DNA from: a virus
Direction: 5' to 3' (one strand)
IMG/VR virus record: IMGVR_UViG_3300021376_000116
Coordinates: 1 to 44,041 of that record
DNA: 44,041 nt
Positions within the stretch are counted from its first letter, which is position 1; every line of letters starts with the position of its first letter. This document shows positions 1 to 44,041 of the stretch, piece after piece. Made by a program: the position numbers and the translations under genes. Below the pieces are notes generated by a model. The model worked only from the letters and a program-made list of their open reading frames with translations, did not search any database and was not told the DNA's origin.

Positions 1-406
1 TTGTTACAACCACGGTTCCAATTGCTGTCGTTTTAGTATATACATAAAACGTTGCAGTTGTTCCTGTGCCAGTTGCAATGGTCAGACTTGAAGAGCCTGA
101 TGCTGATGTTACTGGAGCAGCAGCAGTATGCAAAGCAGATACGATTGTGCAGTTTGTGCAGGTAGCAGAAACTGATGTTCCTGATGAAACAGTTGCAATA
201 AAGCGTAATGCGTCTGCAGAGTCTACTGTGTTATCAGCAGGCACTGGCAATGCAGCAGGTGTAGTAATAGAGGAATTGGTTGTGTTAGCAGTTCCGTCTA
301 GAGATACAGCGACTGTCATTACAGCAGCACTTGCAGGTGTTGCGATAAGTGTACCCATAGTCATGGCTGCAACCACGGCAAGGGAAATTTTCTTAAATGA
401 ATTCAT
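1..406 (-). CDS. Exported low-complexity protein, 3' part cut by window edge
   Basis: This open frame starts at the ATG at 406-404 and has no stop through base 2, so 135 codons are visible and the C-terminus lies outside the window. An AAGGAG ribosome binding site sits about 5 bases upstream. The N-terminus is a textbook Sec signal peptide: Lys-Lys at residues 5-6, a hydrophobic core over about residues 8-23, and an A-S-A-A cleavage site near residue 28. The mature part is rich in Thr, Ser, Ala and Val and carries a Cys-x-x-Cys pair, as in secreted or surface beta-rich proteins. It begins 24 bases after the terminase stop, in the same direction, so it is probably co-transcribed. I recognise no family. 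It could alter the host surface, or be a virion protein with a signal peptide. The gene is well supported; the function is unknown. Confidence 0.8.
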   Translation of the reverse strand, partial: MNSFKKISLAVVAAMTMGTLIATPASAAVMTVAVSLDGTANTTNSSITTPAALPVPADNTVDSADALRFIATVSSGTSVSATCTNCTIVSALHTAAAPVTSASGSSSLTIATGTGTTATFYVYTKTTAIGTVVVT

Positions 407-429
407 TTTTCTCCTTTTATTATTCATTG

Positions 430-2214
430 TTATATTGTTTTAAGTCTATCCAAATAGTCTTTAATTTCTTCTATTTGACTAGGCTTATATTGTATCACGT
501 TCTCAGGAAGTGTGTCAACCTGCTTTGGTCTATCCCTAAAAGTATGAACTTCTACTTCAGACTCTATATTTTTAGGGGTATGCGATATTGCTCCAAAAAT
601 AGCACCGCATACGGCATCAGCCAAGTCTTTGGACTTCTTTCGTGGGTGATCAACTCTATCGTTTTTCATTATTTTTAATTGGGTTAGTTCTTCAAACAAA
701 AGTTCTATTGCTGGCATGACGAGTCTCTCTTCATATACAAGCATTGCCATATCCTCATAATGTTTTTTAGCAACAGAAACAGTATCAGTTTTCATTCCTA
801 CCTGCTTTAATTCATTTTGAATATCAAACGATTGCCAACGATCAAACGAAACCATGCCAATATCAAACCCTATCCTTCTAAGGTTTTGTATCCATTGCTT
901 TACTTCTGAAAGGTTAACTGGTCCTTCTAACTTTGGCTCCCACCATGCTACTGCATCTACAATAACAACTGGAGCAACCTGTTCATAGTTATTAATTACT
1001 TGAATGTTTACCCATTTTTCCACATGGGCAATCGCAACTGCACACTTGTCATGTTTCTGTGCAAGGTCAGCATGGACATAATATTTTTTATTTGGATCTG
1101 GTTTAAACGACTCATCAAACCTTTTAAAGGTGTCTATTGGATTTCTAAGTGTCATGCAGGCTCTTACTTTTTCTACCTGTTTAAAAAATGCATCTGATGC
1201 AAAAGTTGGAACACATGCAAAACGCATCATAGCATCTCCAAGATCTGTCATAAAAGCAGTCTTGAAATCATCAATTTTTCTTGTTGGGTTGACTTCCCAT
1301 GTGGGTCTCTTTAATGCAAATACCCCAGGATATTTATATGAAGTGATCTCATCTTCTTCCCAATAGATTTCAAATTTGTTGTCTGCCTCCGTGTCTGGTA
1401 GAAGTGGATTAATTATAAATTCATGTGTTCTTTCTATAACTTCTTTTTCTGCAATAACAGACTCATATCTTTCTGAAATAAAGTCTCCTGTATATCTTGG
1501 AAATGAAAGTAAAACAACCTTGCCTAAGTCTGGAAAACGAGAATCTACAGATCCACGGAATGCTTTGTATATGTTTTCTGCAGTCTTTCCTTGTTCATTT
1601 CCTGTACCAACCTCAGATGCAAAACCAGAAATCTCATCAAGAACTGCAAGCAAAAGATTTAGTCCTTCATGTGATTCTCTTTCTGAGTGTCCAGAATAAA
1701 CTGTAATTGATTTATTAAATCCTATTGAATCTACTTTTGCTTCGTACTTACCCGCAAACCAGGGGGACTTTTCAATCTTTGTTTTAAAACCTTTAAAGAA
1801 AACATTCTTTGCCTGCTGTGCGTTGATAGCCACATTGATTAGGTCTATAGCGTCCCCAGAGGGTTTTCCGAAATATCTGGCTGGATCCTTAAGGCATAAC
1901 AACTTATACACAATGTAAGCACAGGCAACAGTAGAGGTAAAATCTTTTCCACTTCCCTTGCCAAGTTGAAGGATAATTTCATTCTTAGTATATTTTTCAA
2001 AATATCTAGCACCCTCTTCTTCGCCCATGATTTGCTGTAAATCTTCTTTACGATATACCTGACTCATAGCCTGAACGATATCGTACTGAATATCAGATAA
2101 TGCTGGTTGACCCAAATAGTCTGGTGACTCAACAAATGTTTTTGCGTCTACTGGAGTTTCTTCAAAATGGTTGTCAGCAAGGGCTTCAAGGAAATCATTG
2201 AACGTCGTGGACAA
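430..2214 (-). CDS. terL: Terminase large subunit (packaging ATPase and nuclease)
   Basis: This is the motor that pumps phage DNA into the prohead and cuts it. The 594-residue product has the normal length. The ATPase part shows a Walker A motif GKGSGK at about residues 85-90 and a Walker B VLDEIS at about 191-196. The RNase H-like nuclease part shows candidate metal-binding acids in HADLA (D383), SFDRW (about D458) and DLADA (about D533). The start is TTG at 2214, because an in-frame stop lies three codons upstream and the next ATG is about 50 codons in and would remove conserved sequence. It overlaps the terminase small subunit by 20 bases. It lies at the far end of the transcript from the portal gene, which is unusual. 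Confidence 0.95.
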   Translation of the reverse strand: MSTTFNDFLEALADNHFEETPVDAKTFVESPDYLGQPALSDIQYDIVQAMSQVYRKEDLQQIMGEEEGARYFEKYTKNEIILQLGKGSGKDFTSTVACAYIVYKLLCLKDPARYFGKPSGDAIDLINVAINAQQAKNVFFKGFKTKIEKSPWFAGKYEAKVDSIGFNKSITVYSGHSERESHEGLNLLLAVLDEISGFASEVGTGNEQGKTAENIYKAFRGSVDSRFPDLGKVVLLSFPRYTGDFISERYESVIAEKEVIERTHEFIINPLLPDTEADNKFEIYWEEDEITSYKYPGVFALKRPTWEVNPTRKIDDFKTAFMTDLGDAMMRFACVPTFASDAFFKQVEKVRACMTLRNPIDTFKRFDESFKPDPNKKYYVHADLAQKHDKCAVAIAHVEKWVNIQVINNYEQVAPVVIVDAVAWWEPKLEGPVNLSEVKQWIQNLRRIGFDIGMVSFDRWQSFDIQNELKQVGMKTDTVSVAKKHYEDMAMLVYEERLVMPAIELLFEELTQLKIMKNDRVDHPRKKSKDLADAVCGAIFGAISHTPKNIESEVEVHTFRDRPKQVDTLPENVIQYKPSQIEEIKDYLDRLKTI

Positions 2215-2731
2215 TTGTAATCACTTCATCTCTTTTAGCAATATCGGAAAGCCTACGCATAATCTCGTCACGAACTTCTGGATGCTCTGATGCTATATCA
2301 CGAAGGATTCCCATTAAAATTTCTTGTCGTCTTTCAATCTGTACCATCTCTTCTGCAAGTTCTTTATTCTCAAGCAGTCCAGCCTTTTGTAGCATGTCAA
2401 TTCTTTTAGATTCTATATCCATAACTAATTTAATCGCAGCAGTTTTTGCACTAAGATTGTTTGTCATAGATGCTTCGTCAATAACTTCGTATGTGCGGGA
2501 TACTAGTTTACTATAATGCGTATCGGCAGCAGCCAGTGCCTCTTTTGCACGAGCACGAATAGCATCATTTGCAGATGCCATAACCTTCCACTCATTAATA
2601 AGTGTTACTACCCTTTGTCTTGGTATAGCAAGTTGTTTTGAAATTACGGTGGGATCATTACCCTTTAGGTATTCTTCTACTACTTGATTAACCTGATCAA
2701 GATGTTTAACTAAATCATCTTCAGTTGACAT
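2195..2731 (-). CDS. terS: Terminase small subunit (probable)
   Basis: This 178-residue protein ends inside the start of the large terminase gene, the normal place for the DNA-recognition subunit of the packaging motor. Residues about 20-50 form a helix-turn-helix-like segment (ISKQLAIPRQRV, then LINEWK), as in small terminases. The rest is charged and helical, with a run of Glu, Lys and Arg over about 115-170 that could form the oligomerisation coil. It starts at an ATG in a TAATG-like junction with the upstream Nmad1-type gene. The assignment rests on position plus the HTH, since small terminases diverge strongly in sequence. Confidence 0.75.
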   Translation of the reverse strand: MSTEDDLVKHLDQVNQVVEEYLKGNDPTVISKQLAIPRQRVVTLINEWKVMASANDAIRARAKEALAAADTHYSKLVSRTYEVIDEASMTNNLSAKTAAIKLVMDIESKRIDMLQKAGLLENKELAEEMVQIERRQEILMGILRDIASEHPEVRDEIMRRLSDIAKRDEVITIVHDVQ

Positions 2732-2993
2732 TATTTAGTTCCCTTGCAATTTTTAAAAGTATTAAATATCCTATAAGGTCATCTATATCATTGTCTCCAA
2801 TGTATGATCCGCCCCTAGTTATTCTTGATAACTTATCATCAATACGAACATGTAGTTGCTCTACGCTGTCAGATGTAGCAAAGATTCTTACTGGATTTAA
2901 TGCAGAATCTCCATAAGATTTGTTCTTTGCAATAAGCATTTCTTTAATTTCATCACAAACCTGAGCAATTGTAAACTGTGTTTCAGAACTCAT
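2721..2993 (-). CDS. Nmad1/DUF1599-like small protein
   Basis: This is a 90-residue protein. I chose the ATG at 2993 (MSSETQF) over an upstream in-frame ATG at 3044, because the upstream stretch overlaps the small membrane protein gene in another frame. The pattern NKSYGDSALNP, then VRIDDKLSRI, then DNDIDDLIGYLILLK matches the DUF1599 or 'nucleotide modification associated domain 1' family (K-x-x-YG, R-x-x-DK-x-x-R, D-x-x-D-x-x-x-Y). Members are common in phages and were linked by gene neighbourhood to modified DNA bases; the biochemical role is not settled. A glycosyltransferase gene lies 0.3 kb upstream. Family call is moderately firm; function is inferred. Confidence 0.6.
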   Translation of the reverse strand: MSSETQFTIAQVCDEIKEMLIAKNKSYGDSALNPVRIFATSDSVEQLHVRIDDKLSRITRGGSYIGDNDIDDLIGYLILLKIARELNNVN

Positions 2994-3120
2994 CTTCATC
3001 CTCTTCTTCCCAAGACGCTTCCCAGTCTTCCATACTTTTTGCAAATCTAATTAGGGATATGGCTGCTAATGACGACAACACACCAACCAATGCAACAATA
3101 GACAACAGTATCTTTTTCAT
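2983..3120 (-). CDS. Small single-pass membrane protein
   Basis: A 45-codon gene. The ATG at 3120 overlaps the stop of the preceding HTH gene (ATGA), and its own stop at 2983-2985 overlaps the ATG of the next gene. Residues 2-3 are Lys-Lys, residues about 4-24 form one hydrophobic helix, and the C-terminal 16 residues are strongly acidic (the final ten are mostly Glu and Asp). This suggests a small inner-membrane protein with a charged tail, or an uncleaved signal anchor. Tight coupling on both sides argues that it is real. Function is unknown; a holin or a regulator of lysis is possible because no other lysis gene is visible nearby. Confidence 0.65.
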   Translation of the reverse strand: MKKILLSIVALVGVLSSLAAISLIRFAKSMEDWEASWEEEDEDEF

Positions 3121-3272
3121 CTCTTTGACCTCCTTAGTTTAAATTTAGCAAGGTACACATAAATAGTTTCTACGCTTACCCCACACTCCTTTGCAATTTC
3201 CTCTGGAGTCTTTTTATCCATCAAATAACGTTTACGCATAAAAGCCTCGCTTGTATATAGTTTAGCAGCCAT
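3117..3272 (-). CDS. Small helix-turn-helix DNA-binding protein
   Basis: A 51-codon gene that fills the gap between the glycosyltransferase and the small membrane protein. It starts at the ATG at 3272 and ends in an ATGA overlap. Residues about 22-45 have the form of a compact helix-turn-helix (TPEEIAKECGVSVETIYVYL), like the C-terminal domain of resolvases or sigma-like HTH proteins, followed by a basic tail. With only one small domain it may act as a dimeric repressor or as a DNA-recognition partner of the terminase, whose genes follow. The HTH is clear by eye; the target is unknown. Confidence 0.7.
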   Translation of the reverse strand: MAAKLYTSEAFMRKRYLMDKKTPEEIAKECGVSVETIYVYLAKFKLRRSKR

Positions 3273-3276
3273 AACT

Positions 3277-4332
3277 TTATTTGTCAACTCCTGGCACTTT
3301 CCAGTCTAAATCTTCTCTTTTTACTGGTGGCTTATCTTTATTAAGAACATGATGCTGATACCTATTAATTTTATCATAATTTGGATTGTATTCTGTCATT
3401 CTTAAAGAAATACCACTTCTTCTGCAATACTCTTGAGTAACCTCTAAAGGAATATTTCCATAGACTCCAGTCAGTCTTCCAGAAAAAAGCAAATTAAGTT
3501 TTAACATTGCTTTTCTTGAATGCTCCCAATGATCTTTTTTCTTGTCATCTGCCCAGGGCCTGGCGGTGTCATATCTACTTAATTTTTCTCCTGGATATTT
3601 TCTTGAAAGATGATGATATGAAAAAATTTTTGATGTTGCAAACATTCTCCAACCCCTACCCCAAGACTGTAAAGACACATAGGGCTCTTCTCCATTAAAA
3701 TTCATTTCTGGGTCTAATGGAACTTCATCAATATACAATTTTTCTGCAAAGCACCATGTAAAATGTACCCAATAATTTTCATGAACATCGTCATCTTCTG
3801 GCGGTACATTTCCAATTGGAAACCAATATCCTGGAATAAAGTCTGCAACCTTTTGCTTTATTGGATCCCATCCAGTAATAGAAGGATGATAAAGGTTAGT
3901 CTTTACATGATTCTTATATTTAATAGACCAGTCATCGTTGTATTCAAAGTCTGGTGGACAAAGAGTTAAAATGGCTTTTCCAGTTTCAGATTTTGCTTTT
4001 GCTTTTGCGTATTCTTGTAAGCATGTTATATCCCAGTCTTGTTCAAATCTTGTATGACCACAAATATAAAGCACATAGTCAAAATCAACTGGTATGTTTT
4101 TTGTTGTAAGGTCTCTAGCCCAAAGGATGCCACGATACTTTGACAAATCAAATTTTCTATATAGAATCTGCTCTTCTGGTATAAAATTTAAATTAGAATA
4201 AAATTCTGGAAAGTGTTCCTCTACAATAGAAAAAAATAAATTATTTTTATTTTTTGCTTTTGAATAACAGTCTGAAACTGTTCCTTTTAAATCTGCTTCT
4301 TTATAAGATATTATTGATACCAGTATTTTCAT
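3277..4332 (-). CDS. GlcNAc-type glycosyltransferase (PF11397-like)
   Basis: A 351-residue protein that begins with the beta-strand expected of a GT-A fold (MKILVSIISYKE). It follows the Skp1-GlcNAc-transferase pattern: GILWARDL near residue 70, a His-x-Arg-Phe then WD segment near 93-100, DPEMNFNGEEPYVSLQSWGRGW in the centre (the acceptor-side GEE block), and a later SYHHLSRKY motif. The family transfers a sugar, usually N-acetylglucosamine, to a protein or other acceptor. The usual D-S-H metal-binding motif reads C91-G92-H93 here. It starts in an ATGA overlap with the upstream gene. In a phage it may glycosylate virion proteins, DNA or host surface; the sequence does not decide which. Confidence 0.75.
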   Translation of the reverse strand: MKILVSIISYKEADLKGTVSDCYSKAKNKNNLFFSIVEEHFPEFYSNLNFIPEEQILYRKFDLSKYRGILWARDLTTKNIPVDFDYVLYICGHTRFEQDWDITCLQEYAKAKAKSETGKAILTLCPPDFEYNDDWSIKYKNHVKTNLYHPSITGWDPIKQKVADFIPGYWFPIGNVPPEDDDVHENYWVHFTWCFAEKLYIDEVPLDPEMNFNGEEPYVSLQSWGRGWRMFATSKIFSYHHLSRKYPGEKLSRYDTARPWADDKKKDHWEHSRKAMLKLNLLFSGRLTGVYGNIPLEVTQEYCRRSGISLRMTEYNPNYDKINRYQHHVLNKDKPPVKREDLDWKVPGVDK

Positions 4333-5093
4333 ATGCCGTTCTCTTCCATATATTTTAATCTTTCCATTATTGCTTCAGTATTTGGATCAGCCAAGAATTG
4401 ATTAAAAGCCTCTCTGACTACTGGACGCATTTCATCATCAACTACAGGACCACCTTCATTTTCCATAGCACTTATGTCATAATGAAATCTATTAGAATCT
4501 TCTAAAGTCCACTTATCTTGATTTTCTACATCCCATTTTCTTTCGTTAATAATCCTGTCAATGACAAAGTCTTTCTTAAGAGTAAACGAAGGCTCATAAA
4601 TACGAACCCGATTGTTAGGCTGTATAGCATAGTTTCCATCATCTCTTTGAATGACATGACCACATTTGTGCTCTGCTGGACTTTCTGAATAGCCATCGTC
4701 TAAAACATTTGTATCAGGGTTATGCCAATCAAGAGTAAACAAATATGTTCCTTTGTGATGGGTTTTTGTTCTGTCAATGTAAGACATTCTTAAATTTGTT
4801 AAATTTTCAAATTTTGTTACGGATATATGATGACTAAAACAATTCCACAAAACCAAGTTATGAATATCCTGTTCTGGAACTCCAGGCTCTGTACAAAATG
4901 CGCTGATCGGCATTCTCCACCATAAGCCACCATCTTCCATCATTATATGGAATAGTGGGCTTCTACTTTTTACGCTTGCTACCCCAAAAACAACACATGG
5001 GAAATATTTATCATGGCTATCTTTTTGATTTCTTAAATAGTTTCCACGAACATAGCAATCGATTGGGGGTATGTTTGCATTTAATTCTGGCAT
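4329..5093 (-). CDS. Conserved-looking phage protein of unknown function
   Basis: A 254-residue protein if started at the ATG at 5093 (MPELNANIPP), which sits in a TAATG overlap with the resolvase gene; an ATG seven codons upstream is possible but less likely. It contains many aromatic and His residues (GGLWWRMP, FSHHISV, DWHNP, EHKCGH). Near residue 165 there is a segment resembling virion or tail proteins (NNRVRIYEPSFTL), and the C-terminus is acidic and helical. I recognise no catalytic motif. It is bracketed by the resolvase and the glycosyltransferase and shares overlaps with both, so it is translated with them. It could be an accessory factor for the glycosyltransferase or for DNA processing. 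Confidence 0.6.
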   Translation of the reverse strand: MPELNANIPPIDCYVRGNYLRNQKDSHDKYFPCVVFGVASVKSRSPLFHIMMEDGGLWWRMPISAFCTEPGVPEQDIHNLVLWNCFSHHISVTKFENLTNLRMSYIDRTKTHHKGTYLFTLDWHNPDTNVLDDGYSESPAEHKCGHVIQRDDGNYAIQPNNRVRIYEPSFTLKKDFVIDRIINERKWDVENQDKWTLEDSNRFHYDISAMENEGGPVVDDEMRPVVREAFNQFLADPNTEAIMERLKYMEENGI

Positions 5094-5662
5094 TATTGCA
5101 CCGCCTTTTCCCAATTATTTATTGCCCAATGACCAATACCTGCTGCATCTGCAACATCGTTGTCTGTTATTTTTTTATCATAAATAATACCTAATAATTT
5201 TATTGTTCTTTGTTTTCTAAAATCTCTTTCGTATGCCTTATACCATGATAATGATTTACCTGGATTTAAAGATCTAATTTGAAATTGCTCTTCTTTGGTT
5301 AGTTTTTTGTTACCTAAATATGATTGCCAAGTTATCGGAGATACTTTTCCAATAATTTTAATATTAGATAGACCTGCGCCACCTATAATTGCTCCCTGTA
5401 CAAGAGCAAGATCTGCTGCAGTTTTGGGGGAATTCATAAAAACTGTATGCTCAATAACAATAGCCTCAACTAAATCATAGTAATCAAATAAGGCTTTTGT
5501 TTTCTTGTTAGCATCAATAACTTTAGCATAAATATCTTTGCCCTCAAACATTATCTTCCCGTGATCTGATAATTTTTTATACGAGTATATGGTAAATGCT
5601 AGACTATTTGTGCTGGCATCAATTGCACAAATAACATCAGGCTGACTACTTGTTTTTATCAT
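5093..5662 (-). CDS. RuvC-like Holliday junction resolvase
   Basis: A 189-residue RNase H-fold nuclease. The four expected acidic residues are visible: D15 in AIDAST, E71 in IVIEHT, and D169 with D172 in DNDVADAAG. The order and spacing fit RuvC. The product should cut four-way or branched DNA formed during recombination and replication, clearing the concatemers before packaging. It follows a zinc-finger gene with a 17-base overlap and lies in the nuclease cluster between the Cas4-like gene and the terminase. The catalytic set is complete. Confidence 0.85.
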   Translation of the reverse strand: MIKTSSQPDVICAIDASTNSLAFTIYSYKKLSDHGKIMFEGKDIYAKVIDANKKTKALFDYYDLVEAIVIEHTVFMNSPKTAADLALVQGAIIGGAGLSNIKIIGKVSPITWQSYLGNKKLTKEEQFQIRSLNPGKSLSWYKAYERDFRKQRTIKLLGIIYDKKITDNDVADAAGIGHWAINNWEKAVQ

Positions 5663-5933
5663 TAGCCTTGTCCTTTATTTTTTTAATTGCTTTAGTTACT
5701 GCATCTGGATTTACAGAGCATGTATTACATATGGGGTAATCGTTATATATTGATAGTGGCATAGAACACGACTTGCAAAGTCTTACCTTGCCCTTTCTTT
5801 TTGATCTTTTAGATTGAAGATACCTTGCAGCAATTTTTTCTTTTGTTGCAAGGTCTCTACAACTAACAGAGCAGTATATTTGATATGATACTGACTGATC
5901 AAACTGTTTGTCACAAAAGTTACAGTGTCTCAC
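5646..5933 (-). CDS. Small protein with two zinc-finger-like motifs
   Basis: A 95-residue protein starting at GTG 5933, overlapping the end of the Cas4-like gene by 14 bases. The first half has C-x-x-C (CNFC) and then C-x-x-x-C (CSVSC), a treble-clef-like pattern. The second half has CKSC and CNTC, a zinc ribbon. Between them is a highly basic stretch (about residues 45-52), and the C-terminus is also Lys-rich. This suggests nucleic-acid binding, perhaps as a partner of the adjacent resolvase. No enzyme motif is visible. Confidence 0.7.
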   Translation of the reverse strand: MRHCNFCDKQFDQSVSYQIYCSVSCRDLATKEKIAARYLQSKRSKRKGKVRLCKSCSMPLSIYNDYPICNTCSVNPDAVTKAIKKIKDKANDKNK

Positions 5934-6735
5934 TAAGAGTCTCCAGGCGAGGTAGTTTAACTACGCCTGTACCTGCAGACTCACATGCTTTTCTAATTGG
6001 GCATGACTTGCATATCTTGGAGTTGGACCTATAGTTCTTGACTGGTAAAGTTCTATCTTCCCATGCCTTTCGAACTGTCCTCATCCAATCAAATGCCTGG
6101 TCTACCCACCGACGGTAATGATCGTTTACTTCTACAGGAATCAAAAGAAGTTCATGATTGTTTTTATTTTCATAAATCATAACACCCTTTGGTCTCTTTA
6201 GAATCTTCATATATATAAGCAATTGCATTAGGTGGCCAGTCTTGGCCGTACCCGATGTTTTTCTATACTCAAATCCTTCGTTTGGCACAGTTTTAATTTC
6301 ACCAAGAAGTTCTTCCCCTTGCCAATCAAGCATTACATCTCCATACCCGAAGATTGGGGGATCGCTGTGTACAATCTTAAACTCAGTAGTTTCCTCATTA
6401 TCATCATTACGATAAACTTTTGCTACTCCAGAGTCTATCATTGCTGCTTGAATTCTTGCATGTGACAAAGTCCCATTAGTCATATTTGCTGCAGCATATG
6501 CATCAGCATTATCTTCAAATGTTTGACCATCAAATGCTAGGTACCAATATCTAGCACACTCTCCATTTCCATATGCAATAGTAGAAGGAGCAAAAGTCTT
6601 TTTGACTGTATGCTTTGGAACTCTTTTAATAGTATAGCCTTTGTTGATTTTTTCAGTAAGTTCAGCAACATTCATTGAATGAACTGGTTTTTCTTCTGGC
6701 TTTATCATAACCGTATGTAGTAAATTTTTTGTCAT
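5920..6735 (-). CDS. Cas4-like PD-(D/E)xK exonuclease with Fe-S cluster motif
   Basis: A 271-residue nuclease of the RecB/Cas4 type. The nuclease motifs are H92, D133 in YGDVMLDW, E146 and K148 in GEIKT, and Q171 in GHLMQLLIY. Four Cys residues that would hold a 4Fe-4S cluster are placed as in Cas4 and AddB: C60 near the N-terminus and C242, C245 and C251 near the C-terminus (CKSCPIRKAC). The enzyme should resect DNA ends, feeding the RecA-like recombinase. No CRISPR array or other cas gene is present, so a recombination or repair role is likely. A possible promoter lies just upstream. Confidence 0.85.
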   Translation of the reverse strand: MTKNLLHTVMIKPEEKPVHSMNVAELTEKINKGYTIKRVPKHTVKKTFAPSTIAYGNGECARYWYLAFDGQTFEDNADAYAAANMTNGTLSHARIQAAMIDSGVAKVYRNDDNEETTEFKIVHSDPPIFGYGDVMLDWQGEELLGEIKTVPNEGFEYRKTSGTAKTGHLMQLLIYMKILKRPKGVMIYENKNNHELLLIPVEVNDHYRRWVDQAFDWMRTVRKAWEDRTLPVKNYRSNSKICKSCPIRKACESAGTGVVKLPRLETLSETL

Positions 6736-6750
6736 TATTTCTCGTTTCTC

Positions 6751-6767
6751 TTAGTATAAGTATATCA
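6751..6767 (-). promoter_or_regulatory. Possible promoter for the Cas4-like/resolvase group
   Basis: In the 34-base gap before the Cas4-like gene, the minus strand reads TGATATACT directly followed by TATACT. The first is an extended -10 element (TG-N-TATACT). It would start a transcript with a leader of about 12-17 bases. No clear -35 box is seen. Inferred from sequence only. Confidence 0.35.
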
Positions 6768-6769
6768 GA

Positions 6770-7075
6770 TTATCGAATTATGTACTTTAAGGCAGAAACA
6801 AGATTGTTGATTGACTCTGCTGCCGTATAGTAAAGATTCTTCTTTCCTCTGTCTGATTTGTCAACATTGGCCATCCATGTTGCCTTTAAGGACATTTTGG
6901 CAGCAATAGCCTGTAGACGAACAATCTCTACTGTGGCTACATTTAAAGGTATATCTGGTTTCATAATAATCTTAGCAATAAAGGTAAGTGCCGTAGTCAA
7001 TTCCTCATCCTGCATGTATTCTGCAATTTCGGATAAACCATTTACCATATCTATTGTTGTCTGTTGTTGTTCCAT
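6770..7075 (-). CDS. Small helical protein of unknown function
   Basis: A 101-residue protein with a good ribosome binding site (GGAGG, about 6 bases before ATG) in a TAATG overlap with the upstream gene. It looks almost all alpha-helical, with a basic segment (VDKSDRGKKN) before a C-terminal helix. There is no membrane segment, Cys cluster or catalytic motif. Its place between the PD-(D/E)xK-like gene and the Cas4-like gene suggests an accessory part in replication or recombination. Confidence 0.6.
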   Translation of the reverse strand: MEQQQTTIDMVNGLSEIAEYMQDEELTTALTFIAKIIMKPDIPLNVATVEIVRLQAIAAKMSLKATWMANVDKSDRGKKNLYYTAAESINNLVSALKYIIR

Positions 7076-7356
7076 TATTCCTCCATTAGTTCTTCTAGTA
7101 TGCTCATTTCAATTATAGCAAGTCTTACCTTTGCATTACCCTCGCCTATTACGACCACTATGGCTGGATCTTTTCCATTTCTTATAGCATCTGTAGTAGC
7201 CTTAGCCCAGATTTCTTTATTTAAAGTAAAAGATTTTTCAACCTCTTTAAAATCTAGAACGAAATTATTCCAAGACGCATCGCCTTTCTGAGTATTGCGC
7301 CCAGAGTTTTTATGCTGTCTTGCGCCTATTCTTTTGCTTTCACTTTTCTCTGTCAT
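7075..7356 (-). CDS. Probable PD-(D/E)xK-type small nuclease
   Basis: A 93-residue protein if started at the ATG at 7356 (MTEKSES), preceded by a purine-rich AAGAAGAG stretch; an ATG at 7383 is in frame but lies deeper in the upstream gene. The order R-x-G-x-x-Q-x-NSGR, then KGDA, then LDFKEVEKSF resembles small archaeal-type Hjc or phage PD-(D/E)xK nucleases, with D in KGDA and D-x-K in LDFK as the metal-binding set. A last strand (PAIVVVIGEG) fits the fold. The call comes from motif order only. It would be a second junction or end-processing nuclease next to RecA. Confidence 0.5.
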   Translation of the reverse strand: MTEKSESKRIGARQHKNSGRNTQKGDASWNNFVLDFKEVEKSFTLNKEIWAKATTDAIRNGKDPAIVVVIGEGNAKVRLAIIEMSILEELMEE

Positions 7357-7528
7357 TTTTTCTCTTCTTTGTTTTATATCCAACCTTAAACAAATGACAT
7401 TCAGACAAGTGTTTATCTGAACACATCCAAGATGCCATTCCTGTATCTAAATAAACTCTTACTGTTTTTACTTCTTGCTTACAAGTCTTACAAGGAAATT
7501 TTCCTTCGTAAACACTATAGTTAGCCAT
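7340..7528 (-). CDS. Small zinc-finger protein
   Basis: A 62-residue protein overlapping the end of recA by 8 bases. CKTC at residues about 10-13 and a second group C-x-x-x-H, then C-H (MCSDKHLSECH) make a zinc-binding knuckle, followed by a basic tail. Such small zinc proteins are frequent beside phage replication genes. The partner is unknown; RecA or the adjacent nuclease-like protein are candidates through translational coupling. Confidence 0.65.
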   Translation of the reverse strand: MANYSVYEGKFPCKTCKQEVKTVRVYLDTGMASWMCSDKHLSECHLFKVGYKTKKRKNDREK

Positions 7529-8531
7529 TTAGTTTATTCTTGATAAATTCTTGCAAGTCAAGATCCTCTCTTACACGATTAACAAATGCTTCTTTACCCT
7601 GGACCTTTGTGCCATCTGGCAAAAGATACCATGCTCCTGTACGCTCTACAATTCCGTTTAACTCTGCTGTAGTAACTAAATCTCCAATAGTATCTAGCCC
7701 GAGATTGTCTCCTCTGAAATAAAAATCATATTCTCCAGATTGGAAGCCTGGAGATGTTTTTGAAAATTGCAATTCCCATTTCACAGTTCTACCAATCTTT
7801 TCTTCAATTAACTTATCCCCTACTTTAATTTTTCCTTTAATCGCTTGATTGTCTGACTCGGAACTAAACAACTTAATAATGCAAGAAGAATAAAACTTAG
7901 TAGCCTGACCACCAGAAGGCTGCTGGCTAGTATACATAGCATTAATGTTATTACGAGACTGGCTAATAAGGACAAGCAAAGTAGGCTTAACTTTATTGTT
8001 AGCATAATTAAGCATTTTCCATGCGTTACTAAAGTCACGAGATTCTGCTCCAATCTGCTTTGTATTTTCCAAAGGCTTCATTTCATCAGTGTCCTTTTCA
8101 AAATAAATTGCAGGAAGCAATGATGTAATAGAGTCTACCACGATTAAATCAACACCCGCATTCATAAGTGCTACACCAACATCGACCATATCACTAATAG
8201 TTCTAGCCTGTGAGTAGATCAATTTTTCTGGATCTACCCCCATTTTACGAGCCCAGTCTTCTGAATAAGACATTTCAGAATCAATCCATGCACACAACCT
8301 ACCCTCTGCCTGTGCTAAAGCAATCATTTGAAGGCACATAGAGGACTTTGCAGAGGACTTTGATCCCCAGATAAGAACCTGCCTGCCGTAAGGCAAACCA
8401 CCACCCAATGCTCTGTTTAGACCATAACTTGATGTTGGCTGATACTCATAGTTGACACCTACGCCACTACCTAATCTTTTTCTTAACCTAGGGTCTAACT
8501 GTGCTAACGCTTCTTCTATACTAACTGACAT
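7521..8531 (-). CDS. recA: RecA-like recombinase
   Basis: A 336-residue ATP-dependent strand-exchange protein. It shows the RecA core: a P-loop at residues 56-64, a conserved acidic strand (AWIDSEMSYSEDW) containing the catalytic Glu equivalent, a Walker B strand (VDLIVVDSITSLLP), an allosteric Gln segment (LLVLISQSRNNI) and a loop 2-like GGQATKF segment. The P-loop reads GSKSSAKSS: the Gly just before the invariant Lys is Ala61. There is no long acidic C-terminal tail. It overlaps the polymerase gene by 11 bases. It likely repairs and recombines replicating phage DNA together with the gp32-like protein and the nearby nucleases. Confidence 0.93.
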   Translation of the reverse strand: MSVSIEEALAQLDPRLRKRLGSGVGVNYEYQPTSSYGLNRALGGGLPYGRQVLIWGSKSSAKSSMCLQMIALAQAEGRLCAWIDSEMSYSEDWARKMGVDPEKLIYSQARTISDMVDVGVALMNAGVDLIVVDSITSLLPAIYFEKDTDEMKPLENTKQIGAESRDFSNAWKMLNYANNKVKPTLLVLISQSRNNINAMYTSQQPSGGQATKFYSSCIIKLFSSESDNQAIKGKIKVGDKLIEEKIGRTVKWELQFSKTSPGFQSGEYDFYFRGDNLGLDTIGDLVTTAELNGIVERTGAWYLLPDGTKVQGKEAFVNRVREDLDLQEFIKNKLNG

Positions 8532-11500
8532 TTACATCCTCCAATATCACTGTTCCGTCTTTGGTCTTACCAAATTCAAATTTATATGCATTGCCTTCTT
8601 TAACATGCATATACGCTTTTGCAAAAGATGTAGGAAATACTGTTATTGAATGAAGATCTCTCTTGGTATCTGCTAGGGTAAGTGAAGCCATTCTTTTTCC
8701 ATTCTTGGTTGTTCTAGGTTTAAATGATATAACAAACATTTCATTATCTTTATATGGCAACATTCTGTAATTTAAAAACTTAACCAATGCTGCACCAGAA
8801 TTTTTTATTTCATCAGCAGGAACTGCAGACACAATCCTGTTATTATCACAAAGGACCAAATAAGAACGACCTGTCTCAATAGTCGTATTTTCATCATCAA
8901 ATACACCGACAGACCCAGTTTTGTCCAAAATTTCAACTCTAGACCACCCTTTCCCTCTCTTAATTGATTTTACCATACCCAGAAAAATATAGCAACCCTT
9001 ATCATCAAAATCTACTATATCTTGAATAAAAGCATAATAGTGAGAGGGAATGGTAATATTAAACTCTGGAAGGTTTAAATACTCATAAAGGTTTTCTTTA
9101 ATTGTTTTATCATCCCTTGGGTTATCTGGAAATGTTGCAGCACCAATAGCCTTTAGTGCTTGAAGTGCCCTGCTGTTTACACCATTTCCCTTAGTAAATG
9201 TGAACGCTTCAAGTTCTGCATAAGACTTAAAAGGTCGTGCCTGTATATATCGTTCTGCAATCTTATCAGATATAAATTTGATTGCCGTGAGTCCGAACCG
9301 AATACCCTTACCCTCAATTTTAAAATCAATATCCGAATCATTAATATGAGGTAGTTTAACGACAATGCCCATTCTTTTCGCTTCAATAAGATATTCAGTT
9401 CTCGCATCTTTATCTCCTTCATTTTTAAGCACTGAGTACATAAACTCAAGTGGGTAATAATACTTTAACCATGCAGTCCAATACGATAGTGTTGAATATG
9501 CTACTGCGTGTGACTTGTTAAATGAGTACCCTGCGTGAGCCTCAAAGTCATGCCACAGATCACGAGCAGCATTTGGAGCAATAAACCTAGATGCTCCTTC
9601 TACGAACCTCTCTTTAAACTGATCAAATTCTTTAGCATCTTTTTTCTTTCCAATAATCTTTCTAACTTTATCTGCTTCCGACATGGACATACCGCCAAGG
9701 TGTACGCATGCTTGCATAACCTGTTCCTGGTAAAGAATACAGCCATATGTGTCCTCCGTAAACTCTTTTAATACTTGGTGGGTATATCCAATATTTTGAC
9801 GACCATGCTTGCGTTCAATATAATCTTTCCCAATTGTATTCATTGCACCTGGGCGAACAAGAGCATTTGATGCTGCAAGTTCGGCAAGATTTTTTACACC
9901 CATTTTAATAAGAAGATTAGTATATGGCGCTGCTTCACATTGAAACACACCCTTTGTGTGTCCATCAGAAAGCATTTGATAAACATTGGTATCGTCCATT
10001 TTTATTTTAAGAAGGTCTATCTTTTTGCCATTTCTATCTTTAATAATATCAATAGTATCTTTTAAGACAGACAATGTTTTAAGGCCTAGTGCGTCAATTT
10101 TAATAAGGCCAATTTTTTCAGCCTCTTCCATGTCAATACCAACCACTGGAATACGATCATCAGATCCAGCAGAAGAGCGAGTCTCTAGTGGTGCATATCT
10201 AAAGATTGGATCTTTGCTAGTAACCACACCAGCAGCATGGATGCCAGTGCCCCTAATACGACCTCGAAGTTGTTCTCCATATATTTCCACTTCTGGATAC
10301 TTTTCACGGAACTCTAGTGTTGATTTTGATGTACAGTAGTCATCCCAAGAATCAACAGTTTTTAATACTTTGTTTACATCTGACAGAGGTATATTTAAAA
10401 CTCTAGCAACATCTCTTACTATTCCTTTTCCAGTAAATTGTAAAAATGTAGCAATAGAAGCAACATGCCTATATTGTCTGACAAGATAATCTTTTACTTC
10501 TTCACGACGAGTATCTTGAATATCTGTATCAATATCAGGAAAGTCATTACGCTCTGGATTAATAAATCGGAAAAACAAAAGATTATGTTCTATTGGATCA
10601 ATGTCAGTAATTCCTAGGGCATAGCAAACCAAAGATCCAGCAGAAGATCCTCGACCTGGACCAACTAGAATGTCTTCTTTCTTTGCCCAGTTAATCATAT
10701 TGCTAACAACCAAAAAGTATGGAGCGAATTTTTTTTCACGAATAATCAATAACTCTTCTTCAAGTCTTTGTTCATATATATCGTTTCCAAGCCAGTTGCT
10801 ATTTAATCTCTTTTCTTCTAAACCTGCAAATGCTAAATCTGCCAACTCTTGATCTGGATTTCTATATTGTACTGGCAAAAGGTTTAAGCCTTCTTGTATA
10901 TCGTAATCCTCTATCATGTTTGCCAATTCTATTGTGTTTGAGTATATGTCTTCCCTATCTATACCCTGAGACTCCATGGCTGACTTCATTTCTTCATAAG
11001 ACAACAAATGTATATCAAACTTGTTAAATGTTACTTCTCTGTCTTTGCCATATAATAAATCTAGTCTGTCCATCATACATGAACACTTTGCTGACTTTGC
11101 ATAAGAAACATCTTTGGAAACCTTTGCGTGAGCATTCATGATAAGTTTAAACTCTTGAATCTCTTTTTGTCCTGGATGTGAATGATGACAATCTGGAGTC
11201 ACGATAGCCTTAATATTAAACTCGTCTGCCAAATCAAGAAGATATTTGTTTATGTGTGCTTGGTTGTGTGGCATTACCTCAATATAATAATCACTGCCAA
11301 ATTGATCCTTAAACCATGTTATGTACTTCTTAGCAAGGGCAAACTCTTCTTCTTCTAATGCTTTTACTAAAACGCTACTTGGACATGCAGATGAAACTAT
11401 AATACCTTCTTTGTATTTTTCTAATACCTTAAAATCAAATCTAGGCTTTTTAAAAAAACCATCTGTCCATGCTAATTCGCTAATCTTGTTTAGATTTTCT

Positions 11501-11808
11501 AAACCTATTTTATTCTTGGCTAGAAGGATAATATGGTTATAAACAAGATCTTGCTGACCCTGCCTTTCAGACTTATCTCTTTTATCAGATATGTCTGCAC
11601 ACATGTATCCTTCTAGACCAAGAATTGGCTTAATGCCCTTTGCTTTTGCAACTCGATACAGTTCTCTATGCCCAGATAATGTTCCGTGATCCGTGATAGC
11701 CAATGCTGGCATACCAAGTTCAACTGCTCGGTCTACTAATTCTTCTGGAGTAGCAATCCCATCAAAAAGACTAAAATGGGTATGGACATGTAAGCCTACG
11801 TAGTTCAT
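8521..11808 (-). CDS. dnaE: DNA polymerase III alpha subunit (DnaE-like)
   Basis: A 1095-residue C-family replicative polymerase, close to the length of bacterial DnaE. The N-terminal PHP domain is intact by eye: LHVHTHFSLFDG at the start, AITDHGTLSGH near residue 40 and CHHSH near 205. The palm has GPGRGSSAGS near 385 and the catalytic acid block DFPDIDTD at about 422-429. The C-terminal part has HhH-like and OB-fold segments (CYIFLGMVKSIKRGKG). I see no clear clamp-binding pentapeptide. It starts at ATG 11808, two bases after the stop of the gp32-like gene. The phage thus carries its own bacterial-type replicase with a probable PHP exonuclease. Confidence 0.95.
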   Translation of the reverse strand: MNYVGLHVHTHFSLFDGIATPEELVDRAVELGMPALAITDHGTLSGHRELYRVAKAKGIKPILGLEGYMCADISDKRDKSERQGQQDLVYNHIILLAKNKIGLENLNKISELAWTDGFFKKPRFDFKVLEKYKEGIIVSSACPSSVLVKALEEEEFALAKKYITWFKDQFGSDYYIEVMPHNQAHINKYLLDLADEFNIKAIVTPDCHHSHPGQKEIQEFKLIMNAHAKVSKDVSYAKSAKCSCMMDRLDLLYGKDREVTFNKFDIHLLSYEEMKSAMESQGIDREDIYSNTIELANMIEDYDIQEGLNLLPVQYRNPDQELADLAFAGLEEKRLNSNWLGNDIYEQRLEEELLIIREKKFAPYFLVVSNMINWAKKEDILVGPGRGSSAGSLVCYALGITDIDPIEHNLLFFRFINPERNDFPDIDTDIQDTRREEVKDYLVRQYRHVASIATFLQFTGKGIVRDVARVLNIPLSDVNKVLKTVDSWDDYCTSKSTLEFREKYPEVEIYGEQLRGRIRGTGIHAAGVVTSKDPIFRYAPLETRSSAGSDDRIPVVGIDMEEAEKIGLIKIDALGLKTLSVLKDTIDIIKDRNGKKIDLLKIKMDDTNVYQMLSDGHTKGVFQCEAAPYTNLLIKMGVKNLAELAASNALVRPGAMNTIGKDYIERKHGRQNIGYTHQVLKEFTEDTYGCILYQEQVMQACVHLGGMSMSEADKVRKIIGKKKDAKEFDQFKERFVEGASRFIAPNAARDLWHDFEAHAGYSFNKSHAVAYSTLSYWTAWLKYYYPLEFMYSVLKNEGDKDARTEYLIEAKRMGIVVKLPHINDSDIDFKIEGKGIRFGLTAIKFISDKIAERYIQARPFKSYAELEAFTFTKGNGVNSRALQALKAIGAATFPDNPRDDKTIKENLYEYLNLPEFNITIPSHYYAFIQDIVDFDDKGCYIFLGMVKSIKRGKGWSRVEILDKTGSVGVFDDENTTIETGRSYLVLCDNNRIVSAVPADEIKNSGAALVKFLNYRMLPYKDNEMFVISFKPRTTKNGKRMASLTLADTKRDLHSITVFPTSFAKAYMHVKEGNAYKFEFGKTKDGTVILEDVNVS

Positions 11809-11809
11809 C

Positions 11810-12466
11810 TTACCAATCAGTATTGGTAGACGATGTTACGGATGGACTGTCAAAGCCTAGGTAGAACGCTTCTTGTTCCGCATATGGAATCTTTTTTAGT
11901 GCTGACTCCAACGGATAAGGCTCGATATCTTTCCAATCGAATGGCTCCTTATCTGGTGCTGATGGAATTAGTGTGTAATTGGTTTCAGTTCCCTGTCCAT
12001 TACGCTTTAATTTCCACACTACATTTGAGATGCTTCCTGTTTCAAGAGCATACTCACGAATTGTGTTAAATGATGATTGTTTACTGATACCCATTGACCA
12101 GATAGCAACGTATGGTGCTTCGATACCGTCGTCTACTAAGACGTTACAATAAAAACGAAGACGGCCACGCCATCCAGCCTTTGGATCTTTGCGATGCATT
12201 TCTTCTGCCCAGTCACGGCCTTCTGATTCCATAGTGTCTACAGCCTTGCGCTTATAGTCTTTTGGATTAACATGTTCCTTAACAACAAGTGCTAGGCCAC
12301 GCTTTTCGCTATAATTTGCAGAATCCTCATCTAGTTCTTCGATGAAGCGAATCTTTACAGATTGTCCATCTGCAAGTTTTAGCCACTTTACCTTTGGTCC
12401 ATCATTTTCATATTTTGGTCTGTCGAGCAGGGCATTAATGTTTTTGATTCCCTTTACAATGCTCAT
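11810..12466 (-). CDS. gp32-like single-stranded DNA-binding protein
   Basis: A 218-residue protein with an AAGGAG ribosome binding site. The N-terminal motif KVKWLKLADGQSVKIRF is the opening strand pair seen in T4 gp32-like OB folds, followed by a basic region (NPKDYKRK), a strand pair (GRLRFYCNVLV) and KQSSFNTIREY. The end is Ser/Thr-rich and finishes in Asp-Trp, a short acidic-aromatic tail. It lies between primase and polymerase, where such proteins coat single-stranded DNA for replication and recombination. The zinc-binding loop of T4 gp32 is not obvious. Confidence 0.7.
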   Translation of the reverse strand: MSIVKGIKNINALLDRPKYENDGPKVKWLKLADGQSVKIRFIEELDEDSANYSEKRGLALVVKEHVNPKDYKRKAVDTMESEGRDWAEEMHRKDPKAGWRGRLRFYCNVLVDDGIEAPYVAIWSMGISKQSSFNTIREYALETGSISNVVWKLKRNGQGTETNYTLIPSAPDKEPFDWKDIEPYPLESALKKIPYAEQEAFYLGFDSPSVTSSTNTDW

Positions 12467-12488
12467 ATATTTCTCCTTTGTGTTTGTA

Positions 12489-13433
12489 TTAGTTTAGCAT
12501 AGACTCTATGCTTTTGTCAAACGAAAATCCTAAACTTTTAATCTCTTCGTCTGGCATATCGCCTATGTCTTTATATTGTTTGTTTATTTTAATAACAGAA
12601 ACACGAGAGCCAAGCCTTTCAACTATCCTGTCTTTCATGTTTCCTCCTGCTTCATCATTATCTGCAACAACAAAAATGTTGTTAAAATATTTTTGAAGCA
12701 ATTCTATTTGTTTGTTCGATACATTCGCTCCCAATGTTGCGATTGCAGGAATTCCTAGTTGGTCTAGTCTTATAGCATCAAAAGAAGACTCAACTATATA
12801 TACCTTATCAGACTTCTTTACACGATGCAAATTAAAAAGGGTTTTGCTTTTTGGTAGTCCTGGTGTATTCTTAAAATCTTTTCCTTCAACAGATCTTCCA
12901 ACAAATCCTAACAATATTCCGTCTGGGCTATGAACTGGAACTGTAACCATGTCTTGCTTTTCTGAATACCCCAAAGAGAACTTGCTACAAGAATTTTGTG
13001 TTATTTTACGATATGCAAAATAGTTTTTAGGCCTATCTAAAGAAATAAGATTATTATGTAAGCGTTTAATTATTAACTCATCAAACGGCTTATATTTTTC
13101 TTTCTCAACCAATGCACGATCAATTTCTACTGCAAGATTGCTAACCTTCTCTTTGCTTTTTATAAATCTTGCTGCCTCAAAATATGTTCTGCCAGAAGTG
13201 TGCATTACTAATTCTATAAGATCTGCAGATTTTTGACAAGAAAAACAAAAGAACATTCCGCTATTTTTTTGTACTTCTCCTGCTGGCGTTCTGTGATTAT
13301 TATGAAACGGACAAAATATTATAAAGTCAGCATCTAGTTCAGACTCTATGTTTATGCCCGACCCCGCAAGGACTCGCTTGACCTGTTCTGCGGTATAGGA
13401 ATTGGATTGGTTCCATCTACCCCTGCTATCCAT
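12489..13433 (-). CDS. dnaG: DnaG-type primase (short form)
   Basis: A 314-residue RNA primase. A CHC2 zinc finger is present with C41, H44, C63 and C66 (CPFH, then CFSC). The TOPRIM domain has E215 in YIVESSFDAI and D258-x-D260 in VVADNDEAGG. It is about half the length of bacterial DnaG and lacks the large C-terminal helicase-binding region. The start is ATG 13433, preceded by AAGGAAG; this gives an 82-base overlap with the upstream gene in another frame, which is long for this genome. Works with the DnaB-type helicase encoded just upstream. Confidence 0.9.
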   Translation of the reverse strand: MDSRGRWNQSNSYTAEQVKRVLAGSGINIESELDADFIIFCPFHNNHRTPAGEVQKNSGMFFCFSCQKSADLIELVMHTSGRTYFEAARFIKSKEKVSNLAVEIDRALVEKEKYKPFDELIIKRLHNNLISLDRPKNYFAYRKITQNSCSKFSLGYSEKQDMVTVPVHSPDGILLGFVGRSVEGKDFKNTPGLPKSKTLFNLHRVKKSDKVYIVESSFDAIRLDQLGIPAIATLGANVSNKQIELLQKYFNNIFVVADNDEAGGNMKDRIVERLGSRVSVIKINKQYKDIGDMPDEEIKSLGFSFDKSIESMLN

Positions 13434-13705
13434 TCGCTCTTCCTTTTCCCTGCGTAAACTCCGTGTATAGATAATTCAAATTCAAAAAACCCTTTTATCT
13501 CATTATACCTTATTGTAAAGTCTGGGTCAATATCAAATCTTGGTACATACCCACACAACCTCATTTCTGAGACCAACAATCTTATATATTCAATTTTTAA
13601 TCTTCCTAAAAGAGCCTCATCCTGAATAACGCCATCAATAAAAAACTTCCTTAAAGGCTTATGGTGATAGAAATCTGGCGGGATGTTCTCCTTATTTTTT
13701 GACAT
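13352..13705 (-). CDS. Unknown small protein between helicase and primase
   Basis: A 117-residue protein starting six bases past the helicase stop. It begins with a basic segment (HHKPLRKFFIDGVIQ), then an amphipathic helix (LLGRLKIEYIRLLVSEMR) and a beta-rich part. I recognise no enzyme motif. The last 27 codons overlap the start of the primase gene, so its C-terminal tail (Arg/Ser-rich) and the primase N-terminus are coded by the same DNA. The position suggests a replisome accessory factor, for example a helicase or primase partner. Confidence 0.65.
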   Translation of the reverse strand: MSKNKENIPPDFYHHKPLRKFFIDGVIQDEALLGRLKIEYIRLLVSEMRLCGYVPRFDIDPDFTIRYNEIKGFFEFELSIHGVYAGKRKSEWIAGVDGTNPIPIPQNRSSESLRGRA

Positions 13706-13711
13706 ACCATA

Positions 13712-14938
13712 TTATACCTGCTTATCTTCAAAGTCTTTATACCTATAGTATCCCTTGTCAAAATCACACTGTACTAGAAAATCACCCATAAACCCATTTC
13801 GGTTCTTTCTAAAAGCACACTCAATAACATCACTATTGGCACCACGACCTAGGGCCAGCACCCAGTCAGCGTCATATGCAATCTGCCTTGACCATGCTGT
13901 TTGACCAAGCGTTGGGACAGCCTCTAGTTTGGTCACATCGTCTGGGGTAGCAGAAGAAATAGCGATAATGGGAACTTCTTCTGCAATGGCCATTAGTTTA
14001 AGTTCACGAGATAGGTTTTTCATGCGTACCGTCTCATTTTCAGATTTTTGGTTTGGAGACATTAGTTGTAGGTAGTCAACAATAACGAAGTCTGGCTTAT
14101 ACTGATCTATCTTTCCACGAAGCACAGATGGGTTAATTTCTCCACCCTGATCGTTTGAAACAATGTGGAACTCTGGCTTGCCTTGTAGATTTTTACTATG
14201 CCAATCTTTTAGCATCTCTAGTTCAATTTCTCCATTGCTAAGTTTTCTATGAGACCAACGGCCCTCGCCCATAATTGTAAATACACGATTGCGAACTTCT
14301 GCCTCGCTCATTTCAAGGCTTATGATTAGTGGGCTACGACCCTGTTTCCAAGCCTGTACGGCGAAATAGAGAGCCAACCACGACTTTCCTATACCTGGAT
14401 ATGCAAGGAACACTCCCAACTGCCCTGGCATGATTCCAGAAGGTAAATAGTTATCAAACCCTGGAAGCCCAGTCTTAATCCCAATATATCCCAGTTCCTT
14501 CTGCTTCTTTACATTTTCAAAATATGCAATGGCAGACTCTAAGTCTGTTACATCAATATCTCTAATAGCAGCAGTATTCTTTTTTAACTCTGATGTCTGA
14601 GTAATTAAATTTTCTAACGCTTTACCGCCCTCGCCCTGCTGTACATCAGTAGCAGCAGACCTAAGAATATCTTTTAGACTATCCCTTAAGTATTCACCTT
14701 GCAGTTCTTCAAGGTGGTGCCTTGTTGCTCCAACGCCTGGAACTGGATCAAAGTCTCTAAACTTTTCTCTAACTAGGTCACTTGGTGGCAAGGAAGAATT
14801 ATTTTCAAAATACAGTCTTATGAAATTCCAAATATCTCCGTGTGTTTTTAAGAGGTTTTCTACATTAGCCTGTAAGAGAACATGTATCTGCTTGTCTTGC
14901 AGCACTGCAGAAATTAATTTAGATTCTACATCGTTCAT
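13712..14938 (-). CDS. dnaB: DnaB-type replicative helicase
   Basis: A 408-residue RecA-fold helicase. The N-terminal helical domain (about residues 1-125) is followed by a linker and the motor domain. Walker A is AYPGIGKSW at about 179-187, the catalytic Glu segment is SLEMSEAEVRNR near 208, Walker B is FVIVDYLQLM near 284-293, and a later strand with sensor role is IIAISSATPDD. The protein should unwind DNA 5' to 3' at the fork and bind the phage primase. ATG 14938 overlaps the stop of a small membrane protein gene (ATGA). No separate helicase loader is clearly identified. Confidence 0.93.
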   Translation of the reverse strand: MNDVESKLISAVLQDKQIHVLLQANVENLLKTHGDIWNFIRLYFENNSSLPPSDLVREKFRDFDPVPGVGATRHHLEELQGEYLRDSLKDILRSAATDVQQGEGGKALENLITQTSELKKNTAAIRDIDVTDLESAIAYFENVKKQKELGYIGIKTGLPGFDNYLPSGIMPGQLGVFLAYPGIGKSWLALYFAVQAWKQGRSPLIISLEMSEAEVRNRVFTIMGEGRWSHRKLSNGEIELEMLKDWHSKNLQGKPEFHIVSNDQGGEINPSVLRGKIDQYKPDFVIVDYLQLMSPNQKSENETVRMKNLSRELKLMAIAEEVPIIAISSATPDDVTKLEAVPTLGQTAWSRQIAYDADWVLALGRGANSDVIECAFRKNRNGFMGDFLVQCDFDKGYYRYKDFEDKQV

Positions 14939-15063
14939 CGTGAAACCCTATACAATATTACCACCTGCAGCATAAATACAATTAATGCGCTAATAGTCCT
15001 AATTAATCCCATCTTATGGTTGTGTTTATCGCACCATCTTTCTAAGCGGTCTCTTTGTTCCAT
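14935..15063 (-). CDS. Very small single-pass membrane protein
   Basis: A 42-codon gene in the apparent gap before the helicase. ATG 15063 is preceded by GGAGG 3 bases upstream (GGAGGTCATG), and its stop at 14935-14937 overlaps the helicase ATG. The first 20 residues are charged (MEQRDRLERW at the tip) and residues about 21-38 form a hydrophobic helix (ISALIVFMLQVVILY). It overlaps the end of the DUF2061 gene by 22 bases. The strong ribosome binding site and coupling support a real gene. Function unknown: membrane anchor or small holin-like protein. Confidence 0.65.
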   Translation of the reverse strand: MEQRDRLERWCDKHNHKMGLIRTISALIVFMLQVVILYRVSR

Positions 15064-15263
15064 GACCTCCCCCATCTAACCCTAAGCCAAGTTCTCTCAT
15101 GTATATAATATAAAATAAAATTAATAACATTTGACACAATTGTAAACGATACAGTAAAGGCAATATCCCTAGTGTAATACCAAGCAAGCACAAAGGTGCT
15201 AATGATTGCTATGATTCTCCATGTCAAGGCCTTGGTCAATGACCTTGCTTTTGTACTATTCAC
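15042..15263 (-). CDS. DUF2061 membrane protein
   Basis: A 73-residue protein starting at GTG 15263. The pattern KALTWRIIA near residue 11, a hydrophobic helix, a second hydrophobic helix ending in NFILYYIHERTWLRVRWG is the signature of the DUF2061 membrane family (two helices, conserved KxxTWR and YYIHERxW). The family is found in many bacteria and some phages; its activity is not known. Here it sits with another small membrane protein directly before the helicase gene. Confidence 0.8.
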   Translation of the reverse strand: MNSTKARSLTKALTWRIIAIISTFVLAWYYTRDIAFTVSFTIVSNVINFILYYIHERTWLRVRWGRSWNKETA

Positions 15264-15564
15264 TCAGCCACTCCCTTGCTTTTTGTCTGCGTTGTGCTCG
15301 CTCTTCTCTGTCTTTGTTTATTTCATTTTTACTATCCAACAATGCCTGAGCCTTGTAGGCAAAAATATTCCACGATGGACTAGTAGAAATTTCAAAATAA
15401 AAATCTAGCAACTCATAACATACCGAGATTCCATACGACTCAACTAGTGCATCTGCAGCCCACTGCTCTACATTAAGATTGAGAGATGGCTTCTGCTCAT
15501 ATCGTTGAGTGTGCAATTTACTATAACGACTAAGCAAAGCCATGCGGTCTTTGCGTTCTGCCAT
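15256..15564 (-). CDS. Small helical unknown protein
   Basis: A 102-residue protein translated from a TAATG overlap. It appears fully helical, with a central aromatic-rich part (VCYELLDFYFEIS, then WNIFAYKAQALL) and a strongly charged C-terminus full of Arg, Glu and Lys that could be a coiled coil. No catalytic motif is present. Its location upstream of the helicase would fit a helicase-loading or replication accessory role, but sequence alone does not show it. Confidence 0.55.
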   Translation of the reverse strand: MAERKDRMALLSRYSKLHTQRYEQKPSLNLNVEQWAADALVESYGISVCYELLDFYFEISTSPSWNIFAYKAQALLDSKNEINKDREERAQRRQKAREWLSE

Positions 15565-15773
15565 TATTTTGCTTCGGCTTCGGTCTGTGCTTCTAAAATC
15601 TTTGCTGTAAGTTTATCTTCAACAAACTTGTAAACACGCTCAAATGCTTGATCTGTATTTTCTCCGTCTCGCTTTGAGTCTGTTACCCCAAGGTCTAGCC
15701 TTAGTGATTGAAAATTTCCTAGATTTAATGTGTATCCAAGCGTTACAGATACCTTTGTTGCTTCATTTCCCAT
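15564..15773 (-). CDS. Small unknown protein
   Basis: A 69-residue protein. The first half is beta-rich (KVSVTLGYTLNLGNFQSLRLD), the second half helical and ends in an acidic Ala/Glu tail. A GAAGGG ribosome binding site precedes ATG 15773. I recognise no family; small proteins with such a beta hairpin and helix are frequent in the early region of actinobacterial phages. It is coupled to the next gene through TAATG. Confidence 0.55.
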   Translation of the reverse strand: MGNEATKVSVTLGYTLNLGNFQSLRLDLGVTDSKRDGENTDQAFERVYKFVEDKLTAKILEAQTEAEAK

Positions 15774-15787
15774 TCTTATACCCTTCG

Positions 15788-16330
15788 CTAAATAGACTCA
15801 CCCCATACAGGAATAAATCGCCCATCTTCTGTTTTCGTATATGTAAGTATACCATCGCCCATTCTTCTTGTCAACTCTTGCTTACTGGGCGTAATATCAT
15901 TTGTTATTAGTCCATCTTTTCTTGGTCTGCCAATATGGTATGTAGCCAGTATATCACGAATCTCTTTTACTTGCGATTCTGAATAATATGATCTAACTCT
16001 GAAACCTCTCTCTCCACCCTTTTGAGAACCTTTTGGAAATGGAATAATTCCTCTTCTCATAAGAGATGGCATATATTTTTTATGACGATTAACTAAATTA
16101 GCAGTCTCTCCAACCGTGTATGCTCGCTCTTTATTTTTTTTAAAATCATTAATTAAACAACTTTCGATCCTGTCTTTATTAATATTATAAACAGACATTA
16201 TTCCATTAGATTTATTTAAATGATGAATTCTTACAAGGTCACCATTTAAAAAACAAACCTTTTTGTTCCCTGATATTACAGGGAGGACATTGTAACCTTC
16301 GCTCTGAATTGTTCCCTTTTTAACAGCCAC
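15788..16330 (-). CDS. MerR-like HTH DNA-binding protein
   Basis: A 180-residue protein read from GTG 16330, with GGAGGG a few bases upstream. Residues about 70-130 look like a winged helix-turn-helix of the MerR/excisionase type: AYTVGETANLVNRHKKYMP, then a Gly/Arg-rich wing (GGERGFRVRSY) and SESQVKEIRDIL. The N-terminal 70 residues form a beta-rich unit of unknown role. As the only larger candidate regulator in the window, and lying between structural and replication genes, it may control the switch between those groups. It overlaps the upstream zinc-ribbon gene by 55 bases. Confidence 0.65.
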   Translation of the reverse strand: MAVKKGTIQSEGYNVLPVISGNKKVCFLNGDLVRIHHLNKSNGIMSVYNINKDRIESCLINDFKKNKERAYTVGETANLVNRHKKYMPSLMRRGIIPFPKGSQKGGERGFRVRSYYSESQVKEIRDILATYHIGRPRKDGLITNDITPSKQELTRRMGDGILTYTKTEDGRFIPVWGESI

Positions 16331-16467
16331 ATGCCCTCCTGTGAATTACTAGGCGGATGAAAAAATGTTCTCGACCCGCAAGACATACAATATATTTCAA
16401 GATTGTTTATTTGTGAAAATGATCTATCAATAAACATTCTTCCTTTGCATCTTTTACAAAAAATCAT
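16276..16467 (-). CDS. Small zinc-ribbon protein
   Basis: A 63-residue protein with CKRC near residue 4 and CMSC near residue 27, a simple zinc ribbon, followed by an Arg/Lys-containing tail. It starts at ATG 16467, overlapping the last base of the preceding tail gene stop. The 55-base overlap with the following HTH gene means the last 18 codons are dual-coding. Probably binds nucleic acid or an RNA polymerase or HTH partner. Confidence 0.6.
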   Translation of the reverse strand: MIFCKRCKGRMFIDRSFSQINNLEIYCMSCGSRTFFHPPSNSQEGMWLLKREQFRAKVTMSSL

Positions 16468-16910
16468 TAGTTGGGGATTCCTACTATCAATAAATTAATC
16501 CCGACAGTAGTATCTCCACCAACATTAAATTTTACAGTACCCTCAATTTTTGAATTTGAAATGCTTAATAGCGTAACCGTAACATCCTTTCCAGCATCAG
16601 TATTTCCAATGTTAATTGGCGTTGCCGTAACAATTGGAGGAAACTTAAACTCGCTAGGAAGGCTATAAGAAAAAGGCTGGATAGATCCTGCAGTCTGTGA
16701 TGAACCAGAAGTAACTTGAACAAATCCACCAATAATTCTTGCTTCAGAAGTTTTTACACTTTGCTTTCCTGAGTTCTTTGTATCTACTGTGACATACTTG
16801 TATGTTGATGTTGATGCCTGGGTAGAAAGATCATTAAGAGCCTTAACTATCTGATAGATATATGTTACGTCTAAAGGCTGCCCTCTTTCGGGTACAGGTA
16901 AAATTGCCAT
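16467..16910 (-). CDS. Small tail-tip or fibre protein
   Basis: A 147-residue beta-rich protein. After a short N-terminal helix (TYIYQIVKALNDL) the rest alternates strands with Ser, Thr and Gly, ending in a hydrophobic strand (INLLIVGIPN). This fits a trimeric fibre tip or receptor-binding module at the end of the tail gene series. It has no Shine-Dalgarno sequence; instead an extended -10 element ends 6 bases before the ATG, so its mRNA may start at the A of the start codon. Confidence 0.55.
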   Translation of the reverse strand: MAILPVPERGQPLDVTYIYQIVKALNDLSTQASTSTYKYVTVDTKNSGKQSVKTSEARIIGGFVQVTSGSSQTAGSIQPFSYSLPSEFKFPPIVTATPINIGNTDAGKDVTVTLLSISNSKIEGTVKFNVGGDTTVGINLLIVGIPN

Positions 16911-16916
16911 AATATA

Positions 16917-16925
16917 ATTATACCA
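16917..16925 (-). promoter_or_regulatory. Extended -10 promoter for a leaderless transcript
   Basis: The minus strand reads TGGTATAAT, a perfect TG-N-TATAAT extended -10 box, then 6 bases, then ATG at 16910. An ATGACT sequence 18 bases upstream is a weak -35 candidate. Transcription would begin at about the start codon. The box overlaps the TAA stop of the preceding gene, so part of the match may be chance. Confidence 0.45.
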
Positions 16926-17355
16926 GACTGACTATTCCAGAGTCATAGATTTTTAAGTCAGGATTTATTGCTGGATTAGTTGATGATGCTTGAACTACTA
17001 CACGGACAGAAGATGTTCCTGTTTTTAAAAATGAATAGTTTGAAGACCCAGTTGATGCCACAAAGGTTGGTGCTGCAGAATCAAATCCTACAAAAACATC
17101 ATATATTATTTGTGCTGAAATTTCTCCAGCAGACCAGTTAACCATAACTGTGTTACCAAGGATATTTATATCCCCTGCACCCAACAGCACTTCTCCAGAT
17201 TCAGCAACGAATATTTGAGAGTATGCGGACTTTCTATTTTTGTCTTCTGATATTATTCTAAACCTTAAAACTACAGAGTTTTTTTCTGTTACTTTTCCAA
17301 GTGAATCTCTTTTAATTACAACATTTTTTATTCCCTTGTCTGGAGTTTTATTCAT
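16918..17355 (-). CDS. Ig/fibronectin-type III-like tail protein
   Basis: A 145-residue protein built of beta-strands. Strand pairs such as SVVLRFRIISEDKNRKSAYS and a later YSFLKTGTSSVRVVVQAS give the look of one fibronectin type III or Ig-like domain, a common decoration on siphophage tail tips that helps binding to host surface sugars. It begins two bases after the stop of the preceding tail gene, without a clear Shine-Dalgarno sequence, so it is probably translated by coupling. Confidence 0.5.
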   Translation of the reverse strand: MNKTPDKGIKNVVIKRDSLGKVTEKNSVVLRFRIISEDKNRKSAYSQIFVAESGEVLLGAGDINILGNTVMVNWSAGEISAQIIYDVFVGFDSAAPTFVASTGSSNYSFLKTGTSSVRVVVQASSTNPAINPDLKIYDSGIVSLV

Positions 17356-17357
17356 GG

Positions 17358-18521
17358 CTAAACATCCAAAACAAATCTGAACTCTATGTAATTTGCTGTA
17401 TTGGCTGACTTAATTATTGGTCGTGAATTTACATTTTTAATTATAGAATATCCTGTCAAACCATATAACGAATTAGTAGATGTTGTGTTTTCAATTCTTA
17501 AGGCATCTAAACAAACATAAAATAAATCTGACGGTGATCCTGCCTTAGTTACACATGCATAAATTTTTGCAACAGAAACGCTTGCCCAATCAAATCTTAA
17601 ACTTTTATCTAGTTCTTGAAATTTTTTTGCTACTACAACATATCTATTATTTTGAAAGTTGTGTTTATATTCAGAAATTCCTTGATCATAATTAATATTA
17701 TCAATATCTACTACAAATTTTGCATACTGAATACTTGCGTTTGGTCCAGGATGAGAAAACTCCAAAAGTATTTTTACATTGTCTGGTACTGTATTTGAAT
17801 TGGCAACTTTATTTACAATAGAAAACGCCAACCTTAATTCATCAAGTGGGCCGTTTTTAGTAAAGTCTGTTGAGGTTTTATCTAAGATTATATAATCTGA
17901 TAGTGTTAATGGTACCATGCCCCCTTGAGTATTATATGAAAGGGAGGAAGAGTCTCCTCTCATTACAACTATATTATTTAAAAACCTACATCTTTCATTT
18001 CTTCCAACTCTATCTTGTTGTGTAAAAATTCTATTGTCAGCGTTTGTAGAAAAAACCTTTTGTGTCTTAGCAATTGTTCCATTATTGTTTTGTCCATCAA
18101 GTGGGGTATAGTCTACAGGTATTTCTACTGGAGACTCCCCATCAATGCTATAGCGCCAATTGTCTGTATCGGCAAAAGAGTATACGACTCTACTATCAAA
18201 TGACCCAGCAACGGGGTTCGATCCTGCAGAAAATATTCCAACCTCAGTAATTTCATATCTTTCTTCTGTTGGCAATTCTGCTGTTAAGACTACTTTAGAT
18301 AATCCATTTTCATTTACAAATCCCCTGGAAATAATTGGAGATCTAAACATTTCAAAATCTAAAGACTCTTTATCTTTTAATGCTGTTAACTCTGCAGGGG
18401 AAAATACATGGTCAGAAACAACTGGCTTGGCTCCACATCCTATGGCAATATGAGAAGCATAGGACGGTGTCTGCCCCACAAGATACTTTGCTAAAAGATT
18501 TTTACCTATATTGGTTATCAT
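17358..18521 (-). CDS. Minor tail protein (baseplate or fibre type)
   Basis: A 387-residue protein that starts with ITNIGKNLLAKYLVG, then YASHIAIGCG, the usual N-terminal attachment pattern of many phage tail-fibre or baseplate proteins. A central region (about residues 150-350) is a beta-rich, likely carbohydrate-binding jelly-roll with many aromatic residues. It overlaps the preceding gene by 4 bases. It probably fixes the distal tail structure or contacts the host cell. Confidence 0.6.
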   Translation of the reverse strand: MITNIGKNLLAKYLVGQTPSYASHIAIGCGAKPVVSDHVFSPAELTALKDKESLDFEMFRSPIISRGFVNENGLSKVVLTAELPTEERYEITEVGIFSAGSNPVAGSFDSRVVYSFADTDNWRYSIDGESPVEIPVDYTPLDGQNNNGTIAKTQKVFSTNADNRIFTQQDRVGRNERCRFLNNIVVMRGDSSSLSYNTQGGMVPLTLSDYIILDKTSTDFTKNGPLDELRLAFSIVNKVANSNTVPDNVKILLEFSHPGPNASIQYAKFVVDIDNINYDQGISEYKHNFQNNRYVVVAKKFQELDKSLRFDWASVSVAKIYACVTKAGSPSDLFYVCLDALRIENTTSTNSLYGLTGYSIIKNVNSRPIIKSANTANYIEFRFVLDV

Positions 18522-19105
18522 TGGCTACTCCCGTAGTATATTGTATCATCAAAAATGTTTCCAGCAGTCAATATTTCTACCTCAACCTGCTCATTTTCTT
18601 TCATGTTTATTAGATTAATTACAAGGTCTCCAGTAATCGGATCTATATATATAGATTTACAGTTTGGAGTTTTTGTCCATTTCTTTTTGTCAGTTTCGCT
18701 TGGGTTATCTGTTGGGGGTGAAATATCATACCCTGTGCCACATATAGGCAATCTATCTAAAATAGATAGTGACAAAGATTTAAAAAAAGAGTCAGATGAT
18801 TGAAGCCTTAAGATATTGTTTGGGTTATACTGCAAGTAAAGATCTGTTAAATTTTTTATTGGAGCATAAACAACTTTCTGACCATTTACTAAGTCATGTC
18901 TCGATATTGTTGCCAGTTCGTATCCGCCTATATCCTCAAAGATTAGGTCTGTCATTATTTCAATTGACATTATTTCATTATTTGATAATATCAGGTCTGG
19001 CGTTGCAATTTTTACAGAGTCGTCTTTTTTATTTTGAGAAGGCTTTGGAATTGCTGCAACAGCATCAAGATATTTTGGATCTACTGACTGTATTGGACTA
19101 GACAC
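18518..19105 (-). CDS. Minor tail protein
   Basis: A 195-residue protein, GTG start in a TAGTG overlap with the large hub protein gene. The first 45 residues are low in structure, with Lys/Asp; the middle has mixed strands and helices, and the end is beta-rich (LVINLINMKENEQVEVEI). I recognise no domain. Its place between the hub protein and the fibre-type protein suggests a connector at the tail tip. Confidence 0.55.
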   Translation of the reverse strand: MSSPIQSVDPKYLDAVAAIPKPSQNKKDDSVKIATPDLILSNNEIMSIEIMTDLIFEDIGGYELATISRHDLVNGQKVVYAPIKNLTDLYLQYNPNNILRLQSSDSFFKSLSLSILDRLPICGTGYDISPPTDNPSETDKKKWTKTPNCKSIYIDPITGDLVINLINMKENEQVEVEILTAGNIFDDTIYYGSSQ

Positions 19106-22100
19106 TAAACCACCTCACTTAAAAACAATGTCATTGATGGCCCATCTGAACTTCTTGAAAATTCAATATTATAAACTACAAACCTGTTATCTGGATTTGA
19201 TGCCATGCTTATATTGTTTTCTTTATAGTCTACACTAACAATATCACCAAGTTGAATTGTTGGAATTGCAAATATTTGAACTCCAATAGACCTTCTGGGC
19301 TTTGTAATCTTTTCAACCAACCATTTCATAAGACTTGAAGCCTCGTCTTGTGATTGTACATACAGGGTGTCTATTGCAAAATCTTTTTTGCCATATGTCA
19401 TTCTGCTAAGTTTAATGTCTTGATAATCTTGTTTAAATTTGTAGGGGTTTGATATCAGTTTGTCTGCAATAAATTTAGGATTTGAAACAAGGCTATTTTT
19501 ATTAAAATATTCATCAACAGTAAGGTTATTATTAGATTCCTGAGTAAAAGCAATTCCTTGAATTCTTAAATAATTTCCACTGGTTTCATCTAGTGACAGC
19601 GGGGCATCGGTTGTATTAAAAATTAAAAACTCTGCTCCATAAGATCCTGCTCTAAAACCAGATACTGCATAACCTTTCATTTTATTAAATGTTGGAGATA
19701 TTTTTGCACTAAGTGCTGGGTATGCTTTGTCATACTTAAAATTAAATACTGCAGCCTCTCTCATTATACTTCCAAATTCTTCAAAGTAAATATTATACTT
19801 TGGTGGCTCTGAAGATCCAATTCCAGTCAGGTAAGTGTTTTGTATTAGACCGCTAATAGAGTATTTCCTAAATGATTCATTTGCATCTATTTCAGAATCC
19901 CCAAAAACAGAGTTTACTGGAGCCCCCAAACTAAATGATGTATTTTGAGAATAGTTATTGCAAAGAGCATATACATTTTCAAACATGGCCCTAGAAGAGC
20001 CTCTTGTAAATAATGCGATATCTGAATATGCTGGCAACGGATCTACATCGTCTACAGTTTTTATCATTGTTCCATTTAGGAATAAATAGAATCGTCTTGT
20101 TGTTCCTATGTCTTCATATTCTACTGCTAAATCATATACCGTCGGATTTTCCTCTGCAAAACTTCTTGACTGTCCAGTAAATTTTCCATCATCAACGGTG
20201 ATTTGACCTATGCCATCCCATAATTTAATTGGAATAGCCTTTCCGTTTTCAGATTTTATCTTATAAAAAAATACATTGCTAACGCCCTGTTGTTGTGTTT
20301 CTGATAACTTGCCAAGCCCTAACGCTGCTATTTCAAAATAATATCCAACATTTGTTGTGGGATTTAGCATTACAGATATACCTGCAGATCCTCCAGATAT
20401 GTTAATATTTTTATCTGGAGTAGAACCCTGAACAACGAAATATGTTGACGATCCATTTGAGGTTTGACCTATATCTTGATTGTTTTCTATCTTTCCAATA
20501 ATCCTTAATCTGGTTCCAAAATGTTTATATTTTTTATTTTCTAAAGATTTATGAACATATGATATAAAATCTCTAGGCTTTTCTTTTGTTGTAAAGTTTG
20601 GTCCAGTTATTGACAGCGCAGAAGATTGAATTGATCCAGGTTGCTGTTGGGTTTGAGTAGTTATTTCACCAGTCAATGTTGTAGAAAGAAAGTTTTTGAT
20701 AAGCCCAGTTCTTGAAGATGTTCTGCTTATTGCATCAGAGAATGTCCCAGTGTTTGTATTTTTGCCTGCCGATAATGTTGTTGTTGATGGTATTGGGGTT
20801 TTGTTATCAAATAAGTATTCAGACGACATGTAACATCCCTTAACATTGTCATCTGACTTCCAGTAATCAGAAATACCAGCAGAATGTGCAACAACAGTTG
20901 TTCCAAACTGACCACGACCATGCTTTGCAACTGGACCATTTTGTAATTTTACTATTCCGCCCTGCTCAAAATAATTTGGCTCTGAATAAATTCTAACTAA
21001 TCCAGTTGGGTATATTTTTCCATTAAATGGTAGTTTTGCAAAATAGTACTGGTATTCCTCAATAGAAGTTATCCAAACGTTTCCAAACCCAGTAACATTA
21101 TGTTGAACGGCATCATATTTAATAATTTCTCCCTGTGAATAAAAATATCCGTTATATCTGGCAATCCAAAATACTGCCTCTCCTAAACTAAATGTGTTAT
21201 TGATAACTATGTTATTTTTAACAATTGGAACATCTGCAGATAAATCTGCGTTTAGCGGAATCGCTGTAAGTAAATAAGAAGACTGTGTTCCAATTTCATT
21301 ATTTAAAGACTTTGTGTTTTCTGTTCCAGAAACTTCCCACAACAATACTGGCTTATAAACATAATACCTTTCTTCGTCTAAAAGGTTTGCCTGCCTTATT
21401 GACCCGATAGATCTTTGAATGTGCCTTGGTGTATAGTTAATTACTCCATCATTATAAACAGCGTTTGATTGTCCAGCAATAGATATTATGTTTGCAAGTT
21501 TTGTATTTGCCAATGTTTTATTTTCTATTCTTTCTTCTTGAAATAAATCATTTGTTCCTTTTAGTTGAAAAGTTGTTGGTCTTTGATTTTTATTTGGCAT
21601 TATATAGTTTTTGCTCATCATTACAAAATTATTATATTCATCAAAAAACATTGCCGTTTGTGTTGATACCGCTAAATCTTCTAGCACCTCTGCAACGCTT
21701 TTGTCTGGGCCAACAAAGAAATATGGGATTATAATTTCTTTTTCTTCTTGAACTCTTTTAAAGGTATAGTTAGAAAATCCTATATAGTCGAGCAACAAAG
21801 ACACTGCAGAACTAACAGAAACTTCTGTCATTAATATCTGTGGTGCTGTAATTGATTCTAAATGCCAATATAAATCTCTAAGAGATATAAAAATTGTTTT
21901 ATTCATTATATCTGCTTTTGGAAATGAATCTGAGTATAATGTTTTTATTGGAACCCAGTAGTCCCATCCGTTAACATCAACTATGACTTCATAAAACTTA
22001 AACTGTATATGCCTGTCTATATACTTGCTGACTATGCTTAAATTATTATTTTCATTAAAGGCTTGGTCATAATCAAATATGTTTATTGATCCATTTGAAG

Positions 22101-23397
22101 CAACAAGTTGACCTACTGGCAAACCACTAACTCCAAGATCAGAAGCGCTTTTATTTATTGAATAGTCTAAAGTTTTATCTGATATGTTCATTACAAGTCT
22201 TGGAGATATTTCTATTAAATCAAATGTAGAATCTTTAACATTCATAGTTTCTACAACAACCCTAATTCCAGTGATGTACTCAAACTCCCTGTAATATAAT
22301 TTTCCATCCAGTGGTTTAATAAATGAATCTGGAGCAGTTGCATCTACAACAAAATTAGTCAGCCTATCAACAGTTTCGTCTTGAACATACCAACCATATT
22401 TTGGTGTTATTATTGTATAGTCTTCCCCATTCCAAATATAATATTTTCCAATATCGTTTTCATTTTCTTTAATTAAATATGCATATCCAATAACAGATAT
22501 GTCTGGAAGCAATAGTTCTGTGCTATATGTTTCGGCAAAAACAAAATTTGGTCTCCACTCTTCTGGAACTATTAATCCGTAAGCAATTTCAACATACCCA
22601 TCACTTTTAATAATTTTAGACCCGTCTCTTCTTGTTTTTGAAGGATCAAAAGATATAAGGTCTTGCCAATTGTTATCTTTTAAAACTTGAATTTTCCATT
22701 TGTTAGGAGTTTTTTGATTTAATTCTCCAAAGAATGGATCAGCAAATGATCCCGTTGAAGATGAAAACGGTCCTAAGTTTTCTGTCCCCGTATGAGTTTG
22801 CATTTTAATAACAATTCTATTTGTAGGAATTTTTTGTTTATAAACAACAAATGGACAAGCATCTTCAATGTCATACTGAGATCCTCTTACCTTAGAAGCA
22901 ACGCCATACTCTTGTCCACCCTCGGTTCTGTAAGATGTCCAGTACTTGAATATGTCATTTTTATCTGGCATATAGTATCTTGGTCTATCTGCCATAAACA
23001 AATTGGGGTGGTGAAGTTTTCCATTTTCAAAAAATACTGCTTTATTAATTCCAGACCTAGGCCTAAACTGACTAAAACAATCTTCTAAAGAGTAAAGAGT
23101 TTGTAATTTTTCTTTTTTAGTTAAAAAAATTGTTGGAACATCATTGTTGTCAAATGAACCATCTACTGTAATGTCAGCGTCTGTTGCACCTGTATAGAAA
23201 TTCCCAGCATCATTTATATCAAAACTTGTAGGCAAAGAAGAATATACTGTTGATGTATCTGTTGGTCTGTATCTATAATTACCAATATGCTTTATGTTGG
23301 TTGGTATGTTCATGTTCCATTCTGCAGTAACAACTGATTTGTTTCTAACAGTAGGAGATGTCTCCAAAAATGTCTGCAAGTCTTTATCTTCAAACAT
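19105..23397 (-). CDS. Large tail hub/fibre protein with a LamG-like domain
   Basis: A 1430-residue protein, the second largest here. The first 800 residues alternate beta-rich blocks and look like the tail-associated hub of long-tailed siphophages (an upstream-gene-coupled TAATG start after the distal tail gene). Residues about 950-1155 have the make-up of a concanavalin/LamG jelly-roll (SSTYFVVQGS, then GVSNVFFYKI, then RRFYLFLNGTMIKTV). The final 250 residues end in a conserved-looking hub segment (QIFAIPTIQLGDIVSVDYK). It should join tail tube to fibres and may bind host sugars. No peptidase or lysozyme motif was found. Confidence 0.65.
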   Translation of the reverse strand: MFEDKDLQTFLETSPTVRNKSVVTAEWNMNIPTNIKHIGNYRYRPTDTSTVYSSLPTSFDINDAGNFYTGATDADITVDGSFDNNDVPTIFLTKKEKLQTLYSLEDCFSQFRPRSGINKAVFFENGKLHHPNLFMADRPRYYMPDKNDIFKYWTSYRTEGGQEYGVASKVRGSQYDIEDACPFVVYKQKIPTNRIVIKMQTHTGTENLGPFSSSTGSFADPFFGELNQKTPNKWKIQVLKDNNWQDLISFDPSKTRRDGSKIIKSDGYVEIAYGLIVPEEWRPNFVFAETYSTELLLPDISVIGYAYLIKENENDIGKYYIWNGEDYTIITPKYGWYVQDETVDRLTNFVVDATAPDSFIKPLDGKLYYREFEYITGIRVVVETMNVKDSTFDLIEISPRLVMNISDKTLDYSINKSASDLGVSGLPVGQLVASNGSINIFDYDQAFNENNNLSIVSKYIDRHIQFKFYEVIVDVNGWDYWVPIKTLYSDSFPKADIMNKTIFISLRDLYWHLESITAPQILMTEVSVSSAVSLLLDYIGFSNYTFKRVQEEKEIIIPYFFVGPDKSVAEVLEDLAVSTQTAMFFDEYNNFVMMSKNYIMPNKNQRPTTFQLKGTNDLFQEERIENKTLANTKLANIISIAGQSNAVYNDGVINYTPRHIQRSIGSIRQANLLDEERYYVYKPVLLWEVSGTENTKSLNNEIGTQSSYLLTAIPLNADLSADVPIVKNNIVINNTFSLGEAVFWIARYNGYFYSQGEIIKYDAVQHNVTGFGNVWITSIEEYQYYFAKLPFNGKIYPTGLVRIYSEPNYFEQGGIVKLQNGPVAKHGRGQFGTTVVAHSAGISDYWKSDDNVKGCYMSSEYLFDNKTPIPSTTTLSAGKNTNTGTFSDAISRTSSRTGLIKNFLSTTLTGEITTQTQQQPGSIQSSALSITGPNFTTKEKPRDFISYVHKSLENKKYKHFGTRLRIIGKIENNQDIGQTSNGSSTYFVVQGSTPDKNINISGGSAGISVMLNPTTNVGYYFEIAALGLGKLSETQQQGVSNVFFYKIKSENGKAIPIKLWDGIGQITVDDGKFTGQSRSFAEENPTVYDLAVEYEDIGTTRRFYLFLNGTMIKTVDDVDPLPAYSDIALFTRGSSRAMFENVYALCNNYSQNTSFSLGAPVNSVFGDSEIDANESFRKYSISGLIQNTYLTGIGSSEPPKYNIYFEEFGSIMREAAVFNFKYDKAYPALSAKISPTFNKMKGYAVSGFRAGSYGAEFLIFNTTDAPLSLDETSGNYLRIQGIAFTQESNNNLTVDEYFNKNSLVSNPKFIADKLISNPYKFKQDYQDIKLSRMTYGKKDFAIDTLYVQSQDEASSLMKWLVEKITKPRRSIGVQIFAIPTIQLGDIVSVDYKENNISMASNPDNRFVVYNIEFSRSSDGPSMTLFLSEVV

Positions 23398-24038
23398 TAT
23401 ACTTCTTCCAGTGTTACTGAAACATTCCAGTAGTCAAATTTAGTTCCTCGTTTTTCAACTGAAAACGAAAAATCACTAATGAACATTTCAATTAATTGAT
23501 TATATTGCTGAAGGTGATCATATGGCTCTAATGTTCCTTTAAATATTCCTTTTCTATCATATGTAAGAAATACCCAGAAAGAACCTTTATGTGAATCATA
23601 CCATTCTTGCATGTCTGCTCCGCCTGCACCGCCGTCTGTAGTGTATGCTTTATGTGGAGACAACCCAGTAGCGGGATCAAAGTTTGGGAAATTTTCATGT
23701 GACCTAGACGGAATCATATCCCAACTAGTGCTTATCGTAGTCTTATCTGAAATGTGATATGATCTCATTCGACCATTAATCATTCGCTCCCGTTTTTCAA
23801 TTCTCTCATTTTTAAAATCAATTGGCTGTCTATTATCATCAGTTAAAAATAAAAACTGATCAAGCAAGGATTCATCCTCAACATTTTCTGGGTTGACTCC
23901 TATTTCGTATCCATATGGTATATATAAGCCGTCTTGAAGAGTGCCAGAGTTCTCGGACCAAAGCATACCGCTTGGCCTGTTGTATTTTTTACGACCCTGT
24001 GCATAAATTACCCTAGGGTCTAAATCATCTTCTGCCAC
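23397..24038 (-). CDS. Distal tail protein candidate
   Basis: A 213-residue protein directly after the tape measure, the position of the distal tail protein in siphophages. GTG 24038 has GGGGGG a few bases upstream and overlaps the tape measure stop by 14 bases. The sequence contains a turn-rich loop with five Gly in eight residues and a late strand set (IEMFISDFSFSVEKRG, then YWNVSVTLEE) like the C-terminal strands of tail-tube-fold proteins. It would form the ring that caps the tail tube and holds the hub. Confidence 0.6.
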   Translation of the reverse strand: MAEDDLDPRVIYAQGRKKYNRPSGMLWSENSGTLQDGLYIPYGYEIGVNPENVEDESLLDQFLFLTDDNRQPIDFKNERIEKRERMINGRMRSYHISDKTTISTSWDMIPSRSHENFPNFDPATGLSPHKAYTTDGGAGGADMQEWYDSHKGSFWVFLTYDRKGIFKGTLEPYDHLQQYNQLIEMFISDFSFSVEKRGTKFDYWNVSVTLEEV

Positions 24039-27000
24039 TTATAGCCACCCCCCTAATTCTTCTGTCATCAACCCTCTTAATGGTTGCCATTACAGCCTGT
24101 GCAATATCATTAGGGTTTGCATCAGTTTTAGCATTAACAGTTAATGTGTATGTATTATTATACACTGAACCACCAGACAATTCTCCACTATTTATTTTTC
24201 TCATAGTGTCTAGTCCATATGAATCAACGGCATACTTGCTCATAATAAATTCTCCTGGAGTTAGCATTGCTGGAACAGTGTCTGTGCCTTTAGCAAATCC
24301 ACCGTTCAAGAAATAAGGAATTAGTCCTCCCATAGGTCTGTAATAAGGAATTAGTCCTCCCATAGGTCTGTAAAGTGGCTTTATCATTCCGCCCTTACTC
24401 TTAAATGCAAATCTACCTGGACTAAACTTCGCATAACTTGCTGCTTTATTTGCTGCATCAATTGCGGCTTGTGCTGCTGCGTCAGCGATTTCTTTTTGTT
24501 TGTGTTGAGCAAATAGATTTTGGTTTCTTATCCTTTGATCATATTCTGCAATTTGTCTTGCAAGAGATGCTGCGCCAATTGCACCACTTTCCTGTGCTGC
24601 CAAAGCGCTTGGCTTCATTTGAGAAATAGCATATATACGAGCCTCTTCAGGAGTTTTTGGAATAAACGGTTCGTCTTTTTTGCCTTCTTCTTTAGGCTTA
24701 TCAACACAATTTCCATTAACAAGTACTTTGCCTTCTGGACATACTTTAGGGTCAGGGCCAGGACCAGGGCCAGGGCCAGGGCCAGGACCAGGGCCAGGTG
24801 GAACAAGTAGAGCAGGAATGATTGCATCTGTGTTTACTTTTTGATTTCTATATGCATTTATTAATGAGTTTACGATATTAAGAGCATCCTGCATTTCTTT
24901 TACAAACTGGGCAGCACTTACTCTTGCAAGATCAACATTGTTTTTAATTCTTTCCCATTGATTTCTTGTTTGCCCTAATACTGTGATTCCCTCAATTGCT
25001 TTTTCTAAAGCAAGTTCATTTAGTCTAAGAGTTTCTCTATTTGGTTCAAGACTCTTTGTTTCAATCTCATAAATTTCATCTTGAATTCTTTTAATTTCTT
25101 TTTCAATTTCAATTCTGCTTTTACCATCTTTTGATCTTAATTGTCCAAGTTCAAACTGTCTTGCATTTTCTAGCGCATCCTTTTGTTTAGTTACCACATC
25201 GGCTGCAGACTGTGTCCGTAGATCTTGAGCAGCACGAGCAGCAGCAGCAATATCTCCAGATGTCAGGGCTTCTGCAAGTGTTAGTTGTCCTTTTTGCTGT
25301 TGCGATATTGCAGCATTTGCTTTTTCAACTTCATCAAGAGCCTTTAGTCTTTCATCATATTTCTCATTAACTTTGTTTTCTTGGTCCTCAATTTCTTTTA
25401 GACCAACCTCTTGTATTCTAATCTGCTCTTGCTTTATGGCAATTAGTTCTTCGGCTTTTTTAATTTCTTCTTTTAGTGGCTTATTTGCATCTTCAAAATT
25501 TAATCTTAGTTTGGTTTCTTCCACATCAAAAGCATCCATAGCATTTCCAAAGCCTTTGCTAAATATTTCCTCCATCCCGTCAATAGTTAACTGCTTAATC
25601 TTTAATTCAGTCTTTGCAGAGTCTAGCGCTGCTTGTAATAATGCGTGAAATGCTTCTTCATCGATTCCAGGGGTAATTAACATATTTACAAGTTCTGGAT
25701 TATTTAAAAGTGCATCAATAACATCAGACTGAGAAGCATTAGCCTTACTTGCAATCCCTGCAATATTGGCTGTAATATTTTTTAATAGTGTTGCTCTATT
25801 CTCTAATTCTTTGGTTTTATTAATAGCAGCCTCATTTGCAGCATATGCTTTTGCTGCTTTAGTTGCCTTCTTCCATGACTTTACTATTTTCTCTATTTGT
25901 TCATCAGATAGTTTTTTATTTGCAATTCCTGCTGCAAAGGTAGCATCTGCAACTGCTTCTAGCGCAACAGAACCTTCTACTCCCGCTGCCTGCAGTCTTT
26001 TAAGGGCTGTAGTCTGATCTCCTATTTGCCTTGCCATTTTTTGTTGATTACTGACAAAATCTCCAAGCGCAACAGATTGAAGAGCATCTCCAATACTCTT
26101 TGCACCATCTTTAATCTTACTAATATTACCCTTTGCATCAAACTCAAACAACTTACCCTTTTTTGTTTCATATTCTTTAGGATCCATACCAACTATGAGT
26201 TCAATTAGGTCTTCTCCTGCTCCTAGTTTTCTCATGTCATTTTCAATACCGCTGAAAACCCCAATAGTTTTCTTTCCACCAAACAGTTTATTTAAAGATT
26301 TAAATGACGCATCAAAACCTTCTGTAACCTTGATTTGGTTTTTACGAACATCTCTTAATTTCTTAAGAAGATCGTCTAGAGGAGAGGCCTTTACTTTTGA
26401 GCCATCTCCAGGAGTTGATCCGCCTGTTGTTGGTTTTGTATCATCTTTAGATGCTTCTGTAACTTGGAAATTTTTAGCAGTAACAAAATCAGCAAATGAT
26501 TTTCCTTTGTTTGCTCCGCCTTCCTCGTTTACCCAATTTTTATACTGCTCTTGTAAGGCTGCATCGCCTTCCATAGAAAAAAGAACTTTCATATTTTGCA
26601 AATAAACCTTTTGTTGTTCTGGTGGCAAACTATCAAAATATTCTTGATCGGCACGGAGCGCTGCCATCTCATCTTCTCCAAGTACCTTAGTTGCAATGTC
26701 TAATGTGACCTTGCCCTTAAGAGCATCAATTTTGGCAAGATCTTTCTGTAATGCTTCACGAGCATCTTCGTTTGTGTTATAGTAATTTAATAAAACATCT
26801 TGTTCTACAACCTGACCAGATTGAGCAATTTTTTGAAATAATTCAAGTTCTTTTGCTGCGCCTTTTGGTTTCTTTGCAGAAATGCGAGCAACAAACTCCG
26901 CAGACTGTTTTTTATCCTTAAACATTCCAACAATACCCATTGTCTGGTTTGCAAATTTTCCACCAAATTTTGTAATAATTTGAACAACCTTCTCAATAGA

Positions 27001-30000
27001 TTCCTTATCTTTGCCAAATGTTTCAAATATTTCAATCATTTGCATAGGATCTATTTGTCCACTACCCATTTCCATTTTTAGAGTATACTTCATTTCATCT
27101 GAAATTTTTGCATCATCGATTTGAGTCTTTGCCAATGGTGCAACATCTTCTAGTGCTGTTCCCTTATATTGTTTTGTTATTGCCTTGTTTGCACCAGTCA
27201 TTAATGCTTTTCTAGTTGCGCCCTCTGATTCTTTAAAATTCTTTTGAATGTCTTTTACAAGTGTAGAATTTTCCTCAAGCAATCTAACTCTATCCTTGGC
27301 ATAATTTCTTGAGAGTTCATCCATTTTGTTCTGATCTCCCTTAGCCCTAGCAATATCCATTTGTTTTAGATACTCTAACTCTACAGAATCTTGCATTTCT
27401 TGTTGTTGCTGAAGAGCAATTTTTTGCATAGCAACACTTGCTCCAGATGCCTGACCTATTCTTTTTTGTCTATCTTTTCTTCCATACAGATTTCCTGCAA
27501 AAGAGCCAATTCCAGTACCAACAACGGCTCCGATTTTTGTTCCAAGTGCTGCACCTGCAACCGTACCCGCTCCAGGAATAACAGATCCTATAAGCGCTCC
27601 AAGTCCTCCTCCAGCAATGGCTCCTCCAAGGGCTCCTGCTCCAGCCCCTGCTAATGTGTATCCGCCAGCAACACCTATATCTTTAAGGCCTCTCATACTC
27701 GCAAAAGATCCTGCCTCTTTTGCTTTATCTGTAGCGAGATTCATCTTATCTCTTGTATCTGTAAGAAGTTTTACTCTAATACCTATTGGATCTTTTAATA
27801 AATTTTCTCCGTTTGGACCAAGCAATGCTATTAAATCTGCATTTACTTTAATGCCAAATGAATAATCTCCAAGTTCTTGTGCAAGATTTGCCACAATGCT
27901 TCGTGCCTGTGCTGGGGTAAGTGCTCCAGATGCAACTGCAGTTGCCATTTGATTTGCAACTTGGCCTTGTGCCATATCTTTGCCACCCAACTTCATGCTT
28001 TGTGAAACATTTTTTAGCATGGCTTTACCTTGTTCTCCAGCCATGAATGATTGACCAAATGTTGTTTTTCCAGTTTGAATCTGAAAAGGAGAAAACCTTT
28101 CTTTTCTTTTTCTATCCATAATCTCACCAGCAGACACAGTGTTTGCAAATTTTGATAAACCTCTTATTGCTTGAGATCCAGAACCTAATGCTTCTGTAAG
28201 TTCTATTGCAGCATCCTGTGCCCTATCAAACTGTATTTTTTGATATGCGTATGCGGCTACTACTAGACCTACACCAACAGCAAGCGCTGCAAATTTGTTT
28301 TGAAGCATTGGCAAAATCATAGCAAGACCCATTAAAGGCATCATTATTTTTTGTGAAATTTCTCCGACTTTGCCTGGCGCCATTGACCCTATCATGGCCA
28401 AACCTGCTACTCCCATAGCAGCACCGCCCATGCCCATGCCTCCTCTAGGCTTTGGATTATTTGGGTCATCAGGCTTTGCTTTTGCTGCTTGTCTTGCTTT
28501 AAAAGATTCTAAAATTTTTGATGAGGTAGACTTCAACTTTGATTTAACTCCCGCTGCACCCATCCCCTGTTTAATAGTTTGTGTCATATTATCAGTTACA
28601 ACTTTTTGTGTAACTGCAACATCTTTAGCAATAACATTTAATTGTTTGCCAGATTTTTTTAATGAACCTATTTTTCGTCTTAAGGATTTTTGTTCTGCAT
28701 CTATTGGACCATCACCATAAAGAGCAGTTCTAGATGCTGCTGCTTTTGCTTGAGAATTTGCTTTATCGATTGCAGTTTTTACATCTTGAGAGGAAAGTGG
28801 AGCGTCTCCTTTTCCAAGAATTCTTACACCCCTTGGTCCCTGTCTAACTGATGGCGCTATTGATGCTGGGGCAATTCTTGAATCTGCTGGTCCTCCAGTA
28901 GACTTAAACTTTCTATTATTTGGCTCTGATTTTATTTCTTTAACTTTACCGTCTTTATCTTCAATAACTTCATCAGGCTTTACTAAAATAGAACTGTGCT
29001 TTTGATGTAGTGATTTCCAGTCTACCTTTAATCCTTCTCTAAGTCTGTCGAGCATAGCAACATATTGTGATTTTAGGGGATTATCTGCAGACATCTTTGC
29101 AACATATGACTCTGCATTATTTAATTGCCTTTGAATTTCTGCTTTCATTTGACGATCATATTCGGCTGGAGTCAAATTTAGAGCAATATCTTTTGTTGCA
29201 TTTGCAAACCAATTTGGAGAATTCTTTGCCTGCTTCCCTGGAACACCCTTTAGATTTTCTTCTGCCATTTCAACCAAAGATGGCATTTTAGTTTCTAATG
29301 CAGCAACACCTGACGCTTTACTTAATACTCCAGCACGACCAACATCTGTTAGGGCATTGCCACCAAGATTACCCATCTTAAGATCTTTGTCGCCACGAAG
29401 ATTTGCTGCTACTAGTTGTCTAAAGTATTGTTCTTGTGTAAATGACTTAGACATTAATTCAGCATACTTGGGATCATACTTAGATTCTAAAACAATAATT
29501 TTTCTCTTACCTTGTGGATCTGTAGGATCAATCATTGTTGCTATTTTTTGTTTTGGAACATCTAGACCTTGAACTTTTCTAGCAAAATCTGTTGCTTCTT
29601 TTTCTGCAAGAGCGTTTAATTCGCTCATCATAGGCTTTACAAAAACCCTTTGACCGTTTGGTTTTTCAAAAACTCCACCAATTTCTCTTACATCAAAACT
29701 TCTTCCTGTAGTTTTTGATACTTGTTTTCCAAAATTTGTAGGCTTCTTTTGTCCAGTTTTTGTTTTTGCTGCTTCATCTGCTATAGACTTTAAGGTTGCC
29801 TCTTGACTTCTTGCTTTTTCCATATTCTCTTGAATTAGTTCTGGTGCTGTTACTGCCCCACCACTTGTAGGCTTTTGACTTATAACTGGAGTTGTTCCTG
29901 CTCCAAGTCGATTCATATTTACAACAGTGCCATCATTAAGAGTAACTGTAGAAGATTTTGTTACAACCTTGTCAGTTCTTCCTTCCCCCGTTCCAAAACC

Positions 30001-32763
30001 CTCTTTGATATCAAAATCTTTTATAAAACCTTTATCTTTTGCATTTTGAAGTATTCTTCTGCTCTCTTCTGGAGCACTTCCAAGACCCTTACCCATGTTA
30101 AATCTTGAGTCAGTTTGATAAAGTTGCTTTGCTTTTTGATACGCTTTGTCTTCAGGGTTTATATATTTTGGAACCTGAGTTTTAAAAATATCATCTACTA
30201 TTCTGTCATTTATATATGGGCTAGTGCTTAACTTAAATGAGTCTAGGAATGCTTTATCTAAGGCTGCAGCCTGTGTTGCATTCATTCCAGATGGTTTCCA
30301 TTTTTCTGGACCTCTTCTTTCCCACTCATCTATAAATTCTTGAACTGGAACACCAGTAGTAAGGCTTGGCATTGCTTTGTTCATCCACTCAGGGAAGTCA
30401 AACACTAGGCCGTGCTTAGTTGTTGTAGTAGTAGGTATACCTTGAGATTTAAATATTTGTTCCATAGCAAGAAGTTTATTTTTTTGATCTTGCGTCATAT
30501 ATGGATTATTTTTTATAATATCTTGTATTGCTTTTGGAGTGCTCTTTCCTCCAACATGTGTCTTGTTTGTTACATTGTTATCTTTTTTAATTTCAGGGGT
30601 TCCATTGTTAAACCCTGGAATTGTTCCGCCTGCAACCATGTGCCTAATGAATGGTTTGTTTGCTGGATCCTGTGCTGGTCCTGCTGGAATAACTGCCTCT
30701 CCAGGAGAAGCAAGAATTGGAACAATATCTCCTGCACCCTTTGGTCCTGGAATGCTCGTAATACCAGTAGAATACTTTTTGCTTTGTGGCATTCTGCCTT
30801 TACCAACTGGGCCAACAAATCCTAATTGAGAAGCAATTGCATTTTTATATGCTGCTGCTAACGCATTTACTGCTGCAGTCTCAGATGTAAATGTTTGTCT
30901 TAGTTTTTGATGAACCTGATCAAGAGATGCTGCTACGGCAGATGCTTCAAGTTGTTGCTGAGTTAAATAGTCTGTCTGATTTCCAAGTATCTGTGTTGAT
31001 GCTCCAGTCCTATTAAATGCAGACTTTAAGGTTGTAAATAACTTAATTATATTAGCAAGACCATTCATTAATAGACCAAATGACATTAGTGCTACTGGCC
31101 CAATTGCACCAAGAGCAACAGTCATTATTGTCAAAAACTTTTTACTTCCATCTCCCAAGTTATTAAATTTTTCTAAAATTTTTCCAACAAACTCAACTAC
31201 AGGGGTAAGTGCTTTTAAGAACTGCTCTCCAACTGGTGCAAGAGTTACCTTTAAATCTTCTATCGATTTCTTAAATTTATAAGTTGTTGACTCTTCTATT
31301 CTTGCCAATTCTCGCTCTGAAAGAATTGCAAGTTCTTCTGTAGTTGCTTTTGTTAGTGTTAAAACACGACTTGCCTGATTGCCTTCTCTTACAACATTTT
31401 GAAACAGAGTTGATAATCTTGAAAACTGAAACTTACCAAACAACTGTTCAATTGCACGAGCACGATTAAGAGGATCTAAGGTATCTAGGGCATGTGCAAA
31501 ACTTACTACTGTTGCTGCTACATCTCCCTGATTTGCCTCAACAATTCCCTTAATGTTGATGCCCATCTCGCCAAGCATTTTGGCTGCTTTATCAGATGGA
31601 TTAATCAATGATGCTAAACCAGACTTAAGTGCGTTGGCACCTTCTGATGCATTGATACCGCCTTCTTTCATGGCAGTTAGGAAGAACGCTAAGTCTTCTA
31701 CATCTCCACCAAGTTGCTGTACAACTGGTCCTGCTTTAGGAATAGCGATAGTTAAATCTTCAATAGATACAACGGTTTGGTTTTCAACTGCGTTAAGGAA
31801 GTCAATCTTTTTTGCTAAATCTTCTGCTGCTACACCAAACGCATTAGTTACAGATATTGTTGTTTCCAGGGCTTGCTCTTGCTCAACACCACCAAGAACA
31901 GCAAGTCTTGTTGCTTGGGAAACCTGTGCTGTAAGGTCTGCACCCATCTTGCCCATCGCTGCAGCGTTTGCTGCCATTTCCATGGTTTTTTCTACTGCAA
32001 CTCCATATTTGGTATATTCCTTGGCAAGTAGTTGAATGTTTTTAACCATTTCATTTGTTTCTTCTTGAGTGGTAAACATTTCACCATAAACACGCTTAAA
32101 TCTAATTGTTTGCTCTTCAAGTTTCATGAAAGTTTTTGCAGCGACAGACCCAAGAAGCATAAGCGGAACTGTGAAACCAACCATCAACTGACGGCCAGCC
32201 CATTGAGTATTCTTACCAAAGTTTAGAAGATTTGTTGATCCCTGTCTTAGTAATTGATTTAAAAGTTGTTGGCGCTGTGCTGCTATTTGTGTCTGGGTTG
32301 CTAGATTTTTCATGTCCAGCGTAAGCGGTCTTACCGCAATGGCCTGAAGTGCTCCATTGGCACCACGACCCATTTTTATATATTGAGTCTGTATGTCTTT
32401 TACACGCTCTCGTGCAACTTTATTTATTGTTTCAAATTCAGACTTAAAAAGCCTACCAAAAGTTTTAGTGGCTGCCCCAGTATATCTAAAATATTCTCTG
32501 GAGGATAGTTTATTCTTTTCTAAAGCATTAGTAAAGTGCTCTGTGCTTGTAGCAACCGTTCTCATAGTTGCTTGGAACTTGCCAGTAGCATTTATACTGT
32601 TCATCAAGTTTTGTGCTTGATTTGCTGCTACCGCTGACGCTGCTGCGCCAGACTTTGCCATCTGTGTATGGAAGGCCGATATTTGACGCTGTAGCAGTTT
32701 TAGACTTGCTAAAGCATCTGACGTATCAATATTTACATGAATATTGGATTGAACATCAGCCAT
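24025..32763 (-). CDS. Tape measure protein, very long, with a kinase-like insert
   Basis: A 2912-residue tail length-setting protein. Residues about 215-470 match the TP901-type tape measure core (YGEMFTTQEETNEMVK, then MAANAAAMGKMGADLT, then MKEGGINASEGANALKSGLASL). A D-x-VP-x-x-x-x-PGE motif occurs near 675 and again near 2824. Between them lie an insert with kinase-like residues (K1043, E1056, D1127 to N1132, D1140), two hydrophobic segments (about 1444-1508) and a glycine-zipper stretch (about 1694-1764). A Gly-Pro repeat (about 2655-2672) precedes a Cys pair (C2675, C2686). The rest is coiled coil. At about 0.15 nm per residue the tail would be up to some 430 nm. It starts with AAGAGGTG before ATG and follows the chaperone genes. 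Confidence 0.93.
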   Translation of the reverse strand: MADVQSNIHVNIDTSDALASLKLLQRQISAFHTQMAKSGAAASAVAANQAQNLMNSINATGKFQATMRTVATSTEHFTNALEKNKLSSREYFRYTGAATKTFGRLFKSEFETINKVARERVKDIQTQYIKMGRGANGALQAIAVRPLTLDMKNLATQTQIAAQRQQLLNQLLRQGSTNLLNFGKNTQWAGRQLMVGFTVPLMLLGSVAAKTFMKLEEQTIRFKRVYGEMFTTQEETNEMVKNIQLLAKEYTKYGVAVEKTMEMAANAAAMGKMGADLTAQVSQATRLAVLGGVEQEQALETTISVTNAFGVAAEDLAKKIDFLNAVENQTVVSIEDLTIAIPKAGPVVQQLGGDVEDLAFFLTAMKEGGINASEGANALKSGLASLINPSDKAAKMLGEMGINIKGIVEANQGDVAATVVSFAHALDTLDPLNRARAIEQLFGKFQFSRLSTLFQNVVREGNQASRVLTLTKATTEELAILSERELARIEESTTYKFKKSIEDLKVTLAPVGEQFLKALTPVVEFVGKILEKFNNLGDGSKKFLTIMTVALGAIGPVALMSFGLLMNGLANIIKLFTTLKSAFNRTGASTQILGNQTDYLTQQQLEASAVAASLDQVHQKLRQTFTSETAAVNALAAAYKNAIASQLGFVGPVGKGRMPQSKKYSTGITSIPGPKGAGDIVPILASPGEAVIPAGPAQDPANKPFIRHMVAGGTIPGFNNGTPEIKKDNNVTNKTHVGGKSTPKAIQDIIKNNPYMTQDQKNKLLAMEQIFKSQGIPTTTTTKHGLVFDFPEWMNKAMPSLTTGVPVQEFIDEWERRGPEKWKPSGMNATQAAALDKAFLDSFKLSTSPYINDRIVDDIFKTQVPKYINPEDKAYQKAKQLYQTDSRFNMGKGLGSAPEESRRILQNAKDKGFIKDFDIKEGFGTGEGRTDKVVTKSSTVTLNDGTVVNMNRLGAGTTPVISQKPTSGGAVTAPELIQENMEKARSQEATLKSIADEAAKTKTGQKKPTNFGKQVSKTTGRSFDVREIGGVFEKPNGQRVFVKPMMSELNALAEKEATDFARKVQGLDVPKQKIATMIDPTDPQGKRKIIVLESKYDPKYAELMSKSFTQEQYFRQLVAANLRGDKDLKMGNLGGNALTDVGRAGVLSKASGVAALETKMPSLVEMAEENLKGVPGKQAKNSPNWFANATKDIALNLTPAEYDRQMKAEIQRQLNNAESYVAKMSADNPLKSQYVAMLDRLREGLKVDWKSLHQKHSSILVKPDEVIEDKDGKVKEIKSEPNNRKFKSTGGPADSRIAPASIAPSVRQGPRGVRILGKGDAPLSSQDVKTAIDKANSQAKAAASRTALYGDGPIDAEQKSLRRKIGSLKKSGKQLNVIAKDVAVTQKVVTDNMTQTIKQGMGAAGVKSKLKSTSSKILESFKARQAAKAKPDDPNNPKPRGGMGMGGAAMGVAGLAMIGSMAPGKVGEISQKIMMPLMGLAMILPMLQNKFAALAVGVGLVVAAYAYQKIQFDRAQDAAIELTEALGSGSQAIRGLSKFANTVSAGEIMDRKRKERFSPFQIQTGKTTFGQSFMAGEQGKAMLKNVSQSMKLGGKDMAQGQVANQMATAVASGALTPAQARSIVANLAQELGDYSFGIKVNADLIALLGPNGENLLKDPIGIRVKLLTDTRDKMNLATDKAKEAGSFASMRGLKDIGVAGGYTLAGAGAGALGGAIAGGGLGALIGSVIPGAGTVAGAALGTKIGAVVGTGIGSFAGNLYGRKDRQKRIGQASGASVAMQKIALQQQQEMQDSVELEYLKQMDIARAKGDQNKMDELSRNYAKDRVRLLEENSTLVKDIQKNFKESEGATRKALMTGANKAITKQYKGTALEDVAPLAKTQIDDAKISDEMKYTLKMEMGSGQIDPMQMIEIFETFGKDKESIEKVVQIITKFGGKFANQTMGIVGMFKDKKQSAEFVARISAKKPKGAAKELELFQKIAQSGQVVEQDVLLNYYNTNEDAREALQKDLAKIDALKGKVTLDIATKVLGEDEMAALRADQEYFDSLPPEQQKVYLQNMKVLFSMEGDAALQEQYKNWVNEEGGANKGKSFADFVTAKNFQVTEASKDDTKPTTGGSTPGDGSKVKASPLDDLLKKLRDVRKNQIKVTEGFDASFKSLNKLFGGKKTIGVFSGIENDMRKLGAGEDLIELIVGMDPKEYETKKGKLFEFDAKGNISKIKDGAKSIGDALQSVALGDFVSNQQKMARQIGDQTTALKRLQAAGVEGSVALEAVADATFAAGIANKKLSDEQIEKIVKSWKKATKAAKAYAANEAAINKTKELENRATLLKNITANIAGIASKANASQSDVIDALLNNPELVNMLITPGIDEEAFHALLQAALDSAKTELKIKQLTIDGMEEIFSKGFGNAMDAFDVEETKLRLNFEDANKPLKEEIKKAEELIAIKQEQIRIQEVGLKEIEDQENKVNEKYDERLKALDEVEKANAAISQQQKGQLTLAEALTSGDIAAAARAAQDLRTQSAADVVTKQKDALENARQFELGQLRSKDGKSRIEIEKEIKRIQDEIYEIETKSLEPNRETLRLNELALEKAIEGITVLGQTRNQWERIKNNVDLARVSAAQFVKEMQDALNIVNSLINAYRNQKVNTDAIIPALLVPPGPGPGPGPGPGPGPDPKVCPEGKVLVNGNCVDKPKEEGKKDEPFIPKTPEEARIYAISQMKPSALAAQESGAIGAASLARQIAEYDQRIRNQNLFAQHKQKEIADAAAQAAIDAANKAASYAKFSPGRFAFKSKGGMIKPLYRPMGGLIPYYRPMGGLIPYFLNGGFAKGTDTVPAMLTPGEFIMSKYAVDSYGLDTMRKINSGELSGGSVYNNTYTLTVNAKTDANPNDIAQAVMATIKRVDDRRIRGVAISGRR
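24312..24373 (-). repeat. 30-bp tandem duplication in tape measure gene
   Basis: Two perfect copies of a 30-base unit lie end to end at 24312-24341 and 24342-24371, and the identity continues two bases further. They encode two copies of a ten-residue unit ending in GLIPYY or GLIPYF. A third, worn copy (IKPLYRPMGG) lies just before. A recent in-frame slippage or unequal exchange explains this. Confidence 0.9.
24751..24800 (-). repeat. Hexanucleotide Gly-Pro-coding repeat
   Basis: About eight near-identical 6-base units (CCAGGG or CCAGGA on the plus strand) code for a run of alternating Gly and Pro in the tape measure protein. It is likely a stiff, extended linker ahead of a Cys-containing module. 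The high GC contrasts with the surrounding AT-rich DNA. Confidence 0.9.
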
Positions 32764-32781
32764 CCACTAACACCTCTTTAT

Positions 32782-33105
32782 TTAATTATTTACAAGATTG
32801 CCAAGTAACGCTGCATCCTGAAGTCTAATTCCAGATGCCTCTTCAACGATCTTATATACTGTAGGAAGATCTATATTTTCTTCTAGGGCTTCCTTGTCTT
32901 CCGCCAATTCTGGCTTGTATTGCTGCATTGCGATTTGTACACACTCTATAAGCAAAGTCATGGACTTTTCATTATCTTCTGCGACCTTGGCAATATCTTC
33001 AAACTTTTTCATAAACGGACGAAGTAGCGAGATCTTTAGTGGTCTTACCTTGATCTTTGTTCCATCAATGAGAGTTACTGTTTTTTCTTCTGTGGCAGTT
33101 GCCAT
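32782..33105 (-). CDS. Short tail assembly chaperone (G-like paralogue)
   Basis: A 107-residue protein just before the tape measure gene. It aligns along nearly its whole length with the N-terminal half of the gene upstream: both have IDGT, PLKI, a FxxKFE segment, IAMxQY, and NxDLPTxY. By eye around four in ten residues agree. Siphophages normally make a short (G) and a long (GT) chaperone from one gene through a -1 frameshift; here the short form is a separate gene with its own AAGGAGG ribosome binding site and promoter. No slippery site leading to another long frame exists, because only 18 bases separate it from the tape measure start. It should chaperone the tape measure during tail assembly. 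Confidence 0.75.
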   Translation of the reverse strand: MATATEEKTVTLIDGTKIKVRPLKISLLRPFMKKFEDIAKVAEDNEKSMTLLIECVQIAMQQYKPELAEDKEALEENIDLPTVYKIVEEASGIRLQDAALLGNLVNN

Positions 33106-33132
33106 TTATTCCTCCTTATAAGGTTAAAGTTA

Positions 33133-33141
33133 ATTATACCA
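33133..33141 (-). promoter_or_regulatory. Extended -10 promoter before the short chaperone gene
   Basis: The minus strand reads TGGTATAAT, a perfect TG-N-TATAAT box, in the 56-base gap between the two chaperone genes. The leader would be about 20 bases and contains an AAGGAGG ribosome binding site. No -35 box of note. It may raise the short chaperone and tape measure above the upstream genes. Confidence 0.5.
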
Positions 33142-33161
33142 TAGCGGAGCGTTATTTTTGG

Positions 33162-33842
33162 TTATTCAATAACCTCGTAATCAAGGCCAAAGCCGATTCC
33201 AAATCCAGCCTTTTCTGCATTTTTACCCTGTAGAGCAAGGATATCATTTCCATTTTCTGCCTTGCCTTTACTAAACACTCTAGCCTTCATATCTTCCCAA
33301 GCATTGCTATTACCTGAATTTTTATCAAGATCAACACCCTGCATTGCAGCAGCAAACTTTTTGTCGTTATAGTCTAAATCTCTTTTAACTTTAATAGTTG
33401 TCGTTAGTTCTGGCATTGACAAAGACTCTTCAAGTTCTTCATAGTCTTTCCAAATACCTATAAGAAAAGCCTCTGCTTCTAGTTTGGCCAAGTCCAACGT
33501 CTCCCATGAAGACCCACTATCTACTGCTTGAGACTTTACTGTGTCTTCTGATTTTTGATTAATTTTAATACCTGCTGCAATATCTATAACTTGATAAATT
33601 GTTGGCAAATCTAAATTGTCCTCAAGGTCTTCAATTGTTTTTATTTGTGGCGCATATTGTTTCATTGCTATAAGAGCACAAACTACCAGAACAGATATTG
33701 ATTCATCATCTGTTTTGGTCGACTTTATTGTTTCAAATTTTCTTAAAAATTCTCTTAAATATTTTATTTTAAGTGGGGCAGCCTCAATGACTGTTCCATC
33801 AATAAAAGAGAAATTTCTTTTTTCATATACGCTTGTTGCCAT
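33162..33842 (-). CDS. Long tail assembly chaperone (GT-like)
   Basis: A 226-residue protein between the tail tube and the tape measure. The N-terminal half (about 1-95) is paralogous to the following 107-residue gene. The C-terminal half (about 120-226) is different: acidic, with SMPELTTTIKVKRDL and DYNDKKFAAAMQGVDLD, as in the T domain of chaperones that bind tape measure and tail tube. It appears as one continuous frame, so no programmed frameshift is required. There is no Shine-Dalgarno sequence; an extended -10 element ends 6 bases before the ATG, and a terminator lies just upstream. Confidence 0.75.
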   Translation of the reverse strand: MATSVYEKRNFSFIDGTVIEAAPLKIKYLREFLRKFETIKSTKTDDESISVLVVCALIAMKQYAPQIKTIEDLEDNLDLPTIYQVIDIAAGIKINQKSEDTVKSQAVDSGSSWETLDLAKLEAEAFLIGIWKDYEELEESLSMPELTTTIKVKRDLDYNDKKFAAAMQGVDLDKNSGNSNAWEDMKARVFSKGKAENGNDILALQGKNAEKAGFGIGFGLDYEVIE

Positions 33843-33848
33843 TATATA

Positions 33849-33857
33849 AGTATACCA
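33849..33857 (-). promoter_or_regulatory. Extended -10 promoter for a leaderless chaperone mRNA
   Basis: The minus strand reads TGGTATACT, then the six bases TATATA, then ATG at 33842. With the usual 6-7 base distance from -10 to start, the mRNA would begin at the A of the start codon. It follows directly after a terminator hairpin, which makes an independent promoter here reasonable. Confidence 0.55.
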
Positions 33858-33862
33858 AATGG

Positions 33863-33891
33863 AAAAGCCCAGACTTTCAAGGGTCTGGGCT
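33863..33891 (-). terminator. Intrinsic terminator after the tail tube gene
   Basis: A perfect 9-base-pair stem (AGCCCAGAC pairs with GTCTGGGCT) with an 8-base loop is followed on the minus strand by four T. It lies 17 bases past the tail tube stop and just before the next promoter. It should end or reduce transcription coming from the capsid genes, helping make much tail tube and less chaperone. Confidence 0.8.
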
Positions 33892-33908
33892 AGTCCTATT
33901 AAGTTGTA

Positions 33909-34553
33909 TTATAGAGTACGATCTACGATTTTACCGTATGATGCGTCATCGTTTGGAAGGAGACGGAACGAAACTTCAAACATTGAAGCCTCATCACGCT
34001 TTGCTGATACTGTTACGCTCTCAATTGAGAGTGCACGGTATGCAACATAAATTCTTTCCTTTGGATCTGCAGCGGAACCAGATCCTGGTCCTACTGCAAC
34101 AAGGCCACGCTCTAGTGGAACGTCACCAATATCGCCTGCTGACATTTTTAATGTCTTTAGGGGTCCATCAGTTACCTTGTCTGTATCATCTGCTGCAATT
34201 GCAACTAGAAGATTTTCTAATGTTGCCTCTGCAAATGATGTGTTTAGATTAACTGTCATACCTTGCTTGAATAGACGAGCAACGTCGAGAAGTTGATCTA
34301 CTGCCACCTCACCGAAATCTGGTTGGAATGCTAGTTCCAAACCGTTCGATGTGTATCCTACGTTTGTGAAATCATCATCGCTTGACAATGTTTCTTTGTA
34401 GGATCCTGAGACTGGAGTCATTGCTGGAAGATCTGCCACTGCTTGTACGTCAGTGATTTTTCCATTTGCGTCCAATCCAATTGGACCATCATACGTAAAA
34501 AGTGCTGCTGCACCTACGATAATGTTACTACTTGAACCACGGCTGTATGCCAT
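33909..34553 (-). CDS. Major tail tube protein
   Basis: A 214-residue beta-rich protein with a strong ribosome binding site (AAAGAGGTGA). Features of tail tube proteins are a Gly/Ser-rich N-terminal arm, a long hairpin (FTNVGYTSNGLELAFQPDFGEV), a helix (VDQLLDVARLF), and a late strand set (IYVAYRALSIESVTVSAKRD, then MFEVSFRLLP). It lies immediately before the chaperones and the tape measure, the standard place. The gene is flanked by a candidate promoter and a strong terminator, consistent with very high expression. Confidence 0.8.
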   Translation of the reverse strand: MAYSRGSSSNIIVGAAALFTYDGPIGLDANGKITDVQAVADLPAMTPVSGSYKETLSSDDDFTNVGYTSNGLELAFQPDFGEVAVDQLLDVARLFKQGMTVNLNTSFAEATLENLLVAIAADDTDKVTDGPLKTLKMSAGDIGDVPLERGLVAVGPGSGSAADPKERIYVAYRALSIESVTVSAKRDEASMFEVSFRLLPNDDASYGKIVDRTL

Positions 34554-34604
34554 ATATTCTCACCTCTTTCATTTTATTAAAAGGGGGTTTGTTTCCTCGC
34601 CTTA

Positions 34605-34610
34605 ATTATA
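34605..34610 (-). promoter_or_regulatory. Possible promoter for the tail tube gene
   Basis: A TATAAT box occurs on the minus strand in the 68-base gap before the tail tube gene, with TTAAAT 17 bases upstream as a weak -35. The box lies inside the loop of a possible 8-base-pair stem (TAAAAGGG with CCCTTTTA). The leader would be about 50 bases. Confidence 0.35.
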
Positions 34611-34621
34611 CTACCCTTTTA

Positions 34622-35161
34622 TTAGGAATTTAATGGGTGCCAATCGTAGTCAATTATTATCTTATTCCCCGCATAGGTACGGGCCGTGCCAAAGTCTACT
34701 ATATCTCTGGTTTCTTCTAGTTGATAAATCTTGAAGTTATGAAAGAAACATGGCTTGGATTCTGCCCATAGGGTTGGGTTGGCTGCTGCCCACTCATTGA
34801 GGTCTTTTGCTGAGTCATCTCCCGCATCAAGAAGATCGCTCACCTGTTGCTGAGTTATGACCATATTTTTTTGTGCATCATTTCCTACAGAATAAAAATA
34901 GTATAGCAGTTGCTCACATTTAATATATGGGAAAGGGGTTCTTCTCATTTTGAACATTCTATCGTATACACCAAAAACTCCATTACTGTCTGGGAATGTC
35001 TCCGTAAGCGCATCTATTTGTGTTGGCAATGTTGGGAAAAAATATGTTGTTCCAATTAACTCTGATCCTCCAATAGAGTCGTCAGGATTAAAGCCTGGAT
35101 CTATTTTTGCTGCCAAGTAAGCATTTATAATTGTAGGTGGATGATGAATTACTGCTGTCAT
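34622..35161 (-). CDS. Tail terminator or head-tail joining protein candidate
   Basis: A 179-residue protein two genes before the tail tube, starting in an ATGA overlap. The sequence has a conserved-looking N-terminus (HHPPTIINAYLAAKI), an aromatic central region (MRRTPFPYIKCEQLLYYFYS), and the ending IIIDYDWHP. Position in the head-tail joining block suggests the tail terminator that caps the finished tube. No specific motif proves it. Confidence 0.45.
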   Translation of the reverse strand: MTAVIHHPPTIINAYLAAKIDPGFNPDDSIGGSELIGTTYFFPTLPTQIDALTETFPDSNGVFGVYDRMFKMRRTPFPYIKCEQLLYYFYSVGNDAQKNMVITQQQVSDLLDAGDDSAKDLNEWAAANPTLWAESKPCFFHNFKIYQLEETRDIVDFGTARTYAGNKIIIDYDWHPLNS

Positions 35162-35835
35162 TTAATACCAACTCCTGCATTAGCAATCCAGCGATAGCCA
35201 GTAGACAAACCTTTTGATTTACCTATTCGCTTTCCTGCTGCCATGTCTTTCTTATAAACTATTGGATTCTCAAGATATCTAGCAATACCACTTACTCGTA
35301 AAAATGCTTGAGAAAAATATCTATTAAAGAACATATCAAATACCTTTTCAAACCCACCCTGTACTTCTGTTCCTCCAGGATTATCTACCCTTACTTCATT
35401 TTTTGTAAACACCGTTTCTCCATTATCTTCAAACGCTAACGCCTGTGCAACTCTTGGTCTAATTGTAACAGGAATCCCCTCTTCCATAATTCTAGCCTTG
35501 TCATAAAATGGAGTTCTTGATCCATTCTTTATTGAAGTAGATTGACGAAACGACGACCTAAATGACAAACCAAGGTTGCTCGTTGTATAGGATATGTCAT
35601 ATAGCCTTGCGCTAGGGCTACCTGTTTGATTCCATTCATACACATGATGTAGCATATCTGGATTAACTCTAGCGTTAGAGTCTATAAACTCTTTCATTAG
35701 TTCTACAGTTTCTAGTCCTACTGTTTTTAAGAATATGGTTTTGCCTCTTTTTATACCCTCCAAAAACCCCACAGAATAGTCAACTATGTTACTCATGTCT
35801 TTTTTAAATTGTGCAGAATTAAATACGGCTCTCAT
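35158..35835 (-). CDS. HK97 gp10-like tail completion protein candidate
   Basis: A 225-residue protein with an N-terminal amphipathic helix set (FKKDMSNIVDYSVGFLEG, then TVGLETVELMKEFID), followed by a Gly/Ser-rich beta part. This is the general form of HK97 gp10 or minor capsid-type tail completion proteins, where an early Phe/Lys helix is followed by a 'LxT...L..fI' segment. It overlaps both neighbours by 4 bases. Its place among the adaptors supports a role in joining head and tail. Confidence 0.5.
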   Translation of the reverse strand: MRAVFNSAQFKKDMSNIVDYSVGFLEGIKRGKTIFLKTVGLETVELMKEFIDSNARVNPDMLHHVYEWNQTGSPSARLYDISYTTSNLGLSFRSSFRQSTSIKNGSRTPFYDKARIMEEGIPVTIRPRVAQALAFEDNGETVFTKNEVRVDNPGGTEVQGGFEKVFDMFFNRYFSQAFLRVSGIARYLENPIVYKKDMAAGKRIGKSKGLSTGYRWIANAGVGIK

Positions 35836-36281
35836 ACATCACCCGTCTGATTTTCTGACCTTCTTATAATTAATTTAAAAGACTCTACTGTTCCAAACGG
35901 CCCAACAAATGGCTCATATGTAGCAATCTCAAATAGAGTTCCCTTTCCTGATCTTGGACCAGAAGTCTCTAAGTAGATAAGATTTCCTTCTTGATCCTTT
36001 ATGTCTGTTATAAGAATGTTGGTTAATGAGTTTTTATTATCTCTTAAGGACAACCTTAAATCTGACTTTGCTCTTCCAACCAATATAGCATTTTGTGTTA
36101 TATTTACATTTGGCTTAAGTTCTTCTTTAAATGCTGAACCGCCTGCTGAAAAACTGCATGCAAATATTCTATCTAAAACCCATTGTTTTTTAATTGCTCC
36201 AAAATCACCCTGCTCAACAATTGGATGATATAAAGATGCTTGCATTGGAAACATGAAGTCTGGAGTTTCGCATATTGTCAT
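35832..36281 (-). CDS. Head-tail stopper-type adaptor candidate
   Basis: A 149-residue beta-barrel-like protein starting in a TAATG overlap. It has strands such as MQASLYHPIV, then GAIKKQWVLDRIFACSF, and a later block (LIYLETSGPRSGKGTLFEI, then SFKLIIRR), typical of the small beta-barrel 'head closure' ring between adaptor and tail. Order and size fit that role; sequence is too divergent to be certain. Confidence 0.5.
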   Translation of the reverse strand: MTICETPDFMFPMQASLYHPIVEQGDFGAIKKQWVLDRIFACSFSAGGSAFKEELKPNVNITQNAILVGRAKSDLRLSLRDNKNSLTNILITDIKDQEGNLIYLETSGPRSGKGTLFEIATYEPFVGPFGTVESFKLIIRRSENQTGDV

Positions 36282-37162
36282 TACAACACCCCAAGTTTTT
36301 TAATAGACTTTGTATACTTTGAAAGTATCTTGTCTACAAGTATGTTTCCTGTTCCTTCGAATAAACTTTTGTCAAATTGAATTCTGTATTGATCTGTGTT
36401 GTATGAAGAAATAAATCTCTTGTAATAATCTAACTTTCCACAATCTATGTCGTGTATTAGCATTTCTGTTGCTCTAACAATATCTGATGGAACAGATGTG
36501 TGTCCGTATTCAACTGTTATTCTGTAGTCCCAAGTTTTTCCAAAACCTCTATATATAAATTGTGGATCAAGCGAGTCTGACGATGCTGCTGGAAGAACTA
36601 GTGGGGCTGACTCTGCACGATTAATATTGTCTGTTGACTTTTCAACAATTGCTGTTTTGTCAGATGTTACTTCGTATTCTCTGTCTGTTACCAATTTGTT
36701 ATTTTCATATACTGTTAAAACCTTTTTTACATCATCCCAGATAGGCAAGTAGTCTGATCCAGTTCCTGTAAAATTCAAAACTTTTTTCTTATAATAAAAT
36801 CCTTCTCCAACTATTGAATCAATAATTGCTCTTGCTAATTCTTCATTGTCTGCATAGGAAGAAATGTCTGAGGCTGTATCTCCCTTTGTAGTTGGGTCTA
36901 CATATGGCCTAACTATTTCGTATGTAGTATCAGAAACAACATCTTCATCAATAATAATCTCTACTCTATATTCAGAGTCGTATGTTCCAGGAAGGTTTAT
37001 TGTTACTATGTCTCCCGTTGAAAGTTCTTGAAATTCAAGAGTAGATACAGAAAGATCCGCCATGTCAGTTATCAAAACAGTTACATCTTCATCTACAATA
37101 GACGAAGGAATTTTATAAGTAACTGGAATGTCTGCGTATGGCGGAACTCTCAATATCTCCAT
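36281..37162 (-). CDS. Head-tail adaptor with an N-terminal Ig-like domain
   Basis: A 293-residue protein. The first 95 residues are beta-rich (DVTVLITDM, then YDSEYRVEIII) and look like a small Ig-like domain. The remainder (about 100-293) has the helical adaptor pattern: NEELARAIIDSIVGEG, then IVRATEMLIHDIDCGK, and a C-terminal helix ending in KSIKKL, as in HK97 gp6-type connectors. It would sit on the portal as a ring. It starts two bases after the stop of the preceding gene. Confidence 0.6.
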   Translation of the reverse strand: MEILRVPPYADIPVTYKIPSSIVDEDVTVLITDMADLSVSTLEFQELSTGDIVTINLPGTYDSEYRVEIIIDEDVVSDTTYEIVRPYVDPTTKGDTASDISSYADNEELARAIIDSIVGEGFYYKKKVLNFTGTGSDYLPIWDDVKKVLTVYENNKLVTDREYEVTSDKTAIVEKSTDNINRAESAPLVLPAASSDSLDPQFIYRGFGKTWDYRITVEYGHTSVPSDIVRATEMLIHDIDCGKLDYYKRFISSYNTDQYRIQFDKSLFEGTGNILVDKILSKYTKSIKKLGVL

Positions 37163-37164
37163 AC

Positions 37165-37560
37165 TTAATTACCAAAAGCCTTTTTTAATTCTTCTGGTGT
37201 TGCAATTCTAACATGTGGACGAGTTAACCATTTATCTGCTTGCTCTTTTGTTACAATGTTGTAACCTTTAGATACAGACCCTGCCTCTTCCCAACGAACA
37301 TTCTTTGTTGAGTAGATTGCTACCTTATCTTCGCTTTGATGTTCTGGCTTAATTGTTTTCTTTGGACCATCTGCTGCCATTGATCCAATAGCGCCTGTTT
37401 CTGTAAATCCTAGCGCTTGAACTGGTTCTGCAACTGGCTCTACAACAGGTTCTGGTGCTACTACAACAGGCTGTACAACTGGCTCTGCTGGTGTTTCAAC
37501 AACTACTGGCTCTTGTGCATCCTCTGTTACGAATGGCTTATTGTATTCATTATTTTCCAT
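37165..37560 (-). CDS. Proline/valine-rich head-associated protein
   Basis: A 131-residue protein directly after the capsid terminator, with its own promoter and a perfect AAGGAGG ribosome binding site. Residues about 15-48 are a repeat of Pro, Val, Glu and Ala (PVVQPV, PEPVVEPV, AEPVQ), probably an extended stalk. The C-terminal 60 residues form a compact unit (VAIYSTKNVRWEEAG, then GYNIVTKEQADKWL, then IATPEELKKAFG) seen next to capsid genes in many actinophages. A head decoration or head fibre role is likely but not proven. Confidence 0.65.
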   Translation of the reverse strand: MENNEYNKPFVTEDAQEPVVVETPAEPVVQPVVVAPEPVVEPVAEPVQALGFTETGAIGSMAADGPKKTIKPEHQSEDKVAIYSTKNVRWEEAGSVSKGYNIVTKEQADKWLTRPHVRIATPEELKKAFGN

Positions 37561-37578
37561 GATATCCTCCTTATTTGT

Positions 37579-37587
37579 ATTATATCA
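37579..37587 (-). promoter_or_regulatory. Extended -10 promoter after the capsid terminator
   Basis: The minus strand reads TGATATAAT, a perfect TG-N-TATAAT box, between the capsid terminator and the Pro-rich gene. The leader is about 12 bases and holds the AAGGAGG ribosome binding site at 37566-37572. No clear -35 box. Confidence 0.55.
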
Positions 37588-37599
37588 CTAAAGTATTAA

Positions 37600-37629
37600 G
37601 GGGGACAGGAGAGTGAACTCCCGCCCCCC
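37600..37629 (-). terminator. GC-rich hairpin terminator after the capsid gene
   Basis: A 12-base-pair stem with two G-U pairs (GGGGGGCGGGAG with CTCCTGTCCCCC on the minus strand) encloses a 6-base loop, 21 bases past the capsid stop. It is by far the most GC-rich spot in the region. The following T run is poor (TTAATACTTT), so it may act as a partial terminator or as an mRNA 3' stabiliser for capsid message. Confidence 0.75.
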
Positions 37630-37650
37630 ATTAAAGGTTACTGTTACAGA

Positions 37651-38784
37651 TTATGCATCTGCAGCAGCGTCAGCGTATGCAATTGCATCCTCTTCTTCCC
37701 ATTGAAGTCCGAAGCGAACGAATACTGTGTATTCAATTGTATCTTTCTTCGCTACGTACTCACGGTTTACAGTAATATCTCTTTGGAATCCCCATACACG
37801 GTTGGCAGGGAATGTCAAATCAATATAACCTTCTGGATAGTAAGGAACTTCCTGAACTTCGATTCCGAGAACACGAGTTGTACGTGCTCCGCCGAAGGTC
37901 TGTCCGATACCATCAAGATAGTTCTGACGGTTTGCTTGAGTGCTTCCTGGAACTTGTCCAGCAAACGCTTCAGCAACAGCATCAGCGAGTGTACCGTTAT
38001 TCTTAACGATACCGCCGAATGCATCTGTACCTGCATAGAACTTAAGATTGTTCTTAAGTGCACGGTACTTACGTGGCATTGCATTGATGATGCCTTGCAT
38101 GACGCTAGGTGTCCAAGCATTATCTGCTACGGTCACTACTGCCTCGTGTGCATCTCCGTTTGTCTTTACCTTATTGATAAAGCCTGGCATGATTGACAAG
38201 AATGCTCCTGTTGCACCATCACCATTGATAGCGAGATCTTCGATATCATTTGCGAATGCGTTGGTCATTAAGCGTACCAAGTGATCTTCTAGAGCATCAC
38301 CCTCGACACCATCTTCCAAAGATTCTGAAGTTACTTCCCAATCAAGACGAATCTTCTTGGTAGTAAGTTCAACCTTAGAGAAGGTTGCGCCAGTGTTTGT
38401 GTAGTTACCAATTGCCTGTGCTGCTGCACGAATTACACGCTCACCTACGTTAATCTTCTCAAGTTCCATGGAGTTAGCCTTCATTGTTACACGACGGCCA
38501 TCCTTTGCTAACACTGTAGCGTCCCAAACATAGTCGATAAAACGACGAGCCTGCTCGGGGCGCAAAATTCCAGAAGCCGCTGAACCACTAGGGTTAACAG
38601 CATTTGCTCCGCTAGTTGTTCCAAGCGTTGCTGTTGGAATGTTTCCAAGTGTATTTGCACCTGGATTTGTTACTCCACCAATTCCGCCTGATGCGAAAGC
38701 ACCTTGGCCCTGATAAAGACCTGGTGTTGCTCCACCTAGATCTCCAGCAGCGCCTGGCTGGTTTTTGATTATTTCTTCTGACAT
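37651..38784 (-). CDS. Major capsid protein (HK97 fold)
   Basis: A 377-residue capsid subunit when started at ATG 38784 (MSEEIIKN), which has a strong AGGAGGTGA ribosome binding site; the ATG at 38811 lies in the overlap with the protease-scaffold gene. The first 65 residues are a Gly/Ala/Pro-rich arm. From LRPEQARRFIDYVWDATV on, the HK97-type order is visible: an E-loop-like region, LTTKKIRLDWEVTSESLED, the spine helix (LEDHLVRLMTNAFANDIEDLAING) and a C-terminal P-domain strand (GIEVQEVPYYPEG). The message is ended by a strong hairpin. Confidence 0.9.
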   Translation of the reverse strand: MSEEIIKNQPGAAGDLGGATPGLYQGQGAFASGGIGGVTNPGANTLGNIPTATLGTTSGANAVNPSGSAASGILRPEQARRFIDYVWDATVLAKDGRRVTMKANSMELEKINVGERVIRAAAQAIGNYTNTGATFSKVELTTKKIRLDWEVTSESLEDGVEGDALEDHLVRLMTNAFANDIEDLAINGDGATGAFLSIMPGFINKVKTNGDAHEAVVTVADNAWTPSVMQGIINAMPRKYRALKNNLKFYAGTDAFGGIVKNNGTLADAVAEAFAGQVPGSTQANRQNYLDGIGQTFGGARTTRVLGIEVQEVPYYPEGYIDLTFPANRVWGFQRDITVNREYVAKKDTIEYTVFVRFGLQWEEEDAIAYADAAADA

Positions 38785-38807
38785 ATTGTCACCTCCTAGT
38801 GATTTGT

Positions 38808-39386
38808 TCATTTGAATAGATCGGCTGTTTTGAGGAAACTACCGCCCCATAGGGATTTTTCAACCGTTTCAGGTTGAGACTGGAAGATATCGCCGATATC
38901 CCCAGACTTTCGGAATGCGGTTTCTGCTTCCACAGCGTCTACTCGTTTTCCAAATTCATTAAATTCATTTGTAACTGTTGCAATATCTTTTGCAACGGCA
39001 TCAAATGAATCCTTAACAGTATCAACATCAACCTTTGTAGACTTAAGAAGTTCTACTTCTGCCTGCAAAGCCTTTACTGTTGACACTAGATCGCTAAAGG
39101 CTGATTCTAAAGTATTTTGAGGAGAGGTAATTGCATCAGCAACTACTTCTTCTGATTTAGATACTTCTACAACTGCCTCGGTTACTGCTTGAATTGCTTC
39201 AGCATCTTCTGCCTTAGTAATTTCTTCTGCTACTGCTTCTGTGGTATTAACAACTTCAGTTGTCTCAACCTCTTCTGCCTTAGCAACTTGTTCAGTAACT
39301 TCTGCAACTGATGCATCTGCCTCTGGAGCGACCACAACATCTTCAATTACAACCGTCTTTTCAACTTGTGTCTTTGATTTTGTCAT
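38808..39386 (-). CDS. Nested scaffold protein from an internal start
   Basis: Inside the protease-scaffold gene the minus strand reads AAGGAGGT, then eight bases from GGAGG to an in-frame ATG at 39386 (residue 254 of the long product). Translation from there gives a 192-residue protein (MTKSKTQ...) that is only the coiled-coil scaffold. The arrangement copies lambda C/Nu3, in which scaffold is also made separately from within the protease gene. The initiation signal is as strong as that of the capsid gene, so much more free scaffold than fusion is expected. Confidence 0.7.
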   Translation of the reverse strand: MTKSKTQVEKTVVIEDVVVAPEADASVAEVTEQVAKAEEVETTEVVNTTEAVAEEITKAEDAEAIQAVTEAVVEVSKSEEVVADAITSPQNTLESAFSDLVSTVKALQAEVELLKSTKVDVDTVKDSFDAVAKDIATVTNEFNEFGKRVDAVEAETAFRKSGDIGDIFQSQPETVEKSLWGGSFLKTADLFK

Positions 39387-40145
39387 ATGTTGTACCTCCT
39401 TGTTCATCTTAGAAGTATTAATGCCTTTAGCACTATCAACTAAGAATTTTATCATTGTTGTTTTTTCACTATCCGTTTTTTCAACGAATCCTATATTTTC
39501 CATTTCTTGACCGCTTACTGGACTAGTTTCTGATTCATTTTCAGATGATATTACAATCCCGTTTTCTTTGTCATAAAAAACATTTTCTAGAACAGTTGTA
39601 TCACCCTTAATAACATCTACGCCGTCAACTTTTTCAACCGAAACAATATTTGCAAATTGATTTGCTGGCGAATCTACAAGGCTTAGTTCAATAAGATCAT
39701 AGTCTTTAATAATTCTAATTTGTGAGTCTGATTTCTCATCATAACCGTCATCCCACTTGTTCATCTTGCCACCAATAGAAAATCCAGTTAGTGTACCGTC
39801 AAGAACCTTTTCCCATGTATCTTGTGCACCTTTAGATACATATGCAGATACAAAAACTCCGCTATAAAATTTCTTTGAGTCTGGATCAAAATATTTATCT
39901 TCTTTAAAGTTAATCATCTTGCCAACTGCTAGAGGCTGATGCATTTCACGAATGTTTCCTTTAAACTTTGTAAAAGCCCTCATAGATGCTTCTGCTGTAA
40001 CTATATCCATTTGCTTATCTAGGTTGTCTAATGATGCAAATCCAGAAACAATGCGTCTTTCCTTATCTACCTTGCTAAAAGGCATTGATAGACGAAGATT
40101 TTCCCCATCTGAGTTCCAGTGGGCTTTGAATACATTACTCACCAC
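38808..40145 (-). CDS. Prohead serine protease fused to scaffold (XkdF-like)
   Basis: A 445-residue fusion. The first 170 residues are an XkdF/HK97-type prohead protease: MPFSKVDKERRIVSGFAS, His69 in REMHQPLAVGK, Ser123 in TGFSIGGK, and the family ending LIELSLVDSPAN. After a linker (about 175-250), the C-terminal 190 residues are a Val/Glu/Ala-rich coiled-coil scaffold, which holds capsid subunits during assembly and is then digested. The start is GTG 40145 (a second GTG follows directly) with GGAGG upstream. A full ribosome binding site and ATG occur inside at 39386, see the nested entry. It lies between portal and capsid genes as expected. Confidence 0.85.
   Translation of the reverse strand: MVSNVFKAHWNSDGENLRLSMPFSKVDKERRIVSGFASLDNLDKQMDIVTAEASMRAFTKFKGNIREMHQPLAVGKMINFKEDKYFDPDSKKFYSGVFVSAYVSKGAQDTWEKVLDGTLTGFSIGGKMNKWDDGYDEKSDSQIRIIKDYDLIELSLVDSPANQFANIVSVEKVDGVDVIKGDTTVLENVFYDKENGIVISSENESETSPVSGQEMENIGFVEKTDSEKTTMIKFLVDSAKGINTSKMNKEVQHMTKSKTQVEKTVVIEDVVVAPEADASVAEVTEQVAKAEEVETTEVVNTTEAVAEEITKAEDAEAIQAVTEAVVEVSKSEEVVADAITSPQNTLESAFSDLVSTVKALQAEVELLKSTKVDVDTVKDSFDAVAKDIATVTNEFNEFGKRVDAVEAETAFRKSGDIGDIFQSQPETVEKSLWGGSFLKTADLFK
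39394..39401 (-). promoter_or_regulatory. Internal ribosome binding site for nested scaffold
   Basis: AAGGAGGT on the minus strand, seven bases before an in-frame ATG (39386), fully complementary to the 16S rRNA anti-Shine-Dalgarno core. It decides the internal start described for the scaffold. Its perfection within coding sequence (codons for Asn-Lys-Glu-Val) is hard to explain otherwise. Confidence 0.75.
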
Positions 40146-40197
40146 TATATTATAACCTCCATTTTATACAAGTATCACATTCTGGACATATCGGACA

Positions 40198-41784
40198 TTA
40201 AGGGGTTTTTCTGCCTTCGCCCTTTGGGTTTCTTCCAGAAACTGTTGATGGACTGTCAGAGTTGCTATTTGTTCTCTCTGAATCTCTGGTTCTTGTAGTT
40301 GTTGCTTCGGCTGCTGCCTCTGGCTTTAGATTTAATACGTCATCTCCACCATCTCTTTGTGGCATATCCAAAACAACTCTTGCTTCGTTGGGGGTCATAA
40401 TCTGATTCTTTACATATCTCTCAAGAATTTGAGATTGTGCAATTTCATCAGTCAAGGTTAATTCATTAAATACAAACTCAAGAATGTCTGTCTTTTCACG
40501 AATAATTTTATTAATCATTTTTTCTAATTGTCTTTGTGCTGGTCTTGCTACCTGCTCTTTAAAGGTGCGATCCTGTGCAAGTGCTGCTGCGATAGATCCA
40601 GAATCGCCCCCACCTAATTTAGAAAGTGGAACTTGGTGTGCTACCAATATGTCATCACGGTTTTGTTTACGATACTCTTTAAATGAGCCGTCCTGTATTC
40701 CGTCTTCAATGGGCTCCATCTTAAATTCAACTTTGTTGTTTTCGCTATCACCTGGAAGTGGAATATATAGCGTTCTGTGTGATTGCCCTCTCAGATTTGT
40801 CTGCAAGAATCGGAACATCTTGTCTTCTGCATCTCCAGAAAGTTTTGCACCCTTTAGCGTTACAACATAACGGGGTACTGCCTTGTTTGCAAAATAGTCA
40901 ATATTATATTGTGATGCAAGCGAGTCTCCATGTAGTGAGTTAATAGCCGACATAATATCTGGCACTCCGTAGAATGTATTGAGAGGTGAGTATTGCTTAA
41001 AGTGAATAATCTCGTTTGGTCTAGCGTCTGTTGTTAGTGGGTTTGGATTTTTTGCTCCAAAGTTACGGAAATAAACAATCTTGTTTCCAATAATCTGTAC
41101 ATATCCATCTTTAATTCTTCTTACTCTCATTGTTGTTGCTGGAATGTGACCAACATATCCAATATCTCCACGAGTAGTTCTTCCTATTTCTAAATAACCA
41201 TTTCCAGTTGATTGTAGGTCTGTATAAACCTTTTCCATGGTAGCAGTAAATGAATCATCGTCATTAAGAGACTCTAGCCAATCACGAAGTTCTATCTTTG
41301 TTCTTTCAATTCTCTTTCTTGCTTTTTGTGTTGCACTATTATCCTCAGATGCTTCTAGTCTAAGTATTGTTCTTGGAGAAACCTTAAACTCATAGCCAAG
41401 ACCTACAATGTTCTCTACCTTTGCATCAATTGCTGCGTGATTTGCAAAAGATGTATCATAATAGTTTGCCAACTCATATAAATTCCACGGTGGCGTAATA
41501 ACATCAAACATTCCATAGCCGTTTACATACACTAGGCCTGGATTTATCTCTTTAGATTGTGCTCCATCAATACCGCCTTTTCCAGCCAATGCTGCAGTTG
41601 TATATTGTGGAGTTGGCTGTATTACTTTTGTAGAAAGTCGACTTGTTCTTCTTTTAAAGTTTGCATCTAGCCCATCTAGTGTTTTTAATGTATCCCAATT
41701 ATTGTTAAATGGATCTGATTTTGAAAATGGGTCTTCCTTTTTTATAGCGTCATCAATCTTTGCGCCTATTGTATATTCTTCCAT
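40198..41784 (-). CDS. Portal protein
   Basis: A 528-residue portal of the HK97/PBSX family, the ring through which DNA enters the head. I chose ATG 41784 (MEEYTIGAK), two bases after the upstream stop with GACGAGG before it, over an ATG 21 codons upstream. Typical segments are LYELANYYDTSFANHAAIDAKVENIVGLGY near the start, STGNGYLEIGR, then IIHFKQYSP, YGVPDIMSAINSL, and the DDILVAHQVPLSKLGG block. The last 40 residues are Thr, Arg and Ser-rich and disordered. A 52-base gap follows before the protease gene. Confidence 0.9.
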   Translation of the reverse strand: MEEYTIGAKIDDAIKKEDPFSKSDPFNNNWDTLKTLDGLDANFKRRTSRLSTKVIQPTPQYTTAALAGKGGIDGAQSKEINPGLVYVNGYGMFDVITPPWNLYELANYYDTSFANHAAIDAKVENIVGLGYEFKVSPRTILRLEASEDNSATQKARKRIERTKIELRDWLESLNDDDSFTATMEKVYTDLQSTGNGYLEIGRTTRGDIGYVGHIPATTMRVRRIKDGYVQIIGNKIVYFRNFGAKNPNPLTTDARPNEIIHFKQYSPLNTFYGVPDIMSAINSLHGDSLASQYNIDYFANKAVPRYVVTLKGAKLSGDAEDKMFRFLQTNLRGQSHRTLYIPLPGDSENNKVEFKMEPIEDGIQDGSFKEYRKQNRDDILVAHQVPLSKLGGGDSGSIAAALAQDRTFKEQVARPAQRQLEKMINKIIREKTDILEFVFNELTLTDEIAQSQILERYVKNQIMTPNEARVVLDMPQRDGGDDVLNLKPEAAAEATTTRTRDSERTNSNSDSPSTVSGRNPKGEGRKTP

Positions 41785-41785
41785 A

Positions 41786-42172
41786 TTATTCCTCGTCTCC
41801 ATATTTTGCAATTGTGTCCTTTGCTGCTTGAACAGCGCCCAAGTCATTTAGAGAAGGAATGAGTCCAGCCTTGAGTCTGTCAACTTGCTCGCTATATTCT
41901 TCTTCAGAAACCCTTGTTCCACCTGGAACAAATATTGCTTGCCCATCTCCTGGATCTCCATAATGCATTGCTGTATTTTTTAATTCTGCAATCTTAGAAA
42001 TGTCTCCCTTTTGTGAAGGAATGTTTAAAACAGATCCGTGCCCATCTGTAAACCACTTTCCATTTGCCTTTTTATATACATACAGGCCCCAGTTATAGTT
42101 CTTTTCAATAACCTTACGTCTTACATTTTTTACAATTGGCTTACCAGTTTTTGGGTTAATTAATGAATCCAT
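41786..42172 (-). CDS. Small unknown protein before the portal gene
   Basis: A 128-residue protein. It opens with a basic region (KPIVKNVRRKVIEK), then an aromatic strand part (YNWGLYVYKKANGKWF), a GDPGDGQAIFVPGG loop, and an acidic C-terminal helix. No family recognised. There is no Shine-Dalgarno sequence: an extended -10 element ends 7 bases before the ATG, so it probably begins a leaderless transcript that runs through the portal and capsid genes. Confidence 0.6.
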   Translation of the reverse strand: MDSLINPKTGKPIVKNVRRKVIEKNYNWGLYVYKKANGKWFTDGHGSVLNIPSQKGDISKIAELKNTAMHYGDPGDGQAIFVPGGTRVSEEEYSEQVDRLKAGLIPSLNDLGAVQAAKDTIAKYGDEE

Positions 42173-42179
42173 GACAATA

Positions 42180-42188
42180 AGTATACCA
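42180..42188 (-). promoter_or_regulatory. Extended -10 promoter for head-gene transcript, leaderless
   Basis: The minus strand reads TGGTATACT, then 7 bases, then ATG at 42172. It lies in the 18-base gap after the large structural gene, so it is not forced by coding needs. It has the same nine bases as the element before the long chaperone gene. Confidence 0.55.
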
Positions 42189-42190
42189 TA

Positions 42191-44041
42191 TTAAACTGGA
42201 TCAACCGTAAATTTATTCCAAAATATGTCATTATATAAAGAATATGCATAGTTTCCTACGCTTATTGGAACATTGTCCCCTACGATTATCTTATTGGTCC
42301 CAGTATAACTCTTATAAACCTCTGAAGGGTTTACACCGTAATAACTTGTTTCTGCCAAAACCAAAACCCTATTCCAATTAAACGGACCAACGCTCCAGAA
42401 CTCCCAGTCTAGCGTCTCTCCAGACAATACCTTTACCCTAAACCATGGTCGCTCTGATATATTTTGAACCTCTTGTAGGTTTGTGGCTTGATAATAAGAT
42501 ATGTTGTTAAACAATAATGGACCAGTTAATCTCATGGCCCCTTCAAAATATGAAAAATCAAGACTATTAGAAAAGTTAATACCCAAAAACCCCCACTCTT
42601 GAAGAGTTATAACTGGTTCTCTAACAATCTTACCGTTCCAATAAAAACCAATTTCGTTTTGAACTAAACCAGTTTTTGCATCTATTCCATAAATCTTTGC
42701 TCTTCGTCCACTAGAATCGTTTGCTACCATATAAAACTTTATATGCGAAGACTTGCCCTCTACCTCAAATATTTGTGTTGGCGCATATGGGAAATAGTCT
42801 CCATCAAACCTTATAGCCATTTGTGATGCAATAACCTTAAAATTATTTGCCCTGCTAGAGTTAATTGGAATAGCCAATCCACGATTTACAAGTGGATCAT
42901 GCTGTCCTTTAATTTGTATACCGCTAGTTTTTGTAAGATATAGATATGGAGATGAACTAGTGTAAATTGCAAACGGATTGTTCTTTTTAAAATTATAGTA
43001 AATTCCAGTTTTAGTATATGGGTAAATCGGCGTTCCAAACCTAGTTCCAATTGGACTAGCATCCGATTCATTTAATGCTTGAGACGCATAAGAAAGTTTT
43101 TTAATATTAACATTGTTTGTTTGAGAATTTTTAACATTAATGTCTATGTGGGTGACGATAGATAAATCATTAAAATCAACACCCGCTGGTGGATAAATAA
43201 TCATATTGTCTACAACTTCATATTTTGTTGTCATCCAGTCTGATTTGGGAATTAGTATTCCGTTTCTAGAAGGCCTTTCTGTTTTTGTAAAATAAAATGG
43301 GGTTTGGTTTGCACCTAGTTCTGTATACTGAAATGTTATGTATGTTTTTACAATTGACCCATCTGTATCATACCTATAATCTTTTGCTATTTTATTTTTT
43401 AAATCTTCGTAATCGTTATATCCAGTAAACAAATAATTGTCAAGTGATTCATATGTTCTTTGAACTGGAAATGCATACTCATTTGCTAACTCGGCATATG
43501 TCCATTCTACTGGGTCAGTTTCTAGCGCTATAGTCTTTGATGATATTGGATAGTCAATGTTAAATTGAATAAAGTCAAGATCAAAATACTGATCTCCTCT
43601 TTTATCCAAAACAGATTCTGCAAAATATGTTAATGGTATTTGGTCTTCCCAATAGGCATTTGCTGATACTGTAAGTTTATATGTATCAAAAATTTGATCT
43701 GGAACAAGAGTGTAACTAGCAATGTGATCTAAAAGAAAGTCCTCATCTGGAACAATTACGCCTCCGCCACTAATTGCACCAGGGGCTGTGCCAGTTATAG
43801 ATCCATAAGGAGGTAAAGATGTTGTATCTATTCCTCCATCTATATTTATTAGTTGATTGTTTTGATAAACAGCAAATAAATCTTCATTCCAAACTGGAAC
43901 CCCAAGTTCATTAAATAGTGATCTAATTTTTTGAAAATTATATTTAGTACAAAAACCTATTTTGTATATTTTACCAGTAAAGGTTTCTGTATTATTTTTT
44001 TTGCCACCCACATACATTCGCAAATCTGACAAAGACCCAAA
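42191..44041 (-). CDS. Large beta-rich structural protein, 5' part cut by window edge
   Basis: The frame is open through the right edge of the window (in-frame codons continue beyond the apparent TTG at 44032), so at least 616 C-terminal codons are present and the true start lies outside. The first visible residues (LSDLRMYVGG, then FTGKIYKIGF) look like the end strands of a LamG/concanavalin jelly-roll. The rest is rich in Tyr, Asn, Thr and Phe, with many strands, as in phage fibre or minor tail proteins; no enzyme motif is seen. It ends 18 bases before the head-gene promoter. A receptor-binding or fibre role is likely. Confidence 0.65.
   Translation of the reverse strand, partial: FGSLSDLRMYVGGKKNNTETFTGKIYKIGFCTKYNFQKIRSLFNELGVPVWNEDLFAVYQNNQLINIDGGIDTTSLPPYGSITGTAPGAISGGGVIVPDEDFLLDHIASYTLVPDQIFDTYKLTVSANAYWEDQIPLTYFAESVLDKRGDQYFDLDFIQFNIDYPISSKTIALETDPVEWTYAELANEYAFPVQRTYESLDNYLFTGYNDYEDLKNKIAKDYRYDTDGSIVKTYITFQYTELGANQTPFYFTKTERPSRNGILIPKSDWMTTKYEVVDNMIIYPPAGVDFNDLSIVTHIDINVKNSQTNNVNIKKLSYASQALNESDASPIGTRFGTPIYPYTKTGIYYNFKKNNPFAIYTSSSPYLYLTKTSGIQIKGQHDPLVNRGLAIPINSSRANNFKVIASQMAIRFDGDYFPYAPTQIFEVEGKSSHIKFYMVANDSSGRRAKIYGIDAKTGLVQNEIGFYWNGKIVREPVITLQEWGFLGINFSNSLDFSYFEGAMRLTGPLLFNNISYYQATNLQEVQNISERPWFRVKVLSGETLDWEFWSVGPFNWNRVLVLAETSYYGVNPSEVYKSYTGTNKIIVGDNVPISVGNYAYSLYNDIFWNKFTVDPV

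What the first reader, a model, noticed from the sequence alone, without database searches (positions are those of the whole stretch)
29290..29720. Kinase-like catalytic signature inside the tape measure protein
Residues about 1020-1160 of the tape measure carry, in correct order, a GGVFEKPNGQRVFVKP strand pair with K1043, a helix Glu (E1056), a hinge-like strand (RKIIVLES), D1127-x-x-x-x-N1132 within GDKDLKMGN and D1140-V-G eight residues later. This is the Lys, Glu, DxxxxN, DxG set of the protein-kinase-like fold, closest in spacing to PI3/4-kinase or HipA types. It sits in an insert after the conserved tape measure core. A tape measure is ejected through the tail on infection, so an enzyme in it could be delivered to the host. 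That last step is inference.
Basis: partly seen in the sequence, partly recalled or inferred. Interest (0 to 1): 0.8.

Follow-up and report, generated by a model that had tools for sequence, protein, structure and literature searches.

The report
Kinase-like domain in phage tape measure
The giant ruler protein of this phage tail carries a swappable domain with the fold and all the invariant catalytic residues of a HipA/CtkA-type kinase, which suggests that the tail ruler also carries an enzyme into the infected bacterium; delivery and activity are not yet shown.

Summary
Residues ~980-1260 of the 2912-aa tape measure protein (TMP) form a domain shared by 167 IMG/VR loci (68 distinct sequences). 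K1043, D1127, N1132 and D1140 are invariant; K1043 is the only invariant lysine of 38. The helix glutamate is E1054, not E1056. AlphaFold2 models the domain confidently (pLDDT 90) with kinase topology; all 50 listed PDB Foldseek hits are kinase-fold, but weak (best E 0.007; CtkA prob 0.95, TM 0.35). The stronger link is indirect: the profile matches (P 3e-6; shuffled controls far lower) a large phage domain family found beside the portal and in ADP-ribosyltransferase proteins, which folds at pLDDT 97 and matches CtkA (TM 0.68) and HipA. No Pfam, NCBIfam or PHROG model covers the window domain; direct HipA membership was tested and not met. Among TMPs with the same core, 44 of 73 informative loci carry the domain; in 29 the stretch is unrelated sequence. 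Best reading: an exchangeable virion-borne enzyme cassette of a new HipA/CtkA-like kinase family, probably ejected with the TMP to modify a host component. Fold and conservation are well supported; delivery, activity and target are inference. New variant of a known kind.

The parts
24025..32763 (-). tape measure protein ORF, 2912 aa
   Evidence: Pfam PhageMin_Tail, tape-measure PHROGs
30814..32763 (-). conserved tape measure core, residues 1-650
   Evidence: PHROG match 38-644; shared with Streptomyces and Gordonia phages and with TMPs that lack the kinase-like domain
30682..30723 (-). VPILASPGEAVIPA motif (681-694) just before the variable region; related motifs occur in most aligned TMPs
   Evidence: sequence
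28789..30600 (-). variable cassette region, about residues 722-1325, replaced by unrelated sequence in 29 of 73 informative related TMPs
28990..29826 (-). kinase-like domain, residues 980-1258 (confidently modelled part)
   Evidence: AlphaFold2 pLDDT 90, pTM 0.87; 167 related loci
29665..29727 (-). strand b1, glycine-rich-loop equivalent, strand b2 (1013-1033; G1020, S1022, G1030 invariant)
29635..29637 (-). K1043, b3 lysine, invariant
29602..29604 (-).
29479..29550 (-). strands b4-b5 ending in the hinge-like LES (1092-1094, invariant)
29368..29391 (-). catalytic loop DKDLKMGN (1125-1132): D1125, D1127 and N1132 invariant
29338..29346 (-). D1140-V-G, metal-binding DxG equivalent; D1140 and G1142 invariant
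28993..29277 (-). helical C-lobe, residues 1163-1257
   Evidence: AlphaFold2 secondary structure

Best explanation
Residues ~980-1258 of the tape measure protein are a folded, probably active enzyme domain of the protein-kinase-like superfamily, a new family on the HipA/CtkA side of that fold. It sits in an exchangeable cassette between the conserved N-terminal core and the conserved C-terminal part of the TMP. The TMP fills the tail tube, is ejected on infection, and would carry the domain, unfolded or rearranged in the lumen, into the host cytoplasm, where it refolds, uses ATP and most likely phosphorylates a host protein (for HipA a tRNA synthetase) to blunt host translation or defence at once. 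Well supported here: fold, catalytic residues, conservation, cassette behaviour, distant relationship to a phage kinase-like family. Inferred: catalytic activity (about 0.75), delivery into the host (about 0.6), phosphorylation of a host protein rather than another ATP-dependent chemistry (about 0.45).
For: Invariant K1043, E1054, D1125, D1127, N1132, D1140 and DxG in 68 distinct domains. Confident AlphaFold2 model in kinase order. PDB Foldseek: 50 of 50 listed hits are kinase-fold; highest probability 0.95 for CtkA. BFVD: probability 1.00 to phage portal and ADP-ribosyltransferase proteins, one with TMq 0.50, and 0.96 to GodonK gp67. hhalign against the A4 phage family: P 3.2e-6, score 47.7; reversed control 16.3, 60 column shuffles at most 20.8, 60 block shuffles at most 31.3. 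The A6 subset of that family models at pLDDT 97 and matches CtkA (E 9e-6, TMq 0.68) and HipA; 11 of 62 A4 members weakly hit Pfam HipA_C; A4 against HipA hhalign P 4e-5. Same K-to-E spacing of 11 in both families. All 159 domain-bearing ORFs with a TMP N-terminus match the TMP core; the other 8 are cut at the contig end. Domain present in 44 of 73 informative TMPs and replaced in 29. Counted dN/dS 0.09-0.34 over the domain. Phage virion proteins fused to predicted effectors are described for MuF (PMC5512222), and tape-measure-related proteins serve as enzymatic effectors in Streptomyces contractile injection systems (PMC11126660, PMC13277306).
Against: Direct PDB Foldseek hits for the window domain have TM only ~0.2-0.35 and E 0.007 or worse. 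Direct hhalign against a small HipA alignment is not significant (P 0.09), and no Pfam, NCBIfam, PHROG or PDB sequence profile recognises the domain. In the hhalign alignment to A4 the catalytic-loop D and N are not brought into register, only K, E and DxG. The N-to-D spacing of 8 is shorter than in A4 (mostly 12-13) and HipA (17-19). Delivery and activity have no experiment. Relatives are metagenomic contigs of unknown host.
Confidence: 0.62

Rival explanations
1. Same fold and ATP site, different chemistry: a kinase-fold AMPylase (SelO-like), glutamylase (SidJ-like) or small-molecule/lipid kinase rather than a protein kinase.
For: The family is remote from every annotated kinase, the N-to-D spacing is unusual, and SidJ is among the PDB Foldseek hits.
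Against: The nearest folds found, CtkA and HipA, are protein kinases by established knowledge; the invariant set has no known mark of AMPylation.
Confidence: 0.25
2. The domain acts in the phage-producing cell or within the virion, for example modifying tail proteins or regulating TMP folding and assembly, and is not a host-directed effector.
For: TMP is made late in the producing cell, where ATP is available; a folded kinase domain would hardly fit a tail lumen (general knowledge).
Against: The domain is dispensable: 29 of 73 informative TMPs with the same core have unrelated sequence there. Its distant relatives sit in virion-associated ADP-ribosyltransferase proteins.
Confidence: 0.2
3. Degenerate or purely structural kinase-fold domain (pseudokinase, binding module or spacer).
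For: Weak direct structural scores; no activity data.
Against: All the catalytic residues are invariant across 68 sequences down to ~41% identity; pseudokinases usually lose one. K1043 is the only invariant lysine.
Confidence: 0.12
4. Chance resemblance; the domain is not kinase-like at all.
For: Direct sequence searches find nothing.
Against: Confident model in kinase order, only kinase-fold PDB hits, significant profile match to a family that clearly folds as a CtkA/HipA-like kinase, with low controls.
Confidence: 0.05

Closest known systems
CtkA of Helicobacter pylori (PDB 3akj/3akk/3akl), a proinflammatory kinase
   Same: Highest-probability PDB fold match of the window domain (0.95) and top match of its phage relatives (E 9e-6, TMq 0.68).
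   Different: The window domain matches it only weakly on its own (TM 0.35) and not by sequence; it is embedded in a tape measure protein.
HipA toxins (Pfam HipA_C PF07804, HipA_2 PF20613)
   Same: b3 Lys, aC Glu, D-x4-N with the same D-to-N spacing of 5, and a later metal-binding Asp; the intermediate phage family weakly hits HipA_C in 11 of 62 members and HipA by hhalign (P 4e-5).
   Different: No Pfam match and non-significant direct profile match; N-to-D spacing 8 against 17-19; no HipB partner looked for; part of a virion protein.
Phage kinase-like domain beside the portal or in ADP-ribosyltransferase proteins (Gordonia GodonK gp67, Sixama gp73, Yersinia fHe-Yen8-01, Pseudomonas Dolphis; 384 IMG/VR loci)
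   Same: Profile homologue (P 3.2e-6), same K-x10-E, same order of structural elements, virion-associated setting.
   Different: Those proteins do not carry this TMP core; D-to-N spacing mostly 8 and N-to-D 12-13; no A4 hit in the 80 TMPs tested.
MuF polymorphic toxins and polyvalent proteins of phages (PMC5576092, PMC5512222)
   Same: Phage structural protein fused to exchangeable enzyme domains thought to be delivered with the genome.
   Different: There the carrier is a head protein; the polyvalent-protein kinases are a distinct group said to lack the whole C-terminal subdomain, whereas this model has a helical C-lobe.
Tape-measure-related CIS effectors Tme and Sle1 of Streptomyces (PMC11126660, PMC13277306)
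   Same: Tape-measure-derived carrier with a replaceable functional domain; Tme carries an endonuclease domain.
   Different: Those are injection-system effectors with C-terminal cargo, no kinase domain reported; here a true phage TMP with an internal cassette.

Membership tests
Protein-kinase-like fold superfamily | N-lobe sheet b1-b2-b3 with Lys, helix aC with Glu, b4-b5, then helical C-lobe | tested here: met
   AlphaFold2 model pLDDT 90, pTM 0.87; K1043 in b3, E1054 in aC, both invariant
Protein-kinase-like fold superfamily | Catalytic Asp and Asn followed by a metal-binding DxG | tested here: met
   D1127, N1132, D1140, G1142 invariant, order and spacing constant in 68 sequences
Protein-kinase-like fold superfamily | Structural match to solved kinases | tested here: inconclusive
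   All 50 listed hits are kinase-fold but E is 0.007 or worse and TM ~0.2-0.35; the related A6 family matches strongly
Protein-kinase-like fold superfamily | Catalytic residues clustered in one pocket | not testable with these tools
   model coordinates are not returned
HipA (HipA_C / HipA_2) | Sequence profile match above curated cut-off | tested here: not met
   HipA families are absent from the Pfam results of all 42 members; own-record search negative; hhalign to a 7-sequence HipA alignment P 0.09
HipA (HipA_C / HipA_2) | HipB antitoxin partner gene | not tested
   -
CtkA | Sequence homology to CtkA | tested here: not met
   no CtkA match among PDB sequences by phmmer or profile
PI3/PI4 kinase | Pfam PI3_PI4_kinase match | tested here: not met
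   absent from Pfam results; VPS34 appears only as a fold hit of the A6 family
Phage kinase-like domain family A4 (portal/ADP-ribosyltransferase-linked) | Profile homology | tested here: met
   hhalign prob 88%, P 3.2e-6, well above shuffled controls
MuF polymorphic toxins | MuF head domain on the same protein | tested here: not met
   carrier is a tape measure protein

The most novel reading that the evidence does not exclude
Tape measure proteins of this phage lineage act as polymorphic effector carriers: a defined slot between the conserved core and C-terminal part, marked by a VPxMLxPGE motif, holds exchangeable enzyme cassettes, the kinase-like domain being one, which the tail delivers into the host cytoplasm at the first moment of infection.
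Probability: 0.4. Interest if true: 0.85.

Novelty: new variant of a known kind. Interest (0 to 1): 0.68.

Why it matters
If the kinase-like domain is active and delivered, the tail ruler itself is a vehicle that puts an ATP-dependent enzyme into the host before any phage gene is expressed. That would extend the head-protein (MuF) and injection-system (Tme, Sle1) precedents to true phage tape measures, explain why part of the tape measure is so variable, and give a directly testable delivery slot. The paper searches made here found no report of a kinase domain in a tape measure protein; the library holds open-licence papers only.

Tried and rejected
Direct routes to a known family failed: Pfam, PHROGs, NCBIfam and PDB sequence searches of the domain and its profile, INPHARED by tblastn, bacterial genomes by pattern. 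Weak Pfam hits such as Csm1_N and Inj_translocase have E above 1e-3 in few members and were not pursued. Direct membership of HipA was considered and rejected. Similarity of the TMP core to the proteins carrying the A4 domain was looked for and not found. Relatives of the virus record could not be drawn from the genome collection. One PHROG call failed because of a wrong frame. Pfam on the alternative cassettes gave only one notable match, DUF3626 in L339.

Full report
Observation. A first scan found 23 IMG/VR relatives of the domain, wider scans many more; 167 loci held here give 68 distinct domains, down to about 41% identity in the 42-sequence alignment A2. K1043, D1125, D1127, N1132, D1140, G1142 and the LES of the hinge are invariant. 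The invariant helix Glu is E1054; E1056 is Arg in many relatives. Counted dN/dS over the domain is 0.09-0.34, so it is under purifying selection.

Structure. AlphaFold2 on A2 gives pLDDT 90.2 and pTM 0.87 with helix, b1, b2, b3 (K1043), aC (E1054), b4, b5 (LES), aE, catalytic loop, DxG, then a helical C-lobe. Foldseek against the PDB gives no hit at E 0.001; all 50 listed hits are kinase-fold, CtkA having the highest probability (0.95) but TM only 0.35. Against viral models the best hits, probability 1.00, are large phage proteins named portal or ADP-ribosyltransferase, one with TMq 0.50; Gordonia phage GodonK's 1479-aa protein follows at 0.96, matching in length gp67, the gene directly after the portal.

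Bridge family. GodonK gp67 residues ~100-315 have relatives in phage ADP-ribosyltransferase and portal-adjacent proteins; the Yersinia phage protein is annotated as particle-associated, and the Morganella phage protein has Alt-like ART matches downstream of the domain. IMG/VR holds 384 such loci. The 62-sequence profile A4 matches A2 with hhalign P 3.2e-6, score 47.7; reversed A4 scores 16.3, 60 column shuffles at most 20.8, 60 block shuffles at most 31.3. A 55-sequence subset (A6) models at pLDDT 96.9 and matches CtkA (E 9e-6, TMq 0.68), HipA and VPS34. A4 weakly hits HipA_C in 11 of 62 members and a HipA alignment (A5) at P 4e-5, whereas A2 against HipA directly is not significant. Both families have K-x10-E (68 of 68, and 56 of 59 A4 pairs); D-to-N is 5 in the window family and in HipA, mostly 8 in A4; N-to-D is 8 in the window family, mostly 12-13 in A4, 17-19 in HipA. 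So the domain is kinase-like by a chain of evidence, but a family of its own, not HipA.

Cassette. A scan with the TMP core (residues 201-521) gave 80 loci. I counted: 7 are cut before the site, 44 carry the domain, 29 do not. This count includes near-identical contigs. Aligning ten TMPs without the domain shows conserved flanks up to about residue 720 and from about 1326, with unrelated sequence between; the variable sequences differ among themselves. A VPxMLxPGE motif lies just before this region in most TMPs and sometimes recurs after a cassette (the window's own copy is VPILASPGEAVIPA at 681-694). All domain-bearing ORFs with an N-terminus match the TMP core; eight start at a contig end. 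A4 domains were not found in these TMPs, nor the TMP core in A4 proteins.

Literature. Phage head proteins fused to predicted effectors are described (PMC5512222), with polyvalent-protein kinases that lack the C-terminal subdomain, unlike this model. Streptomyces injection systems use tape-measure-related effectors with exchangeable domains (PMC11126660, PMC13277306). Searches for kinase domains in tape measures found none.

Mechanism. Established here by computation: fold class, catalytic set, selection, replaceable location. Inferred: activity, delivery with the TMP, refolding in the host, target. A kinase-sized domain is unlikely to fit folded in a tail lumen, so partial unfolding is assumed, as PMC13277306 supposes for Sle1. 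Host range is unknown; the TMP core resembles Streptomyces and Gordonia phage TMPs, which suggests an actinobacterial host.

Noticed in passing
TMP variable region, window 28789-30600; L278, L285, L300, L304, L322, L339, L341, L343: Related TMPs carry unrelated sequence in the same slot; several (L278, L304) show a DRxH stretch that recalls the DRGH of EndA-type nucleases, by eye only.
   Followed up: partly
L339:11462-13654: The alternative cassette weakly matches Pfam DUF3626 (E 3.8e-5, below its cut-off of 27 bits); similar RPTYGY sequences are seen in L322 and L341.
   Followed up: no
L310, L322, L324, L328, L329, L339, L344: A second internal copy of the VPAMLSPGEAVIP motif within the TMP, as if two cassettes were placed in tandem.
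   Followed up: partly
IMG/VR and GTDB, e.g. L178-L257 and L345-L400: The A4 kinase-like domain is widespread: 384 viral loci and 56 bacterial genome loci; in L229 two copies lie in one protein. Whether the bacterial copies are prophage was not checked.
   Followed up: no
L010/L318, TMP of 3667 aa: This TMP with the domain is about 700 aa longer than most of its relatives; the extra part was not examined.
   Followed up: no
window 8521-11808 and 13712-14938: The phage encodes its own DNA polymerase III alpha and a DnaB-like helicase.
   Followed up: no
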